Shown piece by piece: positions 1-64,000 of a DNA stretch of 64,000 nucleotides. How positions within the stretch are numbered: position 1 is the stretch's first letter; each line of letters begins with the position of its first letter. Source of the stretch: Ascochyta rabiei (taxonomy: Eukaryota > Ascomycota > Dothideomycetes > Pleosporales > Didymellaceae); NCBI RefSeq assembly GCF_004011695.2, contig NC_082420.1:372001-436000 (forward strand). The letters are read 5' to 3'. The translations under genes were made by a program, and so were the position numbers. The notes under the pieces were generated by a model. It saw nothing but the letters and a program-made list of their open reading frames with translations, was not told the origin of the DNA and made no database searches.

Positions 1-125
1 CCATCTCCGCCATCGTAGTGGCTAGATTGAGGAGGCACGCACAAGGCTGAGAAAACAATTGGCAGTCTGAGTCAAGATAATCATAGGCGCGTGAGGTTCG
101 CTCTTGCGTGATGTTCTACAAGGAA

Positions 126-3100
126 CTACATGAACATGTAGATAACACCCGATCGATCAGCCGAGATGATCATGCCATAAGGCTGCTCTACCAGAGCCAC
201 ATCCATAATTGTATCCAGGTGGGTCTTGAGAAGTTGCTGTTGCTGTAGCGATATCAGACCAGATCGAGATGACTTCGATGCTGGTTTTTTGCTCGAAGCA
301 GAGCTCTTGCTCTCTCGACCGTTCAAGGATTGGGGCGGGGGCTGCGACGAGAGCTCTGTAATGACAGTAGTATCGACTCCCGGCTGACTAATACCAAACT
401 GGGGCTTTGCCTCGTCTACCTCTAGGCCACTAACCACCATTGATGCTTCTGGACGATATGTGTCCCAGTATCGGATCTTCCAGTCCGGACCAGCGGTGAG
501 GATGAAAGTATGCTTCGCATCGCCCTTGTCGTCTACTGCTTGTGTATGCACGGCAAAGGCTCGGATACTACGATCTGCGCTTTGGTCTGCGGTGGGTTCT
601 AGTGCGGTGGCGAAACGGCCGAGCATTCCACCTGGCTTCTCTTCATCGAGATCAGCGAGTAGAGTGCTCTTCAGCCCTGTCTCCTTACCACCACCGATAC
701 GATACACACGTTCGCAGATGTGCTTCTCCCAATCCCACATCGTCACCTCACCTTGCCCGCTACCCCCAGCAATGTATAGCCGCTGTGATCGTTTTCTTCT
801 TGGATCTTGCACTAGCATGAGTCGATGTACGGGAGAGGCCCCGCTGTAGACCCATGCTTTGAGGCGCAATTTGAAGCGAAGATCCCATAGATTAAGCACA
901 CCATGGGATGTACCTAGCAACAGCCAATGTGCTTTCTTGTCCACACAGAAGCAGGTCGGGGTTCCATGGTTCAGTGGATTCTTTAAAACGAACAGCTCTT
1001 CCATGGTTTTTAGGTCCAGTGCAATAATCTTTGAAGTGTTCGTGGCCAACAACAGCACTGATTTGCTGTCCTCGTTGTAATGCTCTGACCAGACGGCCTG
1101 GTCTCCCTTCGATAATTGATACTCTCGGAGAAGTCTTGGTCTCCCAAACTTGACAGTACCATCGGCTCCTTGGAAATAATCAACACGTACAACGTGGACG
1201 CTACCATCACTGCCGGTAGCTACGAACGAGTAGGTTTGCTCCACAAAGACAAGACTTGTCACTTTCACATCATCGCCGAGCTTGTATGTCTGTCGAGAGC
1301 GACGTGTGATGTTGCGCTCGAGACGTGAAGTATCCCAGATCTTGACAGTGCCGTCGTCGGAACCACTGATGAAGAAGCCTTGATCCGGAGAAACTAGTAC
1401 ACGGCTCACAGCAGCGACATGCTCACTGAAAGTCGCCACCAGCATACCCTCAGGCCTCCATGGGACACCTGCTAAAGAATGGTGGGCATCTTTGTAGCGA
1501 ATAGGAGGTCTTCTGATCGGAAGCTGAATACGCGGTCCAAACTCAATCTCGCCAGAAGGGAAGCGTTCAATGAGCATCGAATCGAGCAGTTTCAAAACCG
1601 CAGGATCATTCCCTGTGTAATTGTGGGCATTTCTGAACCGTATTTGAGAAGGGCTCCGTTGTGGTTTGTCAACGGCAAATGGCGAGGACGGCTGACGAGA
1701 ACGAGACGTGTCTCGTGCATGCGCTGCATCGACTTTCCCGAAAGCATTTGCAGAAGTTGTACCAATCTCAGGAAGCGCTTTGTTTTCTCTCTTGTTGAGT
1801 AAGCTCAAAACGCTGTTACGATGATGTAACGATTGCAGGTGGTCTACAGTACCAAGCGAGCCTATGGGGGAGTGATTGGGCGATGTATTACTTGGCATCT
1901 GGAGCGAGCTCCTTCTTAAGCCAGTCTCAGAAGATGGTGATCCTCTACCGTGACGCAGGTCATGGGATGAGTTCGCAGGATTTGAACGCGGTGGTATGGC
2001 CATACGCCGCCCGCCGCTTTCTTCCCGGGCCAAACGGTCAGCTTGACTCTGCGCGTGGGGTATACGAGATGCAAGAGCGTCGACTTCTGTTGTAGATGCG
2101 TCGAGCAGTGCGTCTTGAATAGTCCGAGGATGACCGTAGTCCTCATGCCGGCCGATCACTGCTTGATCTCCGTTGACAGCGTGCTGCAAGTTGTCATCGA
2201 AGATGACGGTGAGGGCGTTGATCCCAAGGTCTTTTAGCGTTACAATGTTATTGAACCTTGTCGGGCTCGATGCGAGGCTATCCGACCGCCGTCGATGAAC
2301 TACTCGCCAGATGAACTCTCGCAGAGCAACAAGCTTGAAGTCATCTTCAGTTGTCATGCCTGCATTGCGAAGCTTCTGCAGCCAGGCCTGGTCCTCGGCG
2401 TTCTTCTGTATCCTCTGGAGCACTTTCACGTCTAGCTCACGACCAGAGGTAGCAGGAAGCGTCTCCTCTGTAGACCCAAATGTGAAAGTCTGCTGCTGCC
2501 TTGCAGAGGTCCAGAAAAGTCCCTTTTGCGCTTGCACAGCCCAGTTTGATGCCATCTCGATGAGCAACCTTGGCAAAGGTTTCTTGAGTGATTCAAGAAT
2601 TCTCGTGTGTGAGAAGTCGGACGGTACTACCTTCAGGTATGGCCTGATGAGATTGATTAAGATACTGTGCGTATCTGCGACTGAAAGATATCTTGATGCG
2701 GCCGAGATGAATTGGGCGGCTGCTTCTCTGATCCAAAGATTTGGGTGCATCGTGAGTCTTGCGACGATATCTACTAGCTCCCAGGTCTTAGATCGTTGAA
2801 AGAGTCCGAGTTCCGCCATAGAAGACAACGCGCGTATAACTCTTTCGACGACAAACTCCTCTGGGTCTGTCAACGCTTGAACCATTAGCGGCAAGATGTA
2901 ACCTTCCAGGCTTGCGCCTCCAACAAAGACGGCCACTCCAACAATTGCTTCGAAGAAGCCGCACTTCAACATCCAGTCTGGATCATTGAGGTAGGTATTG
3001 AGATGACTGAGTACTACATCATTCGCCCGAGGGCTGCCAAAGAACACGCATAAGTCAGAGACTGACCGGAGCATTGCGCGGCGGACAGACGCAGCAGAGT

Positions 3101-4871
3101 CGGTTAAGAGAGCCTTTGTATGCTTTTCAAATGCCTCAAGAAGATTGTGACGATCGGCATCGAAACGATTGCGGTGTGCTGACGATGAAAGGTTATCTTC
3201 GGCCTCGGGATCGGTCGCGGGCAGAGCCCCGTCCGCTCGTAACGCCTGGATCATGTCATGGTATTTTGCAGCCGTTGTAGCGAGTGTTCCTATACACAGA
3301 GCGTATTGCATACGAACAAGAGGATTTGCTCCCGATGAAGAATCAGGAAGGTATGCCTCCAACCGTGGGAGAACGTACTCCGGGAAGATATAGGCATTGA
3401 TAGGAGACACGACTTGTACCATTGCAAGGATCTGTGTAAGGGATCTTAATGCGGTGATCCTAACTTGCTCTGACTTGTCGGTGAGCAGCTGTGCAACGTA
3501 CGGTATCACACGATCCAGCTTTGCTTCGTCAGTCAGACGTTCGGAGAAAGCTAACAGTAGCTCCAACCCCCTAACACGAGCAGATGCACGGGCTGTCCCT
3601 CGCATACACGAGACAACGATGGTGAGAAATATCAAGTTGCCGTCATCTTGCGCAAGACTTCTTGTAGGAGACGCTTGGTGCTGGTAGTTGGGGATGTCGA
3701 TGTGTAGCGGGAACAACTTTGCGTTTGGCTCGGGAGGCGCGTGTCGTGGCCTGGCAAGCTCTTTTCCTTCGTTGTTTGAAAGTAGATGCGAAATCTTGTC
3801 GTAATCGTTGTAGACCTGGTCGATTCGCTCATCTGGCTCTCCGAGATGCTCGGAACCGGTCGTCACCGGTTTCCGACCTGAGGATGGATCTGTGATCGAG
3901 TACATGTATTGTTGCAAAAATCCATAGAAATAGTCTGGAAACACCTTGCCTCTCCAATGCGTGAGGTAGTCTTCAGCTGACATTCTGGAATTTGGATCCA
4001 CTTGTATCATGTGCACGATAAGCTCCCGTACGTGGGGGTCCTGTATTTTACCAAGGTGGTAGTGCTCCGGGTTGTATTCGCCTTGTCGGTACTTAAAAAG
4101 CTGGCTCAAAGAGAATATGGGCGCCTCTAGAAACAACTCTGCAATGACACAGCCGACACTGAAGATGTCCATTGCCCAGTTCACACTGCCTTCTCCCTCA
4201 GGCTGCTGGCCGGAGGCTAGGAACCGTTCGGGTGCCAAATAGCATGTGCGCCGTCCAGATAGGTCGAAGTAGAACGAGAAATCAGCAGGATTGTCTTCGG
4301 GAACATGCGCGGGTTTGTATGTAGATGAGAAATCGGTTAGATAGAGCCAATTCCAGGACGTGACCAAGATGTTTTCGGTTTTGATATCGCCATGATAAAC
4401 GTTTTGAGCATGACAGTCGCGAATAGTAGAGAGCAGCTGGAAGGAAAGCCATTTCTTCTCAATCTCTTCGAGGAAAGGGCGTGTACTTAGTCGGTCATAC
4501 AACGAACTGTGAATGTACTGACGCACGAGATAACCACAAGCAGCCGTTTCGATAATACGATGGTACGCCAAGGCGTTCGGAACTTCTGCAAGCACCTTGC
4601 GTTCGTCTAAACAAGCGTCAGTCTCAGCATAGCAGAGATGCTTATAGTATCACTCACGAAGCAGCCGCCTCGCGTAGGTCTCAAAGTTGAACTGCGCGTA
4701 TGGCTTCATCACCACGCGTGCCACAACCAGGCCATCTCTGTGTCGTGCCCTTACGGCTTTCATGAACCGGGCGGCACCGAGAGATTTCTCATATTGCAAA
4801 TCAGCCAGCTCCGGTACATCGATGTTGGCGGTGCCAGCCGAGAGCGTGGTGAGTGAGAACCCTTGTCCCAT
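126..4871 (-). CDS. VPS15: VPS15-type protein kinase, PI3-kinase regulatory subunit
   Basis: Regulatory subunit of the class III PI3-kinase (Vps34) complexes that make PI3P in autophagy and endosome-to-vacuole sorting. Two exons: 4658..4871 and 126..4606, with a 51-nt intron 4607..4657 (GTGAGT...TAG). The product is 1564 aa. It starts MGQGFS, the N-myristoylation signal expected of Vps15. The kinase domain follows, with HGDIKTEN as catalytic loop and DFSS where most kinases have DFG; this degenerate site is typical of the family. GRRTCYLAPERF is the activation-segment end. The middle (about residues 400-800) is helical HEAT-repeat-like, and the C-terminal third holds WD40 repeats (GSDDGTVKIWD, GHGTPT...LNLWD). 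The order myristoyl-kinase-HEAT-WD40 and the length match Vps15/PIK3R4. The gene diverges from FIG4, another phosphoinositide gene. The start ATG at 4871 is preferred because the upstream exon supplies the missing kinase N-lobe. Confidence 0.96.
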
Positions 4872-5379
4872 GGTAGCGATTAACGTAGTCGAACACTAAG
4901 GCGCGACGTGTTGGTGCCTGCCAGCCCGCATGTTGAGATGATGCCAAATTTCGGTCTCAGCGTTTTACAAACTCGGGGCACAGTATCAAGATGTAGAAGC
5001 GGCTGGTCGCATGCTGGTGTTTGCGGAATGAAAGCTGCTATGAAATAGACCACGTGCAGGATGAGGTCGTTGTCATCCTCCACTGGTTCTGGGCTCCAGT
5101 GGCAGCGGGCGCTAAAATTCTGACTAAGCCGCGGAATGACGCACGTTCAAACGACCTGCTGTTGTCACGTCTACAGAGCACGTTGCAGACTTGCGCTAGC
5201 ACGTTCGCTGCTGCTCACCACCAGTGTGCAGCTGGCCTGACACGAATTTCGCACTTAACGGTTCAGTCTCTACAGTCAACACCCCCACGGACGCTAACCT
5301 TCGCCCAAACGCAGCCATGACCACATGACACAGGCTTGATTGAAGTGCAGTCGTTATCTTTGCCTACGTGCAGCATAAG
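4872..5379. promoter_or_regulatory. Divergent VPS15/FIG4 promoter region
   Basis: About 500 bp between the two divergent starts. No convincing ORF; the short frames here lack conservation signs. It should hold both promoters and 5' UTRs. I see no clear TATA box or named factor site. Confidence 0.5.
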
Positions 5380-8300
5380 ATGGATGCTTCAAGACCGAGG
5401 CCGGATCTGAGGGAACGTGCTAGTTCCGCAGCATCCAAAGCAACGACATCGCATGAAAGTTTCCATGAGAAGCCAGACGATTCGGAGAGGACATCTTCCC
5501 TCGCTGGAAGCCCCGAACTGTTGCCTCAAAACGATGCTTCCTCTAGCAACTTCAAGCCGGAGGCTGACCTTGACAAATTACCCGGAGTAGGTCAGTCCCG
5601 CACAGAGACCGAGTCGATCAAGTTCGGTGGCGAAGAAGAAGACCCTGCTGTGGGTGTATCCTTTCGAAGGCCTGTAAGCCCGGCCACAGTACACAAGGTC
5701 AAGGGCGTCTCATATCAGAAAGTCGGTGAGAATGGCATCAGTAGGATGCATAAGTTCTCATTGTATGAGACGAGCACTCGTTTCTATCTCATCGGGGCGG
5801 ATATCATGGAGAAGCAGTATCGTGTGCTCAAAATTGATCGAACAGCACCGCCGGGTCACCTGAACATCTTTGAGGACGACATAGTATACAACAGACGAGA
5901 GATGCACGGGCTTCTGGGCACCATTTCGGACGGCAATAAAGGCACCGGCGGGATGAAACTCAAGTGTAGTACATGGGGTCTGCTAGGGTTCATCCGCTTT
6001 ACCGATGCTTACTATATGCTTCTGATCTCCAAAAGAGCCCAGGTAGCCATGCTGGGGGGGCATTATATTTATCAGGTCGATGGAACAGAGATGATACCTC
6101 TCACAACTGGAGCTTCATCTCGATTTCAAAAAGACCGGAATCCAGACGAGGCCAGATTTCTTGCAAGCCTCGCAAACCTGGATCTGACACGATCGTTCTA
6201 TTTCAGCTACTCATACAACGTCACAAGAAGCCTTCAACAGAACATCATTCACGAGCGGACAGCCCTGAACGAAGGTATCGAGAGCCCCGAACGCAACTAT
6301 CAGGATATGTTTGTGTGGAATCACTACCTGTTAGACCCCGCCCGTGCCGTTCTGAAAAACGTATACGATTGGTGTCACCCGGTCATACACGGATATGTAG
6401 ATCAGTCTTCCCTTGACGTCTTTGGGCGCCGGATCTACATCACCATCATCGCTCGACGATCGAGACACTTTGCTGGAGCACGATTTTTGAAAAGAGGTAC
6501 AAATGATCTGGGTTATGTTGCCAACGATGTGGAATCCGAACAAATTGTGTCCGAGGCACTCACTACGTCCTTCCATGCACCTGGACCACGGCTCTATACA
6601 AACCCAACGTACACGTCATACGTTCAGCATCGTGGCAGTATACCACTGTACTGGACACAAGACAACACAGGTGTTACACCCAAACCGGACATCGATCTGA
6701 GCCTTGTAGATCCGTTCTACAGCGCTGCGGCTCTTCACTTTGATGACTTGTTCGAACGTTACGGTGCTCCTGTCATCGCCTTGAATTTAATCAAAGCGCG
6801 AGAGCGAACACCGAGAGAGTCCAAGTTACTGTACGAGTACAAGTACTGCATTGACTATCTCAATCAGTCATTACCAAAAGACAAGAAGATTCGATACGAG
6901 GCTTTCGATATGTCGCGCGCCGCCAAGACAAGAGGACAAGACGTGATAGGTACACTGGAGAGTCTGGCTGAGAAAGTCCTGCTCGAGACAGGCTTCTTCA
7001 AGAACGGAGATGATACCGACGGTACATCACGGGTACAGAACGGTGTGGCGAGAACCAATTGCATCGATTGTCTTGACCGCACGAATGCCGCCCAGTTTGT
7101 GATTGGAAAGAGAGCTCTCGGTCGCCAACTACAGGCTCTCGGTATCATCGCGGGGAACACAGTCGAGTATGACTCGGATTGTGTAGAGATGTTCACTCAT
7201 ATGTTCCACGGACATGGAGACACCATTGCAATACAATACGGTGGGTCACATCTCGTCAACACAATGGCCACTTACCGGAAGATCAACCAATGGCAGAGTA
7301 GTTCTCGCGATATGGTGGAGAGCTTCAAAAGGTACTATCACAACTCTTTCCTCGACTCGCAGCGTCAGGAAGCCTACAATCTCTTTCTCGGCAACTACAC
7401 ATTCCATCAAGGCCAGCCGATGCTATGGGATCTGACAACTGACTACTACCTGCATCATGCTGATCCACGCGCCTATCTGGAGAAAACACGAAGAGACTAC
7501 AACAATTGGTTCACTGCTTCAAACCTGGAGCCGAGGATGTTGCCACCCCCAAGTCATTCTGCAGTGCTGAAAACCAAATCGCTCCAGGCAAATATCGGAT
7601 TCCGCGATGACTACTGGCTTGAATACTACCGGCCCTTGGCTATATCATCGTTCCTAAAGATTTTTGCCTTCCGGCTGGCATCGCCAAATCGCGCTGCACG
7701 CGATAGCAGAGACGGGCTTTCACCATCACGCGTTGAAGACTTGTCACCTTTCGTTCCTCGAAAAAAACAGCACGAGCAGGTTTCTCATCGTAACAATGTA
7801 AAGAAAGGGCCTCGGAAGGGGGTCACCATACTCGATCCAGTGAGCGAGGTCGACTCGCGGCAAGGTAGCGTTATGGCTCGACGACGCCACCATGTACAAC
7901 TCAGTGTACCCGACACAAATTCGTCTTTCACACACTCGATACTTCGGGACTCACATTTCGAGACAGACATGCCGTCTTCGGCGCCTGCCACAATGAGCTC
8001 GTTTCCATCTCTAGCAAACTCAATGTCAACTTCGACAGGCTTAGCTTCAACTGTGCGACCCGGCTTCAAGCCTGCCGACAAGACGCTCATCAACCAGTGG
8101 ACACTAGAGCAGTTCTACGATAACAGCATCAATCCTACTGTTTCTGGTTCTGAAGCAGATGAGTACACACGGTACATTGAACATCCATTGAACCTACCCT
8201 TGGTGGTGAGTAGTGAAATGCCGAGCGCGGACGACCCAGGTGCTATGGAGTACTACGAATACCTATGCATGACCGAAGGTGGACCGCAAGCACCAACCGA

Positions 8301-8721
8301 TATCGATGAGTCCAGTATCGCTGCTTCTGGGCTTGCTCGCATCGATACCGACGTCGCTTCTCTCCGCTCTTTCCAATCCTACTCGCGGCCTATGACCTCG
8401 GCCTCCGTCAGCACCCCGTTCTCACACGCCCCAACGTATTCTTGGCCACAGTCGCTGAACCCTCATCCGCACCTCTACCCGTCTTTCACCGATGAAATCT
8501 TGCCGCAAACATACTCGACATCTGGCAAATTTCAGACAGCCGAGGAAGACATCGAGGAATTTGAAGAGTACCTGGATGTCAAAGATAACCCACTGGATGT
8601 TGAAGAAGAGGATGGTACCAAGAAGCGGTATAAGGCCTACAGGCAATGGCTGAAGGGTAAGAGCTTCTTCAAGCAGAGCAAGGTTGATCCGGAGTGGCAG
8701 AATCAGTTGCCAGTTAGATGA
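5380..8721 (+). CDS. FIG4: SAC-domain polyphosphoinositide phosphatase FIG4
   Basis: Phosphatidylinositol 3,5-bisphosphate 5-phosphatase of the vacuole/endosome membrane, working in the Fab1-Vac14-Fig4 complex. The product is 1113 aa without introns. After a low-complexity N-terminus the SAC domain begins near residue 100 (FSLYETSTRFYLIG). The catalytic CX5R(T/S) motif reads CIDCLDRT at about residues 561-568, preceded by ARTN. Downstream comes the long Fig4-type extension (GNYTFHQGQP, LWDLTTDYYLHH), and an acidic/basic tail ends KSFFKQSKVDPEWQ. The size (Fig4 is usually 880-1100 aa) and the long C-terminus separate it from Sac1, which is shorter and has C-terminal membrane spans. The open frame extends to a GTG four codons upstream; ATG 5380 (MDASRPRPD) is the likely start. 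Confidence 0.94.
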   Translation: MDASRPRPDLRERASSAASKATTSHESFHEKPDDSERTSSLAGSPELLPQNDASSSNFKPEADLDKLPGVGQSRTETESIKFGGEEEDPAVGVSFRRPVSPATVHKVKGVSYQKVGENGISRMHKFSLYETSTRFYLIGADIMEKQYRVLKIDRTAPPGHLNIFEDDIVYNRREMHGLLGTISDGNKGTGGMKLKCSTWGLLGFIRFTDAYYMLLISKRAQVAMLGGHYIYQVDGTEMIPLTTGASSRFQKDRNPDEARFLASLANLDLTRSFYFSYSYNVTRSLQQNIIHERTALNEGIESPERNYQDMFVWNHYLLDPARAVLKNVYDWCHPVIHGYVDQSSLDVFGRRIYITIIARRSRHFAGARFLKRGTNDLGYVANDVESEQIVSEALTTSFHAPGPRLYTNPTYTSYVQHRGSIPLYWTQDNTGVTPKPDIDLSLVDPFYSAAALHFDDLFERYGAPVIALNLIKARERTPRESKLLYEYKYCIDYLNQSLPKDKKIRYEAFDMSRAAKTRGQDVIGTLESLAEKVLLETGFFKNGDDTDGTSRVQNGVARTNCIDCLDRTNAAQFVIGKRALGRQLQALGIIAGNTVEYDSDCVEMFTHMFHGHGDTIAIQYGGSHLVNTMATYRKINQWQSSSRDMVESFKRYYHNSFLDSQRQEAYNLFLGNYTFHQGQPMLWDLTTDYYLHHADPRAYLEKTRRDYNNWFTASNLEPRMLPPPSHSAVLKTKSLQANIGFRDDYWLEYYRPLAISSFLKIFAFRLASPNRAARDSRDGLSPSRVEDLSPFVPRKKQHEQVSHRNNVKKGPRKGVTILDPVSEVDSRQGSVMARRRHHVQLSVPDTNSSFTHSILRDSHFETDMPSSAPATMSSFPSLANSMSTSTGLASTVRPGFKPADKTLINQWTLEQFYDNSINPTVSGSEADEYTRYIEHPLNLPLVVSSEMPSADDPGAMEYYEYLCMTEGGPQAPTDIDESSIAASGLARIDTDVASLRSFQSYSRPMTSASVSTPFSHAPTYSWPQSLNPHPHLYPSFTDEILPQTYSTSGKFQTAEEDIEEFEEYLDVKDNPLDVEEEDGTKKRYKAYRQWLKGKSFFKQSKVDPEWQNQLPVR

Positions 8722-8842
8722 TGAAAATCTCTATGGGCATAGGAACAGATGGCGTTTGGGTATTCATAACAGCGTTTATTGCATGGCATCTGGAGTTAAA
8801 GTACAAACCACAAACAAAGTCGAGTCGGCTATTGCTGAAATT

Positions 8843-9585
8843 CTACCATGCGCTAGCCGTTTCAGTAACCCACTGCGTGCCACATTCCCCGTGGCAATAG
8901 CCCCTGCACTCCCTCTCTCTCGTGACTGTCGGTGTACTACTACATCCCTTCACCTCCCCCTTTGGCACAGTAACTGTGCTCAGTATGATACAGTCAGGCA
9001 CAGCGCAACCCATTGTGTCCTCGGGGCAGATTTTCGTTGCGCTCACAGTATGAGTATAACACGGCCTAGTCGACGACAGTGTTGGCTCGAGGGTAAGTGT
9101 CGAAGCGGTGAAGGAAGTCGTCGGGGGCCCAGCACAGGACGCAACGACGGTCCAGCTTGTTGCACACCCTGTAGGGCACTTGGTCGGGCAAGGCGCATAT
9201 ACTGTATCTGTGGCTGTGCGTGTACAACAGTTGTCAGTTATACAAGGCTGCGTAATGGTTGACAGCAGCAGACACAGAGGGCGGATGCAGTGGGCAGCGT
9301 TGAAGGTGCAGGAGGACCATGGTGCAGGTCTATCGACGCGTGTACTGAATGATGGACAGTGGCGTGGGGCGAGAGTGGTGGTTGTGATTGTAGTACGGAC
9401 TACGGTACGATATGTGCGAGTGACCGGTGTTGAGGCTGGACAAGTCTGTGAAGAGGGGAAGGGAGGCGTGTAGGGCGGGATGGCGAAGGCGAAGGAGCTT
9501 GTGATTGTTAGCACTGGGATGAGGCTTTCCTAGGATGGAACTGCATGTACCAAAGGCTCAGAAGTAACAATGTGATAGTATACAT
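8843..9585 (-). CDS. Candidate cysteine-rich secreted protein, exon model unresolved
   Basis: Not recognised as a named family. The open frame 8843..9514 encodes about 223 residues with about 20 cysteines plus many Thr, Ser and Pro (TTTSFTASTLTLEPT, CRGYCHGECG), a composition typical of small secreted or cell-wall fungal proteins. It has no ATG at its 5' end; the first codon is GTG and a TAG lies just upstream after in-frame ESLIPV, so an upstream exon is expected. A possible signal-peptide start is the ATG at 9585 (MYTITLLLLSLWYM), but I could not find a splice pair that joins the frames cleanly. The region lies 3' of FIG4, tail to tail. It could be a real effector-like gene or a chance GC-biased frame; the cysteine density argues for real. 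Confidence 0.4.
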
Positions 9586-10281
9586 TGTGAGTGCTCAGCC
9601 AGAAGTGATATTGTGGGTATACTCAGGATGCGAGCGATCGTGCTGCTTATCTTATGCTCTTTCTCTATCTGCCTCCTTCCTGGAGCTACCATCGGGGTTG
9701 CGATGCTACCGATCCGAGGAATACGAAGGACTGCTGTGATCACAAGGTTGGTAGGAGGAGTCGAAGACGGGCTTGTGTCATGTTTATGCGTACGCTTTCT
9801 TGGAATGTACGAATGGTCTCGAGACAGACATCGAGCTGAACTCTTGCAACCAATCAAGATGTGGGTGGCTTCTCAACAGCCAAACAAAACAGACGATGAC
9901 GCTTGCCGTTAGACTATTGTTACTATTCTAAGTGCTTCATGAGTTACTGCATGAGTGTCTGGTCGTTTAGAGAACAGTAAGACCATGACACGATCAGTGG
10001 AATGTATGGTTTTGTGTGTAAACCGCCTTTCGTATCCCACAGAAATTGCCAGAGCCGAGAGTGCTATGGTGCCGCGCGCGTGAATTAAAAAAAAACGCTC
10101 AGCGTTACAGCAGAACTATAGTTTCTTGCCTGTCTGGCGGTTCCGCAGTCCACATTTGAGACTAGCAGCAGCATTTTGGGGTCATTGCAATCGTACTATC
10201 GCAGCTCACGGCTGCTTTCGATTCGAACGCCCTCGATGCCAAATTATGTTACACGTATATACACTTTCGTATGAAGCTGAA
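9586..10281. other. Intergenic, no supported gene
   Basis: About 700 bp. One short plus-strand frame from ATG 9628 (about 94 aa) starts with a hydrophobic stretch (MRAIVLLILCSFSICLL) but has no other sign of coding. A poly-A run lies at 10087-10095. Otherwise I see nothing. Confidence 0.4.
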
Positions 10282-10923
10282 TTAAGCAGCGGCGGCCTTT
10301 GGCTTCTTCGTTCCGTACTTCGATCTCGATGTGATTCTGTTGCCAACACCTCCCTGCACCTTGTTAGCCAGAGCACGGGTTCGGGTAATGACGTAGTACA
10401 CACCAGGTCCAATGCTCCTCTGACCAAATGGTACTTTACACCAGGACAATCTTGCGCGCGCCCACCTCGTACCATGACGACCGAATGCTGCTGTACGTTG
10501 TGGCCTAGGGATGAGTCAGCTCGTTGATGTCAGATCTCCGGGTCCTGCCTGTAACACACCCTCTCCAGGAATGTATGCCGTGATGACTTTTCCCGTACTC
10601 AATCTGACCCTGGCGATCTTCCTCTCTCCCGAGTTGGGCTTCTTCGGCTTCGTTGTGCCGACCTTCAAGCAAACGCCCTTCAGCTCTGGTCGGTTGGCGA
10701 GCTGCGGCGATCGCAGCTTTCGTGCTCTTTGTGCAATTCGCCCCTGACGTAGAACCTGGATCAATGTGCATTTGTTGGCTCGCGATGCGGGTGTAGGGCC
10801 GAGCGAGAGGCCAGCGAAGGCGTTGTGGAGAGATGTGGCGGCGATGGACGGCCGCGCAGCAATCAAAGAGGATTGCGCAAAGATGGACGGCCGTACGAGG
10901 CGTCGAAGGAACTGGACAGACAT
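10282..10923 (-). CDS. MRPS12: Mitochondrial ribosomal protein uS12m (MRPS12)
   Basis: Mitochondrial small-subunit protein of the decoding centre. Three exons: 10560..10923, 10404..10504 and 10282..10353. Introns are 10505..10559 (55 nt) and 10354..10403 (50 nt, GTGTGT...GCTAAC...CAG). The product is 178 aa. After a basic, Arg-rich presumed mitochondrial presequence ([13 protein letters not shown]) come the universal S12 motifs: [23 protein letters not shown] completed across the first splice to [28 protein letters not shown], and, across the second splice, [18 protein letters not shown]. Each splice restores the conserved S12 frame, so the exons are reliable. A longer open frame to TTG 10956 exists; ATG 10923 is preferred. 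Confidence 0.94.
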
Positions 10924-11598
10924 GGCGGCGGCGGTGATGATGTTGCGCTGTTGCAATGGACAAAAGTTCGTGATGCAGCGCGTTTGATTTGAGATGACTA
11001 AGCGGTGCCGACATCCCTTATCTTAGCTCCAGCTTTCCCATGCTTTGCCACAAAGTATCGTATATCGGAGCCATCATGAACTTCTGCATATTTCGAGTCA
11101 GCATCTTCACGGCTGTAATTGGGTCAGACTTGCGTCTGTAAGCCAAGATCTACGTACTGTGTCTGCAGACGAGAGCCACCGAGCAACTTGTGTTGTCGTC
11201 ACAGGTCGATTATTCTCCAGCTGTACGACCTGAGACACAGATACTAAACCAATTTTCCAGCGTATCGTGATCACGAAGCTTGAAAGTAGATACACAGTCC
11301 CTATCCATGTGCTGAGTGGTATGGAGGAGGCAAACTGCGTTCCACCTAGTTAGCTACCCTCACGCAGTTGTTACGCCGGGCAGAACACCAACTTACAGTA
11401 GGCTGTATCTCTATTCTCTCTACACCACGCAAACTGGATGCAATTTCAATTTTCTTTAGTTACTAATACTTAAAAGCCTAAGCGCCACGAATGCATACAT
11501 GACTATAGCTTGTTGTGCAGTAGTTGTAGTGTTATGCTGCGTTGTCACAAAGTTGGCTTGCAGTGGGTAACGGTATTCTCTTTCCGCACTTTGGTTTC
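10924..11598. other. Intergenic between MRPS12 and transposon
   Basis: No supported gene on either strand. The stretch becomes AT-richer towards 11450. I looked for an N-terminal HET exon (CxLC-type) to complete the HET gene beyond the transposon and saw none. Confidence 0.4.
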
Positions 11599-11600
11599 TA

Positions 11601-11636
11601 CCGTGTCCGTGCGCGCAACGACCGGAGTCGCGCAAC
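11601..11636 (+). repeat. Left terminal inverted repeat
   Basis: 36 bp beginning CCGTGTCCGTGCGCG and perfectly complementary to 13694..13729. Looser similarity continues inwards (ACCGAA). It contains a near-repeat of GCGCAAC(G/A)ACCG. Unlike the interior it is GC-rich and keeps CpA sites. Confidence 0.95.
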
Positions 11637-13693
11637 AACCGAATTATCACAACTACACTATACTTTAACACGTCGTAACTTAATAACTATAGCAGCTATT
11701 AATAAAGCACTTATAGTAATTAATATACTAAAACTAGGTAAAAAACTTATATATTAGTATTATACTACTAGGTTTAGCGTTAACTGCGTAACTCTAGCTT
11801 AGAGACACAAGCACGTTTAGGACTCCTAGGAGACTAAGGATATTAACTAGTAACGTTTAATGCTATAACAGGAGATAGAGCTTATAAAGTATATAGAGTT
11901 GCTTAGTACTTATTACTTACTACCTACTAGAGAGATAATCTAGAATTTTGCGTTACTAGTAGCTTAAAATCTAGTTAGTAAGAGCTAGGTTACCTGCTTT
12001 ATTAATAAGTACTCTATCTATCTTATCTTACATTACTCTACTAGAATAGATTAACTATATTATAACACTAATTCCTATAATAAATATACACTCTACTTTA
12101 ACCTACTATAGTATAAAATCTCTAAATACTTTATTAAGAGTTACTATATATATAATATAGATAAGAAGGGCTTTATAATTAGTATTATAGGTAGGATAAA
12201 ATATATATTTAGTAAGCGTATATAGATAAAGGGAGAGATTAAAGCATCTATCTAGGATAGTAACTAAGCTTAGTAGACGCTTATAGCGTGTATATGTAGT
12301 AATAGGATAGTACTACTACTAGGCATTATCTATAAGTTAGCTAACGCTAGTATTAAATTAGACTAGGTAGCTAAAATTAAGCTAGGAAAACACTCTGTAA
12401 TAGTTATATTATCTCTCTTAGGGTGGACAAATAGGGATATAGGCCTTACCTAGCTTAAGTAGGTATTTAATTACTACACTAAGGAGAAAGCACAAAAAAA
12501 TTAGAAGCTTTTAATACTAGGTAGCTACAGATCCTACATAATAATAGACTTTATTAAGTACTATAATAACTATAAGATCCTTCTAGCTGTCTATTCCCCT
12601 TACTTAACCTAAACACTCTAGCTACTTAATATAATGCTATTTAAGCCTCTATTAATAGTATACTTAAAAGTAGTTATAATATACATCTATAAGGCTTAAA
12701 ATAACACACCTATTACTAGAGCAGACTTCTTCTACCTATTCTAGCTAGCGTAGATGTGTAGCTTTACTAAAAAGCTAATACTTAAGTCCTTTAAGGTAAC
12801 AGGTATCTATCTACTTAATTCTAACATTATCCTCTATTACTTTATTAAAACACTAGAGAGCTTAGATTTAGATAGGTCCTTATTATCTATTTATAGTAAT
12901 AAGGATTAGCTTAAAATAGAAACGTTGTTACAGCGTATAGTTAAAAACTAAAGTAAGAGTAATATTAAAAAGATAAGATAATTAATCTACTATATCTTAG
13001 TTAAAACCTTACTCCTCTAGTATAAGATAGATAGCCTTAAAAAGACTCTAAAGACGTAGAAGAAGCATAAAAAGAATAGTAAAACCTTAGACTTACAGTA
13101 ATAGCAGGAGTACTATAGTAGTGCAGTGTTCTAGTTACCTAGAAAGGTTAATAAAGCATACTTCTATAAGCAAGTTAGACAACATAAGGAGAAGGAGGAG
13201 AAGCTTAGAAAAGCTACTAGTAAGGAAGTAGCAGCTGCTAAGAAGCTAGTTAAGGAGAAGGAGAAGGAGGAGAGGTATGTAGCATAAGAGGCAGCTAAGG
13301 TAGTATATAAGAAGAAGAAGGCTAATATAGTAAATTAGAAGGCTAAATAGAAGGCTAAAAAGTAGTATTAATAATAAGAGCTTAATGCTGTAAAAGCTAT
13401 ATAATTACCTTAAAAGAGTAAGAAGAAAGCTTTATAAGTAACCTAGCTAAAAAAGTGTTAAAAATATAGTCCTAGGGATAATATTAGTAGTTATAGTCCC
13501 CTATGACTGTCCCTAGCTCCTCTACTTAAAACTACATCACATAGCTATAATGTTAAGTTACTAGCTAAATTTAAATAGTATATCTTTTTTATAAGTAATT
13601 AATTAGTACTACACTATAAAATTATAAAATAATAGCTGTTATAGGTGGCTCTATAGCCTTATCTAATTTTAAGCGTTGAGGTGGTTTTCGGTC

Positions 13694-13729
13694 GTTGCGC
13701 GACTCCGGTCGTTGCGCGCACGGACACGG
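13694..13729 (-). repeat. Right terminal inverted repeat
   Basis: Exact reverse complement of 11601..11636, followed by TA. Two bases later an open reading frame begins that leads into the HET gene. Confidence 0.95.
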
Positions 13730-13732
13730 TAA

Positions 13733-15784
13733 GCGCCGGCATCACAACAAGCTACTTCTGATAGGTTATCGTTTGTCCTCTACTGTCGGCGAGCCGCCGC
13801 TCATCATCTACTAGATCATACCTACCGTCTTGAGATCGACCTAAAGTACGATCAAACTCGAATTAAGCATGTTTTCCTCTTAGAACAGCGCAACGGGGCT
13901 GTCACTGGTCCCGACAAGCATTCAGTTCATGTGGTATATCGAACGCCAGGGGAACCTGCTTTCCAATCAGCCAGCTCGAATAATCCATCACCCCGCGGAG
14001 AATGTGCAGCAGCGCTGCGGTGGCTGAAGGAGTGTAAATGTTACAGTCCACGTTCACAACCTTTTTACCCAGCACGGCTTCTCAGTCTTGAGCAATTGAA
14101 AGCTTCCAACGCCAGAAATAAAACCTTTCCGCTCGTTTACGATCGTACAGCAGTGAAGGTCCATCTCATTGAAACAGAGCCTTGGTTTGGCACAAAGGGC
14201 AAAGGAGCAGGCTATAGCGGCGGCAACAAGCAGTATGTGACGTTGTCGCATTGTTGGGGTGGCGTCGTTAGCCATCAACTGACCAGGGATAACTACAGCG
14301 ATTTCGCTCTGGGCATACCTGTCAACGATCTACCGAAGACATTCCAAGACGCTGTGTATTTCGCGGCTAGTCTTGAGGAAGTTGGATATATCTGGATTGA
14401 TTCACTATGCATCATACAGCATGATACGCAAGACTGGCTGCAACAATCAGCCGTCATGGATCGTGTATACGGTGAGACTTTTCTCAACCTTTCTGCTACA
14501 GCTTCGTTGAACAGTAATGGAGGACTTTTCAGAAACGGAGATTTCGAGCAACTGGAAGAAACAGAAATCTCTCTTAACATTGAAGGTCTTCCTCAAGCCT
14601 ATGAGAAGAAAGATCTTCCAACATGTCTTCTGGAGAGAAAGCGTCAACTTTTGCGATGCTGCATGGTCGTGGATGTTTCCTTCTGGGCGAACGAGGTTGA
14701 CAAAGGTCCGGTCAATACACGTGGCTGGGTACTCCAGGAACGGCTGCTGTCTCCAAGGGTATTACACTTTTGCTGGCATCAAATAGGCTGGGAATGCTCT
14801 TGTTCCGGAGGCATGGAGGGCCCAATTGCTAATGAGATACATCACAAAAGTTCTGCGGGCCATCAGTCAAGGTACCACAGCATCATCGAAGGTATCCGCC
14901 AGAAGACGATTGATACACACAGCGATGCGAATACAATCACATATTCCCCTCTCAATCTTTGGGCAGCCATCGTCAGGACATACTCAAAGACGGCAATTTC
15001 ACACCCACAGGACAAGCTCGTCGCTCTTTCAGGGCTGGCCAGAATTATAGCCGAGGAAACAAAGTGTGGGTATGTTGCCGGGTTATGGCGGACAGACTTC
15101 GAAAGTCAGTTGCTGTGGTTTGTTGAGCCTGCTTTTAACCAGTCCGATCGTATTTTCTCAAACCCAGCAACAATCCCGGATAACTATTATGCTCCCTCGT
15201 TTTCCTGGGCTGCCATCGACGTAACTGGCCACGGGATCACGTATACTACGATCGCCAATCGCAGCTTGTTCATTCGAGTCGAAGACATAGCAGTGGAGAC
15301 TCTTACCAACAATGAGTTTGGACTCGTTTCCGAGGCTCGAATCATGATGTGGGGAAAGCTCCGCGAAGCACGACTTGTCTCCAGACCTAGTAATCGTTTC
15401 GGTTGGTATTTGATGGACCGGGATGATCTTGACGCCGAACTACACACAAATGTGTACCTGGACTGTCCTCAGCGCGACCTTGACTGCATCGACACGCACA
15501 CACGAGTGTTTGTTCTACCTGTGGTAAGTGAAGTCGGTAATGTTGGGACTTCCAGGAATGAATATTTGCTTTGCCTGATCCTGCGCTTGGATCGGAAAGA
15601 TGCAACGTTCAGGCGCATCGGCATGACAAAATTGAGCCCGCATGCAGATAGGAAAGCCATGAAGAGCTTGTTAGTCGATGGAAGGGCTGGTTACAAGATC
15701 CTTGAGGTACTATCGAGTGATGCGATGCTACCCCATGATGTCTACGATCGAAAGACCGGAATGCACAGACTGTTTCTTGTTTGA
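13733..15784 (+). CDS. HET-domain protein lacking its 5' end
   Basis: HET proteins mediate heterokaryon incompatibility or related cell-death and recognition responses. The HET block is clear: YVTLSHCWGG, LPKTFQDAVYFAASLEEVGY, IWIDSLCIIQHD, VMDRVYGETFLNLSAT, then TRGWVLQERLLSPRVLHF and QIGWEC. A typical HET C-terminal half follows (DKLVALSGLARI, PSFSWAAID). The frame is open from 13733, just after the transposon end, to the stop at 15784 (683 codons). It has no ATG before the HET block; its longest tracked part starts at a GTG (13931). The residues before 13931 (HTYRLEIDLKYDQ) look like the usual pre-HET segment. The true start, with the N-terminal exon, should therefore lie left of the transposon or has been lost. 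No introns are needed in what remains. It is probably a 5'-truncated or transposon-separated gene. Confidence 0.75.
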   Translation, partial: APASQQATSDRLSFVLYCRRAAAHHLLDHTYRLEIDLKYDQTRIKHVFLLEQRNGAVTGPDKHSVHVVYRTPGEPAFQSASSNNPSPRGECAAALRWLKECKCYSPRSQPFYPARLLSLEQLKASNARNKTFPLVYDRTAVKVHLIETEPWFGTKGKGAGYSGGNKQYVTLSHCWGGVVSHQLTRDNYSDFALGIPVNDLPKTFQDAVYFAASLEEVGYIWIDSLCIIQHDTQDWLQQSAVMDRVYGETFLNLSATASLNSNGGLFRNGDFEQLEETEISLNIEGLPQAYEKKDLPTCLLERKRQLLRCCMVVDVSFWANEVDKGPVNTRGWVLQERLLSPRVLHFCWHQIGWECSCSGGMEGPIANEIHHKSSAGHQSRYHSIIEGIRQKTIDTHSDANTITYSPLNLWAAIVRTYSKTAISHPQDKLVALSGLARIIAEETKCGYVAGLWRTDFESQLLWFVEPAFNQSDRIFSNPATIPDNYYAPSFSWAAIDVTGHGITYTTIANRSLFIRVEDIAVETLTNNEFGLVSEARIMMWGKLREARLVSRPSNRFGWYLMDRDDLDAELHTNVYLDCPQRDLDCIDTHTRVFVLPVVSEVGNVGTSRNEYLLCLILRLDRKDATFRRIGMTKLSPHADRKAMKSLLVDGRAGYKILEVLSSDAMLPHDVYDRKTGMHRLFLV

Positions 15785-16638
15785 AGAAGTGTCTGGGTTA
15801 GATAGATCCGATTCATAGTTTGCAACACATTCTGCAGACCCCGAACGTCCCGTACCAACGTCAAGAAACATGCAAAACACAACAAGTAGACTTAGACCTG
15901 GTCATATCCCTTAGCATTTCCATATCATGTTGCGTTTGACGTGAATTCTGACTGCACATGACATTCTATGTTATGTTCGGCTTATCTCACACATCACAAC
16001 TGCCTACTACATGCACACATTGCTGAGTCGCACACTAGAGTGTGCTAGACCTACCTGTCTATAGATTCAATCATCACAAACTCTCTCACGAAAGTCACGA
16101 ACCGAGACCCATGACTTCAACGCGACCCAAAGTTCGCTCCACTACTGTGACGATGACAGGCACCTTCGTTTACCCTTCCCAGAGTTGTCAACAAACAAAT
16201 TTGATCGACGTTTTGATTCGTGAACAGACCAAGGGCTGGGACTTGCACAGCTCCACGGATAGCGGTATGCAACGTGCACGCCCAAAATGGTATCAAACAG
16301 GCGATCAAATTTGTTTGTTGACAACTCTGAGTCCCTTCCTCTACCACCTATTGGGCTCTCTCGCTCAGAGACGTACGAGCGAGTGTACGTTGACGGATTA
16401 TCCTGGATGAGTTCTGCCGTCCTCTGTTGTGCAGGAGGCAAGCGGGTTGGGTGGAGTGGAACGAACTGCACAGGTTTGCCAAGGTAATGTCATCTCGTGT
16501 GGAACTGACATCAAGTTGGAGGTAGATCAAGGTGGTGGTTGACCTGACGTATTGCCAAGCCAAAGGGTCACTGAGCAAGACACTATACTCATAGAAAGCA
16601 AAAGGTAGTAAATAGTGCTCAAGAATCAAAAACAAACG
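15785..16638. other. Intergenic with an inverted-repeat element
   Basis: Apart from the inverted-repeat element at 16180..16329 I see no gene. Short frames here are the inverted repeat read on both strands. Confidence 0.5.
16180..16329. repeat. 150-bp element with 28-bp perfect inverted repeats
   Basis: Arms 16180..16207 and 16302..16329 are perfectly complementary (CAGAGTTGTCAACAAACAAA onwards). Complementarity continues weakly inwards. The loop is about 94 bp. CCCTTCC occurs just left of the left arm (16173-16179) and three bases right of the right arm (16333-16339), possibly a degraded target duplication. Size and structure suggest a small non-autonomous DNA element (MITE-like); no family recognised. 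Confidence 0.8.
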
Positions 16639-19600
16639 CTACCACATCTTCCCCTTCCCCTTTCCATTCCCCTTCCAACTCTCGAGCTTCGGACTCAGCG
16701 CCGGGAACTGATCCTCCTCCAACTCTTTCCGACTCTGCTCTTCGGCGAGACTCAGCTGCATCGCGAACTCAAGATCTGACAACTCGTTGCCATTACTCGA
16801 GCCAGCATTTGCCTTGCCTTTCTTGGCTGGACTACTCCACGGCGAAGCAGACTTCTTGCCTTTGGCGTACTTGATGGGTATATCAAACGCAGGGGAGTCC
16901 ATTGGATCGGAGTAGGATCCACCACCATTGCTTTCCTCAAGGGAGAGCCGAATGGCTTCTGCGATGTCGGGGTCAATTTCTTCATCACCCGTCCCATTCT
17001 GTGAAGGAACCTTAGAATGAATGGATTCAGGTTTGACAGTCTCCTGCCGGGATAGTTCGATGAATTCGCTTTCACGACGCTTCCTCTCCTCCGCCTCCAA
17101 GCTTTCTTGAGACAGAATCGCGGCATAAGCAAGTGCTTCGTCTTCGTCGTCGAGTAGTTCGGTACCGAAGCGAGCAGCCTGCCGCTCAGCCTGTTTGCGT
17201 CTCTGAACCTTGTCGCGCTCTAGCTCGAATTGTTCGTTCTCGATGTAGCCTTTCAGGTTCACTCTCCCAGTACCGGTGAAGCGTTCGTTGGCCTGATTCG
17301 TACCGCGCTCAGTTCGGCGAAGGCGGCGCTTGCTGCTTTTATACTGGTCGGCAGCCGCAGAACTGAAACTCCACCAGCGTAGCTGATTGCCCAATGAAAC
17401 GGCACCTCGCAGGACAGTCGGATCTGGGTCTAGACATACGGCGCCAGCGGCAAACATGTTGATGCCTACACCTTGCGCGGACGCTTGCGCTTGCACGAGT
17501 CTTCTTCGAGCGCGAGACGCATGACGTGAGTGTAACGTCGTAATGGGCGACATGCTGGATGCAAGCGGATCCCATGCTTGCACCAGACCGTCATTGCCAC
17601 CAGCGACAAGGTAGAGGGAGGTTAAGGCTAAAGATGAGATCTCAGGCGAGTCAGTGTAGATGATTCGGAGCGGCTCGATGTTGTTGGAATACTCTAAGGA
17701 GCGTGAAACCGGGGCTCTCACGTCCCAAAGAAGTACGACTCCACCTTTTGTGCCTGCAGCTATAAGTCGGGCCCGCTGACCTGGAATATCCGCAGGTGAA
17801 GCTGGTTGGCTTGCAACAGACATTGGCGAAGAGTATGGCGACGATGCTGTGGAGGCTGTCGAGAACCCAAGTGCTGGATCTTCCGATAGCGTCATTGTTG
17901 CAAAAGTAGAGATGTCCAGCGTCGTCACTGCTAGTCGAGTCCCTTTGAAACCGCCGAAGGTAAATTTGGAGCGCCGCCACTCTTCCACGAGGTCGGCTCG
18001 CTCAGGTGAGCTACTGGTCGATATGTATGAAGAGCTGCGGTTGCGTAAAGGTACTTTGATAGCATCCGGAGTCCCGGTACCAGATCCGCCAAATAGCGAC
18101 GTAGGTTGGGACATCTGTGGCGTTGCAGTACGGGCGGAATTGGTAGTGCTCTTGTCTTTCTCGTGTGTGTTCCATCGAGTGTAGCGAGTGACGTCGGCAC
18201 TGTTTCCTTCGTCGAGTCCACATTCAAAGACAACCATAGCTTCGCCGGCATCGTTGCCATCATCGCCAGCGAAATCAACTTCGAGGCGCCTGCGCATGTC
18301 CCAGCCGAGACAAGACTTACGAAAGTCTTTAGGCGGTTTGCGTAAGAACTGTTGAATTTCCCTTGTCTCCGCAGCAATCTGTTGCTTGCCCAAGCCCATC
18401 CCATCCCATGACGTACGAGGCGAATAGCTTCCATCAACCTCAGCATCGCTGTATGGATCCGGTCTTGCGGCACGCCGACTAGGCTCAACGAGACTCCAAT
18501 AGACGCTTCGTCCTGTGAGCCAGGCCAAGTACTCTGCAGGTTCCGCGATATCGGTCGTGGTAGCTTGGCTACGAGAGGGGAACTTGGTAAGGTAGAACAG
18601 CTCGCCAAGCGCGTTTAGAGCCACTGCCCAGATACGATTCTGGGTTTGTCGCTTAGAAGAGTAGTTGTCATCCACGACGATGGAGATGATTGGAACACCA
18701 GGGCTGAGAATCCAACGAGCAGTCAGCTCGCCACGCTGCAGGCGTGACGCCTTTACGCCATCTGTGCCGACACTGCAAGCGGTGACAACACCAGCAGCAG
18801 AGCCCATCATCATGCCGATGGTGCCTTGTGAGAGTGTTGGTATTGTGTTTGACTTTGCGATCCATACACAGCAAATAGCCCCACAATCAAGACCCAGCTT
18901 AGGTATCCCAAGTTCAGGATTGCTAAAGTCCAGAGGCTCTGCGATAAAACGGCCGCGCATCTCGTCAGTAGCACGGTAGTAGCACGAGCCTTCCGGGCAG
19001 CCTTGACCGTAAATCATACCGTGAGGCTGCGATACGTCCATAACGTTCGGGCATCCCACGACTTCCCCAGGTCCAAGCCCCCACTCGGCAGTACCAGGAA
19101 AGCGTTCTGAGAATTGGCTGTAGAAGTTGGGGTCACTTAGACCCCAGGGATCTACCTTTGCGACTGTCGGGTCGCTCGCAGTCACCATACCAACATCATC
19201 TGCGCCATGTATGAAACGGGGCTCTTTCTTGTTGAGGCCGGTGCCGAACGAAGCGTGTAGGTGGTTGATCGTTGTGTATGTTTTGGCTTCATAGGTCACC
19301 ACGGGGTGAACACTTTGCACTAGACCAGCGCGAGACGGGGTCGAGGTATCCTGCATGGGCTTGCCACGTACCAGAGAGCGCAGCATCCTAGTACGCAAAA
19401 TGTATTCGCTTCTCCAAGATGCCAGTGCGGTTAGTCTTGTGAACCTCCTCTTTTCAGAACGCACATGATCGCCATTTTCGTCTGCGTTCGCGCGGAATGA
19501 AGCATCTTCCAGAGCAGCCGGACCCGGGAAATAGCGGGCAAAAGCTACTTGCCACGCGTGCGGTGTCGTGACAAGGTCGTTAAAGCGTCGAGAAACAAGC

Positions 19601-20058
19601 GCAACAGCGGCGAGATCATTCGGCGACAAGTGCGCAATGGCGTGTATCAAGACCTCATTGGGCAGATGCGCGATTGGAGACCGCTTGTCGTCAGGCTTCC
19701 GGTTGCTCTTAATGACCTCGAACAGAGGCCCTTCAGTGTGTTTTCTTGCAGGTTTGGACAGTGCTTTCTCATATTCGTCAATTCTATTCCTCGGCGGAGG
19801 TGTCGACAGTCTGAGACCTTTCAATCCCTCGGTCTCAACATCGCCATTCGCACTGCGCGACTCAGAACGCGTCGCGTCGCGCGTGTCGCCACCGGACGGT
19901 GACTCAGATTCTCCTCGCGACCTCTGTAGGTAAGATTGCAGAGGAGGCTGCGGGTCATCATCGCGGCGTTGTCCATGCTGGGAGAATAGTTGAGGGTTTC
20001 CGGGGGCAATTGGTGGAGTGGAGGCGTTTTCGAATTCGTTTGGAGACTCTGGCTGCAT
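16639..20058 (-). CDS. F-box/WD40 protein with C-terminal ubiquitin-interacting motifs
   Basis: Probable substrate receptor of an SCF ubiquitin ligase. It is a single exon of 1139 aa with real ATG at 20058. A disordered Pro/Ser-rich N-terminus leads to an F-box near residues 125-175 (IAHLPNEVLIHAIAHLSPND, ALVSRRFNDLV, WQVAFARYFPG). A WD40-like region follows (GGVVLLWDVRAP, GGNDGLVQAWDP). Near the C-terminus are two ubiquitin-interacting motifs, DPDIAEAIRLSLEES and DLEFAMQLSLAEEQ. The tail is GKGKGKMW. F-box plus WD40 plus UIMs is the architecture of yeast Ufo1; S. pombe Pof10 is a related F-box/WD protein. Orthology is inferred from architecture only. Confidence 0.85.
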   Translation of the reverse strand: MQPESPNEFENASTPPIAPGNPQLFSQHGQRRDDDPQPPLQSYLQRSRGESESPSGGDTRDATRSESRSANGDVETEGLKGLRLSTPPPRNRIDEYEKALSKPARKHTEGPLFEVIKSNRKPDDKRSPIAHLPNEVLIHAIAHLSPNDLAAVALVSRRFNDLVTTPHAWQVAFARYFPGPAALEDASFRANADENGDHVRSEKRRFTRLTALASWRSEYILRTRMLRSLVRGKPMQDTSTPSRAGLVQSVHPVVTYEAKTYTTINHLHASFGTGLNKKEPRFIHGADDVGMVTASDPTVAKVDPWGLSDPNFYSQFSERFPGTAEWGLGPGEVVGCPNVMDVSQPHGMIYGQGCPEGSCYYRATDEMRGRFIAEPLDFSNPELGIPKLGLDCGAICCVWIAKSNTIPTLSQGTIGMMMGSAAGVVTACSVGTDGVKASRLQRGELTARWILSPGVPIISIVVDDNYSSKRQTQNRIWAVALNALGELFYLTKFPSRSQATTTDIAEPAEYLAWLTGRSVYWSLVEPSRRAARPDPYSDAEVDGSYSPRTSWDGMGLGKQQIAAETREIQQFLRKPPKDFRKSCLGWDMRRRLEVDFAGDDGNDAGEAMVVFECGLDEGNSADVTRYTRWNTHEKDKSTTNSARTATPQMSQPTSLFGGSGTGTPDAIKVPLRNRSSSYISTSSSPERADLVEEWRRSKFTFGGFKGTRLAVTTLDISTFATMTLSEDPALGFSTASTASSPYSSPMSVASQPASPADIPGQRARLIAAGTKGGVVLLWDVRAPVSRSLEYSNNIEPLRIIYTDSPEISSLALTSLYLVAGGNDGLVQAWDPLASSMSPITTLHSRHASRARRRLVQAQASAQGVGINMFAAGAVCLDPDPTVLRGAVSLGNQLRWWSFSSAAADQYKSSKRRLRRTERGTNQANERFTGTGRVNLKGYIENEQFELERDKVQRRKQAERQAARFGTELLDDEDEALAYAAILSQESLEAEERKRRESEFIELSRQETVKPESIHSKVPSQNGTGDEEIDPDIAEAIRLSLEESNGGGSYSDPMDSPAFDIPIKYAKGKKSASPWSSPAKKGKANAGSSNGNELSDLEFAMQLSLAEEQSRKELEEDQFPALSPKLESWKGNGKGKGKMW

Positions 20059-21168
20059 AAAACTGTCGTAGTAGGAGATGTATAGGCGTACGACTGAGCT
20101 GTAGTACAGTACTCAGTCAGAGTCAGGATATGCGTGCGCGGGGCGGGAGATGACTTGAGTGGTGTTGGCGAGATAGGGGCAATCTTCACGGAGTTTTGGT
20201 GACCAGGGAACCGCCAAGACCAACAACCATCATGCATCATGACGAGGGCCAATTGCAGATAGACCGAACGTGGGGCAGTCACGAACCTCACAATGGCAGA
20301 TTTTCGACGCTCATCTGCTCCGCATATCTCGCTAGATTCGTTGCTAACATCTTCTTGTGTTTCTGCCTGCATCTGTTTGTCCTTCTTTGTTCATGTACTA
20401 TCCAAAGTCAGGCCGACACTCTTGTAGATCTAGTGTTGCGATAGCCTCGTAAAAACACCACAACTTTTTCGGTGCTCTGTGTTGCAAGACCAAACCCCAC
20501 CACATCCAGCACACTTGAACATTTGGACCTCACCTAGACTTCACCTGGACTTCACCTGGACTTCACCTGGACTTCACCTGGACTTCACCCTAGCCCTCCA
20601 CGATGCACGCCCACCTTCTCCGTTAGCCAGATCTACCGCCAACTCCATCAACCTCCATGGTCGCGAGTTTCGAAACGAACATGAGCACATAAACCCATGA
20701 CCCGACGAGCCGCCTCAGCTTCTGTATTGTAGTTTCTACCGCCATCGACTGGAGCGATGAAGGTCTTGAACTTGGGGTTGACAAGTGAATCCTCGACGAC
20801 GCAGCAGTTGTCATTACGATAATTGATGAAGTAGGAGGCTGTCTGTTCTTCAAGCTGTGATGAACTCGGAGCTGTGTGCTAGGCAGGAAGAAGCTCAAGA
20901 ACGTCTGCAAAGTTTCATTTGCAAGGGTGTGTTTCTTAGGGCACGGAAGAGGAGAAGGAGATTGGGTAAGTAGTCTAGTCTGCGAGCGTTTCCGGCGCAT
21001 ATCTGAGGTTGAACCGGTCAACAAGAATGCGTGTGTGGCTTGACCTTCGCGGGTGCTGTGCACCTTCCCCAGTATCCTCAAGAGACCAAAAACCGAGTTT
21101 AAGCGAGTAGCACGACAGGCAAAAAAGATTTGAGCCCTCAAACTCGACATGGTGAACAGAACAAGGGC
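20059..21168. other. Intergenic with minisatellite and one doubtful ORF
   Basis: Holds the promoter of the F-box/WD40/UIM gene, an 11-bp tandem repeat near 20524-20588, and a minus-strand frame 20623..21150 (175 codons from a real ATG) with no recognisable domain. The ORF is Ser/Thr/Arg-rich and its end overlaps nothing known. I regard it as unproven. Confidence 0.35.
20524..20588. repeat. 11-bp tandem repeat, about five copies
   Basis: Unit TCACCTGGACT repeated about five times; the first copy has one change (TCACCTAGACT) and the array ends in TCACCCTAG. It lies upstream of the F-box/WD40/UIM gene on the other strand. Confidence 0.9.
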
Positions 21169-21174
21169 AAAAAA
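21169..21174 (-). terminator. Pol III T-run after the tRNA
   Basis: Six consecutive T on the minus strand, two bases beyond the discriminator base of the tRNA-Pro. This is the standard RNA polymerase III stop signal, and it supports Pol III rather than Pol II transcription of the interrupted tRNA gene. Confidence 0.85.
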
Positions 21175-21211
21175 GGGGTCTTGCCGCGACTCGAACGCGG
21201 GGCCTCTCGCA

Positions 21212-21225
21212 CGTTTACTTAGGTA
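21212..21225 (-). other. Canonical 14-nt tRNA intron after base 37
   Basis: Sits directly 3' of the anticodon at the universal eukaryotic site. Its CCTAAG pairs with CTTAGG around the anticodon, extending the anticodon helix as in ordinary pre-tRNAs cut by the SEN endonuclease. Confidence 0.88.
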
Positions 21226-21236
21226 CCCTAAGCGAG

Positions 21237-21289
21237 CTATCGTATGTTAGGATGGAAGAACGTATGAGGTGATCTTTGGATCGACTTAC
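21237..21289 (-). other. Intron 2 of tRNA-Pro (53 nt, GT-AG type)
   Basis: Begins GTAAGTCGATCC, has the ideal fungal branch sequence CCTAAC, and ends ACGATAG. It lies after tRNA base 26, at the D-arm/anticodon-arm junction. Confidence 0.87.
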
Positions 21290-21303
21290 AATCATACCAC
21301 TAG

Positions 21304-21355
21304 CTGGATTGTTGTCAGATGGAGCTCGAAAGCTAGGTTTGTGGGTTGAACTTAC
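21304..21355 (-). other. Intron 1 of tRNA-Pro (52 nt, GT-AG type)
   Basis: Begins GTAAGTTCAACC, has CTGAC 13 nt before the end, and ends AATCCAG. It lies after tRNA base 11, inside the D stem. Its length equals that of nuclear mRNA introns in this window. Confidence 0.85.
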
Positions 21356-21784
21356 ACCACAAGACCAAATCATGTGATTTTGATGAAAAGTTCAACAAGG
21401 CAGACATAAATATAGCCAGTTTTACGACTGTGGAGCGGAGACAGCTCCATTGTAAAATGGGCGGTGGTCGAGGTGTTGGAGCAAGGGATACGACCCGACC
21501 CACACGGACGCTAGTGAGCATCCATATTCGTGTTGACCCCACATCAACACGCACCATGTGTGGAAGAGACGGCTGCGATCCCGACCTTTGTGGAGACGAG
21601 ACGAGGAATCGACTACGCATGGAGAGATGCGAGATTTGGTGCACCGCGAAGTGATACGTGGAATGTGAAATGGGTATCTGATTGCCATGCGCCATGGAGG
21701 ACCAGCCACATGGATGTCGTAACATTTACAAGAAGACGGGTATGTGGCAGCGAAGCCAAACTATAAAAAAGAACGAAAACAAGG

Positions 21785-23659
21785 TTATGGTCGAATGCCC
21801 ATGCCGAGACCGACCATCTCGAAGATGATAGGGTCAATGCCCACGGCCAGCCAACCAATGCCTACCATTTTGTCAGTTGGCAAGATCAAATAAAGAAGTA
21901 TATACACTTACCAGCGTATACAATCAGCTTCGTGACCACTTCGACATCGTAGCGCACTCGCGGTTTTGTGAGCTTCATAAAGATTTCTCGTTTTTCGATT
22001 TCTTCCTCATTCTTCAGCGAGATATCACTTGTAAGATCCGTGTCACTTTCTGGTGGGGTTTCTACGCTGCCATCTAGGCCTCGAACGTTGCCGATTTCCA
22101 TCATCTGCTCATAGGAATGGACGCGAGAAGCCATTGGCGTTGGTAAAAGGCCCGCTCCCAAAAGTGGTTGGCCTTTCTCGACCGCAGGCGTCACTGTTTG
22201 AGACGGAGAAGTCGATGACCATTCCAAATCTTCAAACACCGTGCCATCGGACGAGTTGACGCTTCCTCGTCGCCATCGATTGCGATACGCGAGTGTTTCG
22301 TAGGCATCCGAGGCAGATTGGGGACCGACCGAGACTGATCGTTTACGAGGGTGGGCCAAATTCTTGAGCATCTGTGGAAGCTGAGAAGCTGGTGGGATGA
22401 CGTTGTCGTCATCACGCATGTTAGGAATCGATGTATACGATGAGGCGTTCAGAAAGAAGGCGCGGGGAAGGTTCATGCGGCCTCGTTCCAGCAAGCGGAA
22501 CAGCGGTGGCAATGTCTTGAACAGTGCAGGCTTTGCTGTCGCCCTCCATACAAAGATGATGACAACACCAAGCAAGGTACGAATGATGGCCCTGGGCCAT
22601 CCTATCTGGGCCAGCTCAAAGGGCACCGTCGAGGGGTACACATGGTTGATGGCAAACCCAGACTGCGCGTAATGCCATGCGCCGATGTTGATACCCACGA
22701 CGACGCCAGAGAAGGCGACACTGTCGTCGAAACACGGACAATCATCAGCAGGCTCGGGGTGAATGCGGACCAGGACGAAAACAACGAGAGTGGCAACGAC
22801 TACGTCTTTGTAGGATCCACTGAAGACCCACGAGTCGATCCAATCGCTGAGGGCCAGCTGGAAGACGGTGATGACAGCGCCAAGCATACTCCCGACCAGG
22901 ACGTCGAGAAAGCCATGCATGCCGCAGTACAACCGGCCCACGATGATGGAGAGGGCGTAGAGGTAGAAGAGGGCGTGGAGAGCGGCGCTGACCCACGAGT
23001 TGTACTCGTCTGCTTGGCGCAGCATGTATATGGCGTAGAAGGTGACGGAGACGGCGTTTGTTGAATGCGAGGAGGGGAAGCCGTACTCGAGCGCAGCCGA
23101 GCCGGACATGGAGATACGGGCAAGGGGCGGCGACAGAGGGCGAGGCAGACATAGCATGTCTTTCAGGAAGCCGCTCCAGTAGATTCCCGCGGCGAGCATG
23201 AAGACGGTGCTGTACACGTCAGATGGGGCACCAGGGGCGGAGGAGTGGGTGGCAGGCCGCTGACGTACGCTCGGCCCAGGCTTGTATAGCCGCACCAGAA
23301 CTGGATTGGCAGGAAGACCATGAAGAAGGTGTGGGTGCCCAGGTTGGCGGTGTAGGCGAAGTAGGTGTCGAGGGCGGGCGTGCGGGTGTTGGCTTGCATC
23401 CAGGCGAGCCACGGCGTCTCCCAGCGGACGATGGGTATGAGGCGCTGGCGCAGGGCATTGCGCCAGGCGGGCAGTCGTCGAGCATCTGTTCAGCGCTCAG
23501 CTTGCGTCTTGGTCGGTTCACGGCACAGTCGCAGCACGCACAGTGGTCGTGGTGTCGGTTCCCAGCGTCCAGCCGCTTCTCCTTGTGCGCCGGCGTGGAC
23601 GGTGCAGCGAGCCGCGGCTCGGCTCTCACGCTCGCAGGCGCATCATGCGGGAGACTCAT
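21785..23659 (-). CDS. LCB3: Long-chain base phosphate (sphingosine-1-phosphate) phosphatase
   Basis: Dephosphorylates sphingoid base phosphates in the ER membrane. Four exons: 23542..23659, 23269..23485, 21912..23209 and 21785..21861. Introns are 56, 59 and 50 nt; the last runs GTAAGT...TAG. The product is 569 aa. The joined N-terminus reads RRLPAWRNALRQRLIP then VRWETPWLAWMQ and TPALDTYFAYTANLGTHTFF, the family signature. Lipid phosphatase (PAP2) motifs follow: KDMLCLPRP (KX6RP), PSSHSTN, and GRLYCGMHGFLDV (RX5H). Many membrane spans come between. A polar linker leads to a conserved C-terminus restored by the last splice (KLIVYAGIGWLAVG, EMVGLGMGIRP). It diverges from RHO4. Lcb3 and Ysr3 are yeast paralogues; the symbol is by family. 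Confidence 0.92.
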
Positions 23660-23832
23660 GGGGGCAGTCGGCGGGAGAGTGTCTCGAGGCAGCCAGGGCA
23701 ATCATGGCCAGCCAGCACGGGCGGGGTGGAGCGTGGGCGGCCCTCGCTGGGTCTCGCTGGGTCTCGCTGGGCCTCGCTGGGTCGTCCCTCGCCGGGTCTA
23801 GCTGCGTTTTCCAGCGCGCGACAGGGGGGTCC

Positions 23833-23863
23833 GACGGTCGACGGTCGACGGTCGACGGTCGAC
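23833..23863. repeat. 7-bp tandem repeat GGTCGAC
   Basis: About four and a half copies, each containing the palindrome GTCGAC, so the array can form self-complementary structure. It lies in the shared promoter. Confidence 0.85.
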
Positions 23864-24052
23864 TAGCGCCAGAGCGGTTGCCTGGGGAGAATGACGGCAA
23901 CGCCAATATAAACAAGGCGGGCCTGATATGGGACGACTCGCAACCACACAGCTGCTCCAGCACCCACCACCACCCAAACTCGCCATCTGCATTGTTACCA
24001 CGGTCCGCATTCCGAGGAGCATCCAACGTCGACTGCACTGCACCGCGCACCC

Positions 24053-24175
24053 ACCGTCAACTGCACCGCCGTCAACTGCACCGCCGTCAACTGCACCGCC
24101 GTCAACTGCACCGCCGTCAACTGCACCGCCATCAACTGCACCGCCATCAACTGCACCGCCATCAACTGCACCGCG
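24053..24175. repeat. 15-bp tandem repeat, eight copies, in RHO4 leader
   Basis: Unit (G/A)TCAACTGCACCGCC repeated eight times. The first copies carry G and the last three carry A at the first position. The array ends about 40 bp before the RHO4 ATG, so it is probably in the 5' UTR or core promoter. Confidence 0.9.
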
Positions 24176-24217
24176 CACCCACCCACCCTCCGTCCACCCA
24201 GCTGCCCATCCTCCGTC

Positions 24218-25177
24218 ATGGCCACCGCACCCTCGCAAAACTACGACTACCTGCGCCGCAAGCAGAGCACAAAAGCACCAGGCGCTACGACTATCACACC
24301 GGTCCGCAAACCCACACGCACACCCAGCGAGCGCAACAGCAATGGCACAGTCAGCTCATACGGCACAACGCAGACAAACAACACAAACATCACAGAGCCC
24401 CCGCAATTCTCCAAGAAGCTCGTCGTCGTCGGCGACGGCGGTTGCGGCAAGACATGTCTGCTGATCAGCTACAGCTCCGGCAACTTTCCAGAGGTACGCC
24501 AGACAGCACCACTTCGCCTCGCTGCATTGCATCCTGCTGACCCTCCCAGAAATACGTGCCAACCGTGTTTGAGAACTACATCACCCAGACGCCGCATCTG
24601 CCCACCGGTAAGATGGTCGAGCTGGCGCTGTGGGATACTGCCGGACAGGAAGAATACGACCGCCTGCGACCGCTCTCCTACCCAGAAACTGACATCATCT
24701 TTGTTTGTTTCGCCATCGACTGCCCCAACTCGCTCGAAAATGTCATGGACAAGGTGCGCTACCCACTTCCTGCTTTTCCTCGCTTGCACTAACTCCTCTC
24801 AGTGGTACCCCGAGGTCCTCCACTTCTGCCCCACAACACCGCTGATGCTTCTTGGTCTCAAGTCCGATCTTCGCAACAAGAAGAACTGCATTGAGCTGCT
24901 CAAGACCCAAGGCCTGACGCCTGTCACACCGGACCAAGGCCGTGCTGTCGCCAAGAAGATGGGCGCCATGTACATGGAGTGCAGTAGTAAAGAGCAGGAG
25001 GGTGTCGAGGACATCTTCGACACAGCCGTCACCATCGCTGTCGGCGATGAGTGGAAGACACCAGCAGACATCCGCAGAGAGACCGTTTCATCGTCAGCAC
25101 CTGGGCGGAGTCCCACCTCCATGTCCGACATGCCTGTTAAGAAACAGAAGAAGAGCAAGGGGTGCACCATCCTCTAA
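24218..25177 (+). CDS. RHO4: Rho-family GTPase Rho4
   Basis: Small GTPase acting in septation, polarity and wall formation. Three exons: 24218..24493, 24550..24753 and 24803..25177. Introns are 56 and 49 nt. The product is 284 aa. A polar N-terminal extension of about 65 residues, typical of Rho4, precedes the G domain: [11 protein letters not shown] (P-loop), [10 protein letters not shown] (effector, made by the first splice), [20 protein letters not shown], the Rho insert, LGLKSDLR in the G4 position and ECSSKE in G5. The second splice restores [13 protein letters not shown] Lys-rich stretch and the CAAX box CTIL end it, and the final Leu predicts geranylgeranylation. Rho1-3 and Cdc42 lack this N-terminal extension. 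Confidence 0.94.
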
Positions 25178-26472
25178 TCGCTTGGACGCCGTCACCGAAG
25201 GAGACAGCCATCTCGGCATACGACGCTGGACGACACGTGCAAGATACCTAATGACCGTCTCATCATGCCTTCGTTCCCCTTTTTGCACCCTGCCTGCATA
25301 GCTCGTTAGGCTGGCTTACCAGTTGCTTCCTGCCATTTCTGTAGGACTCTACACGTACATGATTGACGGCGTTCTTGGCTGTTTTTGAGCGACTATCTGT
25401 ACGACTGGGCTCCGTCCTGAAAACAAGGTCTACGGGTATATTTTCCCATCATGTATCTGTATTCGGTATTTAGTTGCGCGCGGACGCAGTATCACCGCGC
25501 TTAGCAAATCGATTCTCAGTCTTCTCCCCTATCAACTGCACATGCAAGACACGCATCAGCGTGACCCTGCCCAACAAGCAATACGTGACGAAATGAAAAC
25601 CAAAAACGCACGTTCCCAGTCTCTGACATCATCTCTGCTAGCTTCCATCCATGAGCAAGGTACCCCAGACATATAATTCATGGCTGTAGGAATGATTTTA
25701 ATAGTGCTGCTTTACCCTAGTCTATCTTTAACTAATATCATCCTACTAGCGTCTATCTATAAGCAAGGTACTCTAGACTTATATTTAATTGCTGTAAGAG
25801 TAATTTTAATATGGTGTTGCTTTACACTAGTCTATCTATAAGTAATATTATCTCACTAACGTCTATCTATAAGCAAGGTACTCTAGACTTATATTTAATG
25901 GCTGTAAGAGTAATTTTGATATAGTGTTGCTTTACACTAGTCTATCTACAACTAATATAATCTCACTAGCATCTGTCTATAAGTAAGGTACCCCAGACAT
26001 ATATTTAATAGCTGTTAGAATAACTTCTACGTCATGTTCCTTTAACTTAGTCTATCCATACCCGACATAGCGGTCAACTGCTGTTCAGCATACGTCATTG
26101 CTCAAGATCGAGCTTTCGTTGGGCTCTTCGCGCGTGAATCGTCCTCTTGACCAAACATTCTGCCCATCTAGCCATCCACTCAATCGTCTGCTCTGAAAGC
26201 TGCTGCGCTGTTCAGTCCGTCTTCCTGTCTCTGTCGTAGGTTCCCACAGCCCATCCTGATATGCATGTCCGACTGGGTGTGAACTGGCTTCTTCGGCTCT
26301 CTTCCCAGCCCTTCTGAGGTTCGCCCACTCGTTTCCACGCTGTTGTAGCCCTCAAAGTCTGGATCTGAGCCGTTGTTCTTGTCTCCTCCTAAACCCCTCC
26401 AGACTGCGACGTCCGCACTTGCAGGCGCTGGACTTGACAATTCGATCATCATGTCCAGATCAAAGCTTCTCC
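25178..26472. other. Intergenic with decayed tandem repeats
   Basis: 3' flank of RHO4 and 3' flank of DAD1. It contains four 110-bp tandem repeats (25630-26065). A minus-strand frame at 26180..26476 has no supporting features. Otherwise nothing. Confidence 0.5.
25630..26065. repeat. Four tandem ~110-bp repeats with C-to-T type divergence
   Basis: The motif GCAAGGTACxCxAGAC recurs at about 25655, 25763, 25873 and 25983 (spacing 108, 110, 110). Copies share CTAGTCTATC and GGCTGTxAGA-like segments. Differences between copies are mainly C/T and G/A, and inner copies are more AT-rich, as expected of RIP. Confidence 0.88.
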
Positions 26473-26870
26473 TCACTTCTGATGCTCCGCCACTTCTGTG
26501 GCTTCTTCCTGCTCTGTCTGTCCTTCCTGCGCGCTCTCCTCGTGCTCATTCGGGTCCTTGGCCATGACGTTCTCGAAGTGACTCCATAGCGACTCGACGG
26601 GCGCAAACTCGGTGCCGACTTGAGTCACTTCTTCGAGGGAGCGGTTCAGCTTGTTGATATTTTGAAGAACGAGCTCTAGACTCTTCAAGAGAAGTTAGTG
26701 TCACATCCCATCCCGGTGTGCAATAGGTCGCAGCGGTGTGTGTGGGAGGTGCGGGGCGGTGTGTTTACCTGGGCAATCTCGCCAACCAGCAGTTCCCGCT
26801 GCTGTTCAAAGTATGTCTTTTCAGGCGCTGGCTGCGCGCCATGAGCAGTCGGGGCACGATTTGTCGACAT
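26473..26870 (-). CDS. DAD1: DASH complex subunit Dad1
   Basis: Kinetochore protein of the DASH/Dam1 ring that couples chromosomes to microtubules. Two exons: 26769..26870 and 26473..26682, with an 86-nt intron (GTAAAC...AAG). The product is 103 aa. The first exon ends [18 protein letters not shown] and joins [19 protein letters not shown], the Dad1 core. [18 protein letters not shown] follows, then an acidic tail. Fungal Dad1 proteins are about 90-110 aa. It diverges from SEN34. Confidence 0.93.
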
Positions 26871-27033
26871 GTTGATCTGTTTTCGTCGACTGTTTGGATG
26901 CAGGAACGCGTCGCATGTCCGCGGTGGGGTCCATGGCGCACTGGCCACGCGCTAAGACCACCGCATAAAACTCCGTTCCTACTCGCTTCTCATTCATCAA
27001 ATCAACCACCACGATGAAACCACACAAGTGAAG

Positions 27034-27242
27034 GTAAGCCAGTCTCTGCTGTTCTCTCTCCCGGGGTCCTCCCCGAGGTTCTTATGATTAACACCATAAT
27101 TAATCTGTCAATCCCCTGAATCCCACAAGATGGGACTTGATGACTCCAATTATTGTATTCACACTATGATCCAACCTTTCACCTAATACCTTTGCAACAC
27201 ACACCTTTTGCCAAGCAGCAAAGCTAACAGCTCTTGCTTCAG
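27034..27242 (+). other. Probable 5' UTR intron of SEN34
   Basis: GTAAGC at 27034, branch-like GCTAAC at 27222, and TTCAG at 27242, nine bases before the SEN34 ATG. A short upstream ORF (ATG 27013, MKPHK) lies just before it. Transcript data would be needed to confirm it. Confidence 0.55.
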
Positions 27243-27251
27243 ATCGACATC

Positions 27252-28817
27252 ATGGCGCCAGCCACGGCACCAAAAGAAGTCTCCGAACCTTTCCCCATCT
27301 CCTGCATCGCAGGACGACACCTTCTCTTCGACGTCGACACCATCTCGCACGTTCGTCGCAACCACAACATCTGCGGTGTGCTTGTCGGCACCATCCCAAA
27401 CCTGTCGCAGCAGAATGTTTTTTTGGGTATCCCGCTCCAACTCATGCCTGAAGAGGCACGAGTGCTTGTGGAGGGAGGACATGCGTACATCGTTGACGAT
27501 GTTGAAACACATCGTCAGGGTTTCCAGGAAATGAGCAGGGCAGACAGGATGAAGTACCTTGCGGATATGGACCGCCAGGGTGTGGAGGCTGCGAACGAAA
27601 GTCTGGCAGCACAGGAGAGGAAGAAGGACGTAGCATTGAAGAAGAAGGGGTTGAGGAGAGACGCGGAAACTGAGACGGTTCCTAGTGTCGCGGATAGTAT
27701 TGCGACAGTTGAGAGCACTGCACCCAGCGTAGCGGACAGCACAGCGTCTAACGCGACGGTGCACGTTGAGCTCCCCAGCCCTACTGGCTCTGGTCTCGGC
27801 TTTATCATGAAGGGATCGGGGTTCCTCGAACATGCGTCGCCGTTCAATGCATCGTCAGGAGCGTCCGCACCTTTGGCGTCTTCGGTGTCCTCGAGCACTG
27901 TCGCCTCTGATCTCGGATCTTCCTTTGTTGATCTTGGTTCCATCATGAAAGGATCCTCTTTTTTTGGTCCGTCCTCAGCGACAGTAAAGTCGGGTGCGTC
28001 AGAAGAAGCTACTGAGTCGGGCAACGACGCCACGGCATCGTCTCCGCAGACCTTCGACGGCGATTCTTCTCTCTCTGATCTGGGCTCGATCATGAAAGGC
28101 TCGTCTTTCCTAGACTCTGTCCCGGTGGAAATGAAGGTTGAGAGGGTTGAACTAGAAGAAGCTACACCGTTGTTGGTCAAAGAAGAGGATGCTACTCCAG
28201 AGGAAATCAAGGCGGAGGAAGCCCAGCTCGAGGAGGCTATGCTGAACGAATTTGAGGCTCAAGCAGTCGAAGATCCACAGGAGGTTGCCCCAGTCACCAC
28301 CGAGGCGAAACCTGAACTAGCGGCGGATCCGGAGGAGGTCGATCCATCTACCACCGAAACCTCGATCTTTGACCCGGAACCAGCCACATCTACCCCTACT
28401 GTCAAGAGCACTACGTCCAAGAGCGTATTCTCTCAACGCCAGTACATCACCCCGACCACATCTACACCTCCGCTACCAACCCCAGCGAAAGACGAGTCTC
28501 GTGCGCTTCCAGTAGTCCCTAAGAGCTACCCGCTCTTCCGTTTCCTGCACTCCCGCGGCTACTTCTTCATGCCCGGGCTGCGCTTCGGATGCAACTACTC
28601 TGTGTACCCTGGCGATCCTCTGCGCTACCACAGTCACTTCCTCGCCACTGGCTTGGGCTGGGACGAGAAGTTCGATCTTCTGGACATCGTAGGTGGAGGT
28701 CGTCTGGGTACCGGCACGAAGAAGGCATACATGGTGGGTGGAGAGGATCCCAAGGCGCCGAAGGAGGACGGAAAGGATCCTGTTCGCGCGTTCTCGGTAG
28801 AATGGGCGTCGATGTGA
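27252..28817 (+). CDS. SEN34: tRNA-splicing endonuclease subunit Sen34
   Basis: Catalytic subunit of the SEN complex that cuts the 3' splice site of intron-containing pre-tRNAs. The product is 521 aa. The N-terminal Sen34 domain (GRHLLFDVDTISHVRRNH, GVLVGTIP, LGIPLQLMPEEARVL) is followed by a long disordered insert. The C-terminal nuclease domain runs FLHSRGYFFMPGLRFG, YSVYPGDPLRYHSHF, GGGRLGTGTKKAYMV; Tyr, His (YHSHF) and Lys (TKKAY) are the expected catalytic triad. The insert holds three copies of a LG(F/S)IMKGSxF motif. Start ATG 27252 (MAPATAPKE); the frame extends upstream only to a TTG. It lies 6 kb from the multiply interrupted tRNA-Pro. Confidence 0.94.
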   Translation: MAPATAPKEVSEPFPISCIAGRHLLFDVDTISHVRRNHNICGVLVGTIPNLSQQNVFLGIPLQLMPEEARVLVEGGHAYIVDDVETHRQGFQEMSRADRMKYLADMDRQGVEAANESLAAQERKKDVALKKKGLRRDAETETVPSVADSIATVESTAPSVADSTASNATVHVELPSPTGSGLGFIMKGSGFLEHASPFNASSGASAPLASSVSSSTVASDLGSSFVDLGSIMKGSSFFGPSSATVKSGASEEATESGNDATASSPQTFDGDSSLSDLGSIMKGSSFLDSVPVEMKVERVELEEATPLLVKEEDATPEEIKAEEAQLEEAMLNEFEAQAVEDPQEVAPVTTEAKPELAADPEEVDPSTTETSIFDPEPATSTPTVKSTTSKSVFSQRQYITPTTSTPPLPTPAKDESRALPVVPKSYPLFRFLHSRGYFFMPGLRFGCNYSVYPGDPLRYHSHFLATGLGWDEKFDLLDIVGGGRLGTGTKKAYMVGGEDPKAPKEDGKDPVRAFSVEWASM

Positions 28818-29315
28818 GGAATGACGCTGAAAATGAATGGGATGGCTGGCGTGAGGGAATCTGTGACGATAATGTAAACACGAATGAAACACCTGAACAC
28901 CTGTTATGACAGTTTACATGTAATCTGCACAATGTGTGTCGTTGCATGTTCATTACTACACATGAACCTTCATGCCATTAGTCCAAGGCAGACTCCAAGC
29001 CCATCCCAATCGTAATCGTAGTAATGCCCCCAACCGAACGCCAGTGCCATGAAATGACATTTCCCTCACACAACTGTGCTTACAAGGCTCAAACAAGACA
29101 CCTACTAGGAGTGTCGCCTGGAAGAAATCTCAGGACGTCGAAAAGGCAAGTCAGTGTTGGTGAGAGGCGAGTACCAGCACCAGCATTGGCACGCTCACTT
29201 TCTATGGGTGAAGGTGTGGCGGACGTCTCCAGTATCGAAGTCCCGTCCGCTCAACAGAAGCAGCGGGATATTTGGCATTGAGACGGCGCTGGTCGCGGTC
29301 CAAGCGGCCGGCTAG
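28818..29315. other. Intergenic between convergent SEN34 and F-box gene
   Basis: About 500 bp with no supported gene. Confidence 0.5.
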
Positions 29316-31709
29316 TCATGCCAGATGTTCCTCGATCTTCTGCTTCTTGTTCGCCCTGACATGTTCCAAATCGGACGTCGTGGTGGCCCTGCGCTTCTCG
29401 CCGGCGAATTTGGCGTCAGCATCCGTGTTTGCCGGGTCGGAGGTAGGCATCGTGTTCGTTTCAGCATCGTCCTTGGGCGTCCAAAATCGGTGCGCTGCGT
29501 GATCACGATCTGCAATCTCTGCATCGTCAATGTGCCTGATCTCGCGCTCGTTTTCTGACAGTCCTGGGCGAGGCGTGGGGAAGTTGAGCGGTGCATTGTC
29601 CTGGCGGAAGAACACCTTCTGTGCAAACTTTACTCTTCCCTTCTTCCTAGCAAACGGATATTTCATACTAGAGAACGGGAAGATGTTCCCCAAAACATCG
29701 TTTTCTCCCATATTTTCGGGAATCTCTAGCATCTCCCACCTCCCGTCACTCAGTAGAGTGGGAAGCTCCGTTTTCGCCCAGTCCTCGTAGATGTCGATTG
29801 GAACGTTGGCCGTCAGCTTCTTAAGGTGGGTGAATTGAGAGGCGTAGCGCGCCCAAAAACGGCGCCATCCAGTCATCTCGCGATGCATGAGTGTCTTCTC
29901 TGCCGGTAATTGACGGCGGTGTGTGCGGATGTAGCCGCTCACACCGGGAACGTTAGCGGGGTACTGTATGTTGAGTTCGTCGACCATGTGCGCGATGGCT
30001 GTGAGGTTGAAGCGAGCTTGAGTAGGAAGAAGCAGTTCTTCTTTGTCGTCGCCGGTACCGCTGAGAGCTTTGAAGTCGCCGAAGTACAGAGAACCGTCAA
30101 GGCCAGAGGAGTGGGAGAGGTGGGAGCGGTCGCCAATGGAGATGCGAATGGGGATGTTGAGGCTGCGAAGTGTTGTGACCATGGTCTGAATGCGGGTCAG
30201 GACTTCAGCCTTTGGAAGAAAGGTGCGGTTGGGCTCGAGGTTTGCGGGAAAGACGTCGCACATCATCGTATCCCAGGAAAGGACGGGCTTCCAATTGCAT
30301 TTCTTGAGGAGCCAGCGTATAGCATCCTGCACGTCTGCGTTCGAGCAAGGGTCAACTGGCGGTATGGTGTTGGTCTGTGCGTTCTGCTGTCCGAAGTGAG
30401 TTCGTCGCTGCATGACGTTGACGAGGTGGAATGGGTGTAATGTGATATTGTCCAGGTTACGGATCGGCTTGATATTGATTCTTGGGTACTTCTTCGAGAT
30501 AGTCTGGAGGCTCTGGAGCAACTCCTCAAAAGAAGCACCAACACCCTGAACAACATGGTTGCCGAGTGTCATGTGGTCGCGCTTGCACTGGTCATAGCTT
30601 TTGTCGTCAAATGCCTCCTCCTCATCGCGATGATGGTGCCCTTGTGTGATGCGGTAGGGGATGGGCCCGATTACGTCTCTCTCGCGGCGATCTTCCATCC
30701 AGCTGTATAGACCAATCTCGACGTCTGTGATTTGCGGCCACTCGGTGGCATCGGTGGAGAAGAGCGAACGGTACGGTGCATAGTCGTGCACTTTGAGCTT
30801 CGTCAGGCTGGATGGGCAGTTGTTCTGAACACCGTCGACAAGACAGCAAACACGCTGATGAACTTCCCATTCGTTCCAGGTGCTGCGTTTCCCGTGAGCA
30901 TAGTACATTCGGCAGAAGAAGGTGACTTACTGGAAGCCAGAGTACCGCTCACGGATTGCGAGTGTCTTTAGTTTGTGGCAAAGTGGAAAGATCTCCTTTG
31001 AAACCGAGCCGCCTCCTCTCCGCCTCGAGATTCGGAATTTCTGCTTGAAGCGATAATCGTTGTACGAGTAGCTGTACTCGATTCGGGCGTGCGCGGTGTA
31101 GTCGGCCCAATTCGCAACCTCGAGCTCCTCTAGCCTGTTGAAAAGCATGGGACATGCTTCTGCCAGCATCTTCCATGTCCAAGTCTCCTCGGGTGTCCAG
31201 ACAAAGTCCTTGATGGCTGATATGTCCAGGCTAGTAAGCGCGGGTAGATTCGCTTCTATCCACCGAAAGTCGTCTATGCTCGCCCAGTGTGACAGAGCCA
31301 GTTTCTGCACGTAGTTTCTGTTTTCGTCATCAATGCTCTCCTGGAAGCTTTGCCACCGTATCTGGCCACTGGGGCGGTACTTCCAGTCGCCCAGCCTCAG
31401 ATCGCGCACGTCGCTCAGCTGCATTGGATACTTGTAGAGCAACTGGTTAACCGAATCACTCCTGGACAAGCCTTTGCATAGCCTCTTCAGACTCCAGGCC
31501 TCATCTCTGTCGAGGTAGTCCAAGACGCACTTGAAGATGTCATCTGGCAGCTTGAACAGGGGACTGTTCTGTGTAGTCGTCTTGGGCTTGCGCAGATTGA
31601 GGGGGTCGAATGCCATGGGACTGCAGCCACGGCTCGAGTCAGAGCCTTCCATGCCAGGTGACGGCGGCGCCATGTCGAGCAAGGCGAAGAGCGAGAGCGT
31701 CCTCGACAT
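29316..31709 (-). CDS. F-box protein of unknown substrate
   Basis: Two exons: 30931..31709 and 29316..30882, with a 48-nt intron (GTAAGT...CAG). The product is 781 aa. An F-box-like segment lies near residues 45-85 (LFKLPDDIFKCVLDYLDRDE, SLKRLCKGLSR). LRR-like hydrophobic spacing follows (LPALTSLDISAIK, LEELEVANWADY). The second exon (TWNEWEVHQRVCCLV) continues without a domain I recognise and ends in a basic nuclear-localisation-like tail (KRRATTT, RANKKQKIEEHLA). The architecture resembles the many lineage-expanded fungal F-box proteins that compare orphan substrates; no function is assigned. It diverges from RPB8. Confidence 0.8.
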
Positions 31710-32196
31710 GGGGAGATGTGAGGTTATTTGCGCCTGCGAGGCGTGGGGCGTTGGACAGGCAAAGGCAGAGTTGTGGTCGAAGCCACGTATTCAGGCAGAC
31801 GTAGCTGCAGCGAAAGGACAGCAGTCCTGTCAAAGTCCAGAGCGCCAGCTGTATATCCACAGCTGCATCTCGTCGTCGTCGTGGTGGTGAAGCGGCCGTG
31901 GTGCAGTAGGCTGAGCTGCCCATGTGGAGATGGCGGAGGTCCGCGCTAGCGCCGATCGCTCTTGCCTGAAGCTCTTTCACTTCCCACCATTCCCACCATT
32001 CACGCCAGAACTTTCGCGCACAAAGCCTCGCAGTCGTGCATATCTCTAGCCGTCCCCGTGCGCACGTTTCCTGCACACACATCACACCGATTGCGCTCTA
32101 CGCGACTCACGCGCCATCTGCACCAGCCTGCGAGAGTCCCCACGGCCACAAATTTCTGATACCGACACCACCACGACCCTCGTCACATCACCCGCC
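31710..32196. promoter_or_regulatory. Divergent promoter, F-box gene/RPB8
   Basis: About 490 bp with no ORF I trust. CCCACCATTCCCACCATTC occurs at about 31982-32000 as a 9-bp direct repeat. Confidence 0.45.
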
Positions 32197-32678
32197 ATGG
32201 CCGACGCGCAAGTCTTCGAAGAGACCTTCACCCTCACAGAGGTCAACAGCGAGCGATACGACCGTGTATCGCGCATCTTCGGTACCTCGGGCGACAACTC
32301 GCTCACCATGACCCTCGACATCAACCACGAGCTCTTCCCTTGCCAGCAGGGCGAGCAGATCCAGATGGTCCTGGCCACGACCCTGAACCTGGACGGCACA
32401 AAAGAGGAGACGAGCTGGAGGAACGTGAGCAAGCAAGGCACGACGACCCTGGCGGACATGTACGATTACGTGTGCTATGGCAAGAACTACAGGTTCGAGG
32501 ACGGCGACGGAGATACTCTGTGAGTGTGAACCGGGGTTGGAGGATTGGATCTTGCTAACCGTACGGTAGCAAGTACTTTGCTAGCTTCGGCGGGCTGCTG
32601 TTGTATATCGAGGGTCCCTTCAAGAAGCTCACGGGTCTCAAGATTGACAACATCTACATGCTGCTCAAGCACAGCTAG
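32197..32678 (+). CDS. RPB8: RNA polymerase I/II/III shared subunit Rpb8
   Basis: Common subunit (ABC14.5) of all three nuclear RNA polymerases. Two exons: 32197..32519 and 32570..32678, with a 50-nt intron (GTGAGT, GCTAACC, TAG). The product is 143 aa, the family size (about 145). Motifs: FEETFTLTEVNSERYDRVSRI, the LTMTLDINHELFP strand, ADMYDYVCYGKNYRFED, and, across the splice, FASFGGLLLYIEGP. It ends NIYMLLKHS. Confidence 0.95.
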
Positions 32679-32827
32679 ACCAGCTCCCAGACAGTGGCAC
32701 AACAACGAAGAAAAGCAAGCATGGACGGCGTTATGTGGTGGTATTGGTATCATCTAGGTGGTCTATTTTGGTCCGGCGTCTGGATACCCAAAAGATATCC
32801 TCAAATCTTTACATCTTCTCATCTCGC

Positions 32828-33826
32828 TCAGAGAGTTGGAAACTCCAATCTCCTGTGTAACCTCGACACAATCTCAATGTAGTCCCTCTCGCTGGCCTCG
32901 GTCAAGATGCCATGTCGTACGAAAAAGTCCAGCACGACCAGTGCACAATTGGGCTTGAACTCTCCCTTCTTCATGGCATCCTGCACCTCCTCCACACTCC
33001 ACAGATAGAACTCCTCCACCTCATCATCCCCTGGCTTGGGCACAACATTCTCCGGCAGCTCCAAGTCGTAGATGTACTGCACCTCGGGTTGCAGGAGTCC
33101 GGTCTCTCCTCCCGCCCGCTCGTCCCGCACATACCAATACGTGATGGACCCTGCTGACCTCGCCTTGCTTCTGACCAAGTCTTCATCCAGACTCGCTTCC
33201 TCTGCACACTCACGCACCAAGCTCTCAAACGGACTCTCGCCAGAGGAGATGCCGCCAGCAACCGCATTGTCCAGCATGCCGCCATACGTCTGTTTGCTCT
33301 TGGCGCGGCGCGGCGTCCAGATCTTCAGCTCTCCACTGTCCTTGCTCCGCGCATAGGCGGTCATATGCACGCCATACGTCACGACGCCAAACAGCGGACT
33401 TGCGCTGCGCTCGACATTGAACAGCAACTCCCTGTCCCGGCCATACACGGCGTACAGCTCGCCCCTCCACTTCTTCAGCACGTCGAAGTGGCCCGTCTCG
33501 CGCAGCGCAAGCAGCGTCGTCTCGATGGCGTGTGACCGCGTCGGCGCGTCGGTGCCGCCGGTCAGTGTGAGAATGCGCTCTTCGTCGTCGAGAGCCCAGT
33601 TTGGGATCCCACGGAAGACCTCGGCGACTGAGGGCAGCATGTAGCCTAGCGCATAGTCGTGGGACGTGACGCGCAGCTGGTAGTATGTGTTGACGCGGGT
33701 CAGGTAAGCTTGTGGGTCGGCGTCGGCGTAGGGGAAAGCGTCGCATTGAGCGACGAGGGAGAGGTTGGTCAGCGACATGTCGGGCGGGTGCAGCGGTGTG
33801 AGGACGGTTTGGATGTGCGATGTCAT
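32828..33826 (-). CDS. Nudix hydrolase of the thiamine-diphosphate-related type (DUF4743)
   Basis: Single exon, 332 aa. An N-terminal DUF4743-like part (YYQLRVTSHDYALGYMLPSV, FRGIPNW) precedes a Nudix domain with the box GGISSGESPFESLVRECAEEAS, which carries the expected RE and EE metal ligands. FGVVTYGVHMTAYARS and IWTPRRAKSKQTYGGMLDN are typical of the group with yeast YJR142W and the N-terminal half of S. pombe Tnr3. These enzymes hydrolyse damaged thiamine diphosphate derivatives, from what is known of the family. It lies tail to tail with RPB8, about 150 bp apart, and diverges from TYW2. Confidence 0.88.
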   Translation of the reverse strand: MTSHIQTVLTPLHPPDMSLTNLSLVAQCDAFPYADADPQAYLTRVNTYYQLRVTSHDYALGYMLPSVAEVFRGIPNWALDDEERILTLTGGTDAPTRSHAIETTLLALRETGHFDVLKKWRGELYAVYGRDRELLFNVERSASPLFGVVTYGVHMTAYARSKDSGELKIWTPRRAKSKQTYGGMLDNAVAGGISSGESPFESLVRECAEEASLDEDLVRSKARSAGSITYWYVRDERAGGETGLLQPEVQYIYDLELPENVVPKPGDDEVEEFYLWSVEEVQDAMKKGEFKPNCALVVLDFFVRHGILTEASERDYIEIVSRLHRRLEFPTL

Positions 33827-34130
33827 CTTCAGAGCTTTGACGCTGTCAGGCGAGCTTCGTCATTTACGGTAGGAGCGAGCTCGTCGAGGAACAGCTAGTG
33901 GGGGCGGGGTATCGAGGTTTGACACCTTCCGTCTGCAGCTTTCTACCTGTGAAGCCGTCTCGGAAGGTGCGGTTGCTTTTGGAGTAAAGAATGTCCTTCC
34001 GTCTCAGTAACAGGTCAAACAGCGGGAGGACTGTGTCTGCCGGAATATTCGCGCTGGCTTAGAGCTTCCCCACAATGTCAGGGCGAGGTTTCATCGCGAG
34101 GCACGCTGTCACACCTCAACGCCTGTCATC
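33827..34130. promoter_or_regulatory. Divergent promoter, Nudix gene/TYW2
   Basis: About 300 bp; nothing specific seen. Confidence 0.4.
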
Positions 34131-35720
34131 ATGGATAATGAGGCCACACGCAACCAACCACACCATCTCGACCCGTGTGGAGCGAGACTTGTCTTGCTTG
34201 TCTCTAGGACTCACGTAAAACATGTCAAGTCGGCTCTGGAGCGCCACAAGAAATTTGATCGAAGCCATGGAATAAGCCCCGAAGTCAGGAATGAAGGAGG
34301 AGAGCGTGAGGCACTTGGACAAAATCGAGGGGAGATGAGACAACGCATGTGCGTACCAACGACGATACCACACGTAGTAGAAGGCGACGAGGCGGACCTG
34401 GAATCCAATAAGCCCACACTGCTGGCGGAGCTTCGCTTGGATCATCTCTCAGAAGACATTACGATTTCATCCTGGACGCCTTGGACGACCAAGAAACCCG
34501 CAACTGTAGAACATAACCCGCTACGCAAAGCCCTGAGAGAAGCTCTCGAAGCACTGCCGCCAGGGACACTTGGTTCTTTCAATGTACCCCACCTCACGGT
34601 CCACCTGCTACTCTCTACTTTCCCAGAGTCTTACTCAATATACAAACCGCTGCTCCTATTACCAAGCAACTCCATCAGCCAAACCTGGAGCACACTTCTG
34701 TCAGAGCATGTAGAGCTCCTCCAACCAATATGGCAACGCATCGCTGCAGCTCTGCAATGCACACACATCGCCCTCAACTCGCCCATCCCCCCATCCAATA
34801 CGCCTGGATCCGCCCACGGCAACGACGACTCAAACATCCTCCGCAGTCCCGTCCATCTGACGCCCATCTACGGCTCCTTCGGCCCGCCCCCAACGCTCCA
34901 GACCCTCAGCTCGCCGACACCTTCAGACTTCGGCAACACCCTCTGGGTCCGCACGACCCAGAACGGCATCCACCAAACCTGGGCTCCGCTGTACACCATG
35001 TTCAGCCGGGGCAACGTGAAAGAAAAAGCCCGCATCCTGCACCTTCCCTCTGTCACTTCCCTCGCCACGACAGAGCAGAACGCGACGGCGGTGGACATGT
35101 ACGCTGGGATTGGCTACTTCTCCTTCTCCTACCGCAAATCCGGACTCAGCCGCATTCTATGCTGGGAGCTGAATCCCTGGAGCGTAGAAGGGTTACGTCA
35201 GGGCGCGGCGCTGAACGGCTGGTCGAGTCGGATTTTCACGCCCGCCGAGGTTCCGCAGGAAAGCGCGGCTGAGGCCGAGTGGGAAGCGTGGCGGCGCGGT
35301 GTTGCAGGCCGGAGTGAGGATTTCTGGATCTTCCAGATGAGCAACGCGACGGCGCAGCTCATATTACAGTGTCTGAGGAACGACGTGCCTCCTATTCGCC
35401 ATGTCAATCTTGGCCTGCTGCCGGCCTCGAGACTGAGCTGGCCGTCTGCAGTGCGTGCCCTGGACAAAGAGTGTGGAGGCTGGATACACGCGCATGAGAA
35501 CGTTGGCCTGCACGAGATGGACAAGCGCAAGGTGGAGGTCGGAACGGAATTTCAGAGGCTGGTCAACGAATACAGTGAGTCGTTGGGAGATGATGCAAAA
35601 CACCAGAAGAAGAAGGTGCAAGTTGGGCACGTAGAACGAGTGAAGATGTATGCGCCAGGTGTTGTGCATGCAGTATTCGATGTGTACGTTCCAGAGACAG
35701 GCACCGAGATGGATGTTTAG
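34131..35720 (+). CDS. TYW2: tRNA wybutosine-synthesizing protein 2 (aminocarboxypropyltransferase)
   Basis: Transfers the 3-amino-3-carboxypropyl group of S-adenosylmethionine to 4-demethylwyosine at G37 of tRNA-Phe, a step of wybutosine synthesis (yeast Trm12). Single exon, 529 aa. The SAM-binding motif I reads AVDMYAGIGYFSFSY, then ILCWELNPWSVEGLRQGAALNGW. A C-terminal conserved part has GWIHAHENVGLHEMD. The N-terminal half is variable, with PTLLAELRLDHL. The family is related to Trm5 methyltransferases; the NPWSVEGL segment favours Tyw2. It is convergent with the Ca2+ ATPase gene. Confidence 0.9.
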   Translation: MDNEATRNQPHHLDPCGARLVLLVSRTHVKHVKSALERHKKFDRSHGISPEVRNEGGEREALGQNRGEMRQRMCVPTTIPHVVEGDEADLESNKPTLLAELRLDHLSEDITISSWTPWTTKKPATVEHNPLRKALREALEALPPGTLGSFNVPHLTVHLLLSTFPESYSIYKPLLLLPSNSISQTWSTLLSEHVELLQPIWQRIAAALQCTHIALNSPIPPSNTPGSAHGNDDSNILRSPVHLTPIYGSFGPPPTLQTLSSPTPSDFGNTLWVRTTQNGIHQTWAPLYTMFSRGNVKEKARILHLPSVTSLATTEQNATAVDMYAGIGYFSFSYRKSGLSRILCWELNPWSVEGLRQGAALNGWSSRIFTPAEVPQESAAEAEWEAWRRGVAGRSEDFWIFQMSNATAQLILQCLRNDVPPIRHVNLGLLPASRLSWPSAVRALDKECGGWIHAHENVGLHEMDKRKVEVGTEFQRLVNEYSESLGDDAKHQKKKVQVGHVERVKMYAPGVVHAVFDVYVPETGTEMDV

Positions 35721-36091
35721 CAATGAGACATTTGTAGCTTGCAGCGAAGGAATAGTCTCAAGTTTCAAGTTTCAATGAATTTGGCGATAGCTAAGACCTG
35801 CCTGTTGCCTGTTGTTCTTCCGCGCAGCCAGACTCGCAGGGGAAGACGTCCGCAATGTCTAGCATCATCCAAAAGCTTGAGTACTACAGCCGCATGGACT
35901 CGCACCACTAATAGAATTGAAGAGAGAAGACAGTTGTAGAAGACACAATGATTGTGTGGGTATTTACATTAAAGCACGTTTGGAAGCCGGCACAGTCCTG
36001 CAGTGTATGGGACTATTGGGTACGTAGGAACTCCAGTTACGCCAGATAATGCAAAATGTTATACAGGAACCAGGGAAAAAGCGAAAATTCT
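35721..36091. other. Short intergenic gap, convergent 3' ends
   Basis: About 370 bp with no gene; 3' UTRs of TYW2 and the Ca2+ ATPase. Confidence 0.5.
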
Positions 36092-39000
36092 CTAGGGGTT
36101 GATTTCGTTTGACTTTCCGTCATTCAGCTTTGGGTCGCCAGCAAAGGGTCCAATGGCGAAATTGGGTGTTGTCTCGGTGTTTTGGCTGGGTGGGCCACGG
36201 TACTCGTGCGCATCAGGAGCGAGAATGGGATCCGAAGGCTTTGTGTCGGGGTGCACCTCGATACCCTGCTGGGCCTCGAGATCGTCCTTGTTCGTATTAG
36301 GGCTGAACTTCAACGAGCCAGCATCGCTAGCATCCTTGCCAATTGGCGACCATCCTCCGATGCTGCCAGCGACGATACCGGCCATGACAGCGGCAGGACC
36401 AAAGGCTGAGTTGGAGCGAGATCTAGTGCGGCGACGGCTGGAAGGCGTGGGTGTTGGAGAACCTTCGTGCTCAACCGTACCGTTATTGGGGGTGCTGGGG
36501 TGAGAGAGGCTGGTCCTCGACTTGGAGAATATCTCCTTGGGATGAGAAACCTTGTACTTGATGTTGCTGAGGCGGCCGCCGCGGAACTTCCTGATGAAAG
36601 CAAGCTCATCACGGATCTCAAGAAGACCCTGGTTCCACTCGAAGTCATCGTCAGTTACGACGACTTCTGGGTTGCGCTTCTTTCTGAAGAAGTCGGGGAT
36701 GCATTTGCGGATGAGCTCGTCGGGGATGAGGCGAACAATCACGCCCACAGGAAGTGATAGGAAACCCAAAACTATAGAGTATCCCCACTGCGGGCCATTA
36801 AGTCTGGTCACCGAGAATGCGACGCCACCAATGAACACGATCATTGTCTGGCCACCGATCATGATCAGCAGAATCACGATGAAGAACCAATTGTGGGTGA
36901 TGCCCTCGAAGACGTTGAAACGGTTGTCGAGACGGCGGTTGTTGAGAGCGTTGAAGATTTGCATCCAAACGAAGGTGTTGAAGACGAGTGTTGGTAGTTG
37001 GGCCTTCTCACGGTCACTTTCGTAGGAGAAGATAGACTCGCCAGCAAAGTAGAGAATAAAAGTGACCACAAGTTGGTAGATGGCTTGACCAATGATCATT
37101 TTCCACATCCTCAAGGTTATCAGGGGAGCCGATTTGGGATCAGGCTTTCGGTTCAGGAGACTTCGTGTGGGTGGATCGGTCGCAAGAGCCAGCGCAGCGA
37201 AAGTGTCCATGATCAGATTGACCCAGAGAAGCTGCACAGCAGTAAGCACAGACTTCTGGTCTTCGCTGGATACGGCGGACACAAAGGTGAGGACAACAGC
37301 AGTGATGTTGACTGTGATCTGAAACTGCAAGAACTTCTTGACAGCGTCGTTGACAGCGCGACCCCAAAGCAGAGCCTTGACAATTGAAGCAAAGTTGTCG
37401 TCCATAAGAATGATAGCGGAGGCTTCCTTTGCAACCTCGGTTCCGGCGATACCCATGGAAAAACCAACATCGGCTGTTTTGAGCGCAGGAGCATCGTTGG
37501 TACCGTCACCAGTAACTGCGACAGTTTCGCCGAGTTCTTTCAGACGCTTGACAAGCTTGCGCTTATCTTCAGGGCTTGAGCGCGCCAGAACGCAGAGCTT
37601 GGGAATGACAGCATCCATATCCTTCTTTGAGAGCTTGCGGAAGGTAGGCCCCTCCATAACGACACCACCAGGGACCAAAATGCCACAGTCTTCGGCGATG
37701 GCCTTGGCCGTCAGAACGTTGTCACCTGTGACCATGCGAACGTAGACACCAGCGTGTTGGCAGTCCTTGACAGCCTCCTTGACGCTGTCTCGCAGTGGAT
37801 CCTGGATACCGACAACAGCAAGGAAGGTCATGTTCTTGAAGACATCAGTGAAAAGAGCTTGGCTTGGGTCGTCCTCAATGAGCTTGGAATCTCTGGGCGG
37901 CCAGCTTTCGAAGTCGCGGTAGACCAAGCCAATAGTGCGGAGCGAGCGGGAAGCATATGCGGTGATGACATGTTCAAGCGCCTCGCGGTTGTCGCTCGTC
38001 AACGGAGTAGTAGCAAGCTTCTGTGAGGCATCCGTGACAATCTCGTCACATTTGCCCAGGAGAATCTCGGAAGCTCCCTTGACGTACATTCGGTACTGAC
38101 CATCGGCGAGCTTTGCGACAGCTGCCGAACACTTGATAGCTGAGTCGAAAGGAACTACTTGGACGATGTTGGCGTTGGAACGCTCCTCAGCCAGATGGCC
38201 CATGCCAAGATGGTCGCGTGCGAATCCGAGAAGAGCGGTCTCCGTCTTTGAGCCAATGAAAGGGTCTGCGCTATCGGCCTCGCCTTCAAATGCAGTAGTG
38301 TTTTGGACAACGGATTGTTCAAGAAGCTCTTTGACGTCTTTGCTGATAGTAGCGGCAAATTCTGAGGCCGAGACGTCATTAGGGCCCTCACCAAGAGATT
38401 CTGCGACGTTCTTGCCCTTGGAGCCGTCGTCAGCGGGCGCGGGGTCTTGAGAGACCTTGAGCTTGTGATCACCAAATCGAAGAGCGGTCCCGAGAGATCC
38501 AGCTACAACTGTCATCTTGTTCTGCGTGAGGGTACCCGTCTTGTCGGAGCAGATGGTTGTCGCGTTACCCATGGTTTCGCAAGATCGTAGCAATCGCACT
38601 AGGTTGTTGTCCTTCAACATACGAGTTGTTGCAAAAGCCAGCGCAAGGGTCACAGCGAGAGGCAGACCTTCGGGGACAGCTACAACGATGACAGTAATAG
38701 CGACAATGAGAATGTCCAGGAAGTTTTGACCCTTCTCTGCGGGAGTGGTGTTGCTGCCTTTCAAACGGGCGAGAAACTCGATGAACAGAACGATGAACAA
38801 AAGTAGGGCGGCAGCACTTCCAAGCTTGGCGATGTAAGTTGCGAGAACGTTTAACTTCGACTGCAGAGGAGTGACTTCGCTCTCCTCACGAAGTGACATC
38901 ATCGTTTTGCCGTAGCTCGAGTTGACACCAGTGGCAGTGACCAAAAACAAACCGACGCCCTCGGAGACCTTTGCACCTGAAAGGATGAAGGGATCGATCT

Positions 39001-40273
39001 TCTTCAAATTTCTGTGCTCCTCAATGGCGCGGAAAGCTTCATCTCCAGGTGTCTTCTTCAAAAGGTCAGATTCACCGGTAGCGGAAGACTCGTCGCACTT
39101 GATCCCGTGGCCCTGGATGAGAATACCGTCAACAGGTATCATGTCTCCCGGCTCCAGGTTGACGACGTCTCCGACAAGGATGTCGTACACCAAGACTTGC
39201 TGGACCTTGCCAGAGCGAATCACCTTGATTTGTCGGTCATCCTTCTTCTTGTTGAGCTTTACGAATTGACGCTCCTTCTGCCAGTCATTGGCGGCGCCCA
39301 CGACAACAACGATGGCGATGGCGACAATAATGGCGACACCCTCGATCCATTCGACCTTTGGCTCACCCGGTTCGTGCTTAACACCAAAGGTCTGATATAA
39401 ACCAAGAGCAAGAGATATAATCGCAGCTGCCGTCAGAAGAAGCAGCACTTTATCGTTGTAGGCCATCCAGGCTAATTGGAAGATGTTCTTTGGCTTCTTT
39501 ACTGGCAGTCGGTTGTCACTGAAGACTCTAATCCGATCAGCATAAGTGTTTGGTCCCGATGCTTTCGATGCGTCGTTTGGAAGAGCACCGTTGGCAGATG
39601 CTTTTGGCGGTGTTTGTGTCTGACTTGGCATGGTGGCCTCTTCGAAGGTCACAGTTCCATCAAGGTGCTGCTCATCGACACTTAAACCAGCTTTCCTGTC
39701 CGTTCTGAGGCCCTTCTCTAGTCCGTCTAATCCGCCGAGGGCGTGAAAAGCGCCTAAACTCTTGGGATTGTACAACTTGGCAAGCTGGCCGGGTGAGAAA
39801 GCAAAGCTGTTGTTTTGGACTTCGAAATCGGCCTCTGTACCAGGGTCTGGCTTGAGTGCATCTTTGTCATTGAGAACTTCCGTAGGGCCCATCTCTCCTT
39901 TAAGCGTCTCGCCTTGGGACGACGGAACATATGTGCCGGTGGAGTTCGACTCGCCATTTTCGGTATGCGAATCTATGGAGGTTCCTCTAGAATGCGCCCC
40001 CGGTACAGACAGTAAGTTGCCCCCATTGGTCCATCTCGAGGTTGGCGAGGAGACGTTGTGAGGTGATACGGGTCTGCTTGCGTTGCTCTCAAAGGAACCT
40101 GCGCTGCGCAGCTCAGGCGAAGCGTTGTCGTCCATGTTAGAGGCGCGGTTGTCGATTTCACCCAGAGGTACAGAGCTGGCCGCGTCGTGACCGCCTGCAG
40201 CAGAGGTATCGATGGTGATGGTGGGAGCTCGCGCGCGTCGTGGTCCTGCGTCCGATGTATCATGGGCCGCCAT
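36092..40273 (-). CDS. PMC1: P-type Ca2+-transporting ATPase, PMC1/NCA-2 type
   Basis: Type IIB calcium pump of vacuole or plasma membrane. Single exon, 1393 aa from ATG 40273, which has a strong context (CCACCATGG). A TTG-initiated frame extends 24 codons further but is unlikely. After a disordered N-terminus comes FSPGQLAKLYNPKSLGAFHA, then the transmembrane core: DESSATGESDLLKK (actuator TGES), VVVAVPEGLPLAVTLALAF (M4 PEGL), CSDKTGTLTQNKMTVV (phosphorylated Asp), MVTGDNVLTAKAIA, and TGDGTNDAPALKTADVGFSMG (hinge). VNLIMDTFAALALATDPPT is in M6. A long cytosolic C-tail is Ser/Pro/Arg-rich. Type IIB length without animal-type PMCA tail features fits Neurospora NCA-2/yeast Pmc1. Confidence 0.94.
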   Translation of the reverse strand: MAAHDTSDAGPRRARAPTITIDTSAAGGHDAASSVPLGEIDNRASNMDDNASPELRSAGSFESNASRPVSPHNVSSPTSRWTNGGNLLSVPGAHSRGTSIDSHTENGESNSTGTYVPSSQGETLKGEMGPTEVLNDKDALKPDPGTEADFEVQNNSFAFSPGQLAKLYNPKSLGAFHALGGLDGLEKGLRTDRKAGLSVDEQHLDGTVTFEEATMPSQTQTPPKASANGALPNDASKASGPNTYADRIRVFSDNRLPVKKPKNIFQLAWMAYNDKVLLLLTAAAIISLALGLYQTFGVKHEPGEPKVEWIEGVAIIVAIAIVVVVGAANDWQKERQFVKLNKKKDDRQIKVIRSGKVQQVLVYDILVGDVVNLEPGDMIPVDGILIQGHGIKCDESSATGESDLLKKTPGDEAFRAIEEHRNLKKIDPFILSGAKVSEGVGLFLVTATGVNSSYGKTMMSLREESEVTPLQSKLNVLATYIAKLGSAAALLLFIVLFIEFLARLKGSNTTPAEKGQNFLDILIVAITVIVVAVPEGLPLAVTLALAFATTRMLKDNNLVRLLRSCETMGNATTICSDKTGTLTQNKMTVVAGSLGTALRFGDHKLKVSQDPAPADDGSKGKNVAESLGEGPNDVSASEFAATISKDVKELLEQSVVQNTTAFEGEADSADPFIGSKTETALLGFARDHLGMGHLAEERSNANIVQVVPFDSAIKCSAAVAKLADGQYRMYVKGASEILLGKCDEIVTDASQKLATTPLTSDNREALEHVITAYASRSLRTIGLVYRDFESWPPRDSKLIEDDPSQALFTDVFKNMTFLAVVGIQDPLRDSVKEAVKDCQHAGVYVRMVTGDNVLTAKAIAEDCGILVPGGVVMEGPTFRKLSKKDMDAVIPKLCVLARSSPEDKRKLVKRLKELGETVAVTGDGTNDAPALKTADVGFSMGIAGTEVAKEASAIILMDDNFASIVKALLWGRAVNDAVKKFLQFQITVNITAVVLTFVSAVSSEDQKSVLTAVQLLWVNLIMDTFAALALATDPPTRSLLNRKPDPKSAPLITLRMWKMIIGQAIYQLVVTFILYFAGESIFSYESDREKAQLPTLVFNTFVWMQIFNALNNRRLDNRFNVFEGITHNWFFIVILLIMIGGQTMIVFIGGVAFSVTRLNGPQWGYSIVLGFLSLPVGVIVRLIPDELIRKCIPDFFRKKRNPEVVVTDDDFEWNQGLLEIRDELAFIRKFRGGRLSNIKYKVSHPKEIFSKSRTSLSHPSTPNNGTVEHEGSPTPTPSSRRRTRSRSNSAFGPAAVMAGIVAGSIGGWSPIGKDASDAGSLKFSPNTNKDDLEAQQGIEVHPDTKPSDPILAPDAHEYRGPPSQNTETTPNFAIGPFAGDPKLNDGKSNEINP

Positions 40274-43200
40274 GGTGGTGCCTGGAGTCAGCCTCGAGGC
40301 TGTCTTCGTAGGGCAGAGGCGGTGTCCGGCAGCGCTGTTAGGCAAGCGAAGGATACGAGAGGAACAATGGTGAATAAGCCTGACCGGTGAGAGCTAGTGG
40401 TGCTTCATACGGATCGTGCGGGTATTAAGAGGACGAAGGGTGGCGAGGCTCAGCCAGCGACTGCACAGGCGTGTTGCTGGAGTGGCCTGGGGAAGGAGCT
40501 ACTGGGGCAGTCGCAAACAAGTCGCAAACGAAGGCTGTAGCAACGTCAGTCCACGCGCATTCACTCGAGCGGTCACGGTCAGCCACTGCAGCGCTGCGCC
40601 ACAGCAATCACAGCTGGACAGGGTGCAATGGCATGGTATGGTCGACCGGAGAGCGCGATGGTACACACCTAGAATCTGTGGGAGAAGGCGAGGAGCTTCG
40701 TGGAAGCCAGATGGCGCTAGTTGACAGCCTGGTGATCAGATTTTGGCAGAATGTGGGTGCGGGTGCGAGTGAGGCAGTGCTGCTGCGCCTGCTTGCGGGA
40801 CTACGAGGCTGCTTCCATAGGGTGCCGTGAAAGGTACAAAGAGGGCCGATGGTAGCAGATGGACCTTGGAGAGCTTTCAAAGAAGTCGAAACTTGGAAAG
40901 CAGGCTCGCACGGGCGAATCGAGGGAATGCCCAGGGAGAAGACGCGCCAATTCAACCCCATGGCGATCAAGTGTTGTCTAGTGATTGCCCAGCACTCTTG
41001 CACTGCCCCCGTCCTGCCAAGAGACCAGTCCGCTTTCGTTTGGCGGCCAAGGGACACCAGCTAGCCTCGAAACAGCTAGCCTCGAACAAGCTAGCTGCCT
41101 TAGGCACCTCGCATCGGCGGTCCAAGAACCAACCATCAAAACGCAGACTCTTGTTTCAGATCAAGCTGTCTGCTGAGACTCGTCAGCTTGTGCACCTTCT
41201 TCCTCTGCGTGTACGCTGATCTCTGCGCGTGACAACAAGGCAACGACATGCCATGCATTCGCTATGGCAACTGCTGTCGCACACAGGGAGCCGCACGAAC
41301 CCAATGGGGGAGTCGCCGCTGGGTGACTTAGATGAGGCCAAGCAATGCTCCTTGTCAGGGCGTCATATTACAGCAAATACCTCGCGACGCGCGACTCTCC
41401 TGGAAGCTTGTTCCTCGCCTTGCCGTTCTCATCGATAACCACAACGACAACAATGGGTCCTCGTACGCAAAGGGCCACTTCTCAGCTCACCAATGCCACT
41501 GTAAGGGGCACAGACATGGTGTTGGCTGTTGTTTGCCGCCAGCACAGCCCCCAGCGACTTTTTGAGCTTGCCCCCACCGCCGGCAAAATCTTCTGGTTGA
41601 CGCTGGCGGTTGGTACCCCAGTCAAGACCAAGCATCCGTGTCCTGGCGATCAAGCGCATCCAGGGCACACGAAGCCAAGACAACGTCACCTCCGACGACG
41701 CCAAGCGTGGAAATTGACCCGCTCCGCGATGACCTTCGTTCGAGTACGCTCCCGTCTCCTGCTTGTGCGCGTCAGAGACGCTGAGAAGGCTCAAGCTTGT
41801 TATCCCTGCTTTCAACCATCTTAAATTCACGCAAATGGGCCGTGTTACGATAGGTGATGTGGACACTAGCCTCTGGGTAAATTCGCCCTCGCAGGCAGGC
41901 TCCACGCGTGTGTGACGGTCGTGTTAGAGTTTCCAAGCCTCTAAACCACTGGTCTTGACACGACATGTTGATGCTTGCTACGCACAAGATTCGCTGATGA
42001 ATCCAGCTGATCTTCTCCAGCTTGGCATATCCAATCGCAAAACAAAACCGACCTTGTGCTCATCAGCTGGTTTTTAGGTTCACCCCGCAAACGGCTCTCT
42101 ACCATGCGCATTGCTGTCACACCCCACCGCATGCAAGTTCTGAAATCGTTTTGATAATCGCAATCAAAGACAAACTCGATGCACGGTTTTATTACGGGTG
42201 TGGCACTTAAATGTCGCATTCACAAAAGTTATAAAGGGAGGAAACCCAGCCTCTCGTATTAAAGAAGTAGCCGGCTACACGCCGACGATCCTTGATCATA
42301 CGAGGAGGTGTATTTGCCTAATCTCGGTGGCCAAACATGCTGCTCTCATTAAACTGAAGAATAAACGTATTGAAGGAACCAGCAAGTATGACAGGGTTTT
42401 ATTGTGACAGTCTCCGTAAAGGTATTCGTTCTATTCTACGTTGGCTCTCAACTGGTCATTACATTTAATTGTACAGCCTTATACTCTACGGTTCACAATC
42501 TCTGTCAAGTTATTTATCCATACTACAAAGGATGAGTCGCTTCTGTCGTTCATGTACTGAACGGTCTCAAGGCCGGGACATTACCACCTGAGCATGATGC
42601 AGAGAGCCGTGTCGATGTCGCCCAGCTCAGCATGTCCGGTCGCTATGAGTTCGTGGTTTTTAATCCAATCGACTACTTCTTCGTCCGCTAGGTAAGACCT
42701 CTACTTTTTGTATCAGGAAAACGCCGTTCCTAGGTACGTGGAGTAAGACAGTACTTTCCACAGATACTGAACTTCAGAGCCCTAGCAATCGACGAAGCGC
42801 CACACAACAAAAAGAACACCCCCTTTTCCAACCAGATAAATCCAAGCCAACCATGGAAAGTCCATAACCGTACTCCTCGAAGCGGGCCGAGCGCAGCAGC
42901 ACCAATAGTCTCCTTCGCCCCCTCGCCCCTCGCCCCCTCGCCCCCACCCCGCCTTACACAGCCTACCGTCTCGAACGCCTGCACCACGCACCCACGTCTC
43001 AACGACCACGACATCAAGGAAAATGAAAATTATCAGTTCTTGGCCGCCACTCACCCGCAACGCAAACCGGACTTGTTCTGCATGTGAAATAAAATTGGGA
43101 TTGTCGGAAGAGCATTCATCCGGTGTCTCGCTGGTGCACAACGCAATAAATTCCAATAAATTTCGACAACCTTCTAAGATGCTATTCAATGTGCATTATG

Positions 43201-43935
43201 TACTTATATATATATGTACAAGTGTCTTGATTAGGCGTAAACTTGAGGCGCATATTCTATAGTCTACTTGTTCCCTCTAATAATGCCTAGCTGGACGAAT
43301 CTATCGAGCCTTGCGGATGTATAACTTTCATTCAACCAAGCCTTGGCTAACAAGGCCATGGACAGGGCTGCGCCACTGTTAGGCGGGTAAGATTACGTCT
43401 TGCTTCCTGCCTATGGTGAATTCCGCTGCACTTGAAGCTTTTCATCTATCTACTTTACCCTTCCTTTTGAAGCGACATTCATTTACTTAGGGTTACACGA
43501 AATTACGAGCAAGAGGCACGCTCCCTCCTTTGTAACCACGACGTGCTGACTTGTCTGGCGAGAGCAAAGACCACTCAAGGCCATGAGGACTCGCTGGCAC
43601 AAACCTTCTTGTTCCGACCTAAACATAAGTCTCTGGGAAGACTGCTGGCCTTACTGCATAGCATGCGATAATCTCTGCCCATCTCGGGCAGAACTGCATG
43701 CATGCCAGGCTGAAGTTGGTACATCACCGTGAACTGTACCTACAGACGAGCGCCAGGGAGAGATGCGTCTGTACTGGCCATCGTGTGTTCGCTATCACTA
43801 CGGCGAGATACATCGTGTTTAAGATGACCAAGCCGGTCTGAACACGTCTGCGGGCACCAAACGTACCACCCGTCCATCAGTCTCGCTGAATCTCATCTAC
43901 AGCTCAATGTCAAATGCGATTGAGTTTCGAATAGC
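40274..43935. other. 3.6-kb gene-poor region
   Basis: No gene supported. Numerous short frames lack conserved motifs, splice support or good starts; the longest (41345..41824, plus) is basic and without a domain. A C-rich run of CCCCTCGCC units lies at about 42919-42955. The stretch 42400-43260 is AT-richer. No transposase or RNA gene was recognised. Confidence 0.5.
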
Positions 43936-44241
43936 TTGCTTGCACGCGGGATAGCAGATGAGGGGTTCGATCTGCACAGCCTTTTAACTCGCAAAAGGAA
44001 ACATGTGTCGTGGAGTGATGCCGAAAACGATGGGGAAAGCGATGAGGACGATGACAAGAGGAACACTGCAACTAAGAGGAAGGTACACATCACCACAGCG
44101 TCTATTGGACAGGCCGAGCTATCCGAGAGTGATGAGGGTGTGAATGTTGGTGACCCCGAATTGCAATCGCAGCCAAGACGAGGCTTGCTTTCCATGTCGT
44201 TCTGGCACGCTCGAAAGGGAAAGCTATCCCATGTCAACTGA
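43936..44241 (+). CDS. Small uncharacterised acidic/basic ORF
   Basis: 101 codons. Visible features are an acidic stretch (DAENDGESDEDDDKR) next to Lys/Arg runs (TRKRKH, KRK). No family recognised. The frame begins with an in-frame non-ATG-supported segment and stops just before the HET remnant. It may be a fragment or chance. Confidence 0.25.
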   Translation: MLARGIADEGFDLHSLLTRKRKHVSWSDAENDGESDEDDDKRNTATKRKVHITTASIGQAELSESDEGVNVGDPELQSQPRRGLLSMSFWHARKGKLSHVN

Positions 44242-45072
44242 CATTTGCGGAGGACAAATCTTCTGCAGTGACTGGTCTGGCCTCTCGCTTTCAGGCCATC
44301 ACCAGGGATGATTACGTTGCGGGCCGCTGGAAAATCAATGTTGAGCCATCTCTGTTTCGGAGCTGCGTGAATGGAGCCTTTCGAGTCGAGTCGTACAGAG
44401 CTCCCACCTGGAGCTGGTCCCGTATCGATGGAGTACTCACAACCCGGAACGCAAACCGGCTGAGTGAGGATCCAGCATCCTTTCTAATATTGCACCCTTG
44501 CGCTCAGGTCGATGGCGATAACCCGTTCGGGCACGTCACGGCTGGGAAACTTACGGTGAAATTCAGGGCAATGGAAGTCCATTGGAGCACTGAACGACGG
44601 GGTTGGTTATCATCCGGTCGACCTTAGGTGGTCAGAAGACTAATCACGAACTAACAATCCTCGACTAAGATGGCAACCCAGTCGGTTGCTGGGACTATGA
44701 TGATCGTCTCCACTGCCTATTTATCACCCGGTTCACCCTAGGCAGGTGGCACAAACCAAGCCAACACCGAAGCTAGGTTAGCGTACAAACCCGCAGAAAT
44801 CAATACCGATGCATACAGAACTGCAGCCCGAGATCTGGTCCCCTCTCTGGTCAAGGGTAATCTACGTACCAGGGGATCTGCTGCTGGTCAAGGGCCAGGT
44901 GACTCGTAGGCAAACGCCTGGTGGGACCGACGAAGGCAACGTAGACTTCGTTACAATCTTGGTATCCAGACCGACACAAGGAAATAAGGATGAGTACCAA
45001 CGCGTAGGAATAGGAGAATTGACCGGGTGGGATGACAATATTGCATTCGTTCCGACGTTAGCAGTTGTCTAG
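44199..45072 (+). pseudogene. HET-family C-terminal remnant
   Basis: The frame through 44268..44627 reads LTFAEDKSSAVTGLASRFQ, DDYVAGRWK, YRAPTWSWSRIDG. These are the hallmark 'DKLxALSGLA', 'YxAGLW' and 'APSWSWAxxDG' blocks found C-terminal to HET domains. A stop at 44627 interrupts it. Further HET-like C-terminal sequence resumes in 44809..45072 (VTILVSRPTQGNKDEYQRVG). No HET domain (YxxLSYxWG) is seen upstream. It is best read as a decayed, N-terminally deleted HET gene with at least one stop or frameshift; introns could explain part of it. Confidence 0.6.
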
Positions 45073-46174
45073 ACATCATACCAGCGACGCCACACAGGAA
45101 AGCAGGGCGTACCAACACGCTTTATATAAGTTGTCTGAATTTCACTATGTGTTTTTCGCACTTTGCCACTTTGTTCCTGGAGGAACGGGCCATTAGTTTT
45201 AATGAACAAGTTACAAATCTCGACATCTCGACATCTCGCGAGGATTAACCATAGCGCTCAACCTGCTCTACTAACTGGTGGCCTACTCGAATTAGTGGCT
45301 AGGTGGGTAACCGCTAGCCTGCTGTATATTTTTGGATATTCTTTTATACCTCTTAGGGAGGTCTTGAACGTTGAGCTTAGGCTTCTAAAACCGGTGCTTC
45401 ATTTTGCGTACGCCGAATGCGTGTGCTCGGCACTGAGGAGGGGGCTTTGGTGTTGACGGGACATCGAGGTTTCGAGTGCGGGAAATGGATGGTAAGGAGG
45501 TCTAGTTCGGTGTGCGCTGTGTTTCCAGGAAGGGGGCAGTGAGGGGGTTGGTGAGAGGAGGGGACATAGGAAAGAAAAGATGCACGAGGGAGGTGCGCGA
45601 GGAGAGACGTAGAAGGAAGGTTGAGTTGTGGGTGGTGAATGGGAAGGGGAAGGGGAAGGAGAAGGAGGCGCATTCAAGGAGCTAGATCCAACTCCATCGA
45701 CGCTTCAACCATCGAGGCTGTTGTGGGCTGGTAACCTTGCATAAGTCGGAGTTTCTGCTTCGTGGGCTGCAAGGATCGAGTGGCGGAGAGGAAGTCGTGA
45801 TGACGCGCTACTCGATAGTCCGGGTTGTGGAGGGTGTCAATGGAAACGAAGTATGACGGTGTGCTTTGAGAGTCCATGATTAGCTTCAAGTGCCTGGAAA
45901 GAAAAACTGGTGTAGGAGACAGATAAGGTCGGCATTGAAGAGAGAGATGAATATGAAGGAGAGAAGTAAACTGAGGCGGCAGTGCAAGTTCATGCCAGAG
46001 AGGACTGAGCTTTCAGCGGCCATGCTGAGCGTGCGCAGTGGAGTGAGAACCCGGGAGAGAGCGTGCCAAAATCTGTTGCCAAGTCATATTCGGTACGCTT
46101 GTTTCTGCCTCTGCTGCCCTCATAGCTATTTCCAGGCTATTGTAAGATCCCGGTCTGACAATCCGTAAATTTCC
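45073..46174. other. Intergenic, partly low-complexity
   Basis: A G/A-rich stretch (about 45520-45670) generates Pro/Ser-rich antisense frames. A 71-codon minus frame at 45674..45889 has no features. Nothing else seen. Confidence 0.45.
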
Positions 46175-48582
46175 TCAGTGGATACGAAATGTCGTTGTCT
46201 CCAACAGGCCTGCTCGTTCTGCTTCAATGGCCTCGCCATGCATCAGTCCATGAACGTAAGCCTCTCCTTTCAGAGTACAGTGGATTCCGTCTCCAGTATC
46301 AGAAGGGTCAACAATCCTTCTCAAAATGAACGGAGTGTCTGCTCCTTTCAGAACCACCAGCATGTCTCCAACCTGCGTTTCTTTGGGGCCCAACCCAACG
46401 TAGCCTCTCTCACCCACAACCAGCGTGTTGTTCTGCGTAATCATATGCACCAAGCTCTTCACCATGTGCACGTGCTGTGGTGTGATCGACGCTAGCATCT
46501 CACCAGTCTCTTTCTGAGAATAACCGTTTTTCGCATCGAACAGGATGAATGGTTGCTTTTCGACGCGGCCTTGCCACCACTCGGCAAATGCAATTTCCTC
46601 GAAAATTGGTAATACCTTCATTCTCATGAATGCCTCTAGTGCGGAAGCAGATGCCGTCACGCTGTGTCGAAACGCGTCTTGTAAAGTCGAGTTCTCGGTA
46701 AAGGGATAACACACTCAGTCCAGGTCTCTCCAGACAGAGTCTTGTGTATGCTGCTGACCATCTGTTGTGACCGAGTCACTGTCTTCATCCGTCTCGGAGT
46801 CTATCTCCTCAACAGAGCAATCGGGTTGCAAGTGTTTGAATGCATGGTCCGGATGTATGCCCTCCGCCCCAAGAAAGCAGGGATGGCAGAGGTCAAAATC
46901 AGGACATATCTTACACTTGTGGCGTACGCCACATATAGTCTTGCTGCATCCATCGCAGGTTGCATCATGTATAGCAGGGCTGTTGGCAACGAGCCGACTC
47001 CACTGTAACAGACACGCGTTGTTTGGCACTTGAGAGCGATCCGATAATTTACCCACAGAAGCCACTGAGTCACTGAGAATACCCGAGACTTCAAGTACGG
47101 TGTTGTTCCGAATCTTGGCATCTGCGGTTGTGCCTTTGGCTGCGGCGAAGCGATCTTTGAGTATGAGCCGACGCTGGCTCCTCTCTTGGAAATGACGTAG
47201 ACGCGTAGCTTGCGTCCAATCTGGACACCAGGAAGGCAAGTTGTTCATACGGAGCCAGTCATTTTTGACTCCACGTTGTGCGCAGTTGCGTTGCAAGGGA
47301 GCTCCATGCTCGTCCTGGTCTGCAGTGACGTGGCGAAGAGCGTCGAGCGACTGACTGTGTCGAATCAGGCTCCCCGTGACGTGTATCACCCACTCGTGAG
47401 GAGGCAGATCGTAACGTATGAGGTCGGAAGGTGGGTTGACTGCTAATCCAACAAACCCATTCACAAGATCTCGGGGATCTGGCAGACCATCAGCTCGCTG
47501 CGAACGCTTGATAAAAGCTCTTTGCCCGCGATATACGAAAACAGGTAGCGAACAAGGGGAACCCGCAAAACCTCTATGAATTTGTAGTCCTTGGGATGCA
47601 CATACCTGTGGCAGAGCGAATTCCGTTGTCCAAGATGAGGCTGACTAAATCCTCGGTACGCTGAGTCCTCATTCTTCTACTGTCAAGGATGTGGGTCAAG
47701 TGTATATATGGACTGGAGAAGGCTGTCTTGGCTAGATTCCTCGTCCCAGGTTTATCGAAAACACCGCGACAGCAAGCGTCTGCACTAAACAGGTGAAGCC
47801 GTACCGACTCAATGTAGTCCTCGAGGTCCTTATCGGTGAAGACGTTGTTCCCGGAGTGAAACAGAATTCGCTTGGCTAACGCCTGCTCAATCCGCGTCAG
47901 ATCGGAGAAGCTTGTATGTTTGCCCGTCTACCGCAGCGACAAAGAAAATATGGCTGGGCTTCGGGCTGCGGGAAATGAGATCGGGCAAGCTTACCGCTTC
48001 TTGGAACGTCCATGCTCGGTACCACCAAGTATCAAAACGTAAGTTCAACGCAAAAAGATCATACGGTGCTTCTTCGTAATGTCTTGCATGGTCTTTTCCG
48101 TACAGAGGGACCTTATCGGACACGTCAGTCTTTGAGCGTTCCCCCAACCAAACGAGGACCTGTTCCGCCTGGAAGTAGATCTTGTCCATCATTGCGACTT
48201 GACTCGTTCGTTCCTGGATATTCGTTTGATCGATACAGACAGCGTCTACCTGGGTTGTAACTCTAGTTAGCGTGAAGCCCTTGGGACACCGCTTGTTTGT
48301 GTTGGCACATACCCACAATGTACGTGGTCTGTTCGCGTTTTGCATGACTTTCAAGGCATCATGCAGATTCTTTGTCACCGTATGCTTGGATCCGTCCAGT
48401 ATAATCTCCATGGAATCTTCCCATTCTCCCCAAACATACGATAAAGCCTCATACGTCGGGTCGGAGAGCAGGCTGACGATCTTCAGTATGCAGTTGACGG
48501 ATTTCGAGTCCTGTTCACGTGGAGCAACCTCTAACAATCGGATTTGTTGATCACTGGTGCTCAGTGGTTGCCACCGGTCCAT
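46175..48582 (-). CDS. HET-domain protein with ZZ zinc finger, broken by in-frame TGA
   Basis: Four exons fit: 48313..48582, 47995..48249, 47606..47927 and 46175..47478. Introns are 63, 67 and 127 nt (GTATGT, GTAAGC, GTATGT donors; AG acceptors). The reading is 717 codons including an internal TGA at 46715-46717. HET motifs: YEALSYVWGEWED, LWVDAVCIDQTN (joined over intron 1), QVAMMDKIYFQAEQVLVWLGE, RAWTFQEA, and RSATDPRDLVNGFVGLAV over intron 3. A ZZ-type finger follows (CDGCSKTICGVRHKCKICPD, CHPCF). The C-terminus has VGLGPKETQVGDMLVVLKGA and YVHGLMHGEA, conserved in the HET family, so sequence after the TGA is under the same frame and was clearly coding. It may be a recent pseudogene, a readthrough stop, or a small undetected intron. 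Confidence 0.8.
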
Positions 48583-48879
48583 ATCGGCTAGTGTTTAGTT
48601 CGATGGAAGTGTGTGGTCGTAACGATGTGAGTTTTGAGGGGTGGGGTTGTTAGGCTAACCCTCTTAGTGCTTACTTTTTACACTTCCCACCTTCTATCTC
48701 TGTACATCTCTCCATCTTTCTATAATAGAGACAATGTAATTCTACTTTTGAAAATAAAATTCCATGTGTACAACCACCTTTGCTGGTCTATGCTGAGGCT
48801 AATGTATTAGTGTTATGTACACAAACAGTGTATACCTAAAAAGATACCCTACAATTAAGAGTTAGGCCTCCACTGCCGT
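48583..48879. other. Short AT-rich intergenic gap
   Basis: Between the HET/ZZ start and the transporter stop; no gene. AT-rich segment near 48720-48850. Confidence 0.5.
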
Positions 48880-50833
48880 CTATCCAGCCTCCTCGCCTTC
48901 CACCTCCTCGTTTACGTCCTTCTTCTTCAGCCTCGGCAGCTGGATGGCTAGGACAAGCGCGTTGGCTACGGCGAAGACGACGATCGCCGAGACGAAGGTC
49001 AGTTTCAAACTGCGGTTGTAGGCGTCGATGACCTGCGCTTGATGCTTGGGGTCGAGATCTACGATACTGCGGACGGATTTGCGGACTGTGAGGATGATCT
49101 GGAGTTTCTTAGCCCTATGCATGGGTTTGGATTGGTTGGGACGGTGAGAGTGAGTTAGGTAGTTTTGAGTGTGAAGGAGTATTCTTGCTTGAATGAAATG
49201 ATACACACCTCGTCTTTGTGTCGTCCGGTGACGAGTCGATTTAGATACGCGGTCAGTGCGTTTTGCAGAATCAGACTGCTGAACGACACGCCCATGACAA
49301 CGCCCAAGCTGCGCCAGAGGAGCAGGGTACTGGTCATGACGGCTTGGTCTTCCTGCGTACTCGTCGCGAGGACAGCGAGAGAGGTTGCAGGGAACGAAAG
49401 ACCCTGTCCAATGCTCGATGGGATGAGGAAGATGCTCGCCAGCCATGCTGGGATACCGTCCCACATGGCACTCAGGCATACGCTCCCGACGAGCATTGAT
49501 ATTGTGCCGACGACGATGAGCCACTTCATCCGCCCCGTGGCTGTCATGATGAATCCACAGCTCACTCCGCAGACGGTCAGCGCGAGGGAGGGCCCGCCAA
49601 GACGAAAGCCAGACACCGAAGCTGACTCGAGCTTGACGGCTTGGAAGTACAACGGCGCGTTGAAGAGAATTGTGTTGATGCCCAGCGCAGCAAAGAAATT
49701 GTTGAACACCAGACTCCCCCTCGGTCTACTGAACAGCATGGGCAGGGGCATGACAGCGCGCTTCGCCCGGCTCTCGACGCGGATCAGCACAGAACCAGCG
49801 ACGCCGGCAACGATGAGCGATGTGATTACAAACGGGTGCTTCCACGGGTACACATTGCCTCCGAGATTGAGGCCTAAGATGAGGGCTGCGACAGAGCCGG
49901 TGAGCAGGATCGACCCAGCAATGTCGAAGCCGCGCATAGCATCTCGTATTCCTAAGCCTGACCGCTTGTGCAGATTTGGGCCGAGGGTGGAGGGTGTGGT
50001 GAAGAAAGCGTTTATTAAGAGAAGAACGAAGACGGGGATCTGGATGGCAAACGTCATCCGCCAGCCCAGTTTATCGCACAAGAAGCCGCCAAAAGCTGCA
50101 CCGCAGGCTGAGCCGCCGCCGTAGAAAAGGTTGATGTACGCTTGGTACGTGCCGCGGACGTCGATGCTGACCAGATCGTTGGTCATGACGTTGCCCATGG
50201 AGAGGACGCCGGCGGCGCCGATACCACAGAAGGCGCGGGCGGCGATGAAGGAGCCGATGGACTGGGCGAAAGCACACCATGCTGTCGTTGCTGTGATGAT
50301 GACAAGACCGGAGAGGTAGAGAGGTCGGCGGCCGATGGTGTCGGACAGCCGGCCCATGAGAGGTTGGAGTGAGGTGGAAGTCAAGAGGAAGGCGGTTGAG
50401 AGCCAGGAGGCCGAGTTGGAGGCGTGGAAGTAGGAGGTGATTACCGGGTGCGACGAGGCCATGAGGGTGGAGTCAAACATGGCGACCTGATGGCGTGAGC
50501 AATATTTCATCTGGATGAAAGACACACTTGGCCTACAAAATACCCCATCAGAATACCTCCAAACACACATCTAAAGCGCCAAGTAGGCACGCCCTCCAAC
50601 AGGCCATTTTTCTGAAATTTCACAAGATGCTCCGCTTCCGTTCTCGATATTGTTTTCCCGAGTTCCGGAAACCGCGGTACTTCCTGAGCACCCTCTCCTA
50701 ACTCTTGCGCAGCCAAAACATCCTCGTCCTGGATCGGTACGGGGTCCGCTTGGCGCAGCGATGATGCAAGAAGGGGGGTTCGCTCCGAGGATGTGGTAGC
50801 GGACGTTGCACCGGCATGCGCGGAAGATGGCAT
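48880..50833 (-). CDS. MFS vacuolar amino-acid transporter, VBA/Fnx type (DHA2-like)
   Basis: Proton antiporter family moving (mostly basic) amino acids into the vacuole. Three exons: 50528..50833, 49209..50486 and 48880..49107. Introns are 41 nt (GTGTGT...CAG) and 101 nt. The product is 603 aa, with about 14 predicted membrane spans. An acidic N-tail (SSERTPLLASS) has a dileucine-like vacuolar sorting signal. The first splice gives MGYFVGQ-VAMFDSTLMASSHPVI. Motifs: LMGRLSDTIGRRPLYL (MFS motif A), CGIGAAGVLSMGNVMTNDLV, and RGTYQAYINLFYGGGSACGA. The last exon has VRKSVRSIVDLDPKHQAQVIDAYNRSL and an acidic tail. This resembles S. pombe Fnx1/Fnx2 and yeast Vba1/2. The 41-nt intron is the shortest I infer here. 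It diverges from the amidotransferase gene. Confidence 0.9.
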
Positions 50834-51095
50834 GTCGACAAGGCACTGCACCAGCTCCACTCTTCGACAGCACTTCCCAACAGAGCGTTGAAGTGTTGGA
50901 CGAATGTGGAGAAATAGCGATGAGCGTCATCGGCGCCGAACATTGCGTTACGGTTGATAACGACGCTTCTACCGACGCTCCCAACCGCATCGCGTTAAGT
51001 CTCCCGAGCTTCGCCGCCACCTGCCCTGCATCGCCGCTATCAACCATCGAACCCCATGTGCAGCCAGATTCCACCTCTGCAAGACACACACCGGG

Positions 51096-51941
51096 ATGAA
51101 GACGCCACTACGAATAGCGGTTCTGCAGTGCGACACGCCGCCACCCGACGTGGTCGCGCTGTATGGCGCCTACGACCGCATCTTTACGACTCTGCTGGAG
51201 AAGGCGGCGGAGGGCCTCGGCCTGGATCCGAAAAAGGATCTCGAGTTGAGCGCATTTGAAGTGGTGACGAAGCAGGAGTACCCTGAGATTGAGGATGTGG
51301 ACGCTGTACTGATCAGCGGCTCGAGTGAGTACTATGTATGCAGTGGCTGGCGAGGGGCACGTGCTGAGCAGGGACAGAGCACAACTCGTTCGACAGCGAC
51401 CCGTGGATCTTGAAGCTGGTTGCGTTTACCGAGAAGCTGCTCAAGCAAGACCGCGTGCGCATCATTGGCGTGTGTTTTGGGCATCAGATTGTTGGACGAG
51501 CTATGGGCGTCAAGGTGGGACGCAGCGACAACGGGTGGGAGATCTCGGTGCTGCCTGTCGAGCTCACGGCGAAGGGGAAGGAGGTGTTCCAGCAAGACAC
51601 GCTCGTAGGTCAGAAGCTCACATGTCCCTGTTCTGTGCTGATTGTTGCAGGCCATCCACCAGATGCACAAAGACATCGTTTTCGAGTACCCTGAAGGGGT
51701 GGAGAAACTCGGCGCATCGCCGCGCTGCTTGACGCAGGGCATGTACCAGAAAGGCAGGCTGATTTCGGTGCAAGGACACCCAGAGTTTCACGAGGGGATT
51801 GTCAGCCGGCTCGTCAAGATGAGGCACCAGCAAGGCATCTTCGAAGATGAGCAGGCGAGGGATGCGCTGAGCAGGGTTGGGGACAAGCACGACGGGGTTG
51901 TGATTGCGCAGGCATTCTTGAGGTTCTTGCTGGAGGACTGA
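51096..51941 (+). CDS. Class I glutamine amidotransferase-like protein
   Basis: Three exons: 51096..51324, 51378..51604 and 51651..51941. Introns are 53 nt (GTGAGT) and 46 nt (GTAGGT). The product is 248 aa. Triad-type GATase1 features: nucleophile in IIGVCFGHQIVGRAMG, and the His-x-Glu in VQGHPEF. DAVLISGS-KHNSFDSDPWI is joined by splice 1 and LAIHQMHKDIVF by splice 2. It resembles the free-standing GATase group with yeast YLR126C; the substrate is not known from sequence. The tail VVIAQAFLRFLLED is typical of that group. Confidence 0.9.
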
Positions 51942-52741
51942 GTCGCCTGCATTTGGTGGGGGTTCCAGTGCAGGATAGATGGACGTCACGAAGCCAAGAT
52001 GGGTATCTGGGCATGAGGTCACACAAGGATCCGATCCTGGCATAGTATCGTAGTATCGAATTATCGAATTATCGAAGCATCGAAGCATCGAAGCATTACC
52101 ACATCGACACATCGACTATTTCGGGATGGGAGGCGGAAGCAGTGCAGAAAGCGGCCTAGTGCAGCAGCACCGAGGGACCCTTTGTGCTACAGTACCAGGC
52201 TACGTAGGACAAGCCTCAGCATGGCAGCGTGGGGGCAGCGTGGGGTGCAGCCAGGAGCGAGGTGCGAGGTGCGAGGTGCGAGGTGCCAAGTGGCCTCTTG
52301 CCAGCCGTGCAGTCTGGCGTGAAAGCAGCTGCAGGTGAAACGCTCCAGACGACGGTGTTGTTGATGGTGGGGAGAGACGGAGAGGTGCATCTGTAGCGAC
52401 GGCAACGACGGCCTAGCGCACGCACTGATAGGTGGGCCGCGAACTGTCCAACGGCGTGGCGGCGTGGCGGCGTGGCGGCGTGGGGAGGAGAGACTAAAGC
52501 GGATGCTTGCGACGCTTCACGGACAGGGACGACGGCCAGTTCCAGCTCCTCCACGACGCTCGTTAGACGCTCCGCTCTGCCTCCCTCCCCCCCTGACCGG
52601 CCGCGCCGCACAGGTTTCTTGGTCGCCGTACAGACGTTGACTATCCCGCGCAGCTGCTGCATGGCCTGCTGCTGATCGCTCATCGCTACGTGGACCGCTA
52701 GCCTGCCTGCCCTGCCCTGCCCTGCCCTGCCCTCCTGCACC
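51942..52741. other. Intergenic with several simple tandem repeats
   Basis: Four arrays: TATCGAA/CATCGAA-like 10-bp units (about 52047-52093), GCGAGGTGCGAGGT (about 52257-52290), GGCGTGGC (about 52453-52486), and CCTGCCCTG (about 52706-52735), the last just before YND1. No gene supported. Confidence 0.55.
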
Positions 52742-55020
52742 ATGGGAAAGTGTAGGCCATCCTGCTCCGCCCCGCATTCCGCAGTTCGCTGACGAGACCT
52801 GGGCTGTAGGGCGCTATGGAGTCGTTCTGGACGCTGGCTCCTCTGTGCGTACTCGTCATGGCCACGGCGACAGTGGCAGCCTCAGCTAACGGCGCATAGG
52901 GCACGCGCGTCCACGTGTACCGCTGGCTGAACAGCGACGCCGCGCGCAAAGGCGCAACAGACGCCCAGCTGCACGCCCTGCCCGTCGTCGAGACGGACAG
53001 GAAGTGGACCAAGAAGATCCACCCGGGCATCTCCACCTTTGGCACCCACCCGCACGACGTCGGCCCCAACCACCTCGACAAGCTGCTCCGCCATGCGCTC
53101 AAGCACATCCCCGCCGCCGACGTCCCGGACACGCCGCTGTTCCTGCTCGCCACCGCCGGCATGCGCATCCTGCCGCCCGTCCAGCGGAAAGAGGTGCTCA
53201 ACGAGGTCTGCGACTACGCACGCAAGCACACAGCCCTGCAGCTGCCCGACTGCGCCCTCCACGTCCAGGTCATACCCGGCGAGACAGAGGGCCTGTATGG
53301 CTGGATAGCCGCAAACTACCTGCTGGGCGGCTTCGACAGGCCGCAGAGCCACGACCACGGCAAGGGCCACAGCACGTACGGCTTCCTGGACATGGGCGGC
53401 GCCTCGGCCCAGATGGCCTTTGCCCCAAACGCCACCGAGGCCGACAGGCACGCAAACGACCTGACCCTCCTGCGCCTCCGCACCCTCGACGGGACACCGC
53501 TCGAGTACAAGGTCTTTGTGACGACGTGGCTGGGCTTCGGTGTCAACCAGGCGCGCCAGCGCTACGTCCAGGCGCTGCTCGACTCGACCTCATCCAAGGA
53601 ACTGCCAGACCCTTGTCTGCCCGCTGGCCTGGACGTGGACGTCACCAAAGAGGGAAGGTTCCTGGAGATCGACTCTGGCGATGACGCCGACGACGACGAC
53701 GATAGCGACGACAGCGACGAGCCTGCCGCGAAATTGCACGGGACTGGAAACTTCCAGGAGTGCCTGCACCAGACGTTTCCCTTGCTGGAGAAGGAGAAGG
53801 AGTGTCTGGACGAGCCTTGCCTGCTCAACGGGCAGCACGTGCCCGCCATCGACTTCGACGTCAACCACTTCGTAGGCGTATCCGAGTACTGGCACACGAC
53901 ACACGACATCTTCGAGGACAAGCACAAAGACAAAGCCTACGACTTCAAGACATACCAAGAGCGCGTGAGCGACTTCTGCAACCAGGACTGGAAGCACATA
54001 CAAAAGGGCATCGACAAGGGCAAATGGGGCAAGAAAGTCGACGAGGACAAGGCGCGCGAGGTCTGCTTCAAGGCGTCCTGGATCATCAACATGCTGCACG
54101 ACGGCATCGGCGTCCCCCGCGTCGGCATCGAGCCGCTCCCCGACTCCAAAAACACCACAAAGGCCGTCCTGGACGAGGCCAAAGCAAAAGGCTTCCTCGA
54201 CCCCTTCCAAGCCGTCAACAAGATCAACGACGTGGAAGTGTCGTGGACGCTCGGCAAGATGGTCCTCTACGCCGCCTCCGAAGTCCCTCCTCCCGACTCG
54301 AAAGCGCTCGCGGTAGGCTTTGGCTCCAACGAAGCCGGCATTCCAGAAGACTTCCAGTACCCCGGCGGCTCCTACCTCCCCTGGAACCACGACCCGCTCG
54401 ACGACGACAACTGGCACCGCCTGTTCGTCGAGTACCCGTCCCGCATCCCCGCGCTGCTCGTCATGATTGTCATCGTCCTGCTCATCTTCAGCATCATCCT
54501 GGGCAAGGAGAAACGCAGCGTGGTCCGCCAGTACGCCGCGTCCCTGTTCAAGAAGAAGCCCGGCAAAACCCACACCCCGCTCAAAGGCAAGCGGCGCGGC
54601 TTCCTCCCCTCGAAACTCTTCGGCCTTGGCGGCTCCGGCTCCGGCTCCCACCAGACGTACGAGCGCGTCGACGCGGGCGAAGACGGGCTCTCGCACAACG
54701 ACTTTGAGCTCGAAGAAACCTACCTCGACTCTTCCGACGACGACCGCCACTTTTCCGATGATTCGGAGGCGTCGCGCGTCGGCCGCACAAGCGGGTGGGC
54801 CACGCCGCAGATCCAGACGTCTGAGCCGCTCACTGCCGGCTACTTTGGCGCTGCAGGACAGCCGGATCTGGTGTCGGCCGGCCAGGGACTGGGGCTGGGG
54901 CCCCTGAATGCCATTGAGCGCGGTGGTCTGCTGGCGAGGACGGACAGCAGGGAGCGCATACGGAGTCGGGCGAGTAGTCCGAAGCGCGGGCGGAGCAAGA
55001 TGGGCAATCTGGATGAGTGA
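52742..55020 (+). CDS. YND1: Golgi apyrase (GDA1/CD39 nucleoside diphosphatase)
   Basis: Hydrolyses nucleoside di- and triphosphates in the Golgi lumen, removing GDP/UDP left by glycosyltransferases. Three exons: 52742..52751 (10 nt), 52810..52844 (35 nt) and 52900..55020. Introns are 58 and 55 nt (the second has GCTAAC). The product is 721 aa. The joined start MGKWRYGVVLDAGSSGTRVHVYRW contains apyrase-conserved region 1 (DAGSSGT). ACR2 is LLATAGMRIL, ACR3 GETEGLYGWIAANYL, ACR4 FLDMGGASAQMAF. An acidic loop follows. A single membrane span (ALLVMIVIVLLIFSIILG) precedes a cytosolic tail with RERIRSRASSPKRGRSKMGN. Yeast Ynd1 has the same C-terminal anchor; Gda1 has an N-terminal one, so this is Ynd1. 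Confidence 0.93.
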
Positions 55021-55903
55021 ATCCCGACGTGTATTAGCATAGACGGCGTTTGCGCGGTGTCTGGTGTTTGGCGTAGCGTAGACCGTGTTGTAGTATTGGC
55101 GACGGCGTTTTTCTGTTTCTTCTCGCCAAGGCAATACATGCATCATCCGCAGTCTTCTACACAAGACATGACAATCTCCACCTCTCCCTCTCAAGCCATG
55201 TGCGTAGTTGAACCCAAGGAAGTCGTTCGCTCTCGAGCGCTGACGTCAGGCCGGGCCTCATGCCACGCTAGCTCACTCGCAAGGCCTGAAGACTGCACAG
55301 ACGCCGCTTGCGAACAGCTGATCTGCGCGCTAACGGCCATGTTTCAACCCTCTGCATGGGATTCTCGCTGAAGAGAGGTGCAGATTGGGCAATCGTTGGT
55401 TGGAGGAGGCAGTCACTGTTGTCGAAAGAGCCCAGCCAGAGTAAACGCAGCACTACTGCATAAGCAAGTCCACGGAAATCATGTTGCCGCTCTGCCAGGC
55501 GAATGAGGAACACAACTTGAGTCTTGAGCTGACCAGACCACCGACTCACTGACTTGGTCTAAGCAATATGCATGAACACTGAAATTACAATCTTTATAGC
55601 TGCTGCACTCTGTAATGATAAAATATTATAGATAGATTGTAGATCACCTTATCCTAAAATAACCCTAACCTTGGGCTAACTCTAACTCTAAGAATTTGTT
55701 GTAGTTATCTCCAACATGTTTATATTATATTCTAAATAGGGTTAGAAGATAATCTTTAGCGTTGGTTGGGTAGAGCTGCCAAGGCAAGGTTAAGCTCTTA
55801 GCGATGGTCAGCTCAAGCGCCTCCGGCTCCCGAGCGTCCGTCCGTCGGCCAACCTTGCGCGAGCCTCCAGCTTTCTCACGCGCACCCACCCACACAGCCC
55901 AGC
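55021..55903. other. Intergenic; AT-rich stretch with telomere-like motifs
   Basis: No gene supported. About 55590-55770 is AT-rich and includes AACCCTAACC (55661-55670) and TAGGGTTAG (55737-55745) in opposite orientation. Too short to call a telomere relic; possibly a decayed small element. Confidence 0.45.
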
Positions 55904-57005
55904 ATGGCCGACAGAATGGAGGGCGTAGTGATGAGCGGCGGCGTCCCGCACATGGACGTGTCCAAATACCCGGTCCCCGTCGAAACGTAAGTTCTCAGCG
56001 CGATGAGCGATCCGCGGGATCAGGTGGCTGGCCTGGGCTGACTGACACGGCGACCACAGCATCTACGTAAGTGGCTCCCCACGCATCTCGACAGCTGCCG
56101 GGCACGCAGCGCACCCCCCGAGCGGCGCTAACGACCGCGGCCGCAACAGGTCAACAACCTCGAAGAGCGCGTCAAGGTGGAGACGATGAAAGCCGCGCTG
56201 ACACGGGTGTTTGGGTGCTACGGCCCCTTGCTGGACGTGATAGCAAAGTCGTCTCTGAAGCGCAAAGGCCAGGCGTTCCTGGTGTTTGACAGCGAGAAGA
56301 GCGCGCTGGACGCTGTCGACGACATGGACGGCTTCGAGCTGTACGGCAAGGTGATGCGCGTTTCGCGCGCGCGCACGCACAGCGACGAGACGGTGAAGCG
56401 CAAGGCGGCGGATATGTACGAGGAGCATAAAAGGAAGCGGTTGATGCTGAAGGGTAGGTTTTTCTTTGCATTTTCAGAGTCTTGGTATTCTCGAGTCTTG
56501 GTATTCTTGAGTCATGGTATTCTTGAGCCGTGATATTTTTAAGATTTGGTATTCTTAAGACTTGGTGTTCTTAAGAGACTTGGTGTTCTTAAGAGACTGG
56601 GTACTCTTAAGAGTCTCGGTACTCTCAAGAAAAGATCCATACTAACCATCACCAGACTTCAAGCGGGCAGAAGAAGACGCCAAAGCGGCGGCGGCCCCGC
56701 CAACGACCGAGGCGAGCAAACCACGGCCGGCCAAGTCGGGCGCAGCGGCGGTGCCAGACGAGTACGTGCGGCCGAACAAGACGCTGTTCCTGCAGAACAT
56801 AGCGCGCGACGTGGACGAGGAGGCGCTGTCGGAGATCTTCGAGCGCTTCGAGGGCTTCAAGGAAGTGCGGCTGGTGTCGGTCAGGGCGGTGGCGTTTGCC
56901 GAGTTTGAGAGCGAGCCGTTTGCCATTACGGCCAAGGAGGCGACGGCGAATATGCCCATTGGCGCAGAGGGTAAGCCGATGAAGGTCACATACCAGAGGC
57001 AGTGA
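55904..57005 (+). CDS. U1A/U2B''-type snRNP protein, two RRMs
   Basis: Spliceosomal snRNP protein binding U1 or U2 snRNA. Four exons: 55904..55986, 56060..56066 (7 nt), 56150..56453 and 56656..57005. Introns are 73, 83 and 202 nt. The product is 247 aa. The 7-nt exon supplies T-I-Y and joins PVPVET-IYVNNLEERV, the RNP2 strand of RRM1. RRM1 has KGQAFLVFDS as RNP1. A basic linker (MYEEHKRKRLMLK) follows. RRM2 has KTLFLQNIAR and VAFAEFES, and the protein ends GKPMKVTYQRQ. The N-terminal RRM and C-terminal RRM around a linker are the U1A/U2B''/Snf pattern. I cannot say which of the two it is. Intron 3 holds a minisatellite. Confidence 0.9.
56460..56635. repeat. Degenerate ~18-nt minisatellite inside intron 3
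   Basis: About nine units of the type CTTGGTATTCTxxAGT. Left units read CTCGAG or TTGAG; right units read CTTAAGAGA. The branch site ACTAACC and the acceptor CCAG remain intact to its right. Confidence 0.85.
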
Positions 57006-57418
57006 GGGGGGAGGGAAGAGGGAGAGAGGAAGAGGAAGAGGAAGAGGGCAGAGGGAGAGAGAAGAGGGAGAGAGAAGAGAGAAGAGAGGGAGAGAAGAAA
57101 GAAGGGAGGGAGAGAAGAAAGAAGGGAGAAGAGTGAAGAGAGGAAAAGAGGGAGAGCGGTATGATGTATGATGGCGCAGGGCAAGCTGATCAAGCTCACG
57201 TACCAGAGGCAGTGAGGAGGGAAGAGAAAAGAGAGAAGGAGAGAGAAGAGCAAGAGCGTTACAATGTTCATGATACCTCGTTCAGTTTCTGTAGGGACGG
57301 TCGAATCCAAGATTTTCGCTGTTCCACTTGTATCATGGCCCTGTTTGTGAGAAAGTCGTGTGTATTGTGAGAAAGCCATGTGTTGTGAGAAAAGGTCATG
57401 TATTCGGGACTGTGTACA
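57006..57418. repeat. Purine-rich tract with a copy of the preceding coding end
   Basis: 57007-57160 is almost entirely G/A on the plus strand (GGGAGAGAGAAGAG units). At about 57170-57222 it contains a second, diverged copy of the last coding part of the preceding gene (GGCGCAGGGCAAGCTGATCA, ending CCAGAGGCAGTGAGG). GTGAGAAA(A/G)xCATGT is repeated at about 57347-57395. Confidence 0.75.
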
Positions 57419-58442
57419 CTAGAAAATGACGTCCTGGTTGTCTTCGTCACCAAACAGGTCTTTGCTGCCCGAGGCGTCGTCTGCTGCCTTGGCCGGCTCT
57501 TGGTTGGCAGCCTCGGCGGCCTTCTTCTTCTGTCTGATGGCCTCTTCGACGGCGGCGTCTCCCTTCTTCTTGGCCGACACCTTCTTCAGGCGGTAGTGCT
57601 CCTCGCGGTCCAGCTCGTCGAGCTCCGAGTCGATGTACTTGATCGTATTCTCGGTTCGGGGGATGATGACGTGCTCACTGGGCGTGTCAGCGCTGCTCCC
57701 ACTCGCTGCACGGCAACCACCTACATGGCGTTGACACGGCGGTTGACCACCTTGATGACCTCGTCGAGGATGACAAAGGCCGTCTGCAGACTGGCCAGCT
57801 CGACCAGTGTCTCGACGGCGCGGGCATACGTCTCTCGACACCTCTGGATCTGCTGGCCGCCCTTGCCCAGGCCGGTCAGTGCGAAGTCGTTGTTGGCCTC
57901 GACGGTGTAGCTCTCGAAGCGGGGCAGGAGGACGCCCGAGACGTTTTCTTGCTTGGTGCGGACGCGGAAGCGGGCCTGCTTGGCCGACTCCTGGATCTGG
58001 TAGCCAATGTCACCGCCGACGGCGTACGAGACTTCGGCGAGGGAGAAGGCGGCGACCTGCATGACCCTGCCCATTTTGCGCTTGGCCTCGTCGATGCGGC
58101 GGGTGATTTCTGGGCGTGTGTTTAGCTGGGGGTGCGCGCAGGCAGGCATGGCAGGCATGGCAGGCATGGCATGGGGGGGCCGCACCTCGGAAACGTCTGC
58201 ACGGGGTCAGCACAGGAGCACAGGTGCAGGCGGGTGGCCGAGGGCGGGTGGCACGGCCTACTTGGTCAGGGCTTCGCTCTTGCGCTTGAGCAGGTCGTGT
58301 CCCTGCTGGGCGCCCTTGAGCTTCGTCTTCATCAGGCCCAGCGACTGGCGCGTGGGGAAGACGGCCTCTCGTGCCTGGATGCGCGTTAGCAGGCCGGCGG
58401 CGGCTGTCTGGGCGCTGTGCAACGAACCCCGCTGCCAGACAT
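57419..58442 (-). CDS. VMA8: V-type H+-ATPase subunit D
   Basis: Central-stalk subunit of V1, linking ATP hydrolysis to rotor turning in the vacuolar proton pump. Five exons: 58428..58442 (15 nt), 58262..58374, 58186..58196 (11 nt), 57725..58109 and 57419..57677. Introns are 53, 65, 76 and 47 nt. The product is 260 aa. Joined, it reads MSGSGAREAVFPTRQSLGLM, KLKGAQQGHDLLKRKSEALT, KRFREITRRIDEAKRKMGRV, the near-universal VMA8 start. The 11-nt exon supplies most of RFRE. Later motifs: FSLAEVSYAVG, VRTKQENVSGVLLPRFESY, LGKGGQQI, and HVIIPRTENTIKYIDSELDE over the last splice. It is divergent from SYF1. Confidence 0.93.
58138..58172. repeat. CAGGCATGG repeats inside a VMA8 intron
   Basis: Three to four copies of a (GGCATGGCA) unit within intron 3 (58110..58185). 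Confidence 0.7.
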
Positions 58443-58959
58443 GACGGCAGGCGGTAGAGACGGGGGGAGGAGGAGGAGGAGGGGGGGCGACGCTCGAGGG
58501 GTGCTGGGAGGAAGGCCGCGGCGGTCGTGGCGGGGGTGGACGATGGACGGGGCGGGGCGGGGCGTGCAGGCGGGAGCCGGGTAGGCGAGGGTTGAGAGCC
58601 GGGCAGGCGGGAGTCGAGAGTCGAGCGTCGAGCGTCGAGCGTCGAGTGTCGGGCGTCGGGCGTCGTGCGTCGTGCAGGCGGACGTGACGCAGCTGCTGGG
58701 GGACAGGAAGCTCGGACGCGTCTGCCAGCCCGTGGGTGGGGACGGCAGGGCAGGGCAGGGCAGCACAGGGCAGGGCGCGGGCTGATTGGACTGATTGGGG
58801 AGGGCGCTGGCGGCAAGTCCCGAGCGCTGCGAGATTCCGCTCAGAACTTTAAACGCGGCACCGCCAGGCACGACGACGACGACGACAACGACGACGACAA
58901 CGACGACAACGCCGCCGCCGCCGACGACGACACGACGTCCCCGCCGCCCTGGCGCCGCC
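58443..58959. promoter_or_regulatory. Divergent promoter of VMA8 and SYF1
   Basis: About 520 bp, very GC-rich. It contains GTCGAGC/GTCGGGC 7-8-bp repeats (about 58615-58680), GGGCA repeats (about 58740-58775), and an ACGACGAC run in the presumed SYF1 leader (58869-58935). The repeats keep long antisense frames open; no extra gene is supported. Confidence 0.6.
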
Positions 58960-61579
58960 ATGCCCGCCCAGATTCTGCCCTCCATGACCGCCCAGATCCT
59001 GGCCTCGACGACCGCGCCCGCGCCCGCGCCCCCGCCTGCAACAGCACCCACGGCGCCCGCCCGGCCCAGCAAGCGCAGGATGGACCGGCCGCCCGAGCTC
59101 TTCCTCATAACCGACCAGGACGGCGCGTACGAGGACGACATCCAGCGCAACCCCGGCAGCGTCAAGCCGTGGCTCGACTACTTCGCCTTCAAGCGCGCGC
59201 GCGGCAGCCTCGTCGAGCAGGCCTTCGTCCTCGAGCGCGCCGTCACCAGCCTGCCGCGGTCCTACAAGCTGTGGAAGCTGTACCTCGACCTGCGCACCCG
59301 CCACCTCGCCCACAGGAACCCCGCCAAGTTCGCCCCGCACTTCCTCAAGGTCAATTCCCTCTTCGAGCGCGCCCTCGTCCTGCTCAACAAGATGCCGCGC
59401 ATCTGGGAGCTCTACCTCGCCTTCCTCATGCAGCAGCCCCTCGTCACCACCACCCGCCGCACCTTCGACCGCGCCCTCCGCGCCCTGCCCCTGACCCAGC
59501 ACAGCCGCATCTGGGCCCTCTACCGCCCCTTTGCCGCCTCCGCCTCGGGCGAGACCGCCGTCTCCATCTGGCGCCGCTACATGCAGATCCACCCCGAGCA
59601 CGCCGAGGACTTCATCGAGCTGCTCAAGGACATGCGCAAGTACACCGACGCCGTCACCCAGTACATGCACATCCTCAACAACCCGCGCTTCAAGAGCAAG
59701 CACGCAAAGGCGCCCTTCCACTTCTGGTCCGAGATGATGGACCTCATCATCGACCACGCCGCCGACATCGACACCTCCGACGACAGCGGCATCGACGTCG
59801 AGAAAATCACCCACAGCGGCATCGCAAAGTTCCCCGACCAGCGCGGCATCCTGTGGGTCGGCCTGGCCCGCTACTGGATGCACAAGGCCGAGTACGAAAA
59901 GGCCCGCGACGTCTTCGAGCGCGCCATCACCACCGTCATGACCGTCCGCGACTTCTCCCTCGTCTTCGACACGTACGTCGAGGCCGAAGAGGCCATGATT
60001 GGCCTCAAGCTGAACGACGCCGCCGCCCGCTCCGAGATGCGCACCCCCGACCCCGCCGCCGACGCCGATCTCGACATCCGCATCGTCCGCTTCGAGTCGC
60101 TGATGCAGCGCCGACCCTTCCTGCTCAACGATGTCCTCTTGCGCCAGAACCCGCACAACGTCATCGAGTGGGAGAAGCGCGTCGCCCTCTGGGGAGACAA
60201 CAAGAAAGAGGTCGTCCACACCTACACAGACGCCATCGCTGCCATCCACCCCAAAAAGGCAGTCGGCAAGTTCCACGAGCTCTGGGCCAACTACGCAAGG
60301 TTCTACGAAGCCGTCGGCAGCCTCCACAACGCCCGTGCCATTATGGAAAAGGCCGTCAAGGTCCCCTTCAAGTCCGTCGCCGAGCTGGCCGAGATGTGGT
60401 GCGAGTGGGCCGAGATGGAGCTGCGCAACCAAAACTTCGACAAGGCGGTCGACATCATGGCCAAGGCGACCCAGGCGCCCAAGCGATCCAACGTCGACTA
60501 CTTTGACGAGTCGCTGACCCCGCAGCAGCGTGTGCACAAGAGCTGGAAACTGTGGAGCTTCTACGTCGACCTCGTCGAGAGCGTCAGCACCCTGGACGAG
60601 ACAAAGAAGGTGTACGAGAGGATCTTCGAGCTCCGCATCGCCACCCCGCAGACGGTCGTCAACTACGCCAACCTGCTCGAGGAGAACCAGTACTTTGAAG
60701 ACAGCTTCAAGGTCTACGAGCGCGGCCTCGACCTCTTCAGCTACCCAGTCGCCTTTGAGATCTGGAACCTGTACCTCACAAAAGCCGTGGACCGCAAGAT
60801 CGGCATGGAGCGCTTGCGCGACCTCTTCGAGCAGGCCGTTGAAGGCTGCCCGCCCAAGTTCGCCAAGGTCCTGTACCTCATGTACGGCGCCCTGGAGGAA
60901 GACCGCGGCCTCGCACGCCACGCCATGCGCATCTACGAGCGCGCCACCCGCGCCGTCGCCGACGAGGACCGCATGGACATGTTCAATTTCTACATCACCA
61001 AATCCGCCTCCAACTTCGGTCTCACCTCCACCCGGCCCATCTACGAGCGCGCCATCGCCGCGCTCCCAGACGGCGAGGCCAAGGAGATGTGTCTCAAGTT
61101 CGCCGAGATGGAGAGGCGGCTGGGTGAGATTGACCGCGCGCGAGCCATCTACGGCCACGCCTCACAGTTCTGCGATCCCAGGACGAGCCCCGAGTTCTGG
61201 AAGAAGTGGGAGGGTTTCGAAGTCTCGCACGGAAACGAAGACACCTACAAGGAGATGCTGCGCATCAAGCGGAGCGTCCAAGCACAGTACAAGTACGTTA
61301 CCCCCCAGACCTGCTTCAATACCCCTACCAACACCCCGCAGCACGGACGTCAACTTCATCGCCTCCCAAGCCATTGCGCGCGGCCAGGCCAACGGCAACA
61401 CAGAAGCCGGTGCAGAAAACGACGCAGCCGCCGGCGAAGACGCCATGGCAGCGCTGGAGCGCCAGGCTCGCGCTCCCGCTGGCTTCGTCGCCGCGACCAC
61501 GGGCCTGAAGGGCAACATTGCACCCACGGAACACGCCGCCGCGAATCCGGACGCGATCGATCTCGACGACGATCTATAG
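58960..61579 (+). CDS. SYF1: Pre-mRNA splicing factor Syf1 (XAB2), HAT repeats
   Basis: Scaffold of the NineTeen (Prp19)-associated complex of the active spliceosome. Two exons: 58960..61292 and 61342..61579, with a 49-nt intron (GTACGT...CAG). The product is 856 aa; yeast Syf1 is 859. After an Ala/Pro/Thr-rich leader come tandem HAT repeats: EDDIQRNPGSVKPWLDYFAF, KLWKLYLDLRTRH, PRIWELYLAFL, HSRIWALYRPF, and KSWKLWSFYVDLVE. The splice gives QYNTDVNFIASQAIARGQ, conserved in Syf1. The acidic end is DAIDLDDDL. The ATG at 58960 is chosen over an upstream in-frame one (58795) in repetitive promoter sequence. A 769-codon antisense frame here is a GC-bias artefact. Confidence 0.93.
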
Positions 61580-62072
61580 TAGCGAATCCAATCGACGGGA
61601 CATGGAATAGACGGGAGGCGCCGCGATGCGATGCTGCGGCGAAGAGTCCGCAGAGGGGAGGCATGTCATCTAGCGTGTTATTTGTGTGTGCATATCACCG
61701 GCGTTCAACCAGGGCTTTTTCTTTTTCTTTTTCTTTACCTTGCGTTACTTTACTCTACCTTACCTTTACCAGACCTTTACCTTACCTTTACCTATCTACC
61801 CATCCTTGAGGGGGGGTTTTGCATCTTTTTTTTTAAAAAAAAGACTTCATTCCTTCGTCTGTGTACACGCACACTCGTTGGCCGTGCGCCTCATCCCGAG
61901 AATGTATAAGAGTCGAGCCTCCTTTTCCTTTGTTCTTGGCTGCTTTGCATCTCCGGCGTCTTTGTTTCCTCCGTGGTGGATACTGAGCCCCCTTTTTCTT
62001 TTTTCTTTTTCTTTTTCTTTTTTCCTCTCTGGGTTTTGGCAGGGAGAGAGTTTTGGTAGAGTTGGTAGAGTG

Positions 62073-62111
62073 GATGGATGGATGGATGGATGGATGGATG
62101 GATGGATGGAT
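62073..62111. repeat. Tetranucleotide (GGAT)n array
   Basis: About nine uninterrupted GGAT units ending in CGAT. Confidence 0.95.
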
Positions 62112-62389
62112 CGATATATGGTTTCCTTCCTCCGCTTCCGCTTCCGCTTCCGCTTCCTGCAAACACAACGCATCACCTGCATGGGTAATTGTACCTTGTA
62201 CGATTCATTCGTCTGCTCTGATTCGTTCGGTCATACACATACACATCTCACACATCGACCCCCCAACAACCATCACCACCCAACATGGCAATCATCTCGT
62301 CGCAGATACACAGCATCGACAAGACCCAATGCCTGTCACTTCCCATTCCACTCCACTCCACTCCACCCCGATCCCTTGCTGCGGCGTGA

Positions 62390-62670
62390 CCAGAGGTGAG
62401 AAGAGCTTGTTTCCAAGCACGAGACCGATTGAGAGCGGGTGAAGAGCTTGTTTCCAAGCATGAGACCGATTGAAGCAAGGTGAAGAGCTTGTTTCCAAGC
62501 ATGAGACCGATTGAGAGCAGGTGAATCAAGGAGCTAGTACCCAGATACAGCAACTAGAGACCGATTGAGAGCAGGTGAATCAGGGAATTAGTACCCAGAT
62601 ACAGCAACTAGAGACCGATTGAGAGCAGGTGAATCAGGGAATTAGTACCCAGATACAGCAACTAGAGACA
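62390..62670. repeat. Two interleaved minisatellites sharing a core
   Basis: Three units of about 41 bp contain GAAGAGCTTGTTTCCAAGCA. Then follow about three units of about 54-60 bp containing TTAGTACCCAGATACAGCAA. Both end with GAGACCGATTGA, so the second family looks derived from the first by replacement of its middle. Confidence 0.88.
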
Positions 62671-62984
62671 GTCGATCGAAAAAAAAAACATCACTTCACC
62701 AGCATGAAAAGAACGTCGAAGTCATATTTCATCGATCATCGTAAATTGCGTACACCTGCAGGAATACGACTTCAAGTCTACAGCACTTTGCCTGCATAGC
62801 AGTAGACCCTCTCGTCGTTGATAGCTGAGCCAGGGCCCTAGGATCGTACCGCACGTGCGCTTCTCTGCGTCGTGTGGCATCGTAATTAGGAATACAATCA
62901 CAGCGCCATATTCGGCCATGTATGGTCCATTATGCTCTCTCCCTGCTCTATGATGCCATGTATCGACGGACGTTGGTATTTTCT

Positions 62985-64000
<1,016 letters not shown>

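Follow-up and report, generated by a model that had tools for sequence, protein, structure and literature searches.

The splicing of tRNAs and the splicing of mRNAs are taught as two separate systems. In the available part of a recent review, tRNA splicing is classed as spliceosome-independent (PMC13149111), and the accessible text of a second source places the non-canonical tRNA introns of eukaryotes in nucleomorphs and in the red alga Cyanidioschyzon merolae (PMC4090602). Among other RNA polymerase III (Pol III) transcripts, the U6 RNA of fission yeast carries an mRNA-type intron that is poorly spliced in mutants defective in pre-mRNA splicing, and an origin by reverse splicing near the catalytic bases has been proposed for U6 introns (PMC10484740, in the portion available). 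No report of such introns was seen among the papers listed when an open-licence full-text collection was searched for spliceosomal, mRNA-type, GT-AG or non-canonical introns in nuclear tRNA genes; the collection leaves most subscription journals outside, and an earlier description may exist.

The sequence analyzed here is a 64,000-nt window in contig C16 of a 40.9-Mb, 23-contig host genome. On the minus strand of the window, from 21366 to 21176, lies a tRNA-Pro(AGG) gene in which three segments of 52, 53 and 14 nt interrupt a complete tRNA (Table 1), and the host genome as a whole contains at least 20 tRNA genes with 24 mRNA-type introns, spread over eight positions and nine isoacceptors. The favored reading, to which a probability of roughly 0.85 is assigned on the sequence evidence, is that the window gene is a working nuclear tRNA-Pro(AGG) gene and one of at least 20 split by U2-type (GT-AG) introns, that the spliceosome removes these introns from Pol III precursors, and that the SEN endonuclease removes the intron at position 37/38.

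Along the minus strand the gene reads GGTCTTGTGGT, 52 nt, CTAGTGGTATGATT, 53 nt, CTCGCTTAGGG, 14 nt and then TGCGAGAGGCCCC onward, and its 3' end is CAAGACC C, followed by C and T6. Direct reading bears out the coordinates, stems, splice motifs and T6 run given in the initial annotation, as well as the claim that removal of the three segments leaves a 72-nt tRNA-Pro(AGG): the joined exons (21366-21356, 21303-21290, 21236-21226 and 21211-21177) amount to 71 nt, or 72 with base 21176 included, and ARAGORN calls the fully joined gene tRNA-Pro(agg). Introns 1 and 2 fall at 11/12 and 26/27 (all intron positions are in this report's own numbering), off the SEN position 37/38, where the separate 14-nt intron sits with an exact register that is ambiguous by 1-2 bases.

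Table 1. Parts and flanking signals of the interrupted tRNA-Pro(AGG) gene, in window coordinates
Feature	Position	Strand	Basis
TATA-like TATATTTA, upstream	21407..21414	-	direct reading
CATCAA, upstream, likely start-site element	21380..21385	-	direct reading
Exon 1, nt 1-11, GGTCTTGTGGT	21356..21366	-	direct reading; ARAGORN call on the joined exons
Spliceosomal-type intron 1, 52 nt, D stem, nt 11/12, GTAAGT...CTGAC...CAG	21304..21355	-	same-place introns in the C1, C2 and C3 copies
Predicted branch site CTGAC, intron 1	21314..21318	-	motif position
Exon 2, 14 nt, nt 12-26 without base 17, CTAGTGGTATGATT	21290..21303	-	direct reading, ARAGORN
Spliceosomal-type intron 2, 53 nt, nt 26/27, GTAAGT...CTAAC...TAG	21237..21289	-	in the C2 copy, not in C1 or C3
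Predicted branch site CTAAC, intron 2	21246..21250	-	motif position
Exon 3, 11 nt, nt 27-37, carries anticodon AGG	21226..21236	-	direct reading, ARAGORN
Canonical-position tRNA intron (37/38), 14 nt	21212..21225	-	ARAGORN anticodon-loop intron; identical in 4/4 copies
Exon 4, nt 38 to discriminator base 21176	21176..21211	-	direct reading, ARAGORN
Intact B box GTTCGAGTC	21188..21196	-	direct reading
T6 run, Pol III terminator-like	21169..21174	-	direct reading

The recognition of this gene depends on which segments are taken out. ARAGORN called no tRNA on the unspliced gene, and with the 14-nt segment retained it called Pro(agg) if introns were allowed and Tyr(gta) if they were not. For the window as a whole, no tRNA was returned by ARAGORN, with introns disallowed or allowed up to 300 nt, or by Rfam, at the gathering score or at E <= 10. 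When every GTRNG...CTRAY...AG segment of 44-72 nt in the window was taken out singly or in pairs (80 candidates), a tRNA resulted only at the Pro(AGG) gene, as two overlapping solutions. The same scan of 200 Markov-shuffled windows gave a tRNA in 0 of 15,483 candidate splices, and a chance origin of the window tRNA is rejected on that count. Two mRNA introns of the window provide a local comparison: one of 51 nt in the Vps15 gene (4657-4607), confirmed by the reading frame, with stops in all unspliced frames, and a less firm one of 50 nt in a neighboring gene (21911-21862), where the joined frame stays open for 25 more codons. Both contain CTGAC with 10 nt after it, and the earlier claim that the tRNA introns match the length of mRNA introns in the window holds at 52 and 53 nt against 51 and 50 nt, in a small sample of two. 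The window also encodes a TYW2-like protein, whose best named match is in Ascochyta lentis (79% identity over 84% of the query), followed by Neodidymelliopsis and Macroventuria; all three are Didymellaceae, and one Curvularia-labeled protein is among the next matches. By these matches the host is a pleosporalean fungus close to Ascochyta.

Three more Pro(AGG) genes occur on contigs C1, C2 and C3, giving four copies on four contigs. Intron 1 is at the same position in all of them, while intron 2 is shared by the window and C2 copies and the C1 and C3 copies present a clean empty site. Outside introns 1 and 2 the four genes are identical at 85 of 85 bases, the 14-nt intron included. Between copies, intron 1 is identical at 30-45 of 54 columns (9-24 differ), with GTAAGTT, CTRAC and CAG kept throughout; in the 50 bases upstream, 18-30 of 51-60 columns match and CATCAA and a TATA-like stretch are common to the copies. 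The exons and splice signals thus appear constrained while the rest of the intron drifts, the pattern expected of a spliced, functional gene.

The genome-wide list, drawn from one fungal species, was built from exon patterns, splice signals combined with B box patterns, a tRNA family model and a joined-tRNA sequence search. It comprises Pro(AGG) (four genes), Pro(TGG) (three), Pro(CGG) (one), His(GTG) (four), Ser(GCT) (three), Ala(CGC) (two) and single genes for Val(TAC), Gln(TTG) and Leu(CAG). The introns lie at 10/11 (Leu, Ser), 11/12 (Pro(AGG), His, Gln and the Pro(TGG) copy C9b), 15/16 (Val and Ala C3), 19/20 (Pro(TGG) C9a), 24/25 (Pro(TGG) C8 and C9b), 26/27 (the window and C2 copies of Pro(AGG)), 27/28 (both Ala genes) and, inside the anticodon, 34/35 (Pro(CGG)); none of the 24 is at 37/38. 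Joining the exons produced a tRNA by ARAGORN in all 20 genes (18/18 and 2/2), and in the 18 genes given the same test before joining there was no call in 10 and a call with a different anticodon in 8. The joined Val(TAC) gene was labeled Leu(taa), which is put down to another placement of its canonical intron. In 19 of the 20 genes, all but Leu(CAG), ARAGORN also reads an intron in the anticodon loop, with a length of 14 nt for Pro(AGG) and 30 nt for His, and among the four His copies every difference outside intron 1 falls in this canonical intron. In Pro(CGG) (L001, C5:644709) the anticodon is divided by a GT-AG intron of 68 nt, and the canonical intron follows a few bases later; a tRNA-like T arm directly upstream of that gene gave no tRNA in 74 trial splices. 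The interrupted Val(TAC) and Gln(TTG) genes (L059, C6:565312, and L060, C6:566627) are about 1.3 kb apart on opposite strands.

The 24 introns begin with GTAAGT (17), GTAAGC (3), GTAAGA (2) or GTAGGC (2), so that 22 have GTAAG and 2 have GTAGG, and they end in CAG (18), TAG (4), CTG (1) or CAT (1), with AG in 22 of 24, both window introns included. A CTRAY branch-site motif lies 9-11 nt from the 3' end in every case, and lengths range from 48 to 68 nt, compared with 50 and 51 nt in the small sample of two window mRNA introns. The window introns were described originally as spliceosomal in type from GTAAGT, CTGAC or CTAAC and the final AG; across the genome the 24 introns agree with the U2 spliceosome in all sequence features compared except the final AG, which two of them lack. 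It should be noted that half of the introns were found by patterns requiring GTAAG and CTRAC, an ascertainment that affects these motifs. The other 12 were found without them and carry GTRRG, CTRAY and a terminal AG without exception: both window introns; the C1, C3 and first C2 introns of Pro(AGG); Pro(CGG); Leu; His C14; Ser C18 and C2; and intron 1 of both Pro(TGG) C9b and Ala C3. The two exceptions to AG are Pro(TGG) introns at 24/25, each with GTAAGT and CTAAC and each keeping the usual spacing from branch site to end: that of L077 (C8:920815) must end in TG for an intact tRNA, and the second intron of the C9b copy (L081, C9:807110) must end in AT. GT-TG ends are rare alternative 3' sites. 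G makes up 10.7% of the interiors of all 24 introns, where A and C abound, a composition that perhaps avoids pairing with the tRNA body.

Matches to the search patterns were accepted by exon sequence and joined fold and not by pattern numbers, since the numbers by themselves carry no weight: reversed patterns gave 9 matches against 16 and 16 against 18. Of those 16 and 18 matches, 10 and 6 were judged by eye to be tRNA genes, and the remaining 6 and 12 were dropped before counting. Over the genome, a GTATG 5'-site pattern gave 11 matches (control 7), six of them known tRNA genes reached via their exon letters and none new, and a pattern without the branch site gave three matches, all known genes (control 0). 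A GTAGG pattern gave 10 matches (control 8), two of them tRNA-like (Ser C18 and a decayed Gln-like locus on C16); the other eight were rejected by eye as not tRNA. The 5' sites covered were GTAAG, GTATG and GTAGG, in introns outside the variable and T arms, and the counts of 20 genes and 24 introns are exclusive of the decayed Gln-like locus and of two U6 introns, respectively. Exact-pattern scans gave 0 matches in viral contigs and, in prokaryote genome contigs, 0 matches and 2 matches without tRNA context.

The flanks of the interrupted genes resemble those of intact tRNA genes. A run of at least five T within 40 nt downstream is found in 20/20 interrupted genes, 37/45 intact genes and 5.9% of 2000 random places; a loose TATA-like set upstream in 19/20, 40/45 and 31% of random places; and a loose CATCAA-like set in 16/20, 28/45 and 14%. 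Within the last 40 nt upstream of the interrupted genes, CATCAA occurs exactly in 9/20 and TCAA in 15/20. According to the available section of one source, an upstream TATA box plays an important part in transcribing tRNA genes in certain plants and fungi (PMC3978253). All 20 genes have a B box GTTCRANYC, owing in part to the search pattern, and the distance from nt 8 to the B box is 107-163 nt; introns at 10/11 and 11/12 fall within the A box and break it. The T6 run at the window gene had been taken from the start to imply a Pol III transcript; we infer that Pol III transcribes the 20 genes. Another sign of function is that stems stay paired through compensatory changes, which affect two base pairs when the Pro(TGG) copies are compared and two when the Ser(GCT) copies are. 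The Gln-like locus mentioned above (L113, C16:350960-351230; C16:351048), about 21 kb outside the window, has a GTAGG...CTGACTAG intron-like segment at 11/12, broken stems and no T run, and neither of two trial splices made a tRNA from it. It is a dead member of the group, unlike the 20 genes.

Genes that would make the same tRNAs without splicing were sought across the genome. A pattern for the unbroken 5' half of Pro(AGG), allowing up to 3 mismatches, matched only two interrupted Pro(AGG) genes and the Pro(CGG) gene, and the same type of pattern for His matched two interrupted His genes and no intact one. Eight joined tRNAs used as DNA queries produced 28 matches, each at the locus of an interrupted gene; this search is not exhaustive, as it did not pick up the decayed Gln-like locus. 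Two Ser(GCT) copies considered as intact genes were rejected, the upstream DNA revealing that both are interrupted. Of the 61 matches of the tRNA family-model search, 42 are nuclear and 19 lie on the 55-kb contig C23, which is taken to be mitochondrial; ARAGORN decoded 42/42 of the nuclear matches and called no Pro or His among them. Only 63 of 1588 candidates were scored in that search, and four Phe-like genes were outside its list, so the tRNA census is incomplete. These four came from a search with 11 joined yeast-like tRNA sequences, which led to four places only, all matching the Phe part and decoded by ARAGORN as two Phe and two Tyr. Totals in the genome papers of relatives, as given in the portions available, also indicate that the present list is partial: averages of 138, 139 and 129 tRNAs in three pea-blight species (PMC9410150), 125 tRNA genes in Ascochyta rabiei (PMC4835772) and 145 in Didymella glomerata (PMC9643772). 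Two tRNA genes in the genome, L026 and L028, have bodies that differ at one anticodon base only (TGT versus TGC), which may mean that the anticodon shifted between a threonine and an alanine gene.

Within the genes found, all those for Pro (8), His (4) and Ser(GCT) (3) are interrupted, and this includes 4/4 Pro(AGG) genes, with a search for intact ones returning none, in answer to the question raised for that isoacceptor in the initial annotation. Only Leu(CAG), of the nine isoacceptors, has a plain sister gene among those found: L066 (C12:346920) has a GT-AG intron at 10/11, and L036 (C4:170081) has the same exons and no intron. As no uninterrupted gene for any Pro anticodon, for His or for Ser(GCT) was found, the cell would depend on splicing for those codons. 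It seems likely, if less so than the reading of the window gene itself, that this fungus has no way to make its Pro, His and Ser(GCT) tRNAs, and probably those for Ala(CGC), Gln(TTG) and Val(TAC), other than through the mRNA spliceosome, and that the decoding of Pro, His and AGY Ser codons is splicing-dependent. Two unrelated splicing machines would then act in turn on one RNA, exons of 11-14 nt would be rejoined in uncapped Pol III transcripts, one anticodon would be split and restored, and two 3' ends other than AG would be used at the usual branch distance.

A sequence of events can be proposed for the window gene. Transcription by Pol III would rely on the TATA-like region upstream and on the intact B box and would end at the T run, and the spliceosome would recognize each intron of about 50 nt through its strong 5' site, CTRAY and nearby 3' AG. 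Exons as short as 11 and 14 nt would be joined in this step, restoring the D arm and the junction between the D arm and the anticodon stem. With the tRNA body now foldable, endonuclease and ligase would remove the 14-nt intron at 37/38, after which RNase P, RNase Z and CCA addition would presumably complete the tRNA. The spliceosome is placed before SEN in this scheme because SEN needs a folded body and because the Pro(CGG) intron splits the anticodon just before the canonical intron.

Several features sit uneasily with this scheme. For the spliceosome, internal exons of 11 and 14 nt are very small, and Pol III transcripts are uncapped. Two of the 24 introns are without a final AG, and those at 10/11 and 11/12 divide the A box. 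Synthesis of the interrupted precursors by RNA polymerase II, with capping, splicing by the same spliceosome and later trimming to tRNA, would account for the broken A box and for efficient splicing of an 11-nt first exon plus leader. The downstream T runs, the TATA-like motifs shared with intact tRNA genes and the B box in all 20 genes argue for Pol III instead, and fission-yeast U6 provides a case of a spliced Pol III transcript (PMC10484740, in the part available), so that a Pol II origin is considered improbable, if the best placed of the alternatives. A separate tRNA-splicing activity that used the branch-like motif and the spacing and had no need of AG would fit the TG and AT ends, the more so as all 24 introns end 9-11 nt after CTRAY whether or not they end in AG. 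Against this, 22/24 obey the mRNA rule and the two window mRNA introns share the length and the branch spacing, and such an activity ranks as the most far-fetched of the explanations.

Two further explanations, both very improbable and about equally so, would do away with the spliceosome altogether. The initial annotation had allowed that introns 1 and 2 might be decoys in a dead gene, and more broadly the 20 genes could be pseudogenes, never processed, that hold mRNA-type introns or intron-like insertions. The decayed Gln-like locus has such a segment at 11/12, the interrupted Leu(CAG) gene has an intact sister, and in the accessible text of PMC4090602 a eukaryotic tRNA gene with an insertion in its D or T arm is assumed to be a pseudogene. 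Dead genes would hardly be expected to include four Pro(AGG) copies with identical exons and diverged introns and upstream flanks, alongside 16 further genes with the same kind of intron, nor to have T runs behind all 20 and stem pairing preserved by compensatory changes in Pro(TGG) and Ser(GCT) copies, nor to stand where the search for intact Pro, His and Ser(GCT) genes found none. Removal of all three introns by SEN through bulge-helix-bulge folds, as in archaea and C. merolae, gains some room from the action of SEN at unusual positions in some eukaryotes (PMC4090602, available text). Borders of this kind had been named at the outset as evidence against spliceosomal removal, and the strict motif, with 3-nt bulges flanking a 4-bp helix at the borders, occurs in 0/24 introns. 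In the strict form the mean central helix is 1.5 of 4 pairs, equal to random sequence (1.5). When bulges of 2-4 nt are allowed, both helices, central and outer, are complete in two of the 24 (Ser(GCT) C18 and C2), and the relaxed score averages 5.3, slightly more than the 4.7 of random sequence. SEN is an unlikely remover of the 24 introns because the strict motif is absent and the mean helix is that of random sequence. The GTAAG, CTRAY and AG motifs are, moreover, kept while the remaining intron changes, and we know of no SEN requirement for any of them. Spliceosomal removal, proposed originally from a single gene, is thus supported across the genome, with the cutting itself inferred from the letters of the introns.

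The origin of the introns can be considered in the light of introner-like elements, a source of newly gained spliceosomal introns in Dothideomycetes, the class to which the host belongs. The 11/12 introns of Pro, His and Gln resemble one another by eye in their 5' parts, a likeness to introner-like elements that leaves room for common descent or repeated copying. Unlike introner-like elements, the 16 of the 24 introns that were used as queries against the genome had no near-identical copies outside tRNA genes: all 17 matches were the tRNA introns themselves. This weighs against recent introner copying; old, diverged copies would be missed by the search, which did not report the Ala C9 intron (35/51 to a query intron). 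Filled and empty sites coexist for intron 2 of Pro(AGG), the D-loop intron of Ala and the Leu intron, which indicates gain or loss within gene families.

Should these introns be spliced as proposed, the spliceosome would be a tRNA-maturation machine in some fungi and tRNA supply would be tied to splicing capacity. tRNA gene finders would miss such genes, much as ARAGORN and the Rfam model saw none in the window. The genes would also offer a natural test of minimal exon size, of the splicing of uncapped Pol III transcripts and of 3' splice-site choice without AG, and the presence of filled and empty sites in one genome makes them a natural test of spliceosomal intron gain.

As introns, these elements are of a known kind (compare U6); as tRNA introns, no description of them appeared among the open-licence papers listed. 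The host genome has its own example of the former in a U6 gene (L105, C9:1075940-1076230) with two mRNA-type introns, GTATGT...CAG after the ACAGAGAA region and GTGAGT...CAG further on; a second U6 gene (L106, on C14) has none. The interrupted tRNA genes are like fungal U6 in that an mRNA-type intron lies in a non-coding Pol III transcript, but the transcript here is a tRNA, the introns extend over at least 20 genes and nine isoacceptors, and up to two such introns occur per gene, with a short exon between them and alongside endonuclease-type introns; the reverse-splicing origin near catalytic bases suggested for U6 is not directly applicable. The canonical SEN/Trl1 system is represented in the same genes by the anticodon-loop intron that 19 of the 20 carry, from which the 24 introns differ in position, in their length of 48-68 nt and in their splice signals. 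With the introns of archaea, nucleomorphs and C. merolae they share the presence of several introns per tRNA gene, in the D arm, the anticodon arm and elsewhere, and the precise restoration of the tRNA. The introns of archaea and C. merolae are bounded by bulge-helix-bulge or related motifs, according to the available text of PMC4090602, whereas those described here, none with the strict motif, keep GT...CTRAY...AG.
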